64,000 nucleotides of DNA from Rhodospirillaceae bacterium. GTDB lineage: Bacteria > Pseudomonadota > Alphaproteobacteria > Rhodospirillales > Rhodospirillaceae. Position 1 is the first letter of the stretch, and every line of letters begins with the position of its first letter. The stretch lies in contig JAPKDQ010000002.1 in assembly GCA_028822445.1 (NCBI GenBank), positions 434,001-498,000 on the forward strand, read 5' to 3'. The position numbers and the translations under genes are program-made. Below, in pieces: positions 1-64,000 of the stretch. The notes under the pieces were generated by a model. It was not told where the DNA came from. It saw only the letters and a list, made by a program, of their open reading frames with translations, and searched no databases.

Positions 1-587
1 GTCTTGGCACCAACTCGCTTCTTGATATCGTCGTCTTCGGTCGCGCCGCGGCTCTGCGTTGCGCCGAAACCATAACGCCAGGCGCGTCTCTGCCAGACTT
101 ACCTAAAGATTCCGCTGATTATGCGTTGGGGCGCCTTGATAAAACGCGCAATGCCAACGGTGGATCAACGACCTCAGAGATTCGCGGTAAGATGCAGCAT
201 GCGATGCAGAACGATGCTGCTGTCTTCCGAACATCTAAGACACTCAAAGAAGGCTGCGATAAGTTAGATGCGATTGCCAAATCTATTTCCGACCTCAAGG
301 TCTCGGACCGCAGCCTTATCTTTAATACTGATCTCATCGAAGCGCTTGAGCTTGAAAACTTGATGGCCTGTGCGCTATCCACCATCGTTGGTGCTGAAGC
401 GCGGCATGAAAGTCGCGGCGCCCATGCCCACGAAGATTATCCAGACCGTGATGATGCGAACTGGATGAAACACACGCTGGCGTACTTGAAGGAAGACTGG
501 ACCATCAATCTCGATTACCGGCCGGTCCACACGTATACCTTGTCTGAGGACGTTGCGTATATTGAGCCGAAAGCTCGGGTGTATTAG
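1..587 (+). CDS. sdhA: Succinate dehydrogenase flavoprotein subunit, C-terminal part
   Basis: This is the 3' end of the FAD-carrying subunit that oxidises succinate to fumarate in the TCA cycle and passes electrons to SdhB. The reading frame is open from base 3 and its first residues match the conserved [17 protein letters not shown] segment of the FAD domain. The rest is the helical C-terminal domain, with the typical [19 protein letters not shown] stretch and a late YRPVHTYTL. It ends 11 bases before sdhB and shares an AGGAG ribosome site with it, as in the usual sdhCDAB operon. The N-terminal part lies outside the window. Identity is secure from family knowledge of these motifs. Confidence 0.96.
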
Positions 588-598
588 GAGCAGTATGG

Positions 599-1381
599 AT
601 GGTTGAATTTACCCTACCGAAGAACTCTAAGGTCAAGAAGGGCACAGCCCACCCAAAGCCTGAAGGCGCGACAAACACCAGAAAGTTTTCAGTCTACCGC
701 TATGACCCTGACACGGAAAGCAATCCGCAACTCGATACTTATGAAGTCGACATGGATAGTTGTGGCCCCATGGTGTTGGACGCGCTCCTTAAAATTAAGG
801 ATGAGATGGATTCAACACTAACGCTGCGTAGATCTTGCCGTGAAGGCATCTGTGGTTCGTGCGCCATGAATATCGATGGCCGCAATACGCTGGCCTGCTT
901 GAAGCCAATCGAAGAGTGTAAGAGTGACGTCAAAATCTATCCGCTGCCGCACTTACCAGTGGTTAAAGATTTGGTGCCAGACGTCAACCATATCTACGCG
1001 CAGCTCACCTCGATTGAACCGTGGATGAAGGTTGACACACCGCCACCGCCCAACGGAGAGCGCAAGCAATCTCCGCAAGAGCGTGCCGAGCTCGATGGTT
1101 TGTGGGAATGCATTTTGTGTTTCTGTTGCACGACCAGTTGCCCAAGCTACTGGTGGAATGGTGACCGCTATCTTGGCCCAGCTGTGTTGTTGCAAGCCGC
1201 ACGCTGGATTAACGACAGTCGTGACGAGGCGACCGGCGAGCGTTTGGACGAGCTAGAAGACCCATTCCGCCTGTATCGCTGTCATACAATCATGAATTGC
1301 ACGAACTCCTGCCCAAAGGGTCTTAACCCGGCTAAGGCCATTGCAGACATCAAATCCAAGATGGTGGAGCGCATGGGCTAA
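599..1381 (+). CDS. sdhB: Succinate dehydrogenase iron-sulfur subunit
   Basis: This 260-residue subunit moves electrons from the SdhA flavin to the membrane quinone site through three iron-sulfur clusters. The ligand motifs are visible: CREGICGSC near residue 80 for the 2Fe-2S cluster, [12 protein letters not shown] near residue 170 for the 4Fe-4S cluster, and [12 protein letters not shown] near residue 230 for the 3Fe-4S cluster. The YWWN segment expected at the quinone pocket follows the second motif. The start is the ATG preceded by AGGAG at about 8 bases. The usual family form of the second motif has a small residue where this one has Phe (CILCFCC), a minor variation. It is the last gene of the operon and is followed by a good terminator. 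Confidence 0.97.
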
Positions 1382-1408
1382 CCGGAACCGTATCTTTTCT
1401 TTCATATG

Positions 1409-1442
1409 AATGGCCGTCGGTTTTCATCGGCGGCCATTTTTC
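1409..1442 (+). terminator. Intrinsic terminator of the sdh operon
   Basis: An 11-base arm aatggccgtcg and its near-complement cggcggccatt flank an 8-base loop, and the second arm runs into a short T tract. It lies 28 bases after the sdhB stop, where the operon should end. Confidence 0.8.
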
Positions 1443-1456
1443 TTACTAAATATGGG

Positions 1457-1864
1457 TTACCCTGCTGGTGATACGCACTTAAAATAAGCGCGCGTCGGGT
1501 TCGAGATCGAGCATGATAGGATGTCTTCGCGATCAAAATTTGGCACCCGGTCCGTTTTTGCGCATTCGGATTCCGCCATTTTCATCACGGCGGCCGGCGT
1601 GGCGGAGCGGCTGTTGTAGCAAATTGCCACCGTATTCGCGTTTGATTGCCCGACGGTGCGGTTTGAACCCGCTTCCCGTCGACCATCGATGAATGGGCCA
1701 GCGGCGCAGCCGCTGAGTCCAACTAAAGCTAGAATACCCACTAAAATATAGAGATTTACTGGCCTCTTCTCAGTCGCGAAGCGAGCGATCTCGCACGTTC
1801 TATGGGTCAAAAAGTGTATTCTCGGTTGCACCGTGTTGTGATCCGTCGTAGTTCGATGGGGCAT
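1457..1864 (-). CDS. Small predicted lipoprotein, unknown function
   Basis: The convincing part encodes a hydrophobic stretch (ILVGILALVGLSGC) ending in a lipobox, so the mature protein should be a lipid-anchored polypeptide of about 80 residues facing the periplasm. The mature part holds four further cysteines (in AICYNS, SECAK, ILSCS, YFKCV), which could form two disulfides. The start is unclear: the nearest in-frame ATG, used here, gives an unusually long n-region, while GTG at 1739-1741 would leave too short a signal. Upstream sequence in this frame may be untranslated. I do not recognise the family. It converges on sdhB across the terminator and diverges from zapE. Confidence 0.5.
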   Translation of the reverse strand: MPHRTTTDHNTVQPRIHFLTHRTCEIARFATEKRPVNLYILVGILALVGLSGCAAGPFIDGRREAGSNRTVGQSNANTVAICYNSRSATPAAVMKMAESECAKTDRVPNFDREDILSCSISNPTRAYFKCVSPAG

Positions 1865-2145
1865 GCATGCAAGAGGCGTTATCACGCCCAAGCGGTACTG
1901 TTTATCTTTGGCGCGGGGCGCGCACAAGTCGAGGGTAATTTTCCATTATTGTCAGCCCTGACGACCCACTAAATTCGGGCGAGAAGTATCGCCTTGTTAC
2001 ACGAAGTAATTTCGATAGCTTGGTTTGCGCCTCTATCCTGAAGGAAACAACCTGATCGATGGGATCAAGTCCACCAACCCTTAGGTTGCTTCATTAGTGT
2101 AAACTTAGCGCTAACATAGGTGCGAAATAGGTGAAGTCTTTAATC

Positions 2146-3267
2146 ATGACTAACGGCCCTCTTGCGCGATACCGCTCGCTCGTTGCAGAAGGCGCATTAA
2201 AGCCTGATCCGGCGCAAGAGCTTGTAGCGGAAAAACTCAATAGCCTTCATGGCGCTCTCCAGTCCTATAAGCCAAAAAGTAGTCGCAAGGGGTGGATGGG
2301 TGGCTTTGGTCTAACCGGACAACATGACTTAGCAACGCCGCCTTTAGGCCTGTATCTGTTCGGCGGCGTTGGCGTTGGCAAGTCCATGTTGATGGACCTG
2401 TTGGTCGACTCTATGCCCGAGCGGGCCACCCGGCTGCATTTCCACGAATTTATGCGTAACATTCATAGCGAAGTGCACCGCGCGCGTCAGTTGCCAGGCA
2501 CTTACGATGGTGACCCAATCCCACGTATTGCGGACGGCATTGCTGATGCGGCGGTTTTGTTGTGTTTTGACGAAATGGAAGTGCGCGATATTGCGGACGC
2601 GATGATTCTTGCTCGTGTGTTCGCTCGGTTGTTTGAGCGGGGTGTGGTTATCGTCACCACATCCAACCGTCATCCCGATGATCTGTACAAAGATGGTTTG
2701 CAACGGGAAAAGTTTTTACCGTTCATTGAGTTGCTGAAAGACCGAATGGATGTGCTGCAACTTGAGGCGCAGCAAGATTACCGCTTGGGCCGCATTCTTG
2801 GAGATGCGGTTTACCACGCCCCCCTAGGTGAGGCAGCGACGGCCGCTCTTGATGCGGCCTGGAGCCGGCTGACTGATGATGCTGTGCCCGAACCGGACAG
2901 CATTACTGTTAAGGGTCGGAGAATCGCAATCCCCGCTGCGGCACACCAAGTGGCGCGCTTTTCATTCTCTGATCTTTGTGAGCAGCCTTTGGGGCCGATC
3001 GATTACCTGGAGATAGGAGCGCAGTTCTGCACGGTTATTCTGGATGATATTCGAGCGCTTGGCCCAGACGAGCGTAATGCTGCTCGTCGCTTTGTTACGC
3101 TCATCGATGCGCTTTATGAACATCGGTCCGTGTTGATCTGTTCCGCCGCGACGCCGCCAGATACGATTTACGAAGGCGATGATTGGAAGTTTGAATTCCA
3201 ACGTACGGCGTCGAGATTGATAGAGATGCAAGCGGAAGATTACATTCGCCAGCACCACTTGGAGTAG
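2146..3267 (+). CDS. zapE: AFG1/ZapE-family ATPase
   Basis: This 373-residue P-loop ATPase belongs to the AFG1-like family; in E. coli ZapE associates with the division ring, and the mitochondrial relative Afg1 is linked to respiratory complex turnover. The Walker A motif GGVGVGKS and the Walker B CFDEMEV are clear, followed by the sensor VTTSNRHPDDLY. I use the ATG at 2146, because family members begin close to GPLARYRxLV; a GTG 15 bases upstream is in frame but has a poorer ribosome site. In alphaproteobacteria this gene commonly lies between sdhB and mdh, as here. A perfect TTAGCGCTAA palindrome lies about 30 bases before the start. Confidence 0.92.
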   Translation: MTNGPLARYRSLVAEGALKPDPAQELVAEKLNSLHGALQSYKPKSSRKGWMGGFGLTGQHDLATPPLGLYLFGGVGVGKSMLMDLLVDSMPERATRLHFHEFMRNIHSEVHRARQLPGTYDGDPIPRIADGIADAAVLLCFDEMEVRDIADAMILARVFARLFERGVVIVTTSNRHPDDLYKDGLQREKFLPFIELLKDRMDVLQLEAQQDYRLGRILGDAVYHAPLGEAATAALDAAWSRLTDDAVPEPDSITVKGRRIAIPAAAHQVARFSFSDLCEQPLGPIDYLEIGAQFCTVILDDIRALGPDERNAARRFVTLIDALYEHRSVLICSAATPPDTIYEGDDWKFEFQRTASRLIEMQAEDYIRQHHLE

Positions 3268-3271
3268 GCGG

Positions 3272-3747
3272 CTAGAGCGCGGTGTCGACGCTCTTGCGAA
3301 ACTTCATCTGTTCCATAATTGCGGCACTCTCTTCTTCGTCTTAGATGGGGGCGGCTGGATGAGTAACAGAAGCCTGACACCATCGTGCGTACCTTCTGGA
3401 ACCACCATCTTGAGGTTAGGTCGGTTCCATTGCACCTGTCCGCCGTGCCTAGAAATGCTGCGCAATAAAATGAGCTATTGAGTTGGGCTGCGCGCGCCCT
3501 GGGTTGGCGTTGATGTGCGAAGCAATGATCTCGGCCATGGTTTTTTCGCGCGAAACCTGCGCAGGGCGGCCTCGCTCAATGTTTCTTTAGCGCTCTCTGC
3601 TTCACTATGCCCCACATTGCCGTGGATAAACGCGATAAACCGATCTCTGTTAGGGCTGTCCCCCGGTCTTGATGTCGTGACAACACAGAATGCAGAGAAA
3701 CAGCCATTTTCCGGGCCGCTGAACTTTTCGCACACTTGCTCCGCCAT
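3272..3747 (-). pseudogene. Frameshifted remnant of a small unrecognised gene
   Basis: On the minus strand an ATG at 3747 opens a protein-like frame (MAEQVCEKFSGPENG...) that holds to a run of six A (3540-3545). There the sensible continuation moves to the -1 frame, giving MAEIIASHINANPG and a stop at 3449-3451. Beyond that, two more protein-like pieces lie in different frames: one with HGGQVQWNRPNLKMVVPEG, the last ending in MEQMKFRKSVDTAL at the stop 3272-3274. This suggests one decayed gene of about 150 codons, or two small ones. I do not recognise the family. It fills most of the 577-base space between zapE and mdh; I see nothing else there except the mdh ribosome site. Confidence 0.4.
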
Positions 3748-3805
3748 CTTTTTCGCGCTACCAACCCGAAAGGGGTTTTGACCCCCAAGAATTAACCTTT
3801 TCTGA

Positions 3806-4810
<1,005 letters not shown>

Positions 4811-4878
4811 GACGCGAAAAATAAGAAGGCGGCAAGGTGAATTCGGCTTGTCCTTAATCACGGCTGCAGGGGAAAACC

Positions 4879-6078
4879 ATGAATATTCATGAGTATCAGG
4901 CCAAGCAGGTCTTAAAGAAATACGGCGTGCCTGTTCCAGATGGCGGTGTGGCTTACACTGCTGCTGAAGCCGAAAAGGTTGCTTCCGGCATGGGCGGCGC
5001 GGTGTTCGTTGTAAAGGCTCAAATCCATGCGGGCGGGCGCGGCAAGGGCGCCTTCAAAGAGGACGAAGGTAATGGTAAGGGCGGAGTGCGCGTTTGTAAG
5101 TCTATCGCTGAGGTTAAAGAGAACGCAGCCGATATGATTGGCAAGACCTTAGTCACGCACCAAACTGGACCTTCGGGTAAGGAAGTGAAGCGCATCTATG
5201 TTGAAGAAGGGTGTGCCATTGAGCGTGAGCTGTACTTGTCGATTCTGATTGACCGGGAAACCAGCCGTGTGACGATTATGGCGTCAACGGAAGGTGGCAT
5301 GAATATTGAAGAAGTTGCGGCCGAAACACCTGAAAAAATCCTACTGCAGTCGATTGACCCAGCCACGGGCATTCAGGGGTTCCATTGCCGCAAAATCGCT
5401 TTTGCATTGGGTCTTGAGGGCGGTCAGATCAAAGCCTGCGCCAAGCTTCTCGGCGCGCTATACGAAGCCTTTCTGGCAACAGATGCGTCACTGCTTGAAA
5501 TCAATCCATTGGTTGTTACCAAATCTGGGGATGTGATCCCTCTCGACGCCAAAATGAATTTCGATTCAAACGCGATGTACCGCCAGCCTAACATCGAAGA
5601 CCTTCGTGATGAAGACGAAGAGGACCCCATGGAGTTGGAGGCGTCCAAGCACGAGCTGAACTACATTAAGCTCGATGGCACGATTGGCTGCATGGTCAAC
5701 GGCGCTGGTTTGGCTATGTCGACTATGGACATCATTCAGCTGCACGGCGGCTCGCCGGCGAACTTCCTCGATGTTGGTGGCGGCGCCACGGCAGAGCGAG
5801 TGACAACGGCGTTCAAGATCATTCTGTCCGATCCCAACGTTGAGGGCATCTTGGTCAACATCTTTGGTGGCATCATGCGCTGTGATGTGATTGCTGAAGG
5901 TGTGGTCCAAGCCGCTAAGGAAGTTAGTTTGAGCGTTCCCTTAGTTGTGCGCCTTGCGGGCACTAACGTGGAACTTGGCAAGAAGATTATGGCCGACTCT
6001 GGCCTTCCCATTATTTCTGCCAATGACCTCGGCGATGCGGCAGTAAAAGTCGTGGCAGCAGCGAAGGAGGCAGCGTAA
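4879..6078 (+). CDS. sucC: Succinyl-CoA synthetase beta subunit
   Basis: SucC binds the nucleotide through an ATP-grasp fold and, with SucD, converts succinyl-CoA to succinate while making ATP or GTP. The opening [20 protein letters not shown] is typical, followed by the [12 protein letters not shown] nucleotide loop, the ATP-grasp glutamate in [10 protein letters not shown], and the C-terminal [10 protein letters not shown] segment that contacts SucD. The length of 399 residues is standard. Its stop codon shares one base with the sucD start (TAATG), indicating translational coupling that keeps the two subunits balanced. Confidence 0.97.
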
Positions 6079-6953
6079 TGGCCGTTCTCGTTGATAAAAA
6101 TACTAAGGTCCTATGTCAAGGTTTTACCGGCAGCCAGGGAACCTTCCACTCAGAGCAAGCAATTGCATATGGCACACAAATGGTTGGTGGTGTAACGCCA
6201 GGAAAAGGTGGCGCCAGGCATCTCGATTTGCCGGTTTTCAACACGGTTGCTGAAGCGGCCACAGATACGGGCGCAAATGCTTCTGTTATTTATGTCCCAC
6301 CACCATTTGCGGCAGACGCCATTCTCGAAGCGATCGACGCTGAAATTCCTTTAGTAGTCTGCATCACTGAAGGCATTCCTGTGCTCGACATGGTTCGCGT
6401 AAAGCGAGCGCTGACGGGTTCGTCGACGCGCCTCATTGGCCCGAATTGCCCCGGCATCATTACGCCGGGTGAATGTAAGATCGGTATCATGCCTGGTCAC
6501 ATTCATCAGAAGGGTAAGATTGGTGTGGTGTCTCGCTCCGGTACGTTGACCTACGAAGCAGTTGGCCAAACAACTGCAGCAGGCCTGGGGCAGACAACCT
6601 GTATTGGTATTGGTGGCGACCCGGTTAACGGCACCAACTTTATCGATTGCCTTGATGCATTCCTCGCCGATGACGAAACCGAAGGCATCATCATGATTGG
6701 TGAGATTGGCGGCACGGCTGAGGAAGAAGCAGCTGAGTTCTATACTCAGTCCAAAATCAAAAAGCCTATCTGTGGTTTTGTTGCTGGGGTTACCGCCCCG
6801 CCAGGAAAACGCATGGGCCATGCAGGGGCGATTATATCCGGTGGTCAGGGCACAGCAGACTCCAAGATTGATGCCATGAAGATGGCGGGCTTCCATGTTG
6901 CGGAAAGCCCTGCAGCGCTTGGGTCTACGATGCTTGAAGCTATGAAGGGCTAA
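6078..6953 (+). CDS. sucD: Succinyl-CoA synthetase alpha subunit
   Basis: SucD carries the CoA-binding Rossmann domain and the histidine that is phosphorylated during catalysis. CoA-site residues are seen in [13 protein letters not shown] near residue 16, and the active histidine lies in [14 protein letters not shown] near residue 245. The 291-residue length matches the family. It is coupled to sucC through the TAATG overlap. In many alphaproteobacteria sucA follows directly; here about 2.85 kb of other genes intervene. The 212 bases after its stop hold no clear terminator. Confidence 0.97.
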
Positions 6954-7165
6954 AACGGGTCAGGGCTACTGCGCAGGGCGCGGGTGCCCCCCGGCGACGA
7001 ATATGCAGCCCCGCCTGCGAGCAAAGCCCATTTTGACGAGAACCATGGCTTTGAAGTAACTGCAAAGTCCGCCGTACCGTTGGTCCTGCCGACCCGGATC
7101 TTTTTTAGCCGACTTGCAAACCTTAGTCTCTAGACAGACCGTTCTTCCTGGTCTTTGATAAGGGT

Positions 7166-8044
7166 ATGCATCTCCCAGGGCCTTTTGACATTGTACGTGT
7201 CGTAGAAATGGAGGGCGCGTTTCGCGCACCAGAGTTTCTTTTCCCGGAGGCGACTGAAGAAGCAGTACGTGCGTCCAAAGTTGCCACTGACCCTCGGTTT
7301 TACAATGCCGAGACCCACAAGCTGGTCATGTCCTTCCATACGTTGGTGATTAAGACGCCACGCCATAACATTCTTGTCGACACCTGTATTGGAAATGACA
7401 AAGAACGCCCCGAATTATTGGACTGGCATCAGCGCACCGGTCCGTTTTTGGCTGATCTCGCCACCGCCGGCGTGCCAGCGGAAAGCATCGATTTTGTATT
7501 GTGTACCCATCTACACGCTGACCATGTTGGCTGGAACACTAAACTTTTTGATGGACGCTGGGTGCCGACATTTCCGAATGCGAAGTACCTGATGGCGCGT
7601 ACCGAAGTTGAACACTGGAACGAGGTGCGTAAAACATCCGATAAGCCTGCAAACCACCGGTCGTGGGACGATAGCGTCCAACCCATCCTTGATGCGGGCC
7701 AGGCGCTAGTTATCGATTCAGATTATGAAATTGAACATGGAATTCATCTTATCCCAGCGCCAGGTCATACGCCGGGTAACGTGATCCTGCATGTCAGCGA
7801 TGGCAAAGAGCGCGCCTATCTTATCGGCGACACTATTCACCACCCTCTGCAAATTGAGCACCCAGATTGGTCGAGCAGTTTTTGCTCCGACCCCAATTTA
7901 TCCCGCGTAACGCGCAAAGAATTTTTGAATACGGTGGCTGAGACAGACTCCCTTGTAATGCCCGCACACTTTGGAACGCCGACAGCCGTTCGCATTACCG
8001 GTGATTCAACGGGCTATAATTTCGAGACAGTAGAAAAAAGTTAA
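7166..8044 (+). CDS. Metallo-beta-lactamase-fold hydrolase
   Basis: This 292-residue soluble protein has the metal-binding motif THLHADH at residues 114-120, a third histidine in PAPGHTPGN near residue 195, and the bridging aspartate in LIGDTIHHP, so a dinuclear zinc hydrolase site looks complete. Such proteins act on lactones, thioesters or phosphodiesters; quorum-quenching lactonases share this layout, but the substrate cannot be told from sequence. There is no signal peptide, so it should be cytoplasmic. The ATG follows AAGGG at a short distance. It is the first gene of the segment that separates sucCD from sucAB. Confidence 0.85.
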   Translation: MHLPGPFDIVRVVEMEGAFRAPEFLFPEATEEAVRASKVATDPRFYNAETHKLVMSFHTLVIKTPRHNILVDTCIGNDKERPELLDWHQRTGPFLADLATAGVPAESIDFVLCTHLHADHVGWNTKLFDGRWVPTFPNAKYLMARTEVEHWNEVRKTSDKPANHRSWDDSVQPILDAGQALVIDSDYEIEHGIHLIPAPGHTPGNVILHVSDGKERAYLIGDTIHHPLQIEHPDWSSSFCSDPNLSRVTRKEFLNTVAETDSLVMPAHFGTPTAVRITGDSTGYNFETVEKS

Positions 8045-8209
8045 TTACCCAGCCTTAAAGTCGCTGCCACATAGGTTGGCGTCTATTTTGGTTGCGCCTT
8101 CCTTGTTCAGTTTAACGAATTTCTGTTTCACGCTCTCCCAAAGCTCTACGCAGACTTGGTCTTCGGCGCGCCGTGCCGATATGACGCCATGCTCGAGTAA
8201 TTCATCCAT
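8045..8209 (-). CDS. Small hypothetical protein
   Basis: This 54-residue ORF starts at an ATG (MDELLEHG) and ends head-on against the MBL hydrolase, with the two stop codons adjacent. The residue mix looks protein-like and mostly helical, with two cysteines (in DQVCVEL and ANLCGS). An in-frame extension upstream (SKGKIAARIST) also looks protein-like but has no good start. No ribosome site is evident. It may be a genuine small gene or the end of a decayed one. I do not recognise it. Confidence 0.35.
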   Translation of the reverse strand: MDELLEHGVISARRAEDQVCVELWESVKQKFVKLNKEGATKIDANLCGSDFKAG

Positions 8210-8309
8210 TGTGCTTATTCGGGCGGCGATTTTCCCTTTTGACCGCCCGCGATGTCGTAAACAATGAGAACGCGCACCCAATTAACTCTACTTGTTGGCA
8301 TTGTTTAAT

Positions 8310-8319
8310 CCCCCCCCCC
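8310..8319. repeat. Ten-base C homopolymer
   Basis: A run of ten C residues in the spacer upstream of the isochorismatase-like gene and behind the 5' end of the small minus-strand ORF. It lies outside any supported coding frame. Such tracts change length by slippage and are also prone to sequencing error. Confidence 0.9.
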
Positions 8320-8411
8320 GCGGTCGCGTGGTGTCCAAATGATTCTTTCGCCCCTATCCACTCTAAAACTCCGGCGTTAAGGTTGGCTCATATTTAAAGG
8401 GGCGCGCGGCA

Positions 8412-8495
8412 ATGGTAGATGACAGTTTTCCGAGCGATGGCGTGCCGACACAGGTGCTGACCGGCCAGATTGATGTGGACGATATCGATGATTGA
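8412..8495 (+). CDS. 27-residue acidic micro-ORF overlapping the hydrolase start
   Basis: ATG at 8412 opens 27 codons (MVDDSFPSDGVPTQVLTG and an acidic DVDDIDD tail). AAGGGG lies about 10 bases upstream. Its stop lies inside the first codons of the isochorismatase-like gene, overlapping by 8 bases. Seven or more acidic residues and no lysine or arginine make it unlike random sequence. It could be a coupled leader peptide or the tail of a lost gene. Translation is not shown. Confidence 0.3.
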   Translation: MVDDSFPSDGVPTQVLTGQIDVDDIDD

Positions 8496-9144
8496 TTGGC
8501 CTCTCGATCCAGCGCGCACTGCGCTGATCAACGTTGACCTTCAAAATGTTTTTGTTGAAGGGTTCGATATTTCTGCGACCGATGGCCCCGAGGTGGTGCA
8601 ACGTCTCAATAAGTTGTCCCGTGTCTGTCGGGATCACGGCATGATGGTGATTCACACTATCAATGAAATCCGCGCCGATGGTTCTAATCGTGGGGTAGCG
8701 TCTGAGGTGGTAACCGCGTACCTGCAAAGCACAGGAACCAGCCGCAAGGGCGGGATTTCCGCTGGTTCCGACGGGGCCAAGCTTCATGATTCCCTTGAAG
8801 TCGAGCCTAGCGATGTTCTGCTGTCGAAGCCGCGCTACGGATCGTTCACCGGCACGGACCTGGATCTCATTCTGCGCACCAATAATATCGAGGCGGTTAT
8901 CATTGGTGGCATAGCCACTAATGTTTGTTGCGATACAACTGCGCGGGAAGCGAACCAACGGGACTACAAAGTCTTCTTTTTATCCGATGGTACGGGCAAC
9001 CACGGTATGCAGGGGCTATCTGCTGAAGTGATTAAGGATGCAACTCTCGCAGCTGTCCGCCTAGCCTTTGGCCAGGTTCTGACGGTTGATGAAACCATCG
9101 CCAAGATCAAAGGTGGCGGTCAAGAAAATGTTGCTGCCGAATAA
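8488..9144 (+). CDS. Isochorismatase-family cysteine hydrolase
   Basis: This 218-residue enzyme belongs to the cysteine hydrolases that cleave amides or vinyl ethers (nicotinamidase, isochorismatase, ureidoacrylate hydrolase). The catalytic triad can be placed: Asp17 in NVDLQN, Lys114 in LLSKPRYGSF, and Cys147 in GIATNVCCDTTAR, the last preceded by the cis-peptide region usual for the family. The start chosen is the ATG giving MIDWPLDP; a TTG 18 bases upstream is in frame but adds no conserved residues. The substrate is not determinable. It overlaps a micro-ORF and follows the MBL hydrolase in the same direction. Confidence 0.85.
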   Translation: MIDWPLDPARTALINVDLQNVFVEGFDISATDGPEVVQRLNKLSRVCRDHGMMVIHTINEIRADGSNRGVASEVVTAYLQSTGTSRKGGISAGSDGAKLHDSLEVEPSDVLLSKPRYGSFTGTDLDLILRTNNIEAVIIGGIATNVCCDTTAREANQRDYKVFFLSDGTGNHGMQGLSAEVIKDATLAAVRLAFGQVLTVDETIAKIKGGGQENVAAE

Positions 9145-9148
9145 CGCT

Positions 9149-9419
9149 CTAGACTGCAGCGGAGACTTTGCGGTCAAGAACGATGTCTTGCAGTCTTACC
9201 GCATCGGTTAAGATTTTATCAGCGGTGTCCGCATTTACATCAAGTTCTTCCACGGTCGCTGCTAAATGTCAGCGCGATGAGACCAAAATGCGTTTCGTTT
9301 AGGTTTATTTTCTCGACGAAAGGTTGACGGGGATTGCGCATATAGGTTTTGACGTTTGAAGCAAACCCGCCCATAGCGCTGGCTAGGAATTTGGCCTGTG
9401 ACCGATGCTTATGCTCCAT
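9149..9419 (-). pseudogene. Frameshifted small gene, unknown function
   Basis: An ATG at 9417-9419 with AAGGA 8 bases upstream opens a frame (MEHKHRSQAKFLASAMGG...) that reads well to about 9260. Skipping one base there gives a second protein-like stretch, ATVEELDVNADTADKILTDA, running to a stop at 9149-9151. Joined, the product would be about 90 residues. The uncorrected frame stops early, at 9240-9242, with an unlike tail (SSDRGRT). It is either decayed, or carries a one-base error; the good ribosome site argues it was recently functional. I do not recognise the family. Confidence 0.4.
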
Positions 9420-9804
9420 ATTGCTGTCCTTAAAAGAATGGCGCCAGCTCAAAATCTGCGAAGACTTTGGCATAAAGAGTTGTGCCGTTGCATTTTCAGC
9501 TAATTGTTAGCCCACACGCTCCAGGAAATTGGTTGTGTAGCCCCCTGAATTTTGATTATTCACTTTAAAACCCAGGCTTTTTAACCTGTTTATGCTATTG
9601 CGAACTTTAGGTCAGGGCTGTTGATCCGTGCAGAGGAGTGCCAGGTTGCTATCCTTTTGAAGTGTAATCGAGGTCAAATTATCCTTTTGTCACGGTAAGT
9701 TACCTTCGGTACGCGTTGTTTTAACATTTTGTTTCGTCTAAAAAGCTCACAAGAGCGGAAGCCGCCCTTTTGGGTCGGTTGTTTCACCTAGGGACAGATA
9801 CGTC
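9420..9804. other. Intergenic region before the sucA operon
   Basis: About 385 bases without a supported gene. It presumably carries the promoter for sucAB-lpdA, but I cannot place a confident -35/-10 pair. A direct repeat tatccttttg occurs at 9650-9659 and 9680-9689, 30 bases apart; its meaning is unknown. Confidence 0.4.
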
Positions 9805-12711
9805 GTGGACCCCACATTTCTGACTGGCGCGAACGCTACGTTCGTGGCTGAACTTTACTCTCAGTACTTGCGCGCCCCATCTTCTGTAGACCCGTCCTGG
9901 ACGGAGTTCTTTAAGGATCTAGGTGACGAAGTTGATGACCTTCTAGGGGAGCTTGATGGAGCCAGTTGGGCGCCATCGGAAGCAATCGTCATTGGCGCCA
10001 CTGACGAAGGTGCTGCTGCAAAAAAGCCTTCGGGTAAGGGGCCCGCTGTCAATCAGGCTGATCTTCTTCAGCAAACCGAAGACTCCATTCACGCCTTGCA
10101 AATGATCCGCGCTTATCGGGCGCGGGGCCATCAGATTGCTAACCTCGACCCCCTAAAGCTGCAAGAGCAAGAGCTACACCCAGAGCTTGACCCCAAGATT
10201 CACGGCTTCGACGAGGCTGATATGGACCGCGAGATTTATCTCGGTGGCGTCATGGGCATGGACCACGCCACGCCACGCCTGGTTCTGCAAATTCTCAAAG
10301 ATACGTATTGCGGCTCCATCGGGGTCGAATTTACCCATGTCCAAGATCCGAATCAGAAGTACTGGCTGCAGAAGCGTATCGAAAGCGAACGCAATCAGAC
10401 CGACTTTTCTTACAACGGCAAGAAGGCAATCCTTGAACGCCTCACTGAAGCTGAAGGGTTCGAAAAATTCCTCGGCACAAAATACACTGGCACCAAGCGT
10501 TTTGGTTTGGACGGTGGTGAAGCTTCTGTCCCGGCCATTGAGCAAATTCTCAAAGTCGGCGGCAAGCTAGGTATCTCGCAGGTCGTGCTTGGCATGGCGC
10601 ACCGTGGCCGTTTGAATATTCTCGTGAATGTGATGCATAAGCCATTCACGGCGATCTTCTCAGAGTTTCAGGGCAACTCTTCAAATCCAGACGATGTCGA
10701 AGGCTCTGGTGACGTTAAATATCACCTCGGTACGTCCGCGGACCGAGAGTTTGACGGCAATAACGTTCACCTCTCGTTGACCGCTAATCCGTCTCACCTT
10801 GAAGTAGTCGACCCGGTCGTGCTCGGAAAAGTGCGCGCCAAGCAAGAGCAGATGAAGGACGTTGACCGTAAAAAGGTCATGGGTCTATTGTTGCATGGCG
10901 ACGCGGCTTTTGCTGGTCAGGGCGTGATTGCTGAGTGTTTTGGCTTCTCACAAATTGAGGGCTACACCACTGGCGGCACGATCCATTTTGTCATTAACAA
11001 CCAAATCGGCTTTACGACAACGCCGCAGTACAGTCGCTCCGGTTTGTACTGCACCGACATCGCCAAAATGGTGGAATCTCCAATCTTCCATGTGAACGGT
11101 GATGATGCAGAAGCCGTTGTTCACTGCGCCCGCATCGCGACAGAGTTCCGTCAGGAATTTGGAGTCGACGTTGTGCTCGATCTCGTGTGCTATCGCCGGC
11201 ATGGCCACAATGAAGGGGACGAGCCTAAGTTCACCCAGCCGTTGATGTACGACCGTATTGGCGACCACCCCACAGCCCGCGAGGTTTATGCTGATAAGTT
11301 GGTCGCTGAAGGCACGTTGACGCAGGAACAGGTCGACATGCAGATGAGCCAGTTCCTTCATATGATGGAAGTGGATTTTGAATCTGCGTCGTCCTACCGC
11401 CCTAACAAAGCCGATTGGTTTGAGGGTGCATGGAAGGGCCTCGATCAGCTTGCTGGCGAAGAAGAGTATCAAGAGCACGCAACTGGTGTGGCGGACAAAG
11501 TACTCAAGGAAGTTGGCCAGGCTATCTCATGTGTGCCCGACGACTTTAAGGTTAACTCAAAGATAGCGCGTCAGCTCAAAGCCAAACGCAAAACCATCGA
11601 TAGCGGCGAGGGGGTCGACTGGTCGACCGCAGAAGCCTTGGCTTTGGGTACGCTATTGGTTGAGGGTGCGCCTGTGCGCTTCTCGGGGCAGGATTGCCGA
11701 CGAGGTACGTTCTCGCAGCGTCATGCGTCATTGGTCGATCAAAAGAGCGAAGAGCGCTACGTCATGCTCAATAACATTCGTAACGACCAGGCCTTCTTTG
11801 AAGTTATTGATAGCCCCTTGTCGGAGCTTTCCATCGTTGGTTTTGAGTATGGTTACTCACTGACTGAACCCCATGCCCTTGTGGTGTGGGAAGCTCAGTT
11901 TGGTGATTTCTCCAATGCAGCTCAAATGATCATAGATCAGTTTATCTCGTCCGGTGAGAGTAAATGGTTACGTTTATCTGGCTTGGTTCTTTTGCTCCCC
12001 CATGGGTACGAAGGCCAGGGTCCGGAACACTCGTCAGCCCGGCTTGAGCGTTATCTGCAGATGTGCGGCAATGACAACTGGCAAGTATGTAACATCACAA
12101 CGCCATCAAATTATTTCCATGCCCTGCGTCGTCAGGTCCGCCGCGATTTCCGCAAGCCTTTAGTGATCATGACCCCGAAGTCCTTACTGCGACATAAGAA
12201 ATGCATTAGTCCGCTGTCTGACATGAATACGAAGTCGCAGTTCCAGCGCGTCATTGGTGAAACCGAGAAGGTCGACGCAGCTGACAAAGTCCGCCGCGTC
12301 GTGCTCTGCACCGGCAAGGTTTACTACGACCTTCTGCAAGCCCGCGAAGGTGATGGTACTAAAGATGTCGCCATAATTCGTGTTGAGCAGTTGTATCCAT
12401 GGCCGAAGGAAACGCTCAACAAAGAGCTAAAGAAGTACAAAAATGCTGAAGTCGTTTGGTGCCAGGAAGAACCCGCCAACATGGGCAGCTGGACCTTTGT
12501 CGACCGCCGCATTGAGTACGCGCTCGAAGACATCAACATTAAAGCCAAGCGGCCAGTCTATGCTGGGCGTCTCCCCGCAGCCTCGCCCGCGACTGGCTTT
12601 ATGCAGGTGCACGTTGAAGAACAAAATAAGTTGGTCGAGTGGGCCTTGAACACACCGCTCGGTGACATCCCTCAACCCTTCCGCCGCCGCACTAAGCTGG
12701 CTGCTGAATAA
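9805..12711 (+). CDS. sucA: 2-oxoglutarate dehydrogenase E1 component
   Basis: E1 is the thiamine-diphosphate enzyme that decarboxylates 2-oxoglutarate and transfers the succinyl group to SucB lipoate. At 968 residues it is full length. It begins with the short E2-docking region ([16 protein letters not shown]), then the E1 core with [13 protein letters not shown], the ThDP-binding segment from GDAAFAGQG to NNQIGFTT, and the transketolase-like domain with [17 protein letters not shown] and the E-A-Q-F-G-D-F segment. The start codon is GTG preceded by AGGGA. It opens the sucAB-lpdA operon, separated from sucCD by inserted genes. Confidence 0.97.
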
Positions 12712-12736
12712 CCCATCCGCTAGGATCGAGGACGCT

Positions 12737-13960
12737 ATGTCGACAGAAATTAAAGTGCCCCAGCTCGGTGAATCCGTGAGTGAAGCCACCGTGGCTAAAT
12801 GGCTTAAAAAGCCGGGTGAGGCCGTGGCCCTTGATGAACCCCTGGTTGAATTGGAGACCGATAAAGTAACCCTTGAGGTCAATTCTCCGGCTGCAGGGGC
12901 GTTGTTAGAAATTCTTGCCGAAGAAGGGGTGGATGTTGAAGTCGGCGCTATTCTCGCAGTTCTCGCGGAAGGCGCTGGCGGCGCTGCTGCAGCTCCGAGC
13001 AAAAGCGCGGCTACGAAGGCGGAGCCAAAGAAAGCGTTTACTTCTGCGGTTACTCCCGCACCCTCAGCGCCTGCGCCGTCTCTTGGGGCTGGTTATCCGC
13101 TGGCGCCATCCGTGCGCCGGTTGGTTGATGAGCACTACCTCGACCCCAAAACTATCCCGGCAACGGGTAAGAATGGCCGCCTAACCAAGGGTGACGTTCT
13201 CAAGTATGTAGCATCCGGTGGTGAAGGCGTCGTGGCGCCATCCGTGCCCGACCGTGGGCCGCGCGAAGAACGGGTCAAAATGACCCGCCTGCGTCGCAGT
13301 ATTGCTGCTCGACTGAAGGATGCTCAAAACACAGCCGCTATGCTGACCACTTTTAATGAGGTCGACATGACGGCGGTGATGACGGCGCGTAAACAGTATC
13401 AAGATGCATTTGTCAAAAAGAACGGCATCAAGCTTGGCTTTATGTCCTTCTTCGCCAAGGCATGCGTCACCGCGCTTAAAGAACTCCCCGCCGTGAATGG
13501 GTCCGTCGAAGGTGATGAGATCGTTTATAAAAATTACTACGACATCGGTGTTGCCGTCGGCACGCCGCAAGGTCTCGTGGTGCCCGTGGTGCGCGATTGT
13601 GACCTCAAAGGCCTAGCCGCAATTGAAGCTGATATCTCCGGCTATGGGGTGAGGGCCCGAGACGGTAAGCTCACAATGGAAGAAATGACGGGCGGGACAT
13701 TCACCATTTCAAATGGCGGCACCTATGGCTCTATGATGTCAACGCCTATCCTGAATGCACCGCAGTCAGCAGTCTTGGGTATGCACAACATTACGCAGCG
13801 CGCCATGGTGATGCTCGATGGCTCCATCCAGGCGCGGCCAATGATGTATCTCGCCTTGTCCTATGATCACCGGATCATCGATGGCCGCGAAGCTGTCACC
13901 TTCTTGGTCCGCGTTAAGCAATGCCTCGAAGACCCAGCTCGCATGCTTTACGACGTTTAA
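12737..13960 (+). CDS. sucB: Dihydrolipoyl succinyltransferase (OGDH E2)
   Basis: E2 forms the core of the 2-oxoglutarate dehydrogenase complex and moves the succinyl group from lipoate to CoA. The 407 residues show one lipoyl domain with the modified lysine in [13 protein letters not shown], an Ala/Pro-rich linker, an E1/E3-binding domain ([15 protein letters not shown]), and the catalytic domain ending in the [15 protein letters not shown] signature. The ATG is preceded by GAGG and lies 25 bases after sucA; the frame is open further upstream into sucA, but the conserved [15 protein letters not shown] fixes the start here. Confidence 0.97.
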
Positions 13961-14018
13961 CGCATACCTATACTACCAGGATGACTTAGCCTGCACTTAA
14001 AGCGCTAGAGGGACGACC

Positions 14019-15458
14019 ATGAGCGATTCTTCATACGACGTCATTGTTATAGGGGGCGGCCCGGGCGGTTATGTCTGTGCCATTCGCGCGGCTCAGCTGG
14101 GTTTGAAAACAGCCTGTGTCGAAAGTCGCGGCTCCCTTGGCGGAACATGTCTCAACGTTGGCTGTATCCCATCCAAAGCATTGCTGCAGTCTTCGCACTT
14201 CTATGAAGAGGCCAATGTCCATTTCGCCGACCACGGTATTAAGGTGTCGGATGTTAAGCTCGACCTCAAGACCATGATGTCACGTAAAGATGATGTGGTG
14301 ACCCAACTCACTCAGGGCATCGAGTTTCTATTCAAGAAAAATAAGGTCGATTACTTTAAAGGCCTAGGCAGCATTACTAAAGCTGAGCCCGGTGCTCATG
14401 AAGTAACCATCAAGCTAGATAGCCTAGGGAAAAACGATCAGGGCAAGGCTCAGAAGATCACCACTAAGAACGTGGTTGTTGCGACGGGCTCGGAAGTCAC
14501 GCCGCTGCCAGGCGTCAACATCGATGAGAAAACCATTATCAGCTCCACCGGCGCGCTTGATCTCAAGGAAGTGCCAAAGTCCATGGTGGTTATTGGCGCC
14601 GGTGTCATCGGCCTAGAAATGGGTTCGGTCTGGCGTCGCCTCGGGGCAGATGTCACCGTGGTCGAATACCTAGATTTCATTCTGCCGCCTATGGATGCGG
14701 AAGTGCGCAAGCAGACGCAGCGCATTCTCGAAAAGCAAGGCCTCAAGTTTAGGCTCGGCACCAAGGTTACTGGCGTGAGGGCGGGAACATCCAGCGCAAC
14801 AGTCTCGGTCGAAGCGGCTACTGGTGGCGATGCAGAAAGTCTCAAGGCGGACGTAGTGCTGGTTGCTATTGGCCGTCGCCCCTTCACCCATGGGCTGGGC
14901 CTGGATAAAGCAGGCGTTAACTTAACCGACCACGGCTTTGTTGAAGTGGATGATCACTTCCAGACTAACGTGGAAGGGATTTTCGCCATTGGTGATGTCA
15001 TTGGCGGCATGATGCTGGCACATAAAGCCGAAGACGAAGGGGTTGTGGTTGCTGAATTACTCACCGGTCTGACACCGCACATCAACTACGGTGCTATCGC
15101 CTCGGTCGTCTACACTTGGCCCGAAGTGGCCAGTGTCGGAAAAACCGAAGAACAACTCAAAGAGGCGGGCACAAGATACAAAAGCGGCAAGTTCCCGTTC
15201 ACCGCGAACTCCCGCGCCCGCGCTAATGGCGATACGGATGGCTTTGTGAAGATTCTGGCCGATGCCGAGACTGACGAAGTATTGGGCTGCCATATCATTG
15301 GGCCGCTTGCCGGTGATTTGATTATGGAAATCTCTCTGGGGATGGAGTTTACCGCGTCAGCCGAAGACATTGGCCGCACTTGCCATGCTCACCCTCAATT
15401 GGGTGAAGCGGTGAAGGAGGCGGCGTTGGCCGTTCACAAGCGCCCGATCCATATGTAG
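14019..15458 (+). CDS. lpdA: Dihydrolipoamide dehydrogenase (E3)
   Basis: This FAD enzyme re-oxidises dihydrolipoamide and reduces NAD. The FAD Rossmann motif [17 protein letters not shown] is at residue 12, the redox disulfide in [13 protein letters not shown] near residue 43, the NAD-binding [13 protein letters not shown] near residue 188, the second FAD motif [11 protein letters not shown], and the C-terminal catalytic HAHPQLGE. Its 479 residues are standard. It is the third gene of the OGDH operon and may also serve pyruvate dehydrogenase if no second copy exists elsewhere. Confidence 0.97.
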
Positions 15459-15487
15459 GTCTTTCGAGGGCTTCTGGAGTCTTACTC

Positions 15488-16279
15488 ATGTTCCGTGTAC
15501 GTGCGCCTTCCGTTGCAGTTATCATTCCCGCCCACAACGCGTCGGAGACGCTTGACCGTGCGGTGCGAAGTGCCGTTGATAGCGTTGCAGCCGCGCGGGA
15601 TAAGATCCCAGAATTGATCCCTGAAATCGTCGTGGTCGACGACCTCTCAACCGACAACACGCGCGATATCATCAGGGCTTGGTCTAAAAAAACCCCTGAG
15701 ATAAGACTGGTGACCTGCGAAGAAAACCAAGGTCCCGGTTTCGCCCGTAACGAGGGTGTGCGCAAAACCACGGCGTCTTTTCTGTTCTTCCTCGATTCCG
15801 ATGATGTGTTCTATGCCAACCACGTTCATCTGTGTGTGCGGCGCTTGCTTGAGAACGATGATCTCGGCTACGTCTTTACCAAGCTCCATGTCGACATGCA
15901 GATGCATAAGCAATGGCGGGGCCACCTGGATGAAAACAACCCAATCAACTTTTGTGTCCGTCGCGTGTGGCACGATATGATTCTTGGGTTTACAGAAGAG
16001 CCCGACTTTCGCAACTATCGTACGGAAGACACCTTGTATCGTCGCTGTTTGCGAGACCTTGTCGCCCACGAGCAACTCGACGTGGAAACCTGTGAACAAT
16101 TTGTGTCGCCGGGCAACACCCTAGATCGTCAGCGTGACAAGTTTGGTATGTCCATGGCCGATTGGAATGCCAAAGTGAAGGCCGGCGAACGCGATGATGG
16201 GTTTGTCTTGACCGACGACATGGAGCGAGTTGTTGAGGCGCGCCTTACCCATGTGCGGAATTTGTTAGGCGGGCCTTAG
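15488..16279 (+). CDS. Family 2 glycosyltransferase
   Basis: The N-terminal half has the GT-A nucleotide-sugar fold: VAVIIPAHNASETLDRAVR, then VVVDDLSTDNT, the ENQGPGFARNEG loop, and the metal-binding FLDSDDVF. The remaining 130 residues are more variable and contain no membrane segment, so this is a soluble or peripherally attached transferase of 263 residues. Donor and acceptor cannot be inferred. It starts 29 bases after lpdA in the same direction with no terminator between, so it is probably read with the OGDH operon, an unusual companion. Confidence 0.85.
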   Translation: MFRVRAPSVAVIIPAHNASETLDRAVRSAVDSVAAARDKIPELIPEIVVVDDLSTDNTRDIIRAWSKKTPEIRLVTCEENQGPGFARNEGVRKTTASFLFFLDSDDVFYANHVHLCVRRLLENDDLGYVFTKLHVDMQMHKQWRGHLDENNPINFCVRRVWHDMILGFTEEPDFRNYRTEDTLYRRCLRDLVAHEQLDVETCEQFVSPGNTLDRQRDKFGMSMADWNAKVKAGERDDGFVLTDDMERVVEARLTHVRNLLGGP

Positions 16280-16435
16280 TGCTTTTTGTGCGCGTGCATA
16301 CCTTAATCGTGAGATCCGTTCCCCACGGCACAAAAATCTAAAGTTCTGGTGAAAGACCTATTTTTCTGGTTGGCGGGCACTTGTTCATATTTTGGGTTAG
16401 CGCTTTGAGAACACCTATTAATTTTTAAGAACCGC

Positions 16436-17941
16436 CTATTCGGCAAAGACCTGAGCATTATGTAGCATCAATCGGTCGTTGACTGGCGCCCATGTTTTGA
16501 CGCGTTTACCTAAGCCATCAAGGCCAAGAATTGGGAACAGGAGAATGCTCGATGCTTCATCTCGGTACCGCTTGATCACTTGTCGCGTTAGGTCGAGCCG
16601 CTTTTCCGTATCGGCGGTAATTTTAGCCTCTTGGTAGAAAGCCTCCGCTATCGGGTCACAGAACCAGGGGGCGCTCCAGGTACAGGAGTGTAAACGGAAC
16701 GGTCTCAGGCCATCCATGGTGGGGCCAGTGGCAAAATCGACGCTGAACATAGACCCAGCCCAACCGCCTTTGGTCATGCGCGATACAACTTGGTTGTACA
16801 TGATCGGGCGCACTTCAACGCGCACGTTGACGAGGGCTAAGTCGGCAGCAACCTGCTGCATGACCGCGTCCGTCGAACTATTAGCGCCGGTGACCACTTC
16901 AAACACCACGTCAAACCCATCCGCCATGCCAGCGTCTGCTAATAGGGCGCGGGCTTTATCAGGGTCGTACGGGTAGGGCTCCAGGCTTGGGTCAAAGCCG
17001 ATCGCGTTTTCCGGCGTCGGCTGGCTCGCTGGCTTGACGTAGCCGCCCAATAAGGCTGCCGCGATGGCTTCCCGATTGACCGCATAGTTCATGGCTTGTC
17101 GCACGCGAACATCCTGAAACGGTGTGTCGTCTACCATCGTGTTTAGGGCGATTACGGAAATGCGAACCGGGTTGCGCGGCACCAAGCGTAAGCCTCGTGC
17201 TTTCAGTCGCGGTTCATCGTCGGGACCTAGATTGATCGCGACGTCGATCCGGCCGGAGGATAAAGCCTGCAACCGCGATGTTGCTTGAGGTAAAACTAAA
17301 ACTTCTAGCCTGCTTATTTTTGGTGCGCGCCAGGATGTCGTGTTGGCGCTTAGCAGGATGCGTTCGGCCAGCCAGTCGTCCACCACAAAGGGCCCAGAGC
17401 CTATGGGGCCCGACACCAATCCTTGGGGTCCGTTGTCCTTCAAATATTTTGGTGGAACGAGATAAAAGAAGGACATGTAACGGGGTAATAAGGCGTGCGG
17501 TGCGGTTGTTGTGATCTCGACCGTTAATTTATCGAGGCTGCGGACGCCAGCGATGAAATCGAATTCCCGGGGCAGACTGAAAGGAATGAAGTCATCTCGC
17601 TCAAAAGCGGCAACCATCGAGACGACGGTTTCTGCGTTGACGGGTTCGCCGTTCGAAAACTGTGTGTCCGGCCTGATGTCGAAGGTCCAGGTAAGGTCAT
17701 CGATGCGGTTCCAGGAGATTGCGATCTGGGGGGTAACGGCACCTTGTTCATTGACCTGTGTCAACGTGTCGTAAATTGCTGGATAGAACATGTGCGGCGT
17801 TGTACCGGTGGTGAAGAACGGGTTCCCTCGGGCCGGCGGCATCGCAATCATGCCAATGCGTAATAGGCTTTCCGTCTGCGCCGTAGATTGGGCGGGTACT
17901 GTGCCAAGCAAGGCGGCGAAAAGGACCGTGGCACGTTTCAC
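16436..17941 (-). CDS. ABC transporter substrate-binding protein, family 5
   Basis: This 501-residue periplasmic protein has a cleavable signal peptide (FAALLGTVPAQSTAQ) and the DppA/OppA-type fold: an early AIYDTLTQVNEQGAVTPQIA segment, WTFDIRPDTQFSNGEPVNAE, and DVRVRQAMNYAVNREAI. Such proteins bind peptides, glycosides or nickel complexes; the ligand here is unknown. It follows its paralog by 3 bases and ends far from any permease or ATPase gene, so it must borrow a transporter or act as a sensor. The two proteins share the domain layout, including a near-identical MRPFRLHSC-type C-terminal segment (LRPFRLHSCTWSAPWFC here). Confidence 0.87.
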   Translation of the reverse strand: MKRATVLFAALLGTVPAQSTAQTESLLRIGMIAMPPARGNPFFTTGTTPHMFYPAIYDTLTQVNEQGAVTPQIAISWNRIDDLTWTFDIRPDTQFSNGEPVNAETVVSMVAAFERDDFIPFSLPREFDFIAGVRSLDKLTVEITTTAPHALLPRYMSFFYLVPPKYLKDNGPQGLVSGPIGSGPFVVDDWLAERILLSANTTSWRAPKISRLEVLVLPQATSRLQALSSGRIDVAINLGPDDEPRLKARGLRLVPRNPVRISVIALNTMVDDTPFQDVRVRQAMNYAVNREAIAAALLGGYVKPASQPTPENAIGFDPSLEPYPYDPDKARALLADAGMADGFDVVFEVVTGANSSTDAVMQQVAADLALVNVRVEVRPIMYNQVVSRMTKGGWAGSMFSVDFATGPTMDGLRPFRLHSCTWSAPWFCDPIAEAFYQEAKITADTEKRLDLTRQVIKRYRDEASSILLFPILGLDGLGKRVKTWAPVNDRLMLHNAQVFAE

Positions 17942-17944
17942 AGG

Positions 17945-19450
17945 TCAGTCTTCCAAAGTAATTGCGTGGAAGGGAATGATACCGCCGACTTGATTGTATC
18001 CATGCACGCGGGGGTTAATGCCGTCTAGCCCCATGTTTTCGACCAGCATCAATGATACCGCTTCATCGCGATAATGCTTGAGAACCTTGCGCACGGCGGC
18101 GATCCGGTCTGCAGGATTCATTGCGTGTTTGGCCTGCTCAATAAAGGGTTGGATTGTCTCGTCGCAGTACCACGGATATGACCACGCACAAGAGTGTAAG
18201 CGGAACGGTCTCATGCTGCCGCCGGTTGGAAGAACTTCATATTCAAAACCGAAGGCCTGCCCGCTCCATTTACCCTGCAAAATACCTTGTACGTATTGGC
18301 TAAAGGGTAGGGGGTGCACTTCCATGCCGACCCCCACTTTAGCGAGGTCGGCGGCGACCTGCTGATACATTGCTGCCATATGTGTGCCGCCGGTGCCGAA
18401 GCTAAATTCGAAGATAAAGGAAAAGCCATCCGGATACCCCGCTTCAGCCAAGAGCACGCGCGCTTTGTCTGGATCATAAGGATACGGCTTTAGCGCATCG
18501 TCTCGTTCAGGGTGTGTTCTGGGGCTCATTTGATCAACGACAGCAGAACGGCCGTCCATAATCATGATTGCTATCGCCTCTTTGTTGACGGCGTAGTTCA
18601 GGGCACGACGCACGCGGACATCTTGGAGGGGCGATTTAACCAACGTATTGAATGAAACAACCTGTGTTGAAGTTGCCGGCCGTTGGTAGGTGTTGAAACC
18701 TGAAGCCTCAATGTTGAACGCATCATCCGGCCCAATCTCCGAGGCGACATCAATGCGGCCTGTCATCAATGCGGCAACACGTGATGAGGCCTCAGGGAGG
18801 TCCAGTATTTCAAGCGTAGAGACTTTCGGCGGACGCCAGGCATTGGTGTGTGCCTTAAGTAAAACCTGGGTTGGGTTCCATTCCGTCACCGCAAAGGGGC
18901 CGCTGCCAATTGGATCAAAGGCAAAGCCTTCACGCCCAACCTTTTTCCAATGGGCTGGTGCTACGATGGGAATGATTGCCATCAAACGCGGAAATTCGGG
19001 GGCTGGCCCGGTCGTAACAAAGCGTAGCGTTAAGGAATCGAGAGCTTCCATGCTTTCGATATCTTTGACGTCTTGGGCAAGGGACTCTCGCATACCCTCT
19101 TCCGACTGTAGGTAGGCGTAGCTTTCTATAACCGCGTTTGCATCTAGCGCTTCCCCATTAGAAAAGGTAACGCCGTTGCGCAGCGTGATGACCCAAGTCT
19201 GGTCGTCTGTGTTCTCCCAAGAGACCGCTAAAGCGGGCTGTATCGACAGGTTCGGGCCGAGATGGGTCAGTGTGTCGAATATTGCTCGTAACGTATACCA
19301 ACCGGTGCGGGCACTCGAAAAATAGGGGTTTCCATTACCATTGGGCAAAGACCCCAAGCCCAGGCGTAATGTCGTTTCTGAAGCCGCCGTATGCGACAGG
19401 GCCGTCGCAAGGATGCCACACAAAAGAGATAATTTTGATAAATGTTTCAT
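17945..19450 (-). CDS. ABC transporter substrate-binding protein, family 5 (paralog)
   Basis: The first of the tandem pair, also 501 residues, with signal peptide LCGILATALSHTAASE. Conserved family blocks include AIFDTLTHLGPNLSIQPALA, WVITLRNGVTFSNGEALDA and DVRVRRALNYAVNKEAIA. Its C-terminal RPFRLHSCAWSYPWYCDETI matches the neighbour closely, so the pair arose by tandem duplication and probably binds related ligands. The downstream paralog starts 3 bases after its stop, which points to one transcript. No permease genes adjoin. It is divergent from the outer-membrane-type protein gene at 19519. Confidence 0.87.
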   Translation of the reverse strand: MKHLSKLSLLCGILATALSHTAASETTLRLGLGSLPNGNGNPYFSSARTGWYTLRAIFDTLTHLGPNLSIQPALAVSWENTDDQTWVITLRNGVTFSNGEALDANAVIESYAYLQSEEGMRESLAQDVKDIESMEALDSLTLRFVTTGPAPEFPRLMAIIPIVAPAHWKKVGREGFAFDPIGSGPFAVTEWNPTQVLLKAHTNAWRPPKVSTLEILDLPEASSRVAALMTGRIDVASEIGPDDAFNIEASGFNTYQRPATSTQVVSFNTLVKSPLQDVRVRRALNYAVNKEAIAIMIMDGRSAVVDQMSPRTHPERDDALKPYPYDPDKARVLLAEAGYPDGFSFIFEFSFGTGGTHMAAMYQQVAADLAKVGVGMEVHPLPFSQYVQGILQGKWSGQAFGFEYEVLPTGGSMRPFRLHSCAWSYPWYCDETIQPFIEQAKHAMNPADRIAAVRKVLKHYRDEAVSLMLVENMGLDGINPRVHGYNQVGGIIPFHAITLED

Positions 19451-19518
19451 GGAAACTTAGAGTACGGAGGGTTTACAGCATCTGTCCAGGCGGCCTCTCA
19501 ATTGATTATACTTCTCCT

Positions 19519-20331
19519 ATGATAAATCCACCTTCTTTAAAGCCAGCCCTTTTTGGGGTGGTGGCCCTTTGTTCGGTTTCCACTGCAGCTATGGCGCAGT
19601 CAGATGACCTAAAGTTTAGTATGAGCCTCGGGGTGGACTACACAACCGGCTCGTACGGTGACACCGACCGGGACACGGAAATTCTTTATGCGCCCCTTTC
19701 CTTACGCGTGGACGGTGGCCCCTGGATTATTCGTGCTGTGTTGCCCTGGCTTCATGTTAGTGGGCCCGCGCTGATTCTTGACGGTGCCGATAGTGGAAGT
19801 ATTGGAAAGAGAGAAAACGCATCGGATTCTGGCCTTGGCGATATTTCATTGTCGCTGATGTACAGCTTTGAACAGTTCTATGAAGATAATTTGTTTGTTG
19901 ATGTTTCGACGCGCGTGAAGATCCCAACAGCCAGTTTTGAGGCTGGACTTGGGACCGGTAGGGCGGATGCATCGCTGCAATTTGATGTCGCGAAGGCCAT
20001 TGGCCCGTTCATTCCGTTTGCCACCTTTGGCTACAAATGGGCCGGCGTGCCCGATGGGTTTAAATTTCGCAACACTGCCTACGGAAGTGTAGGTCTACAG
20101 TACTCATGGTCAGACCGTGTTGCGACCGGCGTCGCTTATGATTACCGACAAGCATCTCTTGAGACATCGGAAGACCCCCAAGATGGCATGGCCTATCTCA
20201 ATATCCGCTTTGCTGATGACTGGTCCGTCAATCTTTATACGGTGATGGGATTTTCAGAGAACAGCCCAGATGCTGGTGGCGGTGTATCGTTTACGTACCG
20301 CTTTCCTCAGCGCGGTCGCCCGACGCGCTAG
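19519..20331 (+). CDS. Predicted outer-membrane beta-barrel protein
   Basis: The protein has a signal peptide (LFGVVALCSVSTAAMAQ) and then many alternating amphipathic strands such as DISLSLMYSFEQ, LFVDVSTRVKIPTA and AYGSVGLQYSWSDRVATGVAYDY, ending close to an aromatic residue (VSFTYRF plus eight residues). This pattern suits a barrel of perhaps 10-12 strands at 270 residues. It resembles proteins often annotated as transporter or MetA-type outer-membrane proteins, but function is unknown. The frame is open upstream into the SBP gene; I chose the ATG giving a clean signal peptide. No strong ribosome site is present. It converges on the DUF5666 lipoprotein gene with 30 bases between. Confidence 0.7.
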   Translation: MINPPSLKPALFGVVALCSVSTAAMAQSDDLKFSMSLGVDYTTGSYGDTDRDTEILYAPLSLRVDGGPWIIRAVLPWLHVSGPALILDGADSGSIGKRENASDSGLGDISLSLMYSFEQFYEDNLFVDVSTRVKIPTASFEAGLGTGRADASLQFDVAKAIGPFIPFATFGYKWAGVPDGFKFRNTAYGSVGLQYSWSDRVATGVAYDYRQASLETSEDPQDGMAYLNIRFADDWSVNLYTVMGFSENSPDAGGGVSFTYRFPQRGRPTR

Positions 20332-20361
20332 CTTGCTTAGCCATATTATGAGCCGAGCTCG

Positions 20362-21597
20362 TTAGACCATGGGCGGACGGAAGTTTCCGGGCCGTTCCCG
20401 CTGAGGTCGTTCTGGAATAACGGAGTTTGGCCGTTCAACTGGGCGCGCCCGCTCAATTCTCTGTGGTCGATCAATCGTTGTCGGACGGACGCGTGCTGGG
20501 CGCATCAATTGGGCTGGGCGAAGCAAGGTAACCACAGTTCTGACCTGTTTTATTTCTCGTGCTGCGATGCTGCCATCCGCCCCCAATTGGCCGGTGACCA
20601 CAACCCGATCTCCAGGCCTTATATTGGACGGAACGCTCAGCCCGATTATTGGAAAGCCTTGCACAGCAAGACCTCCATCTGAGTTCTGAGGCACGTATCC
20701 TTCAAGGTAAATATCCGTGACGCTATCGCTAAAGGGCATGCCCTGTTTCCTGATGGCAACGTCTGCCGTAAAGATCTCGTCGAGCATCCGACCGGCCACG
20801 AATGCTGTGGTGCCGTTTGACAGCGTATCGGCCAAGGCAGCTGACGAAAGGTCTATGTTCAAGTCTCCGATGCTGGCGGCACCATTTTCCGCAACTGTCA
20901 CCGGCCCGCGGACGAGGACCCGGCCATCGTCATCTGTTTGATCAAGCCGTGACGCAATGATCAAACCGGTGTCCATGCGCAGGCCTGATACCCGAACCAT
21001 GTCACCGACTTTTAGTGACGAGAATTCTGATTTCTGATTGTTGTCGCCTGCCAAATTGACACGCACAGTCTGGCCAAGAACGACCAGGCGTTCACTATCA
21101 TAGTCGATACTAGAGATGGGCCCTGTTACAGCGTGACGAATTTCCAGCTTCTCAAGACGTAGGTTGCCGCGTCGATCACGCCAGGCAATACCTTCAATTA
21201 CTTGCCCAACCTTAAGGTCGACCAAAGCGGCAGGGCGGCCATCACTCTCAACCATTGTCTTATTATTATACTCAAGCTTAAGCCCATTCACGATGATGCT
21301 GCCGAAGCCCGAGATGGTTCCGATAATTCCAGTACCGCCGATTCCATCGCCACCGAGCTGAGCGACAAGGCCGGTGCCGCTAATGCCGTCACCTGAGTGG
21401 GCGACAAGGCCGGTGCCGCTAATGCCGTCACCTGAGTGGGCGACAAGGCCGGTACCGCTAATGCCGTCATCTGAGTGGGCGATAGATTGCTCCTCAGCCG
21501 GGGAAGAGGCACAACCTGCAGTCAGGGCGAGCAAGAGGGTTGCCGCGACAGCGTGTCGCAGCGCCTTTTCCCCTATCTGCAGTAGACCCTCAGTCAT
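20362..21597 (-). CDS. DUF5666-domain lipoprotein with Gly-rich repeats
   Basis: This 411-residue protein starts with a lipoprotein signal (LLLALTAGC) and should be membrane anchored. After the cysteine come four copies of a DGI(S/G)GTG repeat, three of them 13-residue units encoded by near-identical 39-base DNA repeats. The body consists of tandem small beta domains of the DUF5666 type (FGSIIVNGLKLEY, LKVGQVIEGIAWRD, LKVGDMVRVSGLR, then IRPGDRVVVTGQL). The C-terminus is rich in Arg and Pro and very basic. Biochemical role is unknown; the fold suggests binding of a polymer or another protein. It is coupled to the DUF6502 gene upstream by a TAATG overlap. Confidence 0.8.
   Translation of the reverse strand: MTEGLLQIGEKALRHAVAATLLLALTAGCASSPAEEQSIAHSDDGISGTGLVAHSGDGISGTGLVAHSGDGISGTGLVAQLGGDGIGGTGIIGTISGFGSIIVNGLKLEYNNKTMVESDGRPAALVDLKVGQVIEGIAWRDRRGNLRLEKLEIRHAVTGPISSIDYDSERLVVLGQTVRVNLAGDNNQKSEFSSLKVGDMVRVSGLRMDTGLIIASRLDQTDDDGRVLVRGPVTVAENGAASIGDLNIDLSSAALADTLSNGTTAFVAGRMLDEIFTADVAIRKQGMPFSDSVTDIYLEGYVPQNSDGGLAVQGFPIIGLSVPSNIRPGDRVVVTGQLGADGSIAAREIKQVRTVVTLLRPAQLMRPARVRPTTIDRPQRIERARPVERPNSVIPERPQRERPGNFRPPMV
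21362..21478. repeat. Three 39-bp tandem repeats inside the DUF5666 gene
   Basis: Units start at 21362, 21401 and 21440. The first two are identical over 39 bases and the third differs at two positions. Each encodes the 13-residue unit AHSGDGISGTGLV or a near form. The frame is kept, so copy number can change without breaking the gene. Confidence 0.95.
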
Positions 21598-22478
21598 TAT
21601 ATATCCGACTCGTTACCCTGTTGTTCGTCTAGGCTGCGTTCCTGGTCAAAGAAATACAAGCCAAAATTGAAGCGACGGTTGGCATCCGTCTTGCCTTTAT
21701 CTACCTCTACCTTCTCCCGTGCGAGTCGGTTTAGAGCCAAAAGGGCCTCCATACCAACTTTTTCCGCCTCTGCGGCGAGGGTTTTCACCGACGAATCGGT
21801 TAATCCCCCGAAGTGGACGCTGCGTTCTAGCCTGGGGTTGCCGTCGCCAATCAAGTTGTGGGTGGTCGCCGCTAAGTGGTCATGGATGTTGCGTCCAAAA
21901 TAGAAGGCTTTTTCATCAAACCCCTTTTCTGGCACAAAAGCTTGGCGGTTCAGAATCACCTGGCCTTTGTCATCCATGCTTGCAACCCCAAGCCTGAGCC
22001 ATTCATCAAGCACGGCGCGCGGACGCACGTCCTTTGATATCCCTTCTACAAGACCGTCAAATGAGAGCGATGAGCCTGATTTATCCCTTCGTGGCAATGG
22101 GATGGGGCGACCTTCTGGGTCCGTTGTTAAGGGGTCGCTGACCCAACGAGAGACGATCTGGGTGCCCAAACCGACTGCGTGAGGCATTTCTCTCTCGGTT
22201 GTTGTTTCCGCCCGAAGCCGCTTTACGTCTTTGCGGTGGACCCCTGTTAGCAGGTTGATTCGGCTATCCGTCTGGCGCTTTCCCTTGACCGGGAATTCGT
22301 CTTCGGCGACAGAAACAAATGTCTCTTTAAGGATAGTTATTAGTGTTGGGAGCGTTACATCCTTGCTTATCATCAAACGCACTAGCGGCCTTAGCATGCG
22401 GCGTAGGGCTGCAATAAGTGCGTCTGGCGGGCCGGCAGGGTTACTCAAAATAGCCGCGCACAGATAAATATATGGCAT
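21597..22478 (-). CDS. DUF6502 family protein
   Basis: This 293-residue soluble protein matches the DUF6502 family from memory: a helical N-terminus (LRRMLRPLVRLMISKDVTLPTL, ILKETFVSVAEDEF), a likely helix-turn-helix region (SRINLLTGVHRKDVKRLR), a middle segment (VGLGTQIVSRWVSDPLTTD) and a C-terminal helical part. The early HTH-like segment suggests DNA binding, which is inference. The ATG at 22478 is used; a TTG ten codons later would match the usual family length better. Two related palindromes lie just upstream. In other proteobacteria DUF6502 and DUF5666 genes are often neighbours, and here they are translationally coupled. Confidence 0.78.
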   Translation of the reverse strand: MPYIYLCAAILSNPAGPPDALIAALRRMLRPLVRLMISKDVTLPTLITILKETFVSVAEDEFPVKGKRQTDSRINLLTGVHRKDVKRLRAETTTEREMPHAVGLGTQIVSRWVSDPLTTDPEGRPIPLPRRDKSGSSLSFDGLVEGISKDVRPRAVLDEWLRLGVASMDDKGQVILNRQAFVPEKGFDEKAFYFGRNIHDHLAATTHNLIGDGNPRLERSVHFGGLTDSSVKTLAAEAEKVGMEALLALNRLAREKVEVDKGKTDANRRFNFGLYFFDQERSLDEQQGNESDI

Positions 22479-22507
22479 TCCGCATTTTCATTATTCATCA
22501 ATAACAC

Positions 22508-22530
22508 ATTGTGGGAAATATTCCCACAAT
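22508..22530. promoter_or_regulatory. Palindromic operator candidate, site 1
   Basis: Arms attgtggga and tcccacaat flank a 5-base centre (aatat). It lies 30 bases upstream of the DUF6502 start. Its inner 17 bases are the reverse complement of those of site 2, so both present the same GTGGGA-TCCCAC site. Confidence 0.7.
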
Positions 22531-22567
22531 TATTTCTTGACCTCTTTGATGAAGTGGAGGTAACCTA

Positions 22568-22602
22568 TTTATATTCGTGGGAATATTTCCCACGAATATA
22601 AA
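22568..22602. promoter_or_regulatory. Palindromic operator candidate, site 2
   Basis: Perfect 15-base arms (tttatattcgtggga and its complement) flank a 5-base centre. The centre lies 66 bases from that of site 1, about six helical turns. A TTGACC element (22537-22542) lies between the two sites. This layout suits a dimeric repressor bound at two sites, possibly with looping. The binding protein is unknown. Confidence 0.7.
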
Positions 22603-22677
22603 TCGTAACGAAGCAGTTGAAACCAACAAGGAAATGCCAACCCAGAGAAAATGTGTTCAGTACCCCATGTGATCTTG

Positions 22678-22725
22678 CTTTCTTGTCACCGTCCCTGAGT
22701 CATTTTCTACCCCGGTGACAGAAAG
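22678..22725. repeat. Inverted repeat in the DUF6502 upstream spacer
   Basis: The arm ctttcttgtcaccg (22678-22691) and cggtgacagaaag (22713-22725) are complementary with one bulged base and a 21-base loop. No T tract follows, so it is not an obvious terminator. Apart from this and the two palindromes, the spacer 22479-22906 shows no supported gene. Confidence 0.6.
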
Positions 22726-22906
22726 CTATAGTTGCCTCCCGCTTTATCTTGAAGATTGCTGACGAGCGATCGACTTGGAAGGGCGGGAGGTGGCATTTTG
22801 GGGTCACGGTTTTTGTGGCTGGTGCAGCTTTCTTTCGTTATGACGTCCCTTTCTATTACGAGTGCGCGTTCGCATACTTTGCGTCTCACAAAGATAGGTA
22901 CAGGCC

Positions 22907-23194
22907 ATGTCAGAAGAAATATTTACAGATGCTATTGGTGAAATCACCGTAACGGGAAGCGTCGTTCGCGTTGATCTGCTGACAATGGCGGTATCCGATA
23001 AAGACGAACAGGGGCGCCTCAAGCCACAATTTAAACAAAGGCTCATCTTCCCTATTGAGGGTTTCGCGCACGCGGCAGAAGCCATGCTGCAAATGCGAAA
23101 CCAGCTAGAACAGCGAGGTATCCTTACTCGCAAAGCAGATACTGCTCCACAGATGTCGTTTACTGAATCCGGCCCGACCGGTCAGCCCAACTGA
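22907..23194 (+). CDS. Small hypothetical protein
   Basis: This ORF of 95 residues begins MSEEIFTDAIGEITVTGSVV with an AGG-containing ribosome site. It continues with a strand-rich first half (VVRVDLLTMAVSD), then PQFKQRLIFPIEGFAHAAEAMLQMRNQLEQRGIL, a likely helix, and a polar tail. The outline (beta strands, then an IFPIEGF step and a helix) resembles small cytosolic proteins of the DUF3467 kind, but I do not claim membership. No signal peptide or membrane segment is present. It stands alone, 430 bases from the divergent DUF6502 gene and convergent with mnmC. Confidence 0.65.
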   Translation: MSEEIFTDAIGEITVTGSVVRVDLLTMAVSDKDEQGRLKPQFKQRLIFPIEGFAHAAEAMLQMRNQLEQRGILTRKADTAPQMSFTESGPTGQPN

Positions 23195-23308
23195 ATTGCA
23201 TGTAAGGGGAGCTGGCTAGAAATTAAACTGCTAACAGCGCTGTCATCGCTGCAGGTTAAATCTGTGGCGGTTCCAAGACGGTGCTCCACTAGGGCGCAAA
23301 AGGTTTAA

Positions 23309-25303
23309 TTAGCTCTTGGCGCGCTTAAGCTCCCGCACAATAAATCGCCCGGGATGAAGCGCTTGTGCGATGGCGCGCGGTACCGGCAACGGATCACCAA
23401 AGGCCTGGCTAACAATGAGGTCAGCCGCTAGGGGTGCTGCAACAACGCCATGAGCCCCAAGCCCAGTTAGCACGTAAAGTCCTTCGTGATAGGTCGCCCT
23501 TGGATACTGGGCCCAGCGATGGCCATGCTTTATCGCTGCAAAATCTTCAAGATAGGATGCCTGGTTTGGTAAAGGCCCCGCGAGCGGGAGATGATCGCGT
23601 GTCGTGCACCTCAGTCCAGCCCAACTTTCTCCAATACATTCGACTGAAGCCTCAATTAAACCGGGAACCAGAGTTTTTATTAATTTTAAATTACGACTGT
23701 CTGCTTCTGGCTCAGGCGATGGTTTGCGCTCGTTCAAGTCTTCAGGTCGCACATGGTCAAAGGTTGCGCCGATCACATGCTGTCCGTTTAGTGAAGGTGT
23801 GATGTGTCCCTCTCCCGCAAGCACACAGGTGAGGGTGTCGTTGGCGCTATTTGACGGTATCCGACTGAGTTGCCCGCGCTTTGGTGTTAGGGGCAGCCAG
23901 TTTGATTGATCATAAATATTGCTGTCTAGCCCGCCAGCTAGGACGACGCAGTCTGCATGTAAAATCGTTGTGCCGTTGTCATCAACCACGCGCCACTGAT
24001 CTTTATCCCTTTCGAGTCCTGCAGCCGCCTGGTTTGTTCTTAGGGTCGAACCATCCAAAAGAGCAGCACAGAACTGTCTCGGTGAAATCGTGCCGCCCCC
24101 GGGGAAATGCAAGGCACCGACCTTAAGGTCGGTTCCAGCTAAGTCTGTCGCTTCCGCGGGGGTGACCTGTCTGACCAGAGAGTTCGGTAGCACGCCAGAC
24201 TTTATAACTGCGTTTTGCCGTGCGGTTTCCTCTTCGGTGGTGGCGAGATGTAAAACGCCATATTGCCGCAGGCCGATGTCCGTTCCACTTCTAGACAAGT
24301 CGCCTAAAAGGGCCAGTAACGTATGCCAGGCATGGGCATAAAATGTTCCGTCCGTGCTTTCGCCCGCAGTTAGGCGCGGCATTAATACGGCTGAGGGTGT
24401 AGCTGATGCTTCTGAGGAAATATCTGCGTGTCGTTCGATGACTGTTACCGAACACCCACGTCGCCTGAACGCCTGCGCAACACTAGCCCCCGCGAGGCCA
24501 CTGCCAATAACGGCGACGGCTTTGTTTTTTGACACCACGGACTTCGGAGCCATAAACCATGGTTCTGTTTTTGAAACCGTCTTCGGGCTAATAAAATGTC
24601 CGGTCAGGTTCTCCTTTTTGGCACCCCAGCCTTTCCGTTTTTCGACTTTAAACCCAGCGCTTTCGAGATCGCGGCACACTTTACTGGCAACTATAAATGA
24701 CGCTATTGGAGCGCCTTTTGATGAAAGCCGGCCGATCTCGGCGAGGACACTAGGGTGCCACATGTCTGGATTGCGGTCCGGGGCGAACCCATCAAGAAAC
24801 CACGCGTCTATTTTTGCGGTTAGGTTTCTGAGGACAGGCAATACCGGACCAAACAAGAGTGTTAGAGTGATCTGTCCACCAGCTAAGTGTAGCCGATGAT
24901 ATCCAGGGTGCGGTGTGGGGTAGGTACTTAGCAACTCTTCGGTATATGGGAAGAGTTCTGGATAGTGCGTATGGCAGACCTCGAGTTCATCCCGGCTCAG
25001 CGGAAACCCTTCCACGGCCATGTAGTTTAAATGGTGAGGCTTACTTTCTGAAGTACGCCAAGCGTGGCACGTCGCTAAGAAATTAAGCCCTGTTCCGAAG
25101 CCGGTTTCTCCGATTGTGAAGGTGTTATGGCCGGCCCAGGCGTAAGGTAGCCCACTTCCATCCAGAAAAACGCGCCGACTTTCCGCTAGGCCACCTTCCG
25201 TATCGAAATAGGTGTCGTTGAACCGCTTGGACCTAGGTGTGCCATTGACCATAAACTCAAGCTCCGCTTCGCCAATAGTCATATTATCGCTTTGTTCGAC
25301 CAT
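23309..25303 (-). CDS. mnmC: Bifunctional tRNA wobble-uridine modification enzyme MnmC
   Basis: MnmC completes mnm5s2U at tRNA position 34: its C-terminal FAD domain removes the carboxymethyl group and its N-terminal domain methylates the product with SAM. Residues 1-240 are the MnmD methyltransferase, with the SAM motif TIGETGFGTGLNFL near residue 65 and the DGFAPDRNPDMW active segment. The FAD oxidoreductase starts with VAVIGSGLAGASVAQAFRRRG near residue 265 and ends with VLTGLGAHGVVAAPLAADL. The 664-residue length is that of the fused form. The gene is monocistronic here. Confidence 0.95.
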   Translation of the reverse strand: MVEQSDNMTIGEAELEFMVNGTPRSKRFNDTYFDTEGGLAESRRVFLDGSGLPYAWAGHNTFTIGETGFGTGLNFLATCHAWRTSESKPHHLNYMAVEGFPLSRDELEVCHTHYPELFPYTEELLSTYPTPHPGYHRLHLAGGQITLTLLFGPVLPVLRNLTAKIDAWFLDGFAPDRNPDMWHPSVLAEIGRLSSKGAPIASFIVASKVCRDLESAGFKVEKRKGWGAKKENLTGHFISPKTVSKTEPWFMAPKSVVSKNKAVAVIGSGLAGASVAQAFRRRGCSVTVIERHADISSEASATPSAVLMPRLTAGESTDGTFYAHAWHTLLALLGDLSRSGTDIGLRQYGVLHLATTEEETARQNAVIKSGVLPNSLVRQVTPAEATDLAGTDLKVGALHFPGGGTISPRQFCAALLDGSTLRTNQAAAGLERDKDQWRVVDDNGTTILHADCVVLAGGLDSNIYDQSNWLPLTPKRGQLSRIPSNSANDTLTCVLAGEGHITPSLNGQHVIGATFDHVRPEDLNERKPSPEPEADSRNLKLIKTLVPGLIEASVECIGESWAGLRCTTRDHLPLAGPLPNQASYLEDFAAIKHGHRWAQYPRATYHEGLYVLTGLGAHGVVAAPLAADLIVSQAFGDPLPVPRAIAQALHPGRFIVRELKRAKS

Positions 25304-25417
25304 TGTTGCGACGTGCCTCAGAGTTCTGTGCGTTTTCGCGCTGTGATATTGTTGAGCTCCCAGTGTAAGTTCTACTGGTCTAGTCTGTGAGTGTGAAATT
25401 CTTTCGCGAAGGGCGCC

Positions 25418-27196
25418 ATGCGTTTTCGTTTTCTACTACCGCTGATTTACGTATTCGCATCGGTACCGCCCACTCAAGGTGCCGAGGGCATTACAGAAGA
25501 CGTTGTGTCGTTCACAACCGCGGATGGCGTCGTTCTCGCCGCTCTTCTGGTTTACCCAACCTCTGGTATGAACACAAACGGACCCGCGGTTTTATATCTT
25601 CATGGTGGGCCGGGTGGATCGCCCGTCCGCGTTAATAGTGTCTCTAGATATGTGGCTACCGGCTTGGCCAGCGCTGGTTATACCAATCTATCGATCGAAA
25701 CTCGCCATGCCACCCGATACTCGTTCGCGCGTTTCGATGAAGTGATTGAGGACATTCGCGGTGGCGTCGATATGCTTGCGGCCCGTGGGTTTAGCCAAAT
25801 AATCTTGGCTGGCGCTGGTTTGGGGTCCTTGCGCGTTGCTCGGTATATGGTTGAAGCCGACGACCCCCGCGTTAAAGCTGTTATTCATTATTCGCCAACA
25901 CAGAACATGGCTGACAGTTGGCGAGCCCGAGTTGGTGAAGATGTCTATTGGGCCACAGTCGATCAAGCCGCGCGTGCGGTTGAGGAGGGTGGCCGTCAGC
26001 CCTTTATTGATCTCGGCGACGGATTGATCTTTATCCCTGCGAGTTTCCTTGATTGGTTTGGGCCACAAGCCAAGACTTCGTTGTCGGAGAACGTCGCAGG
26101 CATCGACCGCCCAATGCTTATGCTTGCTGGAGATGCAGACCCTTTGGTGCCCAAGGGTCGTTTAGAAGAACTGCAAGCCGCCGCGTTTAGAAGCCCCCAA
26201 GTTGACATCAAATATTATCCTGGCGTCGGTCGGTCCTTTGGTGGCGCTCGCGATGATGTGGTGACCGACACGCTGGCGTGGCTCAGCGATATTGGGTTTT
26301 CACCTATGCCTGCTATCAAGACACAAGTCGTTGATGTAGCGGCACCCGATGGGCGCGCCTTGTCTGGCATTTTGTATACGCCGTCCTCTGGGGAAGATAA
26401 GTCGGAGCCCATTGTTATGCTGATGCATGGCTGGACCAGTGATGTCATGCGCTCTTCTACGCATTGGTTGGGCGTGCGTCTTGCGCAGGCTGGGTATACA
26501 GCTTTGGCTTTCCAACACCGTTCGTCGGGATACCGTGGCGTTGTTACCGGGAAACTCGAAGACATTCCCCCAGACATAGACGCATGGATCGATCTCGTTA
26601 CTGCGCGGGGGTATTCATCCGTCGTCGGCGCTGGCCATGGGGTCGGTGGGCTGTGGTGGACGTATTATCTCAGTGAAACTAAAGACGCGCGTGTCAAGGC
26701 GATGGCGTACCTATCGCCGACGCGAAATATGCCGATGCATGCGCGCACCGGAATGGGAGAAGGCTTGTACGCGCGGGCTGTTCTCGAAGCGCAGGAGGCA
26801 GTGCGGGACGGTGAAGGAAGCACACACCTAATCGACTATCCGCTGCCGCAGGCCGGATACCCTGATGATCCACGCCAGAGGATGTACCTACCCCCGCCGG
26901 GTTCGGGTTTTACGTATTATTATGCTGATAGCTTCTTGAGTTATTGGGGGCCAAATTCTAAGGCGGTCCATGTGGATCGCCTGGCTGAGACAAATGTTCC
27001 TATTCTAGCGCTCGGTGGATCACGAGACCCCTTCATGCAAAGCGCGTATCTAATCACTTTCACTCAGGCCTCGAATGGCCCCGCTAAGCAAGTGTTTTAT
27101 GGCGGGCCTGATGGCGCACCGTATTCCTTTGAAGGTTATGAGGACATTGTGGCAGAAGATGTGTTGGTCTGGATTAAGCAAGCCATCAATCAATAA
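25418..27196 (+). CDS. Exported protein with two alpha/beta-hydrolase domains lacking catalytic residues
   Basis: The product of 592 residues has a signal peptide (LLPLIYVFASVPPTQGAE) and two successive alpha/beta-hydrolase domains, about 25-295 and 300-592. Each keeps the oxyanion region (HGGPGG at 62; HGWTSD at 337) and an acidic-residue loop (AGDADP, GGSRDPF). However, the nucleophile elbow reads GAGLG in the first and GHGVG in the second, with Gly134 and Gly408 where Ser is expected. The usual His loop also lacks His: GVGRSFGG in the first, GGPDGAPYSF in the second. It is therefore probably non-catalytic, perhaps a binding protein. The CurA-like reductase follows at 17 bases. The ATG has GAAGGG upstream. 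Confidence 0.8.
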   Translation: MRFRFLLPLIYVFASVPPTQGAEGITEDVVSFTTADGVVLAALLVYPTSGMNTNGPAVLYLHGGPGGSPVRVNSVSRYVATGLASAGYTNLSIETRHATRYSFARFDEVIEDIRGGVDMLAARGFSQIILAGAGLGSLRVARYMVEADDPRVKAVIHYSPTQNMADSWRARVGEDVYWATVDQAARAVEEGGRQPFIDLGDGLIFIPASFLDWFGPQAKTSLSENVAGIDRPMLMLAGDADPLVPKGRLEELQAAAFRSPQVDIKYYPGVGRSFGGARDDVVTDTLAWLSDIGFSPMPAIKTQVVDVAAPDGRALSGILYTPSSGEDKSEPIVMLMHGWTSDVMRSSTHWLGVRLAQAGYTALAFQHRSSGYRGVVTGKLEDIPPDIDAWIDLVTARGYSSVVGAGHGVGGLWWTYYLSETKDARVKAMAYLSPTRNMPMHARTGMGEGLYARAVLEAQEAVRDGEGSTHLIDYPLPQAGYPDDPRQRMYLPPPGSGFTYYYADSFLSYWGPNSKAVHVDRLAETNVPILALGGSRDPFMQSAYLITFTQASNGPAKQVFYGGPDGAPYSFEGYEDIVAEDVLVWIKQAINQ

Positions 27197-27213
27197 AGTT
27201 AGGATGAATTGTA

Positions 27214-28221
27214 ATGTCAGATAATATCAATCGCCAGGTTCTTGTGAAGAAGTTACCAAACGGTATTCCGGCCGAGGATGATTTCGAGATGGGCGGTTCG
27301 CCTATCCCCGACCCAGTTGAGGGCACATTCCGCGCCCGTACACTGGTGCTCTCGTTGGATCCCTATATCCGGGCTGTCATGTCCGGCCGACACTTCTATG
27401 GCGCGCCACAACCAGGCGATGTAATGCGGGGCCGGTCTGTTGCCCGGGTGGACGCGTCGCGTCACCCCCAGTATCGCGAAGGTGATGTGGTAGTGATGGA
27501 ATCAGGCATGCAGGACTATGTTATTTCTAATGGTGGGGATGTGCATCGTGCCGACACCGGTACCGCTCCCGTTTCTACTGCCCTGGGTGTTCTTGGGATG
27601 CCGGGGCTTACGGCCTATGCAGCATTGTTGGGTCCAGCTCAAATCAAAGAGGGGGAGACGGTTGTGGTGTCTGCGGCGTCAGGCGCTGTTGGGTCAATGG
27701 TTGGGCAAATTGCCAAGATCAAAGGGTGCCGGGCCATTGGCATTGTTGGGTCAGACGATAAGAGCGCGTGGACGGAAACAGAGGCTGGTTTCGATGCCTG
27801 TCTAAATCGCAAGACCGACGACCTCCATGCTCGTCTAACTGAGTTGGCCTCAGATGGTGCCGACATATTTTTTGATAATACGGGCGGTGAGATCCAGGGC
27901 TTGGTGATGACCAAGCACCTTGCCCTGAACAGCCGCGTCATCCTTTCTGGCTTAATCACCCAATACAATTTGGCTGAATCCCCCCCTGGGCCGAACCTGG
28001 GTAATCTCTGCAAGATGCGAACGACCGTCTTTGGTTTTGTCGTCTACGACTTCGAACACATGCGCGCACGGTTTTTGACTGATGCCAAGCGCTGGTATGC
28101 TGAGGGCAAAATCAAATTCAAAGAAGACATGACAGAAGGACTAGAAACCGCTCCTGCCCAATTCAGCAAACTGATGCACGGTAATAACTTCGGCAAGACG
28201 CTAGTTAAGGTGGCAGATTAG
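27214..28221 (+). CDS. NADPH-dependent medium-chain reductase, CurA-like
   Basis: This 335-residue protein belongs to the zinc-independent medium-chain dehydrogenase/reductase group that reduces the C=C bond of enones (E. coli CurA, mammalian prostaglandin reductase). The N-terminal catalytic domain has LSLDPYIRAVMSG, and the nucleotide domain shows VVSAASGAVGSMVGQIAK near residue 155 and the DIFFDNTGG motif that follows. No structural zinc cysteines are present. The real substrate is unknown; enals and quinones are common. It lies 17 bases after the tandem hydrolase-like gene and is probably cotranscribed. Confidence 0.88.
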   Translation: MSDNINRQVLVKKLPNGIPAEDDFEMGGSPIPDPVEGTFRARTLVLSLDPYIRAVMSGRHFYGAPQPGDVMRGRSVARVDASRHPQYREGDVVVMESGMQDYVISNGGDVHRADTGTAPVSTALGVLGMPGLTAYAALLGPAQIKEGETVVVSAASGAVGSMVGQIAKIKGCRAIGIVGSDDKSAWTETEAGFDACLNRKTDDLHARLTELASDGADIFFDNTGGEIQGLVMTKHLALNSRVILSGLITQYNLAESPPGPNLGNLCKMRTTVFGFVVYDFEHMRARFLTDAKRWYAEGKIKFKEDMTEGLETAPAQFSKLMHGNNFGKTLVKVAD

Positions 28222-28251
28222 ATTCGAAACCGCTTTAAGAAAGGTGCGCCT

Positions 28252-28410
28252 ATGAAGGTTGCGCTTAACGTTATGAAAAAAAGCCTGATGGATATCGGCA
28301 GTGATGCTGTGTTCTTTGCGTTTAACGGGGGTGGTTATTCTCCGCACGTTGATTCTCTGGGTTGTGATTTGCCCGATCACCATAAAGGTCAATGGGCCTG
28401 GTGGAGATGA
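28252..28410 (+). CDS. Small ORF of 52 residues, doubtful
   Basis: ATG with AAAGG 8 bases upstream opens MKVALNVMKKSLMDIGSDAV and ends at 28408-28410 with KGQWAWWR. An overlapping frame (28304-28489) encodes a hydrophobic stretch (VVILRTLILWVVICPITIKV) and could equally be the real product, with its stop 10 bases before the permease gene. They may be parts of one decayed gene. I do not recognise either. Confidence 0.28.
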   Translation: MKVALNVMKKSLMDIGSDAVFFAFNGGGYSPHVDSLGCDLPDHHKGQWAWWR

Positions 28411-28499
28411 GTTGAGTGCCCCTTCTCAACGGGCAGGCAGACAAACGCATTCCAACATCGTAGGTTTGCACATTAACCTGACTTTCTAGGCTGTGACCC

Positions 28500-29585
28500 A
28501 TGAATATCATTAGCAACTGGTTTAAGACGATTTCTGAAAACCCGCAGCTGACGCTGTTGATATTGTTGTTGGTGTTCGTCACTACGTCGATTCTATTAAC
28601 GGCGAGTATTCTTGCCCCGTTCTTGGCAGCCGTTGTTCTGGCATACTTGTTGCAAGTTTTTGTGGACCGGCTCGAGGGGCATGGTGTTTCGCCGTGGCTG
28701 TCGATTGCTCTGGTGTTTGTGGTCTTCGTGTTCCTGACTCTGGCCGTTGTATTCGGCTTGATTCCGTTGTTGATTCGGCAAGTCACACAGTTGACCCGCC
28801 AGGCACCGGAATTTATCGCCTATTTACAAGAAACGGTTAGTCACCTACCCGACGAATATCCATCGCTCATTACGCCCGCCCAGGCGTCTCAAGTGATGGA
28901 TCAATTGCAGACTGAGGTGCTTGATTTCTCGCAGGCCTTGGTTGGATCTCTAGGCGGCACGGTCGTTGGTCTGATGACATGGGTGGTGTATCTGATCATA
29001 GTTCCGCTCATGGTGTTTTTTCTGATTAAAGACAAAGACAAGGTTGTGTCTTGGCTGGCCTCGTTCTTGCCGCGCGACCGTGAGCTGACAGGTCGAGTCT
29101 GGGTGGAGGTCCACCGCCAATTGCAAAATTATGTAGGCGGTAAAGCCCTCGAGATTCTTATTGTTTCTGGTGTCACTTACATCACGTTTTCGTTTATCGA
29201 TTTGCAGTACGCCTTGTTGCTTGCAGTGATCACCGGGTTTTCCGTTCTTATTCCCTATATCGGCGCAGCTGTCGTGGCGTTACCGGTCGCCACTGTTGCC
29301 GTTCTGCAATGGGGGTTTACCAGCGATGCAGGGGTAGCGATGATAGCCTATGGCGTTATTCAAGCCTTGGACGGCAACGTATTGGTGCCTTTCGTGTTCT
29401 CAGAAGTTGTTGATATCCACCCCGTTGCGATCATTGTTGCCATTCTATTCTTCGGTGGAATTTGGGGGTTCTGGGGTGTTTTCTTTGCCATCCCCCTAGC
29501 CGTCGTCGTGCAGGCTGTGATCGGGGCTTGGCCCAGGCGTGGGCCAGATCCCGTGCAAAACGAGCCACTCAACAGGCCTAGCTAA
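28500..29585 (+). CDS. AI-2E family (PerM-like) membrane permease
   Basis: The 361-residue protein has the AI-2E family plan: two N-terminal membrane helices (LTLLILLLVFVTTSILL; IALVFVVFVFLTLAVVFGL), a soluble central region (ITPAQASQVMDQLQTEV), then further helices with VYLIIVPLMVFFLIKDKD and the family signature YIGAAVVALPVATVAVLQWG, and EVVDIHPVAIIVAILFFGGIWGFWGV at the end. Members move diverse small solutes or ions and few have known substrates; a role in autoinducer transport should not be assumed. It lies just ahead of the TRAP genes, with a micro-ORF between. Confidence 0.9.
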   Translation: MNIISNWFKTISENPQLTLLILLLVFVTTSILLTASILAPFLAAVVLAYLLQVFVDRLEGHGVSPWLSIALVFVVFVFLTLAVVFGLIPLLIRQVTQLTRQAPEFIAYLQETVSHLPDEYPSLITPAQASQVMDQLQTEVLDFSQALVGSLGGTVVGLMTWVVYLIIVPLMVFFLIKDKDKVVSWLASFLPRDRELTGRVWVEVHRQLQNYVGGKALEILIVSGVTYITFSFIDLQYALLLAVITGFSVLIPYIGAAVVALPVATVAVLQWGFTSDAGVAMIAYGVIQALDGNVLVPFVFSEVVDIHPVAIIVAILFFGGIWGFWGVFFAIPLAVVVQAVIGAWPRRGPDPVQNEPLNRPS

Positions 29586-29591
29586 ACCATG

Positions 29592-29705
29592 ATGACCGCG
29601 GCTACGCTGCAGGACTGGCTGCGCTGGCCGACCGAAAAGGATCGCGCTCTTGCCGCCGAAGCTGCTGTAACGGTGCACCTGAAAACAGGACACCTGCTCG
29701 TATGA
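29592..29705 (+). CDS. 37-residue micro-ORF coupled to the TRAP binding protein
   Basis: Two adjacent in-frame ATGs (29589, 29592) begin four bases after the permease stop and open MTAATLQDWLRWPTEKDRAL plus 17 residues. Its stop overlaps the next ATG (ATGA), so ribosomes could pass straight to the TRAP gene. The composition is protein-like (amphipathic helix LQDWLRW). It may be a coupling leader or the start of a lost gene. Confidence 0.3.
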   Translation: MTAATLQDWLRWPTEKDRALAAEAAVTVHLKTGHLLV

Positions 29706-30706
29706 TACGAGAGATGAGACGGCGTGACGTCCTGGGAGCAGGCGTGGCATTGACTGTTGTGGCTTGTGGTCGACTAGAGCCAGGCACCCATTGGGACTTG
29801 TCTATGCCTTGGGGTCCCAGTGAGTATCACGTCGCGAACGCTATTCGCTTTGCGGACGAGGTTAAGGTGCTGACCCAGGGCGATCTCACGATCCACGTTC
29901 ACCCTGGCGCTGTTCTTGGTATTAAGGGGCCAGAAACGATGCGTGCGGTGGAAGAAGGCATCGTCGACATGGCCGATGCCGCTAGCTTCCATCAAGTTGG
30001 AACAGAGCCGCTATTAGGGTTTGAATCTCTCCCCTACCTTGTTGATGACATCGATCAGTTGGCTCTGTTGTATGAGATCATTCGACCCGACGTCGAAGCG
30101 GCGTATGCACGGCATGGTCTTCGCGTGGTCTATATTGTCCCCTGGCCAAACCAGAATTTCTTCTTTGATAAACTCATCACGAGCGTTGCAGATTTAGAAG
30201 GTCTGACGATGCGGTCATATGACAAATCGTCAACGGATCTCGTCCGGGGTTTGAATATGACGCCGATTCAAATGCCATCGCCCGATGTTGTGCCTGCATT
30301 AGCATCTGGTGCGCTGGACGGTGTGATGACATCTACGACCACTGCGTCCGCTCAAAAATACTGGGAATTCCTCAAGTACACGTTGCGCTCCAATCACACA
30401 TGGTCGTGTAACATTCTTGCCGTCAATGAGCGAGTCTGGCAGCGGCTTCCGTGGGAGACTCAAGCCGGCGTTGCAGGTGTCGCCCGCGCGTTGGAGCCCG
30501 AGTTCTGGGAAATTGCAAGGCGTGATGACCTCAAAGAACTCCGTGTCCTCGAGGCTAACGGCATGACCACTCAAGAGATGCCCCCCGCACTCCTTGCTGA
30601 AATGCGGGCGCTATCCCAGCCCATTTGGGATGACTTTGTTACGCGTGTACCCGAAGCTGGACCGTTACTCACGGCCTTTCTTGCTGCAGTTGGCAAGCCT
30701 TCCTAG
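29702..30706 (+). CDS. dctP: TRAP transporter substrate-binding protein, DctP type
   Basis: This periplasmic receptor captures a carboxylate-type solute for the TRAP permease. The N-terminus has RRRDVLGAGVALTVVAC, which combines a Tat-like twin arginine with a lipobox cysteine, so it is probably exported folded and lipid-anchored. The body has the DctP fold, with LTIHVHPGAVLGIKGPE, GIVDMADAASF and the ligand-contacting segment LTMRSYDKSSTDLVRGL. Length 334. The ligand is unknown. An internal ATG at 29714 would give a more standard Tat signal. It is followed after 2 bases by dctQ. Confidence 0.88.
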   Translation: MIREMRRRDVLGAGVALTVVACGRLEPGTHWDLSMPWGPSEYHVANAIRFADEVKVLTQGDLTIHVHPGAVLGIKGPETMRAVEEGIVDMADAASFHQVGTEPLLGFESLPYLVDDIDQLALLYEIIRPDVEAAYARHGLRVVYIVPWPNQNFFFDKLITSVADLEGLTMRSYDKSSTDLVRGLNMTPIQMPSPDVVPALASGALDGVMTSTTTASAQKYWEFLKYTLRSNHTWSCNILAVNERVWQRLPWETQAGVAGVARALEPEFWEIARRDDLKELRVLEANGMTTQEMPPALLAEMRALSQPIWDDFVTRVPEAGPLLTAFLAAVGKPS

Positions 30707-30708
30707 AT

Positions 30709-31242
30709 ATGCAGACCATTCTTAAAGTTATCGACCGTTTGTGTCTGGGCGGGGCTTACGCCGCAGCCGTTTTATTGGCGGCTCTATTTCTTCTGGGGTT
30801 TACTGAGATAGTCTTGCGCAGTGGGTTTGGCATCAGCCTTTCGTTCTCCGTTGAGTACTCTGGATACCTGCTTGTTTTGGTTCTGTTTCTTGGTTCTGGT
30901 TGGACCCTGTTGAATGCTGGCCATATCCGCGTCACCCTTGTCAGCGAAGTTGTTTCCGACCGGGCGGCGCATGTCTTAGATGTTGTCTGTACGACCGTCG
31001 CTTTGGTTGTATCCGTAATCCTGAGTATTGCACTTATCCAGTATACCTATGGAACTTGGGTGCGTGGCACGCTGTCGTATTATTCGTCTGAAACGCCACT
31101 TGCCTATCCGCAGGCGTTATTAGCCGTCGGCCTGATTATTTTAACCCTGGCGCTTATTGCGCGCGCGCTTCGCTTGCTGTCCGGCAGACCGGCTGACATT
31201 AGATCAGAGGTATCTGACGTCTCTAACAGTGAGGTGTCGTAA
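30709..31242 (+). CDS. dctQ: TRAP transporter small permease, DctQ type
   Basis: This 177-residue protein has four predicted membrane helices (YAAAVLLAALFLLGFTEIVL; SGYLLVLVLFLGSGWTLL; VLDVVCTTVALVVSVILSI; ALLAVGLIILTLALIARAL), the normal DctQ plan. It pairs with DctM in sodium-driven uptake of the solute bound by DctP. The stop shares a base with the dctM start (TAATG). The polar C-terminus (RSEVSDVSNSEVS) is unremarkable. Confidence 0.88.
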   Translation: MQTILKVIDRLCLGGAYAAAVLLAALFLLGFTEIVLRSGFGISLSFSVEYSGYLLVLVLFLGSGWTLLNAGHIRVTLVSEVVSDRAAHVLDVVCTTVALVVSVILSIALIQYTYGTWVRGTLSYYSSETPLAYPQALLAVGLIILTLALIARALRLLSGRPADIRSEVSDVSNSEVS

Positions 31243-32531
31243 TGGGCGCGCCTGTCGCTGTCGTTTTAACTTCTTTGACCCTCCTGCTTGGTGCGGGAGT
31301 CTGGGTTGGATTCAGTCTGATGGGCGTCGGTTTGATCAGCCTGACTGTTTTCCGCGACATTCCCGCGGCGACCTTTCTTGCATTTGATATTTGGAACAGC
31401 TTGAATACGCCAGAACTGGTTGCATTACCTTTGTTTATTCTGATGGGGGAAATCCTTTTCCACACGCGGCTGTCTGAGACGGTATTTCGTGGGTTGGCGC
31501 CGTGGATCGGAAACGTTCCTGGACGATTGCTCCACGTCAACGTTGTCGGATGCACGTTGTTTGCGGCAGTGTCAGGCTCGTCGGCTGCGACAACAGCAAC
31601 AATTGGCCGCATGACGTTGGCTGAACTCAAAGCGCGTGGGTACGACGAAGACCTGGCGATGGGATCTTTGTGTGGGGCCGGAACTCTGGGATTCCTCATT
31701 CCACCCAGCATCATTTTGATTCTCTATGGTGTCTTATCAGAGACATCCATCATTGATCTATTCGTCGCTGGCATAGTTCCAGGCTTCATCCTTGCGGCCT
31801 CCTATATGGCTTACATCGCAGCACGAGCTGTGTTGACGCCAGACCTCATTCCAACTGAACCAATTGGTGTGTCTTGGGCCGACAGGATTCGGGCTCTAAA
31901 GGACCTTGTACCTATTCTCGGTCTCATTGGTGTCATCATCGGATCCATGTATTCGGGTATTGCCAGCCCCACCGAAGCGGCGACTGTTGGTGTCGCCGGG
32001 GCGTTGGTCTTGGCCGCACTACAAAAGGCGATAACGCGAGAAACCATATCCCTCGCTTTTCTTGGGGCAATTAAGACCTGCTCTATGATTGGTCTGATTA
32101 TCGCTGGGGCTTTGTTTCTATCGAAGACAATGGCATTCCTAGGCCTTCCCCAAGCTGTGGCTGGCGCGATCGGCGGCCTGAATTTAAGCCCCTTCGGTCT
32201 TATCCTTCTTCTTACTGTTTTCTACATCGTTTTGGGCTGCGTCATTGATGGCCTGTCTGCCATCGTGATGACTTTGGCTTTGGTGCTTCCGCTTGTCTCT
32301 GCAGCTGGGTTCGATCAGGTGTGGTTTGGGATTTTCCTGGTAATCGTCGTGGAGATGTCACAAATCACACCGCCGGTCGGATTTAATCTTTTTGTGGTGC
32401 AAGGGTTAACGGGCGCGCCTATTGGCCGCATCGCACGGGCGTCGCTCCCCTTCTTCCTTATTATGTTTGCCATGGTGATTATGATCGCGCTAGTGCCTGA
32501 CCTAGTTACATTTTTGCCGCGGTCCATGTGA
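31242..32531 (+). CDS. dctM: TRAP transporter large permease, DctM type
   Basis: This is the translocation subunit, 429 residues with about 12 membrane helices. Signature parts are PLFILMGEILFHTRLSE, AAVSGSSAATTATIGRMT, LCGAGTLGFLIPPSIILILYG and the second repeat with DGLSAIVMTLALVLPLV and EMSQITPPVGFNLFVVQG. The two GSxxAT/TPPVG elements contribute to the ion and substrate sites. It ends the dctPQM operon. The following 279 bases contain no supported gene; a start-less hydrophobic reading of about 46 codons on the minus strand is present. Confidence 0.93.
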   Translation: MGAPVAVVLTSLTLLLGAGVWVGFSLMGVGLISLTVFRDIPAATFLAFDIWNSLNTPELVALPLFILMGEILFHTRLSETVFRGLAPWIGNVPGRLLHVNVVGCTLFAAVSGSSAATTATIGRMTLAELKARGYDEDLAMGSLCGAGTLGFLIPPSIILILYGVLSETSIIDLFVAGIVPGFILAASYMAYIAARAVLTPDLIPTEPIGVSWADRIRALKDLVPILGLIGVIIGSMYSGIASPTEAATVGVAGALVLAALQKAITRETISLAFLGAIKTCSMIGLIIAGALFLSKTMAFLGLPQAVAGAIGGLNLSPFGLILLLTVFYIVLGCVIDGLSAIVMTLALVLPLVSAAGFDQVWFGIFLVIVVEMSQITPPVGFNLFVVQGLTGAPIGRIARASLPFFLIMFAMVIMIALVPDLVTFLPRSM

Positions 32532-32810
32532 TAGTCACGCCTTCAAATATCGGGGGAACGCAACGCCGCGTGGCGCTACCCTGAGTTCAAAAAGAAGGCG
32601 GCCGCGCTCTCCCAGGTTAGGCCTGTCGTCTCAGGGGTCACCCAACACAAACATTCGCGTTAGCGTAGCTGCCAATACAACCGAGTTGCCAAGATGGGGG
32701 GATAAGAAGAGTGAGCACGCTTAGGAAAACCGTCTGGATCAGAAATAGACTGCTGAGAATAGCCAAGCAGACCCATAAATTTCGTTCAACTCAGGACCGC
32801 GGGGTGAGAC

Positions 32811-33605
32811 CTATTTCGGTTTAGTGGCTACAAACAGAAACCGCGTAATGCTGAAGAAGAACGCGCCATCCGAATTTAAAATTTCTTGTTCTTGCAGCCA
32901 TGCGGCGCAGATATTGGTGTCGATTCCACCTTTGCGTTCTGCATACTTTGCGATCCCATAAACTACTCCACCCGCATAGGTGTCTTCGCCCATGCGGGTG
33001 TTTACTAGCGGTGTGCCGCCCGCGTGGCTGAGCAGGTATCCTGCGTCCGTGATGAGCTTTGGCAGGCGACCCGGCAGGTCGGAATGAAAAAAATGTGAGC
33101 GATAGGAATCCAAAACGACTGCCATGCGCGCGCGATCTGTAGTGTTGATCACGGCGCTATCCCAGTCAGTATCCAATATTAGGAGGCGCCCGCCCGGCTT
33201 TAAAACCCGAAGCGCCTCTCTCAGTGCAGCGGCGATGTCCGGCACATATTCATAGACTTGGGTCGTTACAATCGCGTCAAGGGACTCGTTGTCTACGGGA
33301 AGAGAAACCGCGTCTCCGTCGACGATCGACACCCAGGGCCTGCCCTCGCACCGTTGCTCAGCGAGCGTGCGCATATCGGTGCTGGGCTCAAGGGCTATAA
33401 TACGACCGCCGTCGCCGACCTCTTCCGCCATCTCAAGTGCTAAGAGGCCGGGGCCTGCCCCGATATCCATGACATGCTCGCCGGCTTGGAGGTCAAGATA
33501 TTGACGCACAAAAGCACGCTGCGCGACGATGTCTGGGTTTTGGTATATACGGTCAACGCGGGCAGATGCCGCTGCATCGAACGCCTTTGGTTTCTCATCT
33601 GCCAT
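32811..33605 (-). CDS. SAM-dependent methyltransferase, class I
   Basis: The 264-residue protein has the Rossmann methyltransferase motifs: VMDIGAGPGLLALEMAEEV (motif I, near residue 46), IIALEPSTDM (acidic residue contacting SAM), IVDGDAVSLPVDNESLDAIVTTQVYEY and LRVLKPGGRLLILDTD. It resembles UbiE/arsenite-type enzymes at motif level, but without an assignable substrate. The gene lies 15 bases downstream of the FAD oxidoreductase and is probably in one transcript with it, suggesting a shared small-molecule pathway. This pairing is inference. Confidence 0.85.
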   Translation of the reverse strand: MADEKPKAFDAAASARVDRIYQNPDIVAQRAFVRQYLDLQAGEHVMDIGAGPGLLALEMAEEVGDGGRIIALEPSTDMRTLAEQRCEGRPWVSIVDGDAVSLPVDNESLDAIVTTQVYEYVPDIAAALREALRVLKPGGRLLILDTDWDSAVINTTDRARMAVVLDSYRSHFFHSDLPGRLPKLITDAGYLLSHAGGTPLVNTRMGEDTYAGGVVYGIAKYAERKGGIDTNICAAWLQEQEILNSDGAFFFSITRFLFVATKPK

Positions 33606-33620
33606 GGTATTGCCTAACCT

Positions 33621-35030
33621 TTACCAAGACAGCAGGCGCTCTCCGAGAATTTTACCAAATGCTAGCGCTGGCGTGAGCGATAAGCCGCCAACAAAAGCGT
33701 CACCAGAGGTGCGGCCAAAGCCTAGCACCTCACCAGCAGCGTAGAGGTTCGGAATGGCGTCGCCGCTTGTATTAAGGACCCGCAGGTTATCGTCAACTTG
33801 CAAACCTTCCGGGCTGAGCACAGTAATGCCCATGGATTTTATACCATAAAACGGTCCAGTCTCAATTTTTCTAATTAAGAAAAATTTATCCCATTCTTTA
33901 TCTTTTTTCGCATCAACGGCCGCGTTGTAATCTACAACCGTTGTGCTCAAGGCATCGGCAGGCACACCAAGCTCTTTCGCCAAGCCCTCAATGGTGTCTG
34001 ACTTTACAAAGTTTGGGTGGTTGCCAAATTTTGCTTTGTAGGCGTCAGGCTCGAGCATCGTGAGTGGGCTCGCATTCATAAGAATGCCCTCGTCGAACAC
34101 GATGTTCATGCGCATCCCCGGCTGCTTAAGAAGGCTTCGTTCGCGATAGTCGATACTTTGATGGTCTTCCTTCATGAAGCGCTTGCCGTTTACGTCGATA
34201 AAAATTTCCCAGATGTTGCGGGCTTTGGGTGACATCACGAGGAATTCGCCTGAGGTCGGATCATTCGGGTCTTCAAGGTAGCCAGCAAAGGTGCAAAGAA
34301 ATTTCTCTTTGCCGTCGATCTGCGCATTGAGTTCGCGCGCGGCCACGAGCCCATCACCGCGGGAGTAGGGGTTGCAGTGAGAACACAGGGGGATCTCTGG
34401 GTTAAGTTCGTTCCACATCTCCGGCCCTGCGGCGTAGCCGCCACAAGCCAAGACAACGTTTTTACCGTGGAAAATTTCTTCGCCGTTGGGTGTGTCGGCT
34501 TTAATGCCGGTCACTGCGCCACTGTCATTTGTCACGAGCCCAGTCATGCGATGCTCGAGGCGGAGGTCGATCTTTCCTTCGGCCACGAGTTTGTCATGCA
34601 CTGGCCGGAAGGCGTCGAGAATTGAGATGGCCGCGTTGTCACCCCACAGATACCGTCGTGTGCTGTAAGCCTCGTGGGCTTCACCAGCCACAGGTGTTCC
34701 CGCCGCAGGTTTAAATCCGATATCCATCATCCAATCGATGGTGTGTGCAGCGTTGTCCACAAACAAGCGCATCACCGTTGGGTCGATATTACCGTGGGCG
34801 ACCCGTTGGGCGTCTTCATAATGTTCGTCAGGGCTATCTACGATGCCCGCTTCTTTTTGCAGGCGTGTGCCCGCTGCAGCGATTTGCCCTGAGGACCAAT
34901 GCATTGTGCCACCAATGCGATTGTCGGCGTCAATCTGTAGAATTTTTGCCCCGCGTTCGGCTGCGCGAATGGCTAGTGGCAAGCCGGCTGACCCTGCGCC
35001 GACGCAAATAATATCCCAATTGTCTGACAT
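33621..35030 (-). CDS. FAD-dependent oxidoreductase, fumarate reductase/ketosteroid dehydrogenase type
   Basis: This 469-residue flavoprotein begins with the dinucleotide motif ICVGAGSAGLPLAIRAAERGAK and has the FAD-binding-2 fold, with GGTMHWSSGQIAAAG, VLACGGYAAGPEMW and the C-terminal NLYAAGEVLGFGRTSGDAFVGGLSL closing the FAD site. Members include fumarate reductases, tricarballylate and 3-ketosteroid dehydrogenases. No signal peptide or heme motif is present, so it should be cytosolic. Substrate unknown. It is the first gene of a two-gene minus-strand unit with the methyltransferase and diverges from the cupin gene. Confidence 0.87.
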   Translation of the reverse strand: MSDNWDIICVGAGSAGLPLAIRAAERGAKILQIDADNRIGGTMHWSSGQIAAAGTRLQKEAGIVDSPDEHYEDAQRVAHGNIDPTVMRLFVDNAAHTIDWMMDIGFKPAAGTPVAGEAHEAYSTRRYLWGDNAAISILDAFRPVHDKLVAEGKIDLRLEHRMTGLVTNDSGAVTGIKADTPNGEEIFHGKNVVLACGGYAAGPEMWNELNPEIPLCSHCNPYSRGDGLVAARELNAQIDGKEKFLCTFAGYLEDPNDPTSGEFLVMSPKARNIWEIFIDVNGKRFMKEDHQSIDYRERSLLKQPGMRMNIVFDEGILMNASPLTMLEPDAYKAKFGNHPNFVKSDTIEGLAKELGVPADALSTTVVDYNAAVDAKKDKEWDKFFLIRKIETGPFYGIKSMGITVLSPEGLQVDDNLRVLNTSGDAIPNLYAAGEVLGFGRTSGDAFVGGLSLTPALAFGKILGERLLSW

Positions 35031-35306
35031 GCTGACCCCTATGTTTGATTTCGCTTTACCATAGTCTAGTGCGGCTGGGTTCGCGCTGCCATAGTTCTTT
35101 AGGTGCGCGGCTAAGCCGTTCAGAGTTGTCTTCCTGGTTATAAAGAAAAGGGCCTAAAGTCATGTTGACGTTGTCTCAAAGGGGCCGGTCTGGCTTTGTC
35201 GATATTCAGTTCCACAATCTCGGGCCTCAAGGACACCCATGGGTCGATGTTGCGACGAAGCCGGCGTGAGGTGTTAACTTTTAGTGACAAAACTATTGTG
35301 ATTTAG

Positions 35307-35316
35307 GTAGCGCTAC
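35307..35316. promoter_or_regulatory. Palindrome gtagcgctac, LacI-family-like operator candidate
   Basis: A perfect 10-base palindrome with a central CG, about 70 bases upstream of the cupin gene and within the 352-base divergent spacer 35031-35382. LacI-family regulators favour such sites, which is the only basis for the suggestion. The spacer also has a 35-codon ORF at 35162-35269 that I do not support. Confidence 0.35.
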
Positions 35317-35385
35317 TCAAACGTATGGTTACTAAAGTCAGAACCGGGTAAATTTACCAGTCAACCGCTAAGTTAGAGGTGCATG

Positions 35386-36246
35386 ATGGCCAGGCCACAT
35401 ATCGAGTTCATCCAAAGTCAGGTCATTCCCTTTAAGTCGGGTCTCTATGGTGGGGCACGACCAGAAATCGAAACACGGATGCTCAGTGAGGACGACATGG
35501 ATGGGAGCGCGAGCACGGTGCTGCGCTATCCCGCCGGGTGGTCCCGCACCAGGCCGCATACGTTGGATGTGGACGAGGAATTTTTTGTTCTTGAAGGGGT
35601 GATGGAAATAAACGGACGTATGTATGGCAAACATGCTTACGCCCACTTGCCCAAAGGCTACCTCAGAGAAAGCCACGTTTCATCAGCTGGCGCTGTTGTC
35701 CTGACGTTTTTTTCTGGTGAGCCGCACGCGAGCGAGGCCGCTACCGCAACTTTTGAGTTCGATGACCGTCGCTTGGTTGAGTTTATCGACACCCGAACAA
35801 TGGCGGCACAAAAGGGAGAGCGGAAGCATATGAACTCTGGTGATTGGGACCCCTCAGGCACCAGCCATAAGAAACTTTATCAAGATCCAGATAGCGGAGA
35901 GCTGACCTGGCTGATCGGTCTTGAGCCGGGGTGGAGGTACAATAAATCTGAGACCCATCCCGTGGTGGAAGAAGAGTTTGCCATCTTAGGGGATATTTGT
36001 TTTCCGATGGGTGTGATGCGCGACGGCGGTTATTTCTGGCGTCCACCAGGCATTGAGCATGGCCCATTCGCGACCTGGGGCGGCACACTTCATCTATGCC
36101 GTTGCAGGGGCGGGCCTTTTTCTACGGACTTGCGAGAAACAGACGGCCCAAATTGGTCGCCTGATTATACGCCAACTCTACCGGCTGAGTATCAAGCCTA
36201 TGTAGATGCGGCTGGCGATAGGTTTGATTGTGAACCGGGATATTAA
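35386..36246 (+). CDS. DUF4437/ChrR-like double cupin protein
   Basis: The 286-residue protein contains two cupin barrels. The first has STVLRYPAGWSRTRPHTLDVDEEFFVLEGVMEING around residues 45-80, where the His and Glu are potential metal ligands; the second has LIGLEPGWRYNKSETHPVVEEEFAILGDI and a late PPGIEHGPF that supplies a further His. This layout matches DUF4437 proteins, probable metal-binding dioxygenases or sensors. Two adjacent ATGs precede MARPHIEF; I use the second. The divergent gene is the FAD oxidoreductase, so the two may belong to one pathway. Confidence 0.8.
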   Translation: MARPHIEFIQSQVIPFKSGLYGGARPEIETRMLSEDDMDGSASTVLRYPAGWSRTRPHTLDVDEEFFVLEGVMEINGRMYGKHAYAHLPKGYLRESHVSSAGAVVLTFFSGEPHASEAATATFEFDDRRLVEFIDTRTMAAQKGERKHMNSGDWDPSGTSHKKLYQDPDSGELTWLIGLEPGWRYNKSETHPVVEEEFAILGDICFPMGVMRDGGYFWRPPGIEHGPFATWGGTLHLCRCRGGPFSTDLRETDGPNWSPDYTPTLPAEYQAYVDAAGDRFDCEPGY

Positions 36247-36318
36247 ATGCATGCGCGCGTGAGGGTGCTAATAAATGTTAAGGTTAGAACCCTTATAAAA
36301 CCTGATGCTATGGGTATA

Positions 36319-36408
36319 TGGCGGAGAGAGAGAGATTCGAACTCTCGATACCCTTACAAGTATACTAGTTTTCGAGACTAGCGCATTCAACCACTCTGCC
36401 ACCTCTCC
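36319..36408 (-). tRNA. tRNA-Ser (anticodon CGA)
   Basis: Read on the minus strand, the acceptor GGAGAGG pairs with TCTCTCC, followed by the discriminator G and an encoded CCA. The anticodon stem CTAGT/ACTAG carries the loop CTCGAAA, giving anticodon CGA for UCG codons. The T arm GAGAG-TTCGAAT-CTCTC and a long class II variable arm (TATACTTGTAAGGGTAT) are clear. The total of 90 bases is normal for tRNA-Ser. Confidence 0.96.
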
Positions 36409-36593
36409 GCTTCCGAGAGGTTTATTCGAAAAGACTGCAATGCTCAAGGACAGCAAGGCTGTCCCGCCTGCAATTGTCAGAACTAGCCTATTGGCGGTTT
36501 TTCATTGGTTCTTGGAACAGTCACCCCGCGCTATAAAGACCCTAAAAAGCGCTGATTTGCTTGATAAATAGGGCAAAACCGCTACCAAAGGCG

Positions 36594-36621
36594 TTGACTC
36601 GGCGACGCGGGTGCGTATATT
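36594..36621 (+). promoter_or_regulatory. Sigma-70-type promoter for rplU-rpmA
   Basis: TTGACT (36594-36599) and TATATT (36616-36621) are separated by 16 bases and lie 54 bases ahead of the rplU start, followed by a GC-rich palindromic leader (gcgcgggctatggcccgc). Confidence 0.75.
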
Positions 36622-36675
36622 CCCGCCCAACCGCGCGGGCTATGGCCCGCCGTCTTGTTTTTCGGAAGATCAATT

Positions 36676-37056
36676 ATGCACGCAGTAATTAAGACCGGCG
36701 GTAAACAGTACCGTGTAGCCAAGGATGACGTGATCACTGTCGAGAGCCTTAAGGGCGACGCCGGTGCAGGTGTTACATTTGATGAAGTGCTTATGGTTGG
36801 CGACAAAATCGGCACCCCCCATGTTGCGGGTGCCGCTGTCCAAGGCAAGATTGTTGAACAGGCCCGCGGCGATAAGATCGTGGTGTTCAAGAAGAAGCGC
36901 CGCCAGGGATATGTTCGTAAAGCCGGTCATCGTCAGGACCTCACAGTTGTGCAGATCACTGATGTCGGTGGAGCTGCAAAGAAAAAGGCGCCCGCCAAAA
37001 AGGCTGCAGCTAAAAAAGACGATGCGGCAGACGCGTCGGTTGAAGACAGCAAGTAG
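36676..37056 (+). CDS. rplU: Large ribosomal subunit protein L21
   Basis: L21 binds 23S rRNA and is paired with L27 in nearly all bacteria. The opening [20 protein letters not shown] and the [20 protein letters not shown] segment are diagnostic. The protein has 126 residues because of a lysine/alanine-rich extension ([20 protein letters not shown]) beyond the usual core of about 103, which is common in alphaproteobacteria. The ATG has GGAAG upstream; an upstream in-frame start would lie in the leader and is not used. Confidence 0.97.
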
Positions 37057-37067
37057 GAGACTGACTC

Positions 37068-37325
37068 ATGGCGCATAAAAAATCAGGTGGTAGTTCCCGC
37101 AACGGCCGTGATTCACCGGGTCAGCGGCTTGGCGTCAAGAAGTTCGGCGGAGAGAACGTTATTCCTGGAAACATTATCATTCGTCAGTGCGGCACTAAAT
37201 GGCACCCGGGCGAAAACGTAGGGCTTGGCCGAGACTTTACAATCTTTGCTTTGACTGAAGGTAAAGTTAGTTTCCGTAAAGGATACAAGGGACGTACCTT
37301 TGTGTCTGTTGACCCAGCGAGCTAA
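37068..37325 (+). CDS. rpmA: Large ribosomal subunit protein L27
   Basis: This 85-residue protein reaches toward the peptidyl transferase centre. It begins [20 protein letters not shown] and contains [24 protein letters not shown], both typical of L27. It begins 11 bases after rplU with a GGAG site and is closed by a strong terminator before obgE. Confidence 0.97.
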
Positions 37326-37367
37326 CGTATCTAACTGCGACGTTCCGTCACCAGACAAAGTTATGCG

Positions 37368-37395
37368 AGGGGAATGGACGTCCATTCCCCTTTTT
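37368..37395 (+). terminator. Intrinsic terminator after rpmA
   Basis: Twelve-base perfect arms (aggggaatggac and gtccattcccct) meet to form a hairpin and run into five T. It lies 43 bases after rpmA and separates it from obgE. Confidence 0.9.
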
Positions 37396-37414
37396 CTTTG
37401 TTTCTCCGTGATGA

Positions 37415-39591
<2,177 letters not shown>

Positions 39592-39658
39592 GGTTGGACT
39601 ATAATAGGCGCTGTGACGGAGTCCGTTCGGATTAACAGCACCGATAAGGAGAAACGCC

Positions 39659-40948
39659 ATGGATGGTGCCGGACAAGAAGACACGGTGGGTGGAGACATA
39701 GGTGTCGTTATGGATTCGGTTGGTAGAGATGCCGTTGCAGCGTCACGCGCGCTGGCTAACTTTCCTACCGAGACTAAAAACGCAGGACTTCTGGCTGCTG
39801 CTGCCGCTCTTCGTGTGGATGCGGCCACGCTTATTGCTCAAAACAATATCGACATGGATGCCGGTCGCGCCAAGGGTCTAACCGCCGCACTGATGGACCG
39901 GCTTGAGCTCAATGAAGACCGTATTGAGGGCATGGCAAAAGGCCTAGAGGCCGTGGCTGGCCTTAAAGACCCCGTCGGCGAGATAATTGCTAATTGGGAG
40001 CAGCCCAGCGGCCTAAAAATCGAACGCGTTCGCATGCCATTGGGCGTAATTGGTGTCATATATGAGTCTCGTCCGAACGTTACAGCAGATGCCGGTGCGC
40101 TTTGCCTAAAATCGGGCAACGCTTGTATCTTGAGGGGCGGCTCAGAGAGCTTTCATAGTTCGCACGCTATTCTCGCCTGCTTGCACAAAGGACTTAGAGA
40201 GGCTGGGCTTCCTGAGGCGTGCATCCAAATGGTCCCGACGACAGACCGTGCGGCAGTGGGCAAGATGCTGACTATGACGGATCACATCGACGTTATTGTT
40301 CCTCGTGGCGGCCAGTCTTTGACAGAACGCGTCATGCGCGAAAGTCGCGTACCAACGTTTCAGCATCTCGTTGGGCTGTGTCACACGTATATCCATAAGG
40401 ACGCCGACGCAGATAAGGCGCGCCGTGTTGCGTTGAACGCTAAAATGAGGCGTACCGGTATTTGCGGTGCTATGGAAACGCTGTTGGTGGATCGCGCTAT
40501 TGTTGGTTCGGTTCTGCCACCCATTGTCGGCGACCTAATAGCGGCAGGTTGCGAAGTGCGAGGCGATGATTCGGTTCGTGCCATTAACAGTAAGGTTGTG
40601 GCGGCGATGGACATTGATTGGGACACTGAGTACCTAGACGCCATTGTGTCCGTAAAGGTGGTTGGTGACGTTGATGAGGCTATTGCTCATATTAATACCC
40701 ATGGGTCTGAGCACACGGATGCGATTATCACGGAAAACGCGGAGGTCGCTGAAGACTTCATGAATGGATTGTCTAGTGCGATTGTCATGCACAATGCGTC
40801 GACACAATTCGCCGATGGCGGTGAATTTGGTATGGGCGCAGAGATTGGTATTGCGACTGGCAAGATGCATGCACGCGGCCCGGTTGGTGTCGAGCAGCTT
40901 ACCACCTTTAAATACAAGGTGCGTGGCGACGGCACCACGCGAGCCTAA
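39659..40948 (+). CDS. proA: Glutamate-5-semialdehyde dehydrogenase (gamma-glutamyl phosphate reductase)
   Basis: ProA reduces glutamyl phosphate with NADPH to the semialdehyde that cyclises toward proline. The ALDH fold is visible: [47 protein letters not shown] and the catalytic cysteine in [16 protein letters not shown]. Length 429. The ATG follows AAGGAG at 8 bases and gives about 20 extra residues of little conservation at the start. proB lies 67 bases upstream. Confidence 0.96.
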
Positions 40949-40957
40949 GGCGCGGGT

Positions 40958-41566
40958 ATGGAAATGTTCATGCCATCACGGTGGGGGGACAGCCGCCGGA
41001 TAAAAATTGGCCTGCTTGGCGGGTCTTTTAACCCAGCGCATGAGGGCCATCTTCATATCAGTATGGAGGCCAAACGGAGATTGGGTCTCGAGCAGGTATG
41101 GTGGCTGGTGAGTCCGCAAAACCCCTTAAAGTCGACGAAAGGCCTGGAAAACCTTAATGACCGCGTTTCAACGGCGCGGTCAATGGGCCCACCACCTTGG
41201 ATCAAAGTGACGGACCTTGAGCGTAGTCTGGGTTCTGACCGAACCTGGAAAACGCTAGGCCTGTTGAAGCGACGGTTCCCCAAGGCGCAGTTCGTATGGC
41301 TCATGGGAGCGGATAACCTTGTGCAAATCCCTGCATGGTCGCGATGGTCAAGACTCTTTGAAACTGTTCACATTGCAGTTTTCGACCGTTCGCCTTATTC
41401 TCATAAGGCGTTGTCTGGAATGGCTTCGTGGCGGTTCGCTTCTCGTCGGCTGCGCGTTTCAAAGCCTTTGGCTTTGTGGCAAAAGACAAAGCCCATGTGG
41501 GTTTATGTGTCGCAACGGCAGCATAGTGCATCGTCTTCAGAAATTCGGTCTCGCTACAATGGTTAG
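40958..41566 (+). CDS. nadD: Nicotinate-nucleotide adenylyltransferase
   Basis: NadD adenylates nicotinate mononucleotide in NAD synthesis. The nucleotidyltransferase signature GLLGGSFNPAHEGHLHIS is at about residue 18, WLVSPQNPLK follows, FVWLMGADNL precedes the active region, and SASSSEIRSRY is the C-terminal adenylate loop. It is 202 residues and starts 9 bases after proA. The NAD and ribosome-silencing genes follow in the standard order. Confidence 0.95.
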   Translation: MEMFMPSRWGDSRRIKIGLLGGSFNPAHEGHLHISMEAKRRLGLEQVWWLVSPQNPLKSTKGLENLNDRVSTARSMGPPPWIKVTDLERSLGSDRTWKTLGLLKRRFPKAQFVWLMGADNLVQIPAWSRWSRLFETVHIAVFDRSPYSHKALSGMASWRFASRRLRVSKPLALWQKTKPMWVYVSQRQHSASSSEIRSRYNG

Positions 41567-41603
41567 GGCCCAAAGGGCTAAGGCCAGCGTGACAGACTCA
41601 CAA

Positions 41604-41612
41604 GGGGGGGGG
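41604..41612. repeat. Nine-base G homopolymer in the rsfS 5' region
   Basis: The run lies 13 bases after a GTG (41589-41591) that has TAAGG upstream. With nine G the frame stops at 41619-41621; with eight it would join rsfS. Confidence 0.9.
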
Positions 41613-41652
41613 ATCAATTAACTCACCACATACTCTGGTCGACCTGGAGCAA

Positions 41653-42000
41653 ATGGTCGAATGCATCGAAGCATCCTTAGAGGATGATAAAGCCTTAGAC
41701 ATGGTTACTATCGACCTTGTCGGCAAAACCTCCATCGCAGATCGCATGATAGTTGCTTCGGGCACTTCAGGGCGTCTTGTGGGCGCTATGACGGAACATA
41801 TTATTGAGAAGCTGAAGTCTTTTGGTGTTTACCCCAAGACGGAAGGGCGGGGGCAAAGCGATTGGATTTTAATCGACGCAGGCGACGTCATTATTCATCT
41901 ATTCAGGCCGGAAGTGCGTGCTTTTTACAATATTGAGAAAATATGGGCTCTTACTCCTGAGACTGAGGGCAAGAGCCAACCGTCTATCCAAACCGCTTAG
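41653..42000 (+). CDS. rsfS: Ribosomal silencing factor RsfS
   Basis: RsfS binds L14 on the 50S subunit and blocks joining to 30S in starvation. The core is complete: SLEDDKALDMVTIDLVGKTSIADRMIVASG, HIIEKLKSFGV, GQSDWILIDAGDVIIHLFRPEVRAFYNIEKIW. The first ATG in frame gives 115 residues but has a weak ribosome site. The true start is probably GTG 41589, which has a good site and a family-like N-terminus (MTDSQGGGSINSPHTLVDLE), but a one-base excess in a G run breaks it. I therefore give the unbroken form. It sits between nadD and rlmH, the normal place. Confidence 0.9.
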   Translation: MVECIEASLEDDKALDMVTIDLVGKTSIADRMIVASGTSGRLVGAMTEHIIEKLKSFGVYPKTEGRGQSDWILIDAGDVIIHLFRPEVRAFYNIEKIWALTPETEGKSQPSIQTA

Positions 42001-42045
42001 TCATTTACCGGCTTTCTCTATGTTAAAATTACGCGAGCCTGAGTA

Positions 42046-42507
42046 ATGAATATCATCATTGCTGCTGTTGGACGGCTGCGCTCTGGACCAGAGCAGGCTC
42101 TGATCGACTCCTACATTAAAAGGCTACCATGGAGCGTTGAGGTGCGCGAAATTGAAGCGCGCGCAAAGAACAACCCTCCGGCACAAGCAAAGCAGGAGTC
42201 AGATGGCTTGCTAGCCGCGATCCCAGCAGGTGCAAAGATTCTTTGTTTAGACTCTCGTGGCAAAGGATACGATAGCGAGCAATTTGCAAGCCGGCTCGGG
42301 CGGTGGCGAGACGAAGGTGAGAGAACCCTTGTGGTCGTTATTGGCGGCGCGGATGGTTTAAGCGAAGAGGTCATTAATAAAGCGCATTTGGTACTATCGT
42401 TTGGGTCGGTCACCTGGCCGCATATGTTGGTGCGGGTTTTGCTGACGGAACAGTTGTATCGTGCCCACTGCATTCTCACCGGTCACCCGTATCATCGCGG
42501 CCACTAA
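42046..42507 (+). CDS. rlmH: 23S rRNA pseudouridine-1915 N3-methyltransferase
   Basis: RlmH methylates pseudouridine 1915 in helix 69 of 23S rRNA. It is a SPOUT enzyme; the trefoil knot region is seen in LVVVIGGADGLSEEV and LSFGSVTWPHMLVRVLLTEQLYRA, and it ends with the typical HPYHRG tail. Length 153, as normal. In many alphaproteobacteria gpmI and cell-wall peptidase genes follow; here nudC follows instead. Confidence 0.96.
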   Translation: MNIIIAAVGRLRSGPEQALIDSYIKRLPWSVEVREIEARAKNNPPAQAKQESDGLLAAIPAGAKILCLDSRGKGYDSEQFASRLGRWRDEGERTLVVVIGGADGLSEEVINKAHLVLSFGSVTWPHMLVRVLLTEQLYRAHCILTGHPYHRGH

Positions 42508-42524
42508 ACTAGGTCTATGACTTT

Positions 42525-43460
42525 ATGACGAACCCTAATTCACCCTGGCGTCTCACTTATACAGGGGTAAATTTGGACCGTGCAGCGTCGATCCGGCCAG
42601 TTGAGTCAGATGTTGAGCGCTTACGTGTCAGTGAAGCAGCGAGAGTTCTGCCAATCTGGAACGGGAACCACTTATTCGATATCCATGAGGGTGGTGCTCG
42701 ATTTATTTCCTCAGGAGAGGCGGCCCTCCTGGGCGGGTCTGTTTTAGATTTTATTTTCCTCGGGCTGGCTAATCAGACGCCCTGGTTTGCTCTTAGGGTC
42801 TATGGGGAAGAGGCTCCCGACCATCCTGAGATTAATGGCGTATTCGAGTCGCTCCACCCGCGCGTTGGATCTTTAGACGCAGATCAAGCAGCCATGCTGG
42901 CCTACGCCCGCGGGATGGTTCTGTGGCATGCAAATCATCTGCATTGTGGGCGGTGCGGTGCGCCCACCGAATCGCGAGATGGCGGTCATATTCGGCGTTG
43001 CTCTGATCTGGACTGCGGCTATCGCGCCTTTCCAAGAACCGATGCTGCCGTCATCACGCTTGTAGAACATCCTGACGGGCAAAGGTGTCTGCTTGGTCGT
43101 CAGGGCGGCTGGCCTGACGGCATGTATTCCGTTGTTGCTGGCTTCGTTGAGCCTGGAGAATCCCTTGAAGAGTGCGTGATTAGGGAGGTAAAGGAAGAAA
43201 CTGGCGTGGTGGTGACAGATGTTGTCTATCAGGCGTCCCAACCATGGCCGTTTCCATCGTCCCTCATGCTTGGTTTTAACGCCAAAGCGACGACTACAGA
43301 CTTTGCGCCTGATGATGACGAGCTGGATGATATCCGGTGGGTCACTCGTGAGGACTTAGCGTCTTACGGAGAAATGGGTGACGAAACGCCTGGTCCGAAG
43401 TTACCGAACCGGCATTCCATCGCTCGTATGTTGCTGGACAATTGGCGTACCCAAAAATAA
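42525..43460 (+). CDS. nudC: NAD(H) pyrophosphatase / RNA deNADing Nudix hydrolase
   Basis: NudC splits NADH to NMNH and AMP and removes NAD caps from RNA. A four-cysteine zinc ribbon (HCGRCGAPTESRDGGHIRRCSDLDCG) precedes the Nudix domain, whose box reads GFVEPGESLEECVIREVKEETGV, and the SQPWPFPSSLMLGF motif diagnostic of this subfamily follows. It has 311 residues. Its stop lies six bases from that of pheA on the other strand. Confidence 0.95.
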   Translation: MTNPNSPWRLTYTGVNLDRAASIRPVESDVERLRVSEAARVLPIWNGNHLFDIHEGGARFISSGEAALLGGSVLDFIFLGLANQTPWFALRVYGEEAPDHPEINGVFESLHPRVGSLDADQAAMLAYARGMVLWHANHLHCGRCGAPTESRDGGHIRRCSDLDCGYRAFPRTDAAVITLVEHPDGQRCLLGRQGGWPDGMYSVVAGFVEPGESLEECVIREVKEETGVVVTDVVYQASQPWPFPSSLMLGFNAKATTTDFAPDDDELDDIRWVTREDLASYGEMGDETPGPKLPNRHSIARMLLDNWRTQK

Positions 43461-43466
43461 CCAGAC

Positions 43467-44342
43467 CTAGGCGTCTTCTGGCGGCGGGGACTCAAGTCGA
43501 TACGGTTGAGCCGGATAGGTGCCAAGTATTTTTAATTCCTTGGAATAGAATGCTAATTCTTCAAGCGCAAGATTAACTAAACGGTCGTCAGGGTGCCCTT
43601 CAATATCCGCGTAAAATTGGGCGGCAGTAAAATGGCCATCCACCAAATAACTTTCTAACTTGGTGATGTTCACGCTGTTGGTTGCGAACCCGCCGAGTGC
43701 TTTGTACAGGGCGGCCGGTACGCTGCGGACGCGAAACACGAAAGAGGTGACAACGGTGTTGCCGTCTAAGGGTGGCGTGACTGGTTCACGGGCCATCACA
43801 ATAAAGCGTGTCGTATTGTGCTCGGCGTCTTCGATACCTGAGGCTAGTGTTTCTAGACCATAAATTTCAGCGGCTAGTGAGGATGCGATCGCCGCAACAG
43901 TAGGGTCGCCGCGTTCTGCGACATCTTTGGCGGCGCCTGCTGTGTCGCCGGCCGTAGCTTGTCTCAGCCCGTTCTCACGAATAAACGTGCGGCATTGAGA
44001 GAGCGCTGGGAGCTGACTTTCGACTGTCCTTAGGCCTTCCAATGTCGCTCCCTTAACGGCGAGCAAGTGGTGGTTCACACGTTGAAAATGCTCGCCAACG
44101 ATATAAAGCCCAGAGTCCGGAAGAATGTGATGAATGTCTGCGATCCGCCCCATGACCGAGTTCTCAACGGGAATCATGCCGTAGCGAGAATTTCCATTTC
44201 TGACCGCCGCGAAGGTTTCGTCGAAGGTTGCGCATGGCAAAGGGGTCATGTCCGGGTAAGCGGATTGGCAAGACATGTGAGAATTTGCGCCAAGCACGCC
44301 CTGAAAGGAGATGGTGTTTTCTGGGTTTAATTTGGATGTCAT
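43467..44342 (-). CDS. pheA: Prephenate dehydratase
   Basis: This enzyme turns prephenate into phenylpyruvate in phenylalanine synthesis. It is the monofunctional type without chorismate mutase, 291 residues. The PDT domain has ISFQGVLGANSHMSCQSAYP, YGMIPVENSVMGRI, and the catalytic NTTRFIVMAREP; a C-terminal ACT domain (SFVFRVRSVPAALYKALGGFATNSVNITKLES) gives allosteric control by phenylalanine. It follows kdsB by 20 bases on the same strand. Confidence 0.95.
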   Translation of the reverse strand: MTSKLNPENTISFQGVLGANSHMSCQSAYPDMTPLPCATFDETFAAVRNGNSRYGMIPVENSVMGRIADIHHILPDSGLYIVGEHFQRVNHHLLAVKGATLEGLRTVESQLPALSQCRTFIRENGLRQATAGDTAGAAKDVAERGDPTVAAIASSLAAEIYGLETLASGIEDAEHNTTRFIVMAREPVTPPLDGNTVVTSFVFRVRSVPAALYKALGGFATNSVNITKLESYLVDGHFTAAQFYADIEGHPDDRLVNLALEELAFYSKELKILGTYPAQPYRLESPPPEDA

Positions 44343-44362
44343 AGGAGCAGCTCTGAGACCAG

Positions 44363-45103
44363 CTAAGACGCTAGAATAAGTCTAGCCCGTTCAAGGTCTG
44401 CGTGAGTATCGACGCCGAACGGAACAGTGTCAACGAGACCAGCTGAGATGCGCATGCCGTTTTCCAGGGCGCGCAATTGTTCCAGGCCCTCCCGAATCTC
44501 TAGGCCGCCCGGTTGTAGGGATACAAAGCGCTTTAGGGCGTCGCGCGTGTACGCGTATATGCCGATGTGATGATACATCGGTCCGTCTCCTGACGGGATT
44601 GCGCTTCTGCTGAAATACAAAGCGGGTGCGCAAGTCATATTGCTTGAAAAGTCGATGGCGACTTTCACAACGCTCGGGTTTTTGATTTCATCGGGGTCCG
44701 TGATTTTTGAAACTAAGGCTCCGATGTCGGCATGCCCCTGTTTCATTGCTTTCACGGCGGCTTGTACGAGCCGGGGTTCCAGAAACGGAAGGTCTCCCTG
44801 GACATTAACAATACAGTCGTAGGTTCCGTCGGGATCAAAGGCTTGCGCGGCTGACCAAACTCTGTCCGAGCCGCTGGGCAGGGCCGGATCCGTCATGATC
44901 GCTGTGCCACCGGCCTGTTCGATCGCATCCGCAATGGCTTTGTCGCCACAGGCTACTAAAACTGGCCCTATATCGGCCTCAACGGCTCGGCGCCAGACGT
45001 GAATGATCATCGGATCATCTCCAATGAGCGCGAGAGGCTTGTCTGGAAGACGGGATGAGGCCAACCGTGCGGGAATCACAACCAAGGTTCTGTTCTGTGT
45101 CAT
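44363..45103 (-). CDS. kdsB: CMP-Kdo synthetase
   Basis: KdsB activates Kdo with CTP for the inner core of lipopolysaccharide, so the organism makes a Kdo-type LPS. The start VVIPARLASSRLPDKPLALIG and the segments MTDPALPSGSDRVWSA and NVQGDLPFLEP are family signatures. Length 246. It is the first gene of a two-gene unit with pheA and diverges from the cytochrome c gene, an arrangement common in alphaproteobacteria. Confidence 0.95.
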   Translation of the reverse strand: MTQNRTLVVIPARLASSRLPDKPLALIGDDPMIIHVWRRAVEADIGPVLVACGDKAIADAIEQAGGTAIMTDPALPSGSDRVWSAAQAFDPDGTYDCIVNVQGDLPFLEPRLVQAAVKAMKQGHADIGALVSKITDPDEIKNPSVVKVAIDFSSNMTCAPALYFSRSAIPSGDGPMYHHIGIYAYTRDALKRFVSLQPGGLEIREGLEQLRALENGMRISAGLVDTVPFGVDTHADLERARLILAS

Positions 45104-45283
45104 GGCTAAATTAGTCCCTTTTTAATAACTATTTGCATCGCGTCCCTTTTTTGTCCAAGTCACGGAAATGCTTCGCTTTTTTGCCTGATACCGGGATAAT
45201 AGGCCAACTTACAGGATACATGTTGAGATTCACCTCTGAACCCTTTATGGGAAAAGCGAATCTTACGCGCTGGGAACCGAAAA

Positions 45284-45946
45284 ATGTCTGAAAAACCGTC
45301 ACCGGACAAGTTTAAGTCCAACTCCGCCATGATGGCTGGCTTTGCCGCTATCTGGCTCACGGTTGGAGCTAATGAAGTCAGTCACTTCCTGGTGCCTGAA
45401 GACGAAGACGTTGAAACCTTCGGCTACGAGATTGAGATTCCGGAGGGCTTTGGCGCCGGCGTTGGTGGAGAAGTCGTAGACGAGGGCATCGTTGACGTTA
45501 AACCATTGTTGGCTGCGGCCAGTATTGCAGATGGCGCGAAGGTGGCAAGGAAGTGTCAGTCCTGTCACACTTTTGCAGCGGGTGAGCGCAATGGAACTGG
45601 CCCGAATCTTCACAATATTGTTGGCTCTAATCTGGCGTCCCGTGATCGTGGTGACTTTAAGTTATCTGACTCGATTCTTGCGGGTGCGGATGTCTGGACC
45701 TATGACGCGTTGAACGCGTACCTAGAAGATCCGAAGAGCGTCGCGCCCAAGGGCACGATGTCTTTTATTGGCCTTCGTAAGCCGAAAGACCGTGCCAGCA
45801 TCATCAAATTCCTAATGAGCAAGACTGATAGCCCTCCAGAAGTTGTCTTGGACGCGGTTGAGGCCGTGACCGAAGAAATAGCGGCAGTGGCTGAGGGTGT
45901 TATGGATGCTGCGGGCGATGCCACGTTGTCGGTGGGTGTGCCGTAA
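45284..45946 (+). CDS. Membrane-anchored cytochrome c, CycM type
   Basis: The protein has 220 residues with one N-terminal membrane segment (SAMMAGFAAIWLTVGANEV), a linker, and a class I cytochrome c domain with heme motif CQSCH near residue 90 and the likely axial methionine in PKGTMSFIGLRKPKDR. It probably carries electrons between the bc1 complex and cytochrome oxidase. The C-terminal 35 residues after the heme domain are acidic and Ala/Val rich, an unusual addition. It is divergent from kdsB and followed by hisN at 11 bases. Confidence 0.9.
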   Translation: MSEKPSPDKFKSNSAMMAGFAAIWLTVGANEVSHFLVPEDEDVETFGYEIEIPEGFGAGVGGEVVDEGIVDVKPLLAAASIADGAKVARKCQSCHTFAAGERNGTGPNLHNIVGSNLASRDRGDFKLSDSILAGADVWTYDALNAYLEDPKSVAPKGTMSFIGLRKPKDRASIIKFLMSKTDSPPEVVLDAVEAVTEEIAAVAEGVMDAAGDATLSVGVP

Positions 45947-45957
45947 CAGTATCCCCT

Positions 45958-46749
45958 ATGTCAGAAGCCGCTCAGGTAGAAGCGTGTGTCGAATTGGCGC
46001 ACAAGCTTGCTAATGTGGCGTCCGAGATAACGCTGCCTTACTTTCGAACCAATCTCACCATAGAAGATAAATCAGATGAGAGCCCGGTTACGCGTGCTGA
46101 TCGCGAGACGGAAGCGGCGTTGCGCCGCCTGATCAATGCGACCTTTCCGAACCACGGGATTATTGGCGAAGAATACGGTGCGGAAAACGAAGACGCAGAA
46201 TTTGTCTGGGTGCTCGACCCTATCGATGGCACCGTTTCTTTTATAAACGGGGTTCCTCTATTCACGACGGTTGTCGGCGTCCTGAAGGGCGGCGTGCCAT
46301 GGCTCGGTTTGGTGGACCAGCCTGTTTTGAAAGACCGGTGGGCCGGTGGCGCCGGGTTGGTGACAACGCTGAACGGCGCGCCAGCTAAAGTTCGACCCTG
46401 TGATAGCCTTGATCGCGCGTCTGTATATATTACCGCGCCAGACTTTTTTACGGCAGAAGAACTCATCAGCGTTGACCGGCTCACGAAAGCGGTCAAGCTT
46501 CGGCGCTTTGGTGGCGCCGATTGTTATCACTACGGCATGGTTGCTAGCGGCTGGACTGACGTAGCCTGCGAAAAACTCAGCGTTTACGAATTTGGTGCCA
46601 TGGTGCCGATTATTGAAAGTGCTGGAGGCGTTATGACTGATTGGTCTGGCGCCGCTTTGACCGGAACAGCCGAGCGCCAGGTTTTGGCGTCCGGAGATCG
46701 TCGTGTACATGATGCGGCCGTCAGCGTTCTTACACAGGAGCTTGCGTAA
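45958..46749 (+). CDS. hisN: Inositol-monophosphatase-family phosphatase, HisN-like
   Basis: The metal-binding motifs are all visible: DESPVTRADRETEAALR, GEEYGAENEDAEFVWVLDPIDGTVSFI near residues 70-100, and the late YEFGAMVPIIESAGGVMTDWSG. This 263-residue type is often histidinol-phosphate phosphatase in alphaproteobacteria, and the closeness to the IMPase fold makes inositol or sugar phosphates possible alternatives. It is in line with the cytochrome gene and ends one base before the yejA-type gene. Confidence 0.85.
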   Translation: MSEAAQVEACVELAHKLANVASEITLPYFRTNLTIEDKSDESPVTRADRETEAALRRLINATFPNHGIIGEEYGAENEDAEFVWVLDPIDGTVSFINGVPLFTTVVGVLKGGVPWLGLVDQPVLKDRWAGGAGLVTTLNGAPAKVRPCDSLDRASVYITAPDFFTAEELISVDRLTKAVKLRRFGGADCYHYGMVASGWTDVACEKLSVYEFGAMVPIIESAGGVMTDWSGAALTGTAERQVLASGDRRVHDAAVSVLTQELA

Positions 46750-46750
46750 C

Positions 46751-48778
46751 GTGAGACTCATCCAAATTGATCCGCGTCACTTTCTTGGCCTATGTATTGT
46801 CACTTCGTTATTTATTGGGGTGGCGCCGGTTTTGGCCGAGTACGATAAGCCTGTGCACGGCTTTGCGCTCCATGGCGTGCCGAAGTACGGCCCCGACGTC
46901 AAACACTTTGACTACGTGAATCCAAACGCCCCGAAGGGCGGAAAAATCATACTTCGTGCGGGATCATCTACTTTTGATTCTTTGAATCCGTTTATTCTCA
47001 AAGGAACGCCGGCCGCAGGGCTCGCAGGCTTGTACCAACATGGTGCTTTGCCTGGAATTTACCCGGTTATTTCTGAGGGGCTAGCGGTGGGCAGCCTAGA
47101 TGAGCCCTTTACTGTGTATGGGGTTATTGCCGAATTCATAGAGATTCCCAAAGACCGATCTTATGTTCGCTTTCGTTTGCGGCCAGAAGCGCTCTTTCAA
47201 GACGGCTCAAAAATCACTGTAGAAGACGTAATCTTTTCCTTCGATATTCTGATGGCGGAAGGTCAACCGCTTTATCAATCTTATTACGGTGATGTTGACC
47301 GCGCAGAAAAGACAGGCGATCGAGAAGTCACCTTCTTTTTCAAGGTAGCGGGAAACACTGAGTTACCGTTGATCTTGGGATCGATGCCTATACTGTCTGA
47401 AGCGTACTGGGCGGACAAAGAGTTTTCAGAAGGTGGACTTGTAGGCGCGCTGGGCAGTGGACCTTACCGGATTAAAGATTTTGAACCGGGTCGGTTTGTT
47501 GAGTATGAGCGGGTTGAGAATTATTGGGGTGCGGATCTACCCACCAATGTCGGCCGGTTTAATTTTGATACCCTTCGGTTTGACTATTATCGCGACGAGA
47601 CTGTTGCCTTTGAGGCGTTTCTCGCGGGTGAATACGATATTAGATACGAGAACTCGGCCCGGAACTGGGCGATCGGCTACGATGGCAAAGATTTAGACAG
47701 CGGCCGTATTGTCAAAGAATCTTTTGAAGATTTTACGCCGGTTGGCATGCAGGGGTATATCTACAATACGCGTCGCCCCATGTTTGCGGATGAGCGTGTG
47801 CGCCAAGCCTTGGCATATGCGTTTGATTTTCCTTGGACCAACAGGACGATTTTCTACGATCAGTACAGGCGGACACGCAGCTATTTTCAAAACTCTGAGC
47901 TGGGTGCGACTGGACTACCGCACGGCCACGAGCTGGAAATTCTTGAGCGCTACCGAGATGTCTTACCGCCAGAGGTTTTCACTGAGGAATACAACCCGCC
48001 AACCACGGATGGCAGCGGTAATGCGCGGGAGAACTTACTTGTGGCGCGCGCAATCTTGGAGGAGGCGGGTTGGAAACAGACAGAAGGCGGGCTTGTTAAC
48101 GAGAATGGTGTAGTCCTTGAATTTGAGATTCTTCTAAGGTCACCTTCGTTTGAACGCATTACTGGGCCCATCATCCAGAATCTTGAGCGCCTTGGGGTTA
48201 AGGTGACTATGCGTACTGTTGATGCCTCGCAATGGGTTAATCGCATCCAAGCTTTTGATTTCGATATGATTGTTTTTCCGTGGGGCCAATCTATATCCCC
48301 TGGAAATGAGCAGCGAGAATACTGGGGCTCTGCTGCGGCCGACCAGGAAGGCTCGCGAAATTTTTCCGGAATTAAGATTCCAGCTGTAGACGAGATTATT
48401 GAGCAACTTATTCTCGTTGAGAGTCGTGAAGAACTGATCGCACATACGCGAGCGCTTGACCGTATTTTGCAGTGGGGTCATTACGTGATTCCGAACTGGC
48501 ATTCAGCCGATATTCGCGTGTCATCATGGAATAAGTTTTCCCACCCGGAGGTTGTACCGCTTCGTGGCATTGCCATATCAACCTGGTGGCTGGACGTCTC
48601 GAAGGCAGTGGTTTTGGATGCTGAAGAAACCGCCTCAGCAGCTGTCTCGCCTTCTCAATCTGAAGCGGCTGAGGCAATAAATGAGCCCGCCGAATATAAT
48701 GCACCCTGGATGATTATTTTGGCGATTGTGGGTGTTATGCTTTTGCTTTGGAACTTCATGCGGCGACGCAATCGGTAA
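46751..48778 (+). CDS. yejA: ABC transporter substrate-binding protein, YejA-like, with C-terminal membrane anchor
   Basis: The 675-residue receptor has a signal peptide (LGLCIVTSLFIGVAPVLAE) and the YejA block HGFALHGVPKYGPDVKHFDYVNPNAPKGG followed by SSTFDSLNPFILKG, all diagnostic of the microcin C/peptide uptake family. The start is GTG, one base after hisN. Unlike the soluble E. coli protein, it ends with a membrane helix and basic tail (WMIILAIVGVMLLLWNFMRRRNR), preceded by a Glu/Ala-rich linker, so it should stay tethered. An upstream ATG is in frame but lies inside hisN. It begins the yejABEF operon. Confidence 0.9.
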   Translation: MRLIQIDPRHFLGLCIVTSLFIGVAPVLAEYDKPVHGFALHGVPKYGPDVKHFDYVNPNAPKGGKIILRAGSSTFDSLNPFILKGTPAAGLAGLYQHGALPGIYPVISEGLAVGSLDEPFTVYGVIAEFIEIPKDRSYVRFRLRPEALFQDGSKITVEDVIFSFDILMAEGQPLYQSYYGDVDRAEKTGDREVTFFFKVAGNTELPLILGSMPILSEAYWADKEFSEGGLVGALGSGPYRIKDFEPGRFVEYERVENYWGADLPTNVGRFNFDTLRFDYYRDETVAFEAFLAGEYDIRYENSARNWAIGYDGKDLDSGRIVKESFEDFTPVGMQGYIYNTRRPMFADERVRQALAYAFDFPWTNRTIFYDQYRRTRSYFQNSELGATGLPHGHELEILERYRDVLPPEVFTEEYNPPTTDGSGNARENLLVARAILEEAGWKQTEGGLVNENGVVLEFEILLRSPSFERITGPIIQNLERLGVKVTMRTVDASQWVNRIQAFDFDMIVFPWGQSISPGNEQREYWGSAAADQEGSRNFSGIKIPAVDEIIEQLILVESREELIAHTRALDRILQWGHYVIPNWHSADIRVSSWNKFSHPEVVPLRGIAISTWWLDVSKAVVLDAEETASAAVSPSQSEAAEAINEPAEYNAPWMIILAIVGVMLLLWNFMRRRNR

Positions 48779-48802
48779 CGGTTAAGAGTCAGATAAACCG
48801 AC

Positions 48803-49879
48803 ATGCTTTCCTATATTGTTAGACGACTGGCGCTCATCCCCCTCACGCTCTTCGGGATCATTACGCTTAATTTTGCCATTGTGCAGTTCGCGCCTGGTGG
48901 CCCCGTTGAGCAGGTGCTGGCGCAACTGCAGGGCTTGGGTGTGAGTGCGACGGCAAGAATTTCAGGAGTTGCTGGAGATTCCGTATCTACCACCAGCACG
49001 TACCGTGGCGCTCAAGGCTTGTCGCCGGACCTTGTTGCTGAGATTGAAAGGCAGTTCGGTTTTGACAAGCCGCCGCTGGAGCGGTTCTTTTTGATGCTTG
49101 GTAACTACGCCACTTTTGATCTGGGTGAGAGTTACTTCCGGTCCCAGAGCGTCAGTGAGTTGATCGTCGATAAACTTCCGGTTTCGATTTCTCTAGGTCT
49201 ATGGTCAACGCTGATTATCTACCTTGTCTCGATCCCACTTGGCATCGCCAAAGCGGTACGTGATGGATCACGCTTCGATGCTGTGACGTCTTACGCCGTG
49301 TTTATTGGCTACGCGATGCCGTCCTTCCTATTTGCGATTCTACTCATCGTGTTGTTCGCCGGCGGTCAGTATTGGAACTGGTTTCCTTTGCGGGGTTTGA
49401 CCTCTAATAATTGGGACGACCTCACCGCGGTTGGGAAGATAATTGATTATGCGTGGCATCTCTTTCTACCGGTTATGGCCATGGTGATCGGAGGGTTCGC
49501 ATCACTCACGATGCTGACTAAGAATTCGTTCTTAGAAGAGATTAATAAACAGTACGTTTTGACAGCGCGCGCGAAGGGCTTGTCCCCTAATCGCGTCCTT
49601 TATGGCCACATTTTCCGTAATGCTATGCTCATTGTTATAGCCGGATTCCCCGCAACGCTCGTGGGCATGTTGTTCACCGGTTCGGTGTTGATCGAAGTAA
49701 TCTTTTCGCTCGACGGGCTCGGCTTGCTTGGCTTCGAAGCCATCATCAATCGAGATTATCCTGTCGTGTTTGGCACGCTCTACGTGTTTAGCCTTATTGG
49801 CCTCGTTCTGAACTTGCTGAGTGACTTGACCTACCACGCCATTGACCCGCGCATCGATTTTGAGGCGCAGTCGACGTGA
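48803..49879 (+). CDS. yejB: ABC transporter permease, YejB
   Basis: A membrane subunit of the peptide importer with six helices over 358 residues. It begins [37 protein letters not shown], the standard DppB/YejB opening; the permease EAA-type loop is [30 protein letters not shown], which docks the ATPase. A long periplasmic segment with Ser/Thr/Ala composition lies between helices 1 and 2, as in YejB. It overlaps yejE by 4 bases. Confidence 0.94.
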
Positions 49880-50928
49880 GTAACGGGTCTAAAATTGGAA
49901 TGCGCTGGCTCTCCCCGTTAAACCGTCGCCGTATTGAGAACTTTAAAGCGAACGGACGGGGCCACGCCTCGTTCCGTATTCTTCTTGCGCTTTTGATCGT
50001 TTCTTTTTTTGCAGAATTCATTGCTAATGATCGCCCGATTCTCTTGTCCTACCAAGACGATCTCTACTACCCCGTTTTATTCGATTACCCAGAGACCGAG
50101 TTTGGCGGTGATTTCGAAACCCCGACGGATTATCGCGACCCGTTTGTTGTAGGGCTCGTTGAGGAACGGGGGTGGATGGTCTGGCCACTCGTCCGGTTTA
50201 GTTACGACACGATAAATTTTAACCTTACAGTTCCGGCTCCATCTCCCCCGACCTCTGAAAATTGGCTCGGAACCGATGGCCAAGGGCGCGATGTCTTCGC
50301 TCGTGTCTTCTACGGGTTCCGGCTCTCGCTTCTCTTTGGGTTGGCGTTGACGATTGTCTCGTCGGTCGTTGGTGTGGCAGCCGGGGCCGTGCAGGGATAC
50401 TTTGGCGGTTGGTTGGATCTAATACTCCAGCGGGTTATTGAGATTTGGAATGGATTGCCGCAATTATTCATTCTCATTATCGTGTCATCCTTTGTGGTTC
50501 CTGGGTTTTGGACCCTACTCATTATTCTGTTGTTGTTTAGCTGGACTGCGCTAGTTGCAGTGGTGCGTGCTGAGTTTTTACGGGCGCGCAATTTTGACTA
50601 CGTCCGCGCGGCCAAAGCGCTCGGTATGGGGGATGCCAAGATCATGTTGAGGCATGTTCTTCCCAATGCCATGGTGGCAACGATCACCTTTTTGCCTTTT
50701 GTTTTGTCAGGATCCGTTGTTGCGCTAACGTCGTTGGATTTTCTGGGGTTGGGTCTACCACCCGGCTCACCATCTTTGGGGGAAGTTCTGCGTCAAGGGA
50801 AAGAAAACCTTCAGGCGCCATGGTTAGGTCTAACGGCCTTCTTTACGTTGGCTGGTATGTTGACGCTGTTGGTGTTTATTGGTGAGGCCGTCCGTGACGC
50901 TTTCGATCCACGCCGGAGTGGTTCATGA
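49876..50928 (+). CDS. yejE: ABC transporter permease, YejE
   Basis: The second membrane subunit, 350 residues. Features include the first helix after [20 protein letters not shown], a large periplasmic region containing [20 protein letters not shown] and [21 protein letters not shown], both usual for YejE, and the cytoplasmic coupling loop [20 protein letters not shown]. Start overlaps yejB (GTGA), and its end overlaps yejF (ATGATC), showing tight coupling. Confidence 0.94.
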
Positions 50929-52556
50929 TCGAAATGCCTACGGTTCTATCGATCAAAAACCTCCACGTGACCTTCGGCATGGGAGAGGCTTCTGTTAAGG
51001 CCGTAAGGGGCGTTTCGTTCGATTTGCGGCGTGGCGAAACCGTTGCATTGGTGGGCGAGAGCGGGTCCGGAAAATCAGTCACGGCCTTGGCCGCGTTGCA
51101 ATTATTGCCTGAGACAGCGCGTTTTCCTAAAGGTGAAATCACAGTCTGCGGTAGCTCTGTCCTCGGGGCTAAGGAAGAGGTCTTGCGTAGTGTTCGTGGC
51201 AATGCGGTCAGTATTGTATTTCAAGAACCAATGACGTCGCTCAATCCGCTGCACTCGATTGAGAAGCAAGTTGGCGAAGTGCTTGATGTTCACCTTGGCC
51301 TAGACAAGACGGCAATCCGAACGCGCGTCCTAGAGTTGCTGGGGTTGGTTGGCCTTCGCGATTCAGAACGACGTCTCACGGCTCTGCCGCACGAGCTATC
51401 CGGTGGTCAGCGGCAGCGTGTGATGATTGCAATGGCTCTCGCACTAGAGCCAGATATTCTGATCGCAGATGAACCGACCACCGCGCTGGACGTGACAATT
51501 CAAGCCCAGATCCTCGACCTTCTGGAAAGCTTGCAATCGCGCCTTGGTATGGCGATCCTTTTCATTACCCACGATTTATCGATTGTTCGCCGTGCCGCTG
51601 ACCGGGTCTGTGTCATGAAAGAGGGTGAGATTGTCGAGCAAGGGTCGGTCGAGGAGATCTTTGAGGGTGCGAAGCATCCCTATACCCAGAGATTGTTGGC
51701 AGCCCAGCCACGCATCGGTATGCCACGTGAAAATACACCAACCGAAGAACTCATCAGTGCCAAAGGCCTCAAGGTCTGGTTCCCAATCAAGAAGGGGGTC
51801 ATTCGGCGAACAGTTGGTTACGTCAAAGCAGTCGACGGTGTCACGTTTTCACTCCGTCCTGGACAAACGCTTGGCATCGTGGGCGAAAGCGGTTCGGGCA
51901 AGACGACGTTGGGGCTAGCGTTGCTTCGATTGATCGAAAGTGATGGCGAGATTCGTTTCCAGGGAAAGCGCATTGATGGGTTGTCGCGGTCAGAAGTGCG
52001 GCCTTTGCGTCGGCAAATGCAAATCGTTTTCCAGGACCCTTATGGCTCTTTAAGTCCCAGATTATCAATCGGGCAAATAATTGAGGAAGGCCTGGCTGTC
52101 CACGGCATGGAGCCGAGCAGAGACGACCGGCGCGCACGCGTCGCTGATGTTCTCGCCGATGTAGGGCTCGACCCAGACAGTATGGACCGGTACCCGCATG
52201 AGTTTTCTGGCGGACAACGGCAGCGGGTGGCTGTGGCGCGGGCTCTTGTATTGCAACCTAAGTTGTTGATCCTAGATGAGCCAACGAGTGCTCTGGATGT
52301 TTCTGTCCAGGCTCAGATGGTCGACCTTCTGCATAGCCTGCAGGGTCGTTATGGATTGGCCTATATATTTATAAGCCATGATCTTCGTGTGGTGCGGGCT
52401 CTTGCAGACGAGATTCTTGTCATGAAAGCGGGGGAGGTTGTGGAGCAAGGCGCTGCAGCAAAAGTCTTTGAAACCCCTGAGCAGCCTTACACTCGAGCGC
52501 TATTGTCTGCAGCCTTGGACTTGAAGGTGTCTGATCCAGAATTGGTTGCGGACTAG
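50925..52556 (+). CDS. yejF: ABC transporter duplicated ATPase, YejF
   Basis: This 543-residue protein has two complete ATPase domains. The first has Walker A GESGSGKSVT, signature LSGGQRQRVMIAMA and Walker B ILIADEPTTALDVT; the second has GESGSGKTTLGL, FSGGQRQRVAVARA and LLILDEPTSALDVS. In E. coli, Yej imports peptides and peptide antibiotics such as microcin C. The operon is complete with yejA, yejB and yejE. No recognised regulator lies nearby. Confidence 0.96.
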   Translation: MIEMPTVLSIKNLHVTFGMGEASVKAVRGVSFDLRRGETVALVGESGSGKSVTALAALQLLPETARFPKGEITVCGSSVLGAKEEVLRSVRGNAVSIVFQEPMTSLNPLHSIEKQVGEVLDVHLGLDKTAIRTRVLELLGLVGLRDSERRLTALPHELSGGQRQRVMIAMALALEPDILIADEPTTALDVTIQAQILDLLESLQSRLGMAILFITHDLSIVRRAADRVCVMKEGEIVEQGSVEEIFEGAKHPYTQRLLAAQPRIGMPRENTPTEELISAKGLKVWFPIKKGVIRRTVGYVKAVDGVTFSLRPGQTLGIVGESGSGKTTLGLALLRLIESDGEIRFQGKRIDGLSRSEVRPLRRQMQIVFQDPYGSLSPRLSIGQIIEEGLAVHGMEPSRDDRRARVADVLADVGLDPDSMDRYPHEFSGGQRQRVAVARALVLQPKLLILDEPTSALDVSVQAQMVDLLHSLQGRYGLAYIFISHDLRVVRALADEILVMKAGEVVEQGAAAKVFETPEQPYTRALLSAALDLKVSDPELVAD

Positions 52557-52602
52557 TATGCTTTTCCTAGTCCGATCAGTCTCTATCGCTTAAATAGAGT
52601 AT

Positions 52603-53271
52603 ATGCGCACCTTGTATCAACACCCCCTGTCTTCTCTGTCCCGGCTAGCTAGAACTGCTATTTATGAGAAACACCTTGAGGCTAATGAACGTGAAGAGCC
52701 GTTTTGGCTCAGGCGTGACGAGCTTTTGGTTCTCAACCCCTCTGGAGAGGTTCCAATCCTTGTGGAAGATGATGGTACGGTGGTTTGCGGCGGGCGAGCC
52801 GTCTGTGAATACCTTGAAGACGCATACCCAGAAGTGCCGTTGCTGGGGGTGGGGGTTAAAGCGCGAGCGGAAGTGCGACGCCTGGTGGATTGGTTTGAAG
52901 TTAAGTTCGGGACAGAAGTGACTCAATTGCTATCAGGTGAGAAGCTGTTCAAGCGTGTGGCTCATGGCGGCGCTCCAGATTCAAGGGCCATGAGGGCCGG
53001 TCGAGAAAATATCCACGCGCACTTGGAGTATATCGCCTGGCTTACAGGTCGCCGGAGCTGGCTTGCCGGTGACGCTCTATCTCTTGCTGATCTTGCTGCT
53101 GGCGCGCACATATCCCTAATCGATTACACGGGCGATGTGCCGTGGTCAGACCACCCTCTTGCCAAAGAATGGTACGTACGCTTGAAGTCTCGGCCGAGTT
53201 TTAGGCCGCTCTTATCTGAAATGCTTCCTGGTGTCGTCCCCGCAACGGTTTATGCAGACTTAGATTTTTAA
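52603..53271 (+). CDS. Glutathione S-transferase family protein
   Basis: The 222 residues show the thioredoxin-like N-terminal domain (MRTLYQHPLSSLSRLARTAI, LNPSGEVPILVEDDG with the cis-proline) and the all-helical C-terminal domain (GDALSLADLAAGAHISLIDY with the N-capping Asp). The Ser residues near position 10-13 may activate glutathione. The substrate is unknown. Its stop overlaps that of the convergent TPR gene by a few bases. Confidence 0.87.
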   Translation: MRTLYQHPLSSLSRLARTAIYEKHLEANEREEPFWLRRDELLVLNPSGEVPILVEDDGTVVCGGRAVCEYLEDAYPEVPLLGVGVKARAEVRRLVDWFEVKFGTEVTQLLSGEKLFKRVAHGGAPDSRAMRAGRENIHAHLEYIAWLTGRRSWLAGDALSLADLAAGAHISLIDYTGDVPWSDHPLAKEWYVRLKSRPSFRPLLSEMLPGVVPATVYADLDF

Positions 53272-54059
53272 GGGTCTTCGGCTACATCCATATTTTGTAT
53301 ATGGCGGCGCACTGCATCGGCAGTAGACGATTCGGGAGCGAGCGCTAAAACTTTTACCCATGCCAGGCGTGCCGCGGTTTTGTCATCGCGACCACGGGCT
53401 AAGAGACCAAGCTCTAATAGGGCGTCCACATTACTACTGTCTGCGGCGAGGGCGCGTTCTATATCGTCGAGCGCTAAGCTTGAGACCTTCAATTTCCGAT
53501 AGGCACTACCTCGTAAAACAAGGGCATCTATTGCAGTTGGGTCGATATCAAGAGCTTGGTTGAGGTCATCTACAGCGGACCAGTAATTCTGAAGCGCCGC
53601 ATGCACAAGAGCCCGGTCAAGCAGGATTGCTGTGTTGGCAAAACTCAGTGCTGCAGACTTATCTAGATTTTCTAGGGCCCGGTCATAGGAGGCAACATCC
53701 ATCCACCCTCTTGCAGCTTGATGGTAAAGACCACTTCTCACGGGCGCCGTTGCTGTTGACTGGCCTGCCAAGTCTTCCAAGCGGCTAGCAGCCTCTGCCG
53801 TATCTCCCAGGACCATAAGGGCTATGGCCTGGCAGTGTTCTGATGGTTCATTGCCCGATAGCCGCGTCCAACGCAGGGCCATCTCCATTCCCACTTCCGG
53901 TTCCATCCGCGCTGCGTCAAGGCATCGGGCATATGTGTCTTCGAGATTGTCCGCGATGATTGATGTGTCCAGCGTGATTTCTGCATCTGCGTCTTGTGCA
54001 CTCGCAGCATAGGTCCATGCTGTTAGCGTTAGAGCGATGATGAGTCCGCGCTTAAACAT
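53268..54059 (-). CDS. Exported tetratricopeptide-repeat protein
   Basis: This 263-residue protein has a signal peptide (LIIALTLTAWTYAASAQ) and a helical repeat region. Recognisable TPR units include MVLGDTAEAASRLEDLA, AALQNYWSAVDDLNQALDIDPTAIDALVL and SSLALDDIERALAADSSNVDALLELG. TPRs mediate protein contacts; the partner is unknown. A conserved pair of cysteines (ARCLDAAR, SEHCQAI) lies in the N-terminal region. It is probably periplasmic. Confidence 0.78.
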   Translation of the reverse strand: MFKRGLIIALTLTAWTYAASAQDADAEITLDTSIIADNLEDTYARCLDAARMEPEVGMEMALRWTRLSGNEPSEHCQAIALMVLGDTAEAASRLEDLAGQSTATAPVRSGLYHQAARGWMDVASYDRALENLDKSAALSFANTAILLDRALVHAALQNYWSAVDDLNQALDIDPTAIDALVLRGSAYRKLKVSSLALDDIERALAADSSNVDALLELGLLARGRDDKTAARLAWVKVLALAPESSTADAVRRHIQNMDVAEDP

Positions 54060-54158
54060 CGATCCCGACTTTGTGTTCTGCGCTATGTATATCCGTTTGA
54101 ACTGTCTTGTAATAGTTCAGGAGACCCAGAGCTTTTTGGACATGGGGGTCAGGAGATT

Positions 54159-54935
54159 TCACGATTCAGTCACCTTTGCCAAAATTACTTCTAGTGACCT
54201 GGTGAGTAGACCAAGGTCTTTGGGCCGCGATAAATTGTGCGCTCCACCCTTAACGAGAGTTGTGCGAACATCGGTGCTTTCAAGGCATTCAGCGATCTGA
54301 ACACTTACCGTCCACGGCACGTCTTCATCCGCAAGTCCATGCAGTAGGTGACAGGGGCCAGTGAAGGGAATTGGGTTTGTGAGAAGAAGGTTTGAGCGCC
54401 CATCTTCAATCAATGTGAAGCCAATGTCGTATGGGTCTTCCTCATAACTGGTTGGCATAGTGAGACGTCCAGTATTTTCTACCGCGATCCTTTCATCTTC
54501 GGATAGGGCACCCCATATCAACGTCTCAGTGAAATCAGGGGCGGCAGCGATGCCGATCAATCCAGCGATGCGGTCGGGGCGCGCTAATGCTGTCTTGAGC
54601 ATGACCCATCCACCCATACTGGAACCGACAAGAATTTGAGGACCGGTTGTGAGTTGATCAATGGCCGCGACAGCATCCTCGGTCCATCGAGTGATTGACC
54701 CGTCTATGAAGTCCCCAGAGGAATCTCCGTGACCATACATATCAAGGGTAAGAAATGGGTACCCTGAAGCCTTGCAGTGGTCGAAGAGGTGGGCGGCCTT
54801 GGTCCCGCGTCGGTCAGACTTCAGCCCGTGCAAGAATACAATCCCAGGTCCAATGCCTTCGATCTGATCATAGGCAATTGTCGCTTTGTCTGAGCGTGAT
54901 AGGATACTTTTTTGAGAGTTCTCTAGGCTATTCAT
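54159..54935 (-). CDS. Alpha/beta hydrolase, thioesterase-like
   Basis: This soluble protein of 258 residues has the complete hydrolase triad: oxyanion HGLKSDRRG, nucleophile elbow LVGSSMGGWVML (Ser), the acid in LADEDVP, and a late His in KGGAHNLSRP. The lid segment between is short. It resembles palmitoyl-protein thioesterase ABHD10-like proteins of proteobacteria. It is a useful contrast with the inactive tandem protein at 25418. Its gene diverges from the glycosyltransferase. Confidence 0.82.
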   Translation of the reverse strand: MNSLENSQKSILSRSDKATIAYDQIEGIGPGIVFLHGLKSDRRGTKAAHLFDHCKASGYPFLTLDMYGHGDSSGDFIDGSITRWTEDAVAAIDQLTTGPQILVGSSMGGWVMLKTALARPDRIAGLIGIAAAPDFTETLIWGALSEDERIAVENTGRLTMPTSYEEDPYDIGFTLIEDGRSNLLLTNPIPFTGPCHLLHGLADEDVPWTVSVQIAECLESTDVRTTLVKGGAHNLSRPKDLGLLTRSLEVILAKVTES

Positions 54936-55005
54936 CGGAGCAGTGCGTTCTTCCAGTGAAGGTCTCCAACGCGCAACGAGCGCTACAAACCGGTTAATTC
55001 ATCAG

Positions 55006-56208
55006 GTGCCGAACACTACCACCGAACCAGGGTATCGCCACAGCGGGAAAGTATGTCTGCAAGTGCTCCCAGCAATGGGCACTGGCGGCGTGGAGCGTGG
55101 CACAATTGAAGTCGCAGAGGCGTTGGTTGCTGCTGGCTGGCGCGCTTTAGTGGCGTCGGAAGGCGGCTTACAAGTCCGCGAACTCCTGCGTGTTGGGGCT
55201 GAACATATTGAGATGCCGTTGGCGTCTAAGTCACCGGTGGTCATTCGCCGTAATATTAAAAGCCTGACTGACCTCATAACGCATCGGTCGGTATCTATTG
55301 TTCATGCTCGTTCGCGCGCGCCTGCATGGAGCGCCTATTGGGCTGCGAAACAGACGGGCACTCCATTTGTAACGACGTTTCATGGCGTTTACGGGTTAGG
55401 ACCAGCAGGATTAAAGAAGATATACAATCGCGTCATGACGCACGGTGAAGTGGTTGTCGCGATTTCCAAATTCATAGCGAACCACCTTATGACCGAATAC
55501 GGCGTTTCTGAGGATCGATTGCGGATCATTCCGCGAGGGGTCGACCTAACAACATTTAATCCAGAAACCGTCTCACCCGCTCGCATGGTGAAACTTGCGA
55601 CCGAGTGGTGCTTACCAGACGATGGCCCGGTGATTATGCTGCCTGGTCGCTTGACCAGCTGGAAGGGACACGACCTTTTAATAGATGCGTTGTCGGTTCT
55701 GGCGCGGTCAGGTCGCCTCCATGACGGGTTGCGATGCCTTATGGTTGGGCCGGGCTCTATAGGGTCGTCTTATCGTGATAGGCTTAAGGCCAAGCTGTCT
55801 GCAACTGGTCTCGATGGCCATGTGCAGATCATCGAGGATTGTCGCGATATCGTCGCGGCCTACATGATGACAGATGTCGTGGTTTCAGCCTCTACACGGC
55901 CAGAAGCTTTTGGTCGTGTTGTTGCGGAGGGGCAGGCGATGGGTCGGCCTGTCGTAGCGCCTTCACATGGAGCGGCTCCCGAAATTCTGTTGCCTGGCGC
56001 AACTGGGTGGCTGTTTACGCCGAGTAACGCGCCGTCTCTCGCTGGGGCTTTAGAACAAGCCATGAATTTACCGGTAGAGCGGCGAGAAGAGCTTGCGGTG
56101 CAAGCGCGGTCTCATATCATCGAGAACTTTGGTCGAGATAGTATGACGGCTTCGACCATAGACATTTACGAAAGTTTACTTGCCAAGCACGGTTCGGTAT
56201 CTGGCTAG
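55006..56208 (+). CDS. Family 4 glycosyltransferase
   Basis: The GT-B enzyme has an N-terminal acceptor domain (VLPAMGTGGVERGTIEVAEAL, TFHGVYGLGPAGLKK, IPRGVDLTTFNPE) and a donor domain with PGRLTSWKGHDLLIDAL, GLDGHVQIIE and ASTRPEAFGRVVAEGQAMGRPVVAP, the E-x7-E signature. It probably adds a sugar to LPS or another surface polymer. I choose GTG 55006, about 18 residues before the conserved VLPA; a GTG at 54943 is in frame but leaves no room for a promoter beside the divergent hydrolase. Length 400. Confidence 0.87.
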   Translation: MPNTTTEPGYRHSGKVCLQVLPAMGTGGVERGTIEVAEALVAAGWRALVASEGGLQVRELLRVGAEHIEMPLASKSPVVIRRNIKSLTDLITHRSVSIVHARSRAPAWSAYWAAKQTGTPFVTTFHGVYGLGPAGLKKIYNRVMTHGEVVVAISKFIANHLMTEYGVSEDRLRIIPRGVDLTTFNPETVSPARMVKLATEWCLPDDGPVIMLPGRLTSWKGHDLLIDALSVLARSGRLHDGLRCLMVGPGSIGSSYRDRLKAKLSATGLDGHVQIIEDCRDIVAAYMMTDVVVSASTRPEAFGRVVAEGQAMGRPVVAPSHGAAPEILLPGATGWLFTPSNAPSLAGALEQAMNLPVERREELAVQARSHIIENFGRDSMTASTIDIYESLLAKHGSVSG

Positions 56209-56270
56209 ATGGCCGAAGCCGAAGAGAGCGGAACCGCAAAGCGTAGCTTGCTTCCCCATGTTAACCCTCA

Positions 56271-56501
56271 GTGCTTGGCGGCGCATCGGCTGATGTGTGG
56301 GGGCGCTTGGTCAGCGAAGAGCTTGAGGATGAGATACGGAAGCGGTTCGTAAGCTTGTGCCTGATGCGCCGTTACCTGTATGGCAAGGCATCGCATGTGG
56401 AGGGCATACTTCTCGCCTGGGCCGCTGTTGCGGTAGTGGGTAATGACAATGTTCTTATGTATCTGATTTCTGCTTCGGGACGTCGAAGTGTGGTTTTGTA
56501 G
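56271..56501 (+). CDS. Small ORF before thrS, doubtful
   Basis: GTG opens 76 codons with a plausible helical stretch (SEELEDEIRKRFVSLCLMRR) and a hydrophobic tail (GILLAWAAVAVVGND). A second frame from ATG 56209 directly after the glycosyltransferase stop also reads 47 codons. Neither has a good ribosome site, and the opposite strand is open too. The 483-base spacer 56209-56691 otherwise holds one strong hairpin. Confidence 0.22.
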   Translation: MLGGASADVWGRLVSEELEDEIRKRFVSLCLMRRYLYGKASHVEGILLAWAAVAVVGNDNVLMYLISASGRRSVVL

Positions 56502-56503
56502 GG

Positions 56504-56545
56504 TCCGGGCTCCGATGCAGCGGTGTCTGGTCACCGCTGCCCGGA
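56504..56545 (+). promoter_or_regulatory. Strong two-part hairpin upstream of thrS
   Basis: A 9-base perfect stem (gcagcggtg with caccgctgc) has a 6-base loop and is nested in an outer 5-base stem (tccgg with ccgga), with eight bases bulged on the 5' side. No T tract follows. It lies about 147 bases before the thrS start and could be part of its leader. Confidence 0.45.
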
Positions 56546-56691
56546 TCACTATTCTGAGATGGCATAACCTGGTCTTAATTTCGGCTGAAGAAGTCATACA
56601 GTAGCTTGCAATTGGCGCTGTCGCTTGACTTGGTGGCCTATCGCCGTAGATTGCGCGCGTTTAGCTTGATTTGACGCGTAAAGGGAAACTC

Positions 56692-58647
56692 ATGGTTGCC
56701 ATCACCCTGCCAGACGGCAGTATCCGGGAATTTTCCGGCTCAGTGACCGGCGCCGCACTTGCGGCTGACATTGGGCCCGGCCTTGCTAAGGCCGCACTTG
56801 CTATTCGTCTGAATGGCGAACTGGATGATCTCAAGACTGAGATCGCTGAGGATGCCAATGTCGCCATAGTAACGGCTAAGGATGAGGGGGCGCTCGAGCT
56901 GCTTCGCCACGACGCCGCTCACGTTATGGCTGAAGCCGTGCAAGAGCTTTTTCCTGATACCCAAGCGACAATTGGCCCGGTCATCGAGAATGGTTTTTTC
57001 TACGACTTTGCTCGTGAACGCCCCTTCACGCTTGAGGATCTAGAAAAAATTGAAAAGCGTATGTGCGAGATCGTGGACCGGAACGAAGAAATTGTTCGTG
57101 AACACTGGCCTCGTGACAAAGCGTCCCAATACTTCAATGAGGCGGGCGAGAAGTACAAAGCTGAGATTATTGAGGGTCTTCCGGAAGGCGAAGATATAAA
57201 GATCTACAAGCAAGGCGACTGGCTTGATCTATGCCGCGGGCCACACCTGCCGTCGACTGGCAAGCTGGGTAAAGCCTTTAAGCTGATGAAGTTGGCTGGT
57301 GCTTACTGGCGCGGTGATCATCGCAACGAAATGTTGCAACGGATTTACGGCACATGTTGGGCCGATGAGAAGCAGCTCAAGGCCCACCTTCTGATGCTGG
57401 AAGAGGCGGAAAAGCGTGACCACCGGCGGCTTGGGCGTGAAATGGACTTGTTTCACCTTCAGGAAGAAGCCCAGGGTTCTGTCTTCTGGCACCCCAAGGG
57501 CTACACCGTCTGGCTGGCGTTGGAGAGCTATATTCGTAAACGTCTATCTGGGGCAGGATACGTTGAGGTAAAAACACCGCAGCTTCTGGATTCCACATTC
57601 TGGGAGCAGTCTGGCCACTGGTCTAAGTTTCGCGAAAATATGTTCGTTGTGCCAGATGAAATCCCGAGCACGGAAGCTGATGCGCCAGTAGTGTCAAATA
57701 ATCCCAAGCTCATGGCCATAAAGCCCATGAACTGCCCTGCGCACGTTCAGATTTATAAGAATGATATTCGCAGCTATCGCGACTTGCCGCTGCGCATGGC
57801 GGAGTTTGGTTGCTGTCACCGTAATGAGCCCCATGGCGCGCTGCATGGGTTGATGCGTGTGCGTCAGATGACCCAGGACGATGCGCACATCTTCTGTGAG
57901 GAAAGCCAGGTCACGGAAGAGACAACCGCGTTCTGTGCGCTGTTGCAGTCTGTATACCAAGACCTCGGATTTGAAGAGCTAGAAGTTAAATTGGCGACAC
58001 GGCCTGACGTTCGGGCGGGTGAAGATATTATGTGGGACCGCGCGGAAGAAGCGCTGGAGAACGCGGTTAAGGCTGCTAACCTGGATTATGAAATCACCCC
58101 AGGAGAAGGGGCCTTTTATGGGCCCAAACTAGAGTTTCATCTAAAAGACGCTATCGGGCGGACCTGGCAGTGCGGCACTATTCAATTGGATTTTGTTCTG
58201 CCAGAACGACTCGATGCAACGTATGTGGGCCGAGACGGCGAGAAACACCGCCCCGTCATGCTGCATCGGGCGATTCTTGGCAGTCTTGAGCGCTTCATTG
58301 GGATATTAATCGAGAGCTACGCTGGAAAATTTCCGTTGTGGCTAGCCCCGGTCCAGGTCGTGGTGGCAACCATTACTTCGGATGCCGACGCCTACGCGAT
58401 GGAAGTCCTAGAAACCTTGAAGGCCCAAGGACTCCGGGCGGAATTGGATATTCGGAACGAAAAGATTAACTACAAAGTTCGCGAGCATTCCAAAGCCAAA
58501 GTCCCGGTGATCGCTGTTGTCGGCCAGAAGGAAGCCGAGGCTAAGACGGTGGCCTTGCGCCGGTTGGGTGGAAAAACCCAAGAAATCCTTGCCCTCGCAG
58601 AGGCAACCGATACACTATCTTCTGAGGCGGCAGCGCCCAGCTCATGA
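56692..58647 (+). CDS. thrS: Threonyl-tRNA synthetase
   Basis: ThrS charges tRNA-Thr and edits serine mischarging. It has an N-terminal TGS domain ([17 protein letters not shown]), the editing domain with [19 protein letters not shown] and the HH-type motif, the class II core with [18 protein letters not shown] and [37 protein letters not shown], and a C-terminal anticodon domain ([11 protein letters not shown]). Length 651. The ATG follows AAAGGGA. It begins the translation-gene block that runs to lepA. Confidence 0.97.
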
Positions 58648-58750
58648 GGGGCGCGTGGACAATTTAGACTTCGGGAGGCTGACGTAGGCTGCTTTAGGCC
58701 AAGCGATCGGAACCCCAGGCAGATCACCACTACTTACTGAAAATTGAAAC

Positions 58751-58766
58751 AGGAGATACGTCCATA
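58751..58766 (+). promoter_or_regulatory. infC ribosome site and rare ATA start
   Basis: AGGAGA lies 7 bases ahead of ATA (58764-58766), in frame with infC. From family knowledge, IF3 proteins often begin with a non-standard codon (AUU in E. coli) that IF3 itself discriminates against, giving autoregulation. ATG 58776 lies too far from this site to be served by it. Confidence 0.7.
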
Positions 58767-59300
58767 GCTAGACCGATGATGACGACGACGCCGTCCAAGG
58801 GTGGGCCGCGCGTCAATAATGCGATCGACGTACCAAACGTGCGATTGATTGGAGCTGAGGGCGAAAATGTTGGAGTTGTTTCGCATGCAGAAGCCATGGT
58901 TCACGCCAATGACGCGGGCTTAGATTTGGTTGAAATTTCGCCAAGTGCTGACCCACCTGTCTGCAAGATACTCGACTACGGCAAGTTTAAATTCGAAGCT
59001 CAAAAAAAGAAGAACGAAGCGAAGAAGAAGCAAAAAGTGATCTCCGTTAAGGAGATTAAGCTTCGACCGAACATCGATAAGCACGACTATGACGTGAAAA
59101 TGCGCAATATGCGTCGTTTTCTTGATGATGGTGACAAGGTGAAGGTGACTTTGCGGTTTCGCGGCAGAGAAATGGCGCATCAGGAACTCGGGTTTGATGT
59201 TCTGAAACGCGTGAAGGTCGATACGGATGCGATTGCCAAGGTTGAGCTGGAGCCCAAAATGGAAGGCCGCCAGATGGTTATGGTGATCTCGCCACGCTAG
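58764..59300 (+). CDS. infC: Translation initiation factor IF-3
   Basis: IF3 keeps the 30S subunit free and checks the start codon and initiator tRNA. Starting at ATA gives [20 protein letters not shown], matching the usual alphaproteobacterial opening (ARP/RRP plus GPRVN). The N-domain continues with [20 protein letters not shown], the linker with [17 protein letters not shown], and the C-domain with [17 protein letters not shown] and [16 protein letters not shown]. Length 178. Upstream is thrS (116 bases), downstream rpmI-rplT. Confidence 0.96.
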
Positions 59301-59438
59301 GCCTAGCTTCAGTTTTTAAGGCTTGTTTGCTCTGCCTATGGCTTGCAAACCAAGATTTCTACCTGTATAAGCCGAAAATTCCGCTCAGTCGTAGGCTGGG
59401 CGGTTGCCTTTCTTTAAGGCCAAGGACGGTCCGGCAAG

Positions 59439-59465
59439 AGGCACTTCGAGTGCCTGGGCATGCCC
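59439..59465 (+). promoter_or_regulatory. Structured leader ahead of rpmI
   Basis: A perfect 7-base hairpin (aggcact-tcg-agtgcct) is directly followed by gggcatgccc, a second palindrome. In E. coli, L20 represses rpmI-rplT by binding the leader, so a similar role is possible; that is inference from position. Confidence 0.45.
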
Positions 59466-59503
59466 ATCCGTCATCATAAGAACTCTAATTCGAGGGACCA
59501 AAA

Positions 59504-59710
59504 ATGCCCAAAATGAAGACGAAAAGCTCCACAAAACGGCGCTTCCGCACGACTGGATCTGGAAAACTTAAAGGTAACTTTGCCTATAAGAGCCACTGCT
59601 TAGGATCCAAATCTCAGAAAATGAAACGTAAGGCGAGGGGTTCTTTCCTCTTGGCGGCTTCCGATGCCAAGATTGTTAAGAAGTTTCTGCCCTATGGCAC
59701 ATCGTCGTAA
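59504..59710 (+). CDS. rpmI: Large ribosomal subunit protein L35
   Basis: This 68-residue basic protein begins MPKMKTKSSTKRRFRTTGSG and has the typical LKGNFAYKSHCL segment. It lies 12 bases before rplT. The ATG follows GAGGGA. Confidence 0.97.
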   Translation: MPKMKTKSSTKRRFRTTGSGKLKGNFAYKSHCLGSKSQKMKRKARGSFLLAASDAKIVKKFLPYGTSS

Positions 59711-59722
59711 CGGAGCTCAGCT

Positions 59723-60079
59723 ATGTCACGTGTAAAAAGGGGTGTGACCACTCACGCCCGTCATAAAAAAGTTCTTACGGCGGCCAAGGGCTACCGAGGA
59801 CGTAATTCGAAGAACTTCCGTATTGCCAAACAGAAGGTCGAGAAGGGGCTGCAATATGCCTATCGCGACCGTCGGGCGAAGAAGCGTACTTTCCGCGCTC
59901 TATGGATCCAGCGTATTAATGCTGGTGTAAGAGAGCACGGCATTACGTACTCCCGATTTATGGACGGGCTAAGGAAGTCCGGTGTCGAGCTTGACCGTAA
60001 GGTGCTGGCCGATATTGCTCTTCGTGAGCCCGAAACTTTTGCGAGTCTGGTTAAGCAGGCTCAGTCGGCGCTCGGATAA
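59723..60079 (+). CDS. rplT: Large ribosomal subunit protein L20
   Basis: L20 is needed early in 50S assembly and regulates its own operon in many bacteria. The opening [18 protein letters not shown], the RNA-binding [16 protein letters not shown] and the globular [16 protein letters not shown] are diagnostic. Length 118. Confidence 0.97.
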
Positions 60080-60135
60080 GGCTGCAGGTGCTCGGGTAGA
60101 GAGCGCCTGTTACCCCACAAGAGGATTGTCTCTGA

Positions 60136-60161
60136 GGGGGCCACCAAGAGGGTCGGCCCCC
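60136..60161 (+). promoter_or_regulatory. GC-rich hairpin between rplT and pheS
   Basis: Arms gggggcc and ggccccc flank a 12-base loop, 41 bases before pheS. There is no T tract, so attenuation of a classical type is not shown. Confidence 0.4.
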
Positions 60162-60202
60162 AATCGCTATGGACCTATATCAGTTCGAAACGAGACAGAG
60201 AC

Positions 60203-61279
60203 ATGGACCAACTTGAACAGCTAAGAGAAGAGCTTCTAGCCGAAGTCGCTAATGCGTCCGACTCGGTATCGCTTGACGCTGTAAGGGTGAGTGCGCTCGG
60301 CAAGAAAGGCCGCGTGACGGCGATGATGAAGGGTTTGGGGGGGATGGACCCTGAGGCCCGCAAGGCTACCGGCCAAGCTCTCAATGTTCTCAAGGGCGAA
60401 ATTTCAAATGCTCTAGAGGCGCGAAAAACCCTTCTAGAAGAAAACGAAATATCGGTGCGGCTGGCCGAAGAGACCATTGATGTTTCACTACCGGTAAGGC
60501 CAGAGCAAGAAGGTCTCCTACATCCGATCAGTCAAACGATTGAAGAGGTCGCGGAAATTTTTGCGCCGATGGGATTCGAGGTGGCTGAAGGGCCTGACAT
60601 CGAAGACGATTTCCATAATTTTACTGCCTTGAATTTTCCACCTGATCATCCAGCGCGCGAGATGCACGACACGTTCTTTTTGCCGCTCAAGGAAGACGGA
60701 ACACGTCATCTGTTGCGGACACACACATCTCCCGTGCAAGTGCGCGTTATGCAAAATACAAAGCCGCCTATTCGCATTCTTGCACCGGGTAGAACATATC
60801 GCTGTGACTACGATATCACCCACACCCCGATGTTCCATCAGGTCGAAGGTTTGGTGATTGATAAAGCGGTTCATATGGGCCACTTGAAGAGTTGCATCAT
60901 TGAATTCGTCAAAGCGTATTTTGAGGTTGAAAATCTTCCGATCCGTTTCCGTCCGTCTTATTTTCCGTTTACGGAACCTTCAGCAGAGGTTGATATCGGC
61001 TGCTCGCGAGAAAATGGTGAACTGAAAATCGGCGCGGGAGCCGACTGGCTGGAGATTCTAGGATGCGGAATGGTGCATCCCAATGTTCTTCGCTCAAGTG
61101 GAATCGATCCTGATGAGTACCAAGGTTTTGCGTTCGGCCTGGGTGTCGAGCGTATCGCCATGCTCAAGTATGGCATCCCCGACCTCAGGACGTTCTTTGA
61201 CAGTGATTTGCGCTGGCTGCGCCATTATGGCTTTGCCGCGCTAGACGTACCGACCCTTGCTGGAGGGTTAAGTCGATGA
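60203..61279 (+). CDS. pheS: Phenylalanyl-tRNA synthetase alpha subunit
   Basis: PheS holds the class II catalytic core of the alpha2-beta2 enzyme. The N-terminal coiled-coil ([16 protein letters not shown]) contacts tRNA. Motif 2 is in [11 protein letters not shown] and [23 protein letters not shown]; motif 3 is in [22 protein letters not shown]. Length 358. It overlaps pheT by 4 bases (ATGA), giving balanced expression. Confidence 0.97.
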
Positions 61280-63681
61280 AATTCACGCTCTCCTGGCTAA
61301 AAGACCACCTGGATACAGATGCTGACGTAAAGACAATTTCTGAAACGCTAACGGCGGTCGGTCTGGAAGTTGATGGAATTGAAGATCCGACCGCAGCCTT
61401 ATCGGCCTTTGTGGTCGCGGAAATCGTGAGCGCTGAAAAGCATCCCGATGCTGACCGTCTTAAGCTCTGCCAGGTTTCTACAGGTACGGAAACGTTCCAG
61501 GTTGTCTGTGGAGCGCCAAATGCGCGAGCAGGACTTAAGGGGGTGCTTGCGCGCCCTGGAGACGTTATTCCCGCGTCAGGCGCTGTTCTCAAGACTGGTA
61601 AGATCCGAGGTGCGGAAAGCCAGGGCATGATGTGTTCCGCCCGTGAGCTCAAGCTTGGTGAAGATCATGAGGGCATCATCGAGCTTGGCTCTGATGCAGT
61701 CGTGGGAACGCCTGCTGCTGACGCCTTAGCGCTGGAACCTGTGATAGATATTGCTTTGACGCCCAATCGTGTTGATGCCCTAGGTGTGCGTGGTGTTGCC
61801 CGTGACTTGGCAGCAGCGGGCCTGGGGACAATGAAGTTGATTGATGCAGCGCCAGTTTCTGGTGGATTTGATAGTAAGACGTCCGTTGCGATGGGCCTAC
61901 CAGATGATAAGGCGCATCTGTGTCCGCACTTCGTTGGCCGAACAATATCGGGTCTGACAAATTGTGAGAGCCCTCAGTGGCTGAAAGACCGCCTAACAGC
62001 GATTGGCTTGCGGCCTGTGTCTGCGCTCGTCGACGTTACCCAATACATCAATATTGACCTTGGTCGACCGCTTCACGCATTCGATACAGCAAAATTGACC
62101 GGCAACGTCGGCCCAAGGCTAGCGGCAAGCGGCGAAAAGATTCTAGCCCTTAATGGGGTAGAGTATGAGTTGACTGATGCGACACTTGTCGTCGCTGATG
62201 ATAGCGGCCCGCAGGCGATTGCGGGTGTGATGGGCGGAAAGCCCTCAAGCTGTAACGAAGACACGACGGAAGTATTTCTTGAATCCGCGTTGTTTGATGC
62301 CATTACGGTTGCCAATACGGGGCGGGCGCTGGGCATCGTGTCTGATGCGCGATACTGCTTTGAGCGCGGCGTAGACCCTGCGTCTACGCTTAACGGGGCT
62401 GAAATTGCGACCCGGATGATTCTTGATATATGTGGCGGTGAGGCATCTCACCTTGTCATTGGTGGCGCAGCGCCACTTGCTGGTGACGTCGTATCCTTTA
62501 GACCTCACCGTGTGGCACAGCTTGGCGGCGTGTTGCTCTCATCAGCCGAAATTCAAGGCATTCTTGAGCGCCTTGGTTTCCATGTCGACAGTGCGAACTC
62601 AGAAACGTGGACGGTTCAAGCGCCAACTTGGCGTCGAGATGTTGAAGGTGAACATGATTTGGTCGAAGAGGTGCTTCGAATAAACGGGTACGATGAAATC
62701 CCCGTCGAGCCTCTTCCTAGGCCGCCCACTACTAAACCGGCGTTTACAGATGATCAGCGCGGTACCCGCGTGGTTCGACGGACGCTCGCCGGTCGCGGCT
62801 TATTTGAAACCACAACGTGGTCTTTCCTCGCGTCAGCTCATGCAGACTTGTTCTTGGGTGAGGGGCAACTCGTCACGCTGCAGAATCCGATTAGTAGCGA
62901 CCTGGATGCTATGCGCCCGTCCCTTCTGCCAAACCTTATCGCGGCTGCGGGGCGTAATGCGGCCCGTGCCATGCCAGATGTCGCTTTGTTTGAGATTGGC
63001 CCGCGTTTTGAAGGCGGGGGGCCCGGAGAGCAAACGCTAGTCGCCGGTGGAATTAGAGCTGGACGAAGCGCACCCCGTCATTGGAATTCACAATCAGTGA
63101 CTGTGAGCGTCTTTGAGGCGAAGGCGGATGCAATCGCGGCGATTAGATCGGTCGGTGTGCCGACAGGTCGTCTGCAAGTCGTGACTGGCTCTAAGACACC
63201 AGATTGGTATCACCCTGGTCAGTCCGGAACACTTTGTTTGGGCCCAAATGTTCTGGCAGAATTCGGTGTCCTTCATCCCTTCACACTAAAGGGTTTAGAT
63301 GTTGATGGTCCGGTTGTCGGCTTCGAAGTATTCTTGGACCGCCTTCCAAAACGCAAACGTAAATCTGGCCCGGCGCGCTCGAAGTTCTCACCATCTTCAT
63401 TCCAGCCTGTCGAGCGTGACTTCGCATTTCTATTAAATGACGACGTGGCCGTTGATGACATGATTCGGGCCGTGATCGCCGCCGACAAGGCTCTGATTGC
63501 GTCTGTAGATCTCTTTGACGTCTATGTAGGAGATAAGGTCGAGCCTGGTAAGAAGTCTGTTGCGCTGTCGGTTAGGCTTGAGCCGATAGAGGCCACGCTG
63601 ACAGACAAAGAAATTGAAGATGTATCCCAACGGATTGTAGCCGCGGTTGATAAGGCCGTCGGCGGCCAGTTGCGAACGTAA
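61276..63681 (+). CDS. pheT: Phenylalanyl-tRNA synthetase beta subunit
   Basis: The beta subunit, 801 residues, supports tRNA binding and editing. Domains in order: N-terminal [18 protein letters not shown]; tRNA-binding fold with [21 protein letters not shown]3/B4 editing domain with [20 protein letters not shown] and GVMGG; B5 domain; catalytic-like domain ([16 protein letters not shown]); and the C-terminal FDX-ACB domain ([16 protein letters not shown]). No splits or missing parts. Confidence 0.97.
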
Positions 63682-63700
63682 TTAGAGCTGCTGGAACCCA

Positions 63701-64000
63701 ATGACCGACACCGCGCTTATTCGTAACTTTGCGATCATTGCTCATATTGATCACGGAAAATCGACACTCGCTGACCGTTTGATCCAGTTTTGTGACGGAT
63801 TGGCTGATAGGGAAATGAAGGAACAGGTCCTTGATAATATGGACTTGGAACGCGAGCGTGGGATTACGATCAAAGCGCAAACCGTTCGTCTATCTTACAA
63901 GGCCAAAGATGGAACCGTTTATCAGCTTAATCTCGTGGATACACCAGGACATGTTGATTTTGCCTATGAAGTAAGCCGGTCTCTCCGTGCCTGTGAAGGC
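63701..64000 (+). CDS. lepA: Elongation factor 4, N-terminal part
   Basis: The first 100 codons of LepA, a translational GTPase. Visible are [27 protein letters not shown] (G1), the switch [11 protein letters not shown] (G2) and DTPGHVDF (G3). The ATG starts 19 bases after pheT. The gene continues beyond the window edge, which is the only reason it is short. Confidence 0.96.

Follow-up and report, generated by a model that had tools for sequence, protein, structure and literature searches.

Paired palindromes upstream of DUF6502 genes and the case for a self-regulating repressor with small RNA targets

Two matching palindromes lie between a gene encoding a DUF6502 protein (minus strand) and a small ORF that begins at 22907 (plus strand), in a 64,000-nucleotide window of a Rhodospirillaceae genome (the window is the whole stretch of DNA analysed). 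Which protein binds these sites, and which genes are controlled from them? The initial annotation, made from the sequence of the window, considered the palindromes precise enough to point to a specific regulator. We compared the sites across related genomes, across the DUF6502 family and on plasmids, and examined the predicted promoters, RNAs and proteins around them. The features are collected in Table 1.

Table 1. Predicted features of the palindrome locus, in window coordinates
Feature	Position	Strand	Remarks
Operator site 1 (putative)	core 22511-22527; perfect arms 22508-22530	none	GTGGGAAATATTCCCAC
Operator site 2 (putative)	core 22577-22593; perfect arms 22567-22603	none	GTGGGAATATTTCCCAC
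DUF6502 protein, 293-aa ORF	21597..22478	-	PF20112, E 2.4e-33; true start codon unsure
Predicted helix-turn-helix of DUF6502, residues 51-70	22209..22268	-	H61 and K63 in or at second helix
DUF5666 protein, GGTG-type repeats	20362..21597	-	frame overlaps DUF6502 end by one base
Predicted -10 box of DUF6502 promoter, TATTGA	22498..22503	-	7 nt from site 1; TATA-type majority in 26 loci
Predicted -35 box of divergent RNA promoter, TTGACC	22537..22542	+	TTGAC in 26/26 window-layout paired loci
Predicted -10 box of divergent RNA promoter, TAACCT	22561..22566	+	18-nt spacer; TANNNT with 16-18 nt spacer in 26/26 such loci
sRNA1, conserved structured non-coding RNA	22573..22800	+	covariance-model match 22610-22801; 5' end predicted
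sRNA1 internal hairpin, C-rich loop strand	22677..22726	+	fold and alignment
sRNA1 terminator-like hairpin followed by TTTT	22731..22799	+	fold and alignment

Palindromes and DUF6502 genes

The cores of the two sites are a single 17-base sequence, GTGGGAA-N3-TTCCCAC, in opposite orientation, with 66 bp between centres and a TTGACC element in between. Direct inspection of the sequence bore out this description from the initial annotation, except that the perfect arms, given there as 9 and 15 bases, were recounted as 10 bp for site 1 and 17 bp for site 2. As judged by eye, relatives do not share the long extension of the site 2 arms. In the 2.85 Mb genome there are three exact matches to the motif, namely the window pair and a single copy on contig C8, compared to none for the same motif read backwards as a control. 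When up to two mismatches were allowed, the motif was found 6 times versus 10 times for the control. Since the control outnumbers the motif at this setting, weak sites carry no weight and the exact form alone is informative.

In a survey of 61 genomes (from the window's own genome out to its genus, family and order), the exact palindrome was detected in 16 genomes and DUF6502 in 15, the latter spread over 7 of 47 genera. All 15 DUF6502 carriers have the palindrome. In the sixteenth genome (G052), the palindrome is inside a LysR-like ORF and there is no DUF6502, so we take this copy as a chance occurrence. The motif is not scattered through these genomes but tracks DUF6502. Scanning of genome contigs for exact pairs (gap 25-55) returned 29 stretches, 26 with the layout of the window and three with another layout (L053, L055 and L067), and a DUF6502 match starts 55-110 bp from the palindrome pair in every one of them. 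Judging from record titles, which are unsafe as taxonomy, the window-layout loci would belong to Candidatus Marinimicrobia (11), Rhodospirillaceae (8), Alphaproteobacteria (3) and others (4), and the remaining three loci to Gammaproteobacteria (two) and Klebsiella (one, MAG).

DUF6502 genes were also gathered by protein profile alone. Filtering at 85% identity and leaving out the window row and all palindrome-found loci gave 85 genes. Within 330 bp upstream of these, the form TGGG-N7/8-CCCA was found at 50, TGTG-N7/8-CACA at 6, both at one and neither at 28. A palindrome of either form is present upstream of 57/85 genes (TGGG form, 51/85), and conservation at orthologous DUF6502 genes, a check put forward in the initial annotation, holds for most members of the family. 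TGGG sites are 58-fold denser in these upstream stretches (76 per 28,050 bp) than elsewhere in the same loci (13 per 278,381 bp, with approximately 8 expected by chance, as an estimate). All 16 of the window's relatives within this set have a site (15 TGGG, 1 TGTG); in the other groups (n = 69), there are 35 genes with TGGG, 5 with TGTG, one with both and 28 with none, and all site-less genes are outside the window's relatives. With the palindrome-found loci included, 65 of 99 DUF6502 genes have the TGGG form, compared to 1.7 on average and at most 5 in 100 dinucleotide shuffles of the same set. The sites are non-random and tied to DUF6502, supporting the earlier view that they point to a specific regulator. 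Fixed helical phasing of the site pair was rejected: spacing is 61-66 in window-layout loci but 28-67 (one 190) in family-found loci, in a survey that took in non-symmetric sites too and in which phase was judged by eye.

Held-out plasmids were used as a further source. A relative is carried by 75 plasmids, of which 13 were fetched. DUF6502 is annotated in nine of the 13, the other four having no annotation at that place, and DUF5666 comes right after it in all but the Acinetobacter plasmid (8/9). The palindrome is upstream of DUF6502 in 4/13 loci. No palindrome match was detected in the Mesorhizobium, Acinetobacter and Variovorax plasmid loci (one near miss by eye in Mesorhizobium). None of the six Rhizobium loci has an upstream palindrome; instead, all six have ATGGGAA..TTCCCAT at the end of the DUF5666 gene or just behind it.

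Predicted promoters and RNAs at the sites

The TTGACC element was originally described as promoter-like and assigned to the stretch ahead of the DUF6502/DUF5666 pair. Its position stands, but it is the predicted -35 box of a divergent RNA rather than of DUF6502. In all 26 window-layout loci, TTGAC starts at position 7-10 after site 1 and TANNNT ends 8-12 nt before site 2. Site 2 begins near +4 of this predicted promoter, which points away from DUF6502. The window's copy is weak relative to consensus, and a promoter scanner lists TTGATG-N18-TATATT instead. On the DUF6502 side, the TATA-type box is conserved to a varying degree (T 65%, A 96%, T 73%, A 88% over the 26 loci). Site 1 would cover approximately -36 to -20 of the predicted DUF6502 promoter, and the alternative listed by the scanner, TTCCCA-N16-AATAAT (22517-22490), likewise has its -35 box inside site 1. 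In the wider family (52 loci), the distance between site and -10 box is not fixed, and in L113 the operator lies over the -10 box of TTGACG-N17-AATAAT. In all six Rhizobium loci, it fills the spacer of TTGACA-N18-TTATTN. Because the operators sit over the -35 box, in the spacer, over the -10 box and near +4, repression is favoured.

The product of the divergent promoter would be a structured non-coding RNA, which we call sRNA1. An alignment of 25 copies gives 22 pairs, of which 11 show one or more compensated changes. Its last element is a G+C-rich hairpin, which in most rows has a T run. Compared to shuffled sequences, folding is 4.5 sd better for the window copy and 2.8 sd better for the L040 copy (3/200 shuffles as good). 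With a covariance model, sRNA1 was found in the same 15 genomes that carry DUF6502, at E of 1e-24 or better; a doubtful match in G023 (E 0.004) was discounted. There was no match in 89 other DUF6502 loci, so sRNA1 belongs, as far as seen, to the window's family. No Rfam family reached threshold at the place of sRNA1 in ten sources, and the weak matches to mir-2363 (E 0.2 and 0.34) are the palindrome pair itself. A small ORF in place of an RNA was rejected on reading the alignment, which shows neither a conserved ATG nor an intact frame, the latter being shifted by gaps of 1-2 bases.

Several observations at related loci should also be noted. Two genomes have a second, partial sRNA1 copy, which lacks the terminator and lies behind a degenerate palindrome, in L205 (G005:C10:256574-256721) and L206 (G006:C25:31737-31905), the latter between a TonB-receptor-like ORF and an ORF that we presume to resemble a secreted DUF1501-type protein. 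In L112/L049 (G004:C12), the DUF6502 gene beside the palindromes has two in-frame TGA stops, and the operator pair and sRNA1 are present; the same genome holds a second DUF6502 elsewhere (L091). In the window, sRNA1 is followed by a 95-aa ORF (22907-23194) with no Pfam or NCBIfam match, and other genomes of the genus have a similar start region in the corresponding position.

On contig C8, the exact palindrome is upstream of a 78-nt conserved element (sRNA2) with a predicted structure of 18 pairs. The second target in this genome looks like another small RNA. The element was detected in all seven genomes of the genus and in G009, which are the same eight palindrome-found copies that built the model, and these copies are too alike for compensated changes to bear on the structure. 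A weaker partner palindrome is 45 bp away in six of the eight genomes and 36 bp away in G009, and is absent in G001. A weak match in G035 (E 0.004) was discounted.

In Rhizobium, a short RNA is likely encoded behind the DUF5666 gene (L221-L224 and L226). In L221-L224, four of the six loci, a long hairpin, GATTGGCTAACGGGT..ACCCGCTAGCCAATC, starts approximately 50 nt beyond the site. L221 and L223 have a clear T-rich tail on this hairpin, L222 and L224 a poor one. L226 has a different hairpin followed by six T, and L227 shows neither hairpin. A terminator scanner run on L222, with loops limited to 8 bases, did not report the hairpin, and Rfam had no match. The Rhizobium RNA is thus read from the sequence by inspection and is not a tool call.

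The DUF6502 protein and its covariation with operator bases

DUF6502 of the window matches Pfam PF20112 with 115.6 bits (cut-off 27), and no match to NCBIfam or to any known helix-turn-helix family in Pfam was found. An AlphaFold2 model built from 26 sequences is weak overall (mean pLDDT 64, pTM 0.39). It places helices at residues 51-58 and 62-70 with a tight turn, where local pLDDT is approximately 80 compared to 64 for the whole model, and a second winged-helix-like part at residues 84-156. With this weak model, Foldseek returned no match at E 0.001. VIA returned matches with Z of 5 to 6.5, and many rows are sigma factors and helix-turn-helix regulators, with HetR and IclR among them. A sequence search of solved structures gave a single weak match (E 0.0022), to the C-terminal part of DUF6502 only. 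These results support a DNA-binding fold without proving it.

We compared every alignment column with the operator bases in 71 proteins that have a symmetric palindrome; palindrome-found rows were included, which inflates the association. For half-site position 4 (G or T), the best column is K63 (z 18.3), and five of the top 10 columns are in residues 45-72. For position 6 (A or other), the best column is H61 (z 7.5), with eight of the top 10 in residues 45-72 (1.1 expected). For position 1, none of the top 10 columns is in the helix, and for position 7 one is; position 1 leads to R132 and W140. In the family-found set, K63 occurs with TGGG in 48 genes and with TGTG in two, and R63 with TGGG in one and with TGTG in four (Fisher p 2e-4, kinship ignored). 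Genes that lack a simple site (15 K, 9 R) are uninformative. L166, L161 and L189 are exceptions to the covariation, and L156 has both operator forms.

Few comparisons are left once phylogeny is allowed for. On a tree built without the helix columns, counting well supported branches, there are two independent contrasts for residue 63 (operator change in the same direction in an average of 1.7, in the opposite direction in none) and one for residue 61 (0.8 in the same direction). Because they are so few, these contrasts cannot reach significance. A clean sister pair is L104 (R63, GTGTGTA) versus L111 (K63, GTGGGTA). Seven genomes have a second DUF6502 copy. Each of these seven copies combines Q61 with an operator that is different at position 6 and, in one case, at position 4 too. 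As the second copies form one clade, the Q61 type had a single origin, followed by divergence. The guess that DUF6502 acts on its own sites is strengthened by operator bases that covary with residues of its predicted helix, but the covariation is not decisive once phylogeny is allowed for.

DUF5666 was found by Pfam in 8/8 ORFs tested downstream of DUF6502. Two or more GG[TS]G motifs are found in a downstream ORF at 61 of 99 loci; 36 have no such ORF, including the window, whose DUF5666 protein has one such motif, and two loci are too short. The GGTG/DUF5666 protein looks exported. L053 and L067 resemble the window in having a protein with GGTG repeats behind DUF6502 together with an outer-membrane-like ORF in convergent orientation; at L055 the contig end is too near to show either. 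The window's outer-membrane-like protein (19321-20331, convergent to the DUF5666 gene) has weak matches to Phenol_MetA_deg and DUF3187, both below cut-off. By eye, the similar ORF in L053 and L067 occupies an equivalent position, so the outer-membrane-like protein may be part of the module.

Proposed repression, its alternatives and known systems

From these sequence comparisons we infer, as the probable explanation, that DUF6502 is a helix-turn-helix repressor that binds both palindromes and shuts off its own DUF6502-DUF5666 operon and the small RNA promoters; this covers binding, dimerisation, repression, the promoters and transcription of the RNAs. DUF6502 would bind each palindrome, probably as a dimer, and would perhaps bridge both. 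On site 1 it would cover the -35 region of its own promoter and turn the operon off, and on site 2, with site 1 upstream, it would block the divergent sRNA1 promoter TTGACC-N18-TAACCT. It would also control the second small RNA at one other locus. Self-regulation, raised earlier as a possibility, is supported by the comparative evidence of co-occurrence, upstream sites and covariation.

DUF6502 might instead bind the sites and activate its own promoter and that of sRNA2, with the palindrome taking the place of a -35 box and keeping a set distance to the -10 box. We consider this unlikely. A TATA-type box 7 nt after site 1 without a good -35 box in the 26 window-layout loci would fit activation, and by our reading the spacing in the sRNA2 promoters and in L053, L055 and L067 deviates from this by no more than 1 nt. 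However, the spacing is not constant across the 52 loci of the wider family, the Rhizobium site occupies a spacer of the ordinary 18 nt that follows a perfect TTGACA, the L113 site covers a -10 box, and sRNA1 has a TTGAC..TANNNT promoter with its site near +4.

The remaining alternatives take the sites away from DUF6502. At a single promoter, autoregulation would look the same as regulation by another conserved transcription factor of which DUF6502 is merely a target. This is quite improbable: where one genome has two DUF6502 copies, the operators differ together with the DUF6502 helix residues; 46 relatives without DUF6502 have no motif outside coding sequence; and the association holds outside the window's class and in loci titled Gammaproteobacteria. 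It is more improbable still that the palindromes act as hairpins in RNA, be it as terminators or as 5' stem-loops, or belong to a small repeat element, and are not protein sites. Both cores can fold, and site 1 with the T-rich sequence after it scores as terminator-like, but DUF6502 is oriented away from site 1, which leaves no evident gene to read into the site on the plus strand. In addition, the diverged copies L035, L037 and L038 are changed on one arm only, with no compensation, the Rhizobium palindrome lies inside a promoter spacer, and genomes of the window's genus have no more than two loci each.

A repressor of this kind would give a widespread family of unknown function a concrete candidate job and a motif, and would place two RNA elements without an Rfam match under a candidate regulator. 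DUF6502 is present in named isolates (Rhizobium etli CFN 42, R. johnstonii 3841 and Azospirillum lipoferum 4B). More tentatively, and with somewhat less than even confidence, we propose that DUF6502 is the founder of a family of DNA-binding regulators with a readable code, in which helix residue 61 would determine base 6 of the half-site and residue 63 base 4. Its standing partners would be small RNAs: sRNA1 next to the gene, sRNA2 at another locus, and in Rhizobium an unrelated RNA that follows the operon. Together with the exported-looking GGTG/DUF5666 protein, these would form a module of regulator, exported protein and RNA in which different RNAs have been recruited in different lineages. 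The proposed rules linking residues and bases yield operator predictions for further DUF6502 members.

The window protein is a clear member of PF20112, which is listed in Pfam as of unknown function; the target motif, the likely recognition helix and the RNA targets are proposed here. In NCBI records, proteins of the DUF6502 family are mostly beside a DUF5666 protein (Rhizobium, Azospirillum and others). No mention of DUF6502 was found in 5.39 million open-access papers. Among the matches listed for DUF5666, none concerns a DUF6502-DUF5666 module, and those listed for two half-sites and a repressor concern animals or human cells.

Like 6S RNA (RF00013), sRNA1 is structured, roughly 200 nt long and ends in a strong hairpin. 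The identification of sRNA1 as 6S RNA was rejected, as there is no RF00013 match in the window or its genome and several relatives that carry sRNA1 have a separate 6S locus (G005, G007 and G009 carry 6S RNA away from sRNA1). With strict filters, the Rfam 6S model found nothing in six of the seven genomes of the genus, the window's included, and a diverged 6S RNA may be hidden there.

Residues 1-161 and 81-168 of DUF6502 show a weak structural likeness to the winged helices of HetR and IclR (VIA Z 5.2 to 6.1). These values are within the range of common arrangements and there is no sequence match, so we do not claim kinship. MerR-type activators have their operator in a 19-20 bp spacer. Here, the operators are found at varying positions, the spacer in Rhizobium measures 18 nt, and no MerR domain was matched in Pfam at E up to 0.5. 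Autoregulated helix-turn-helix repressors have palindromic operators on their own core promoter, often paired, and few other targets. DUF6502 resembles them in the palindromic, paired putative operators of its own predicted promoter. It differs from them in that two of the three predicted promoters in the genus would drive structured RNAs.
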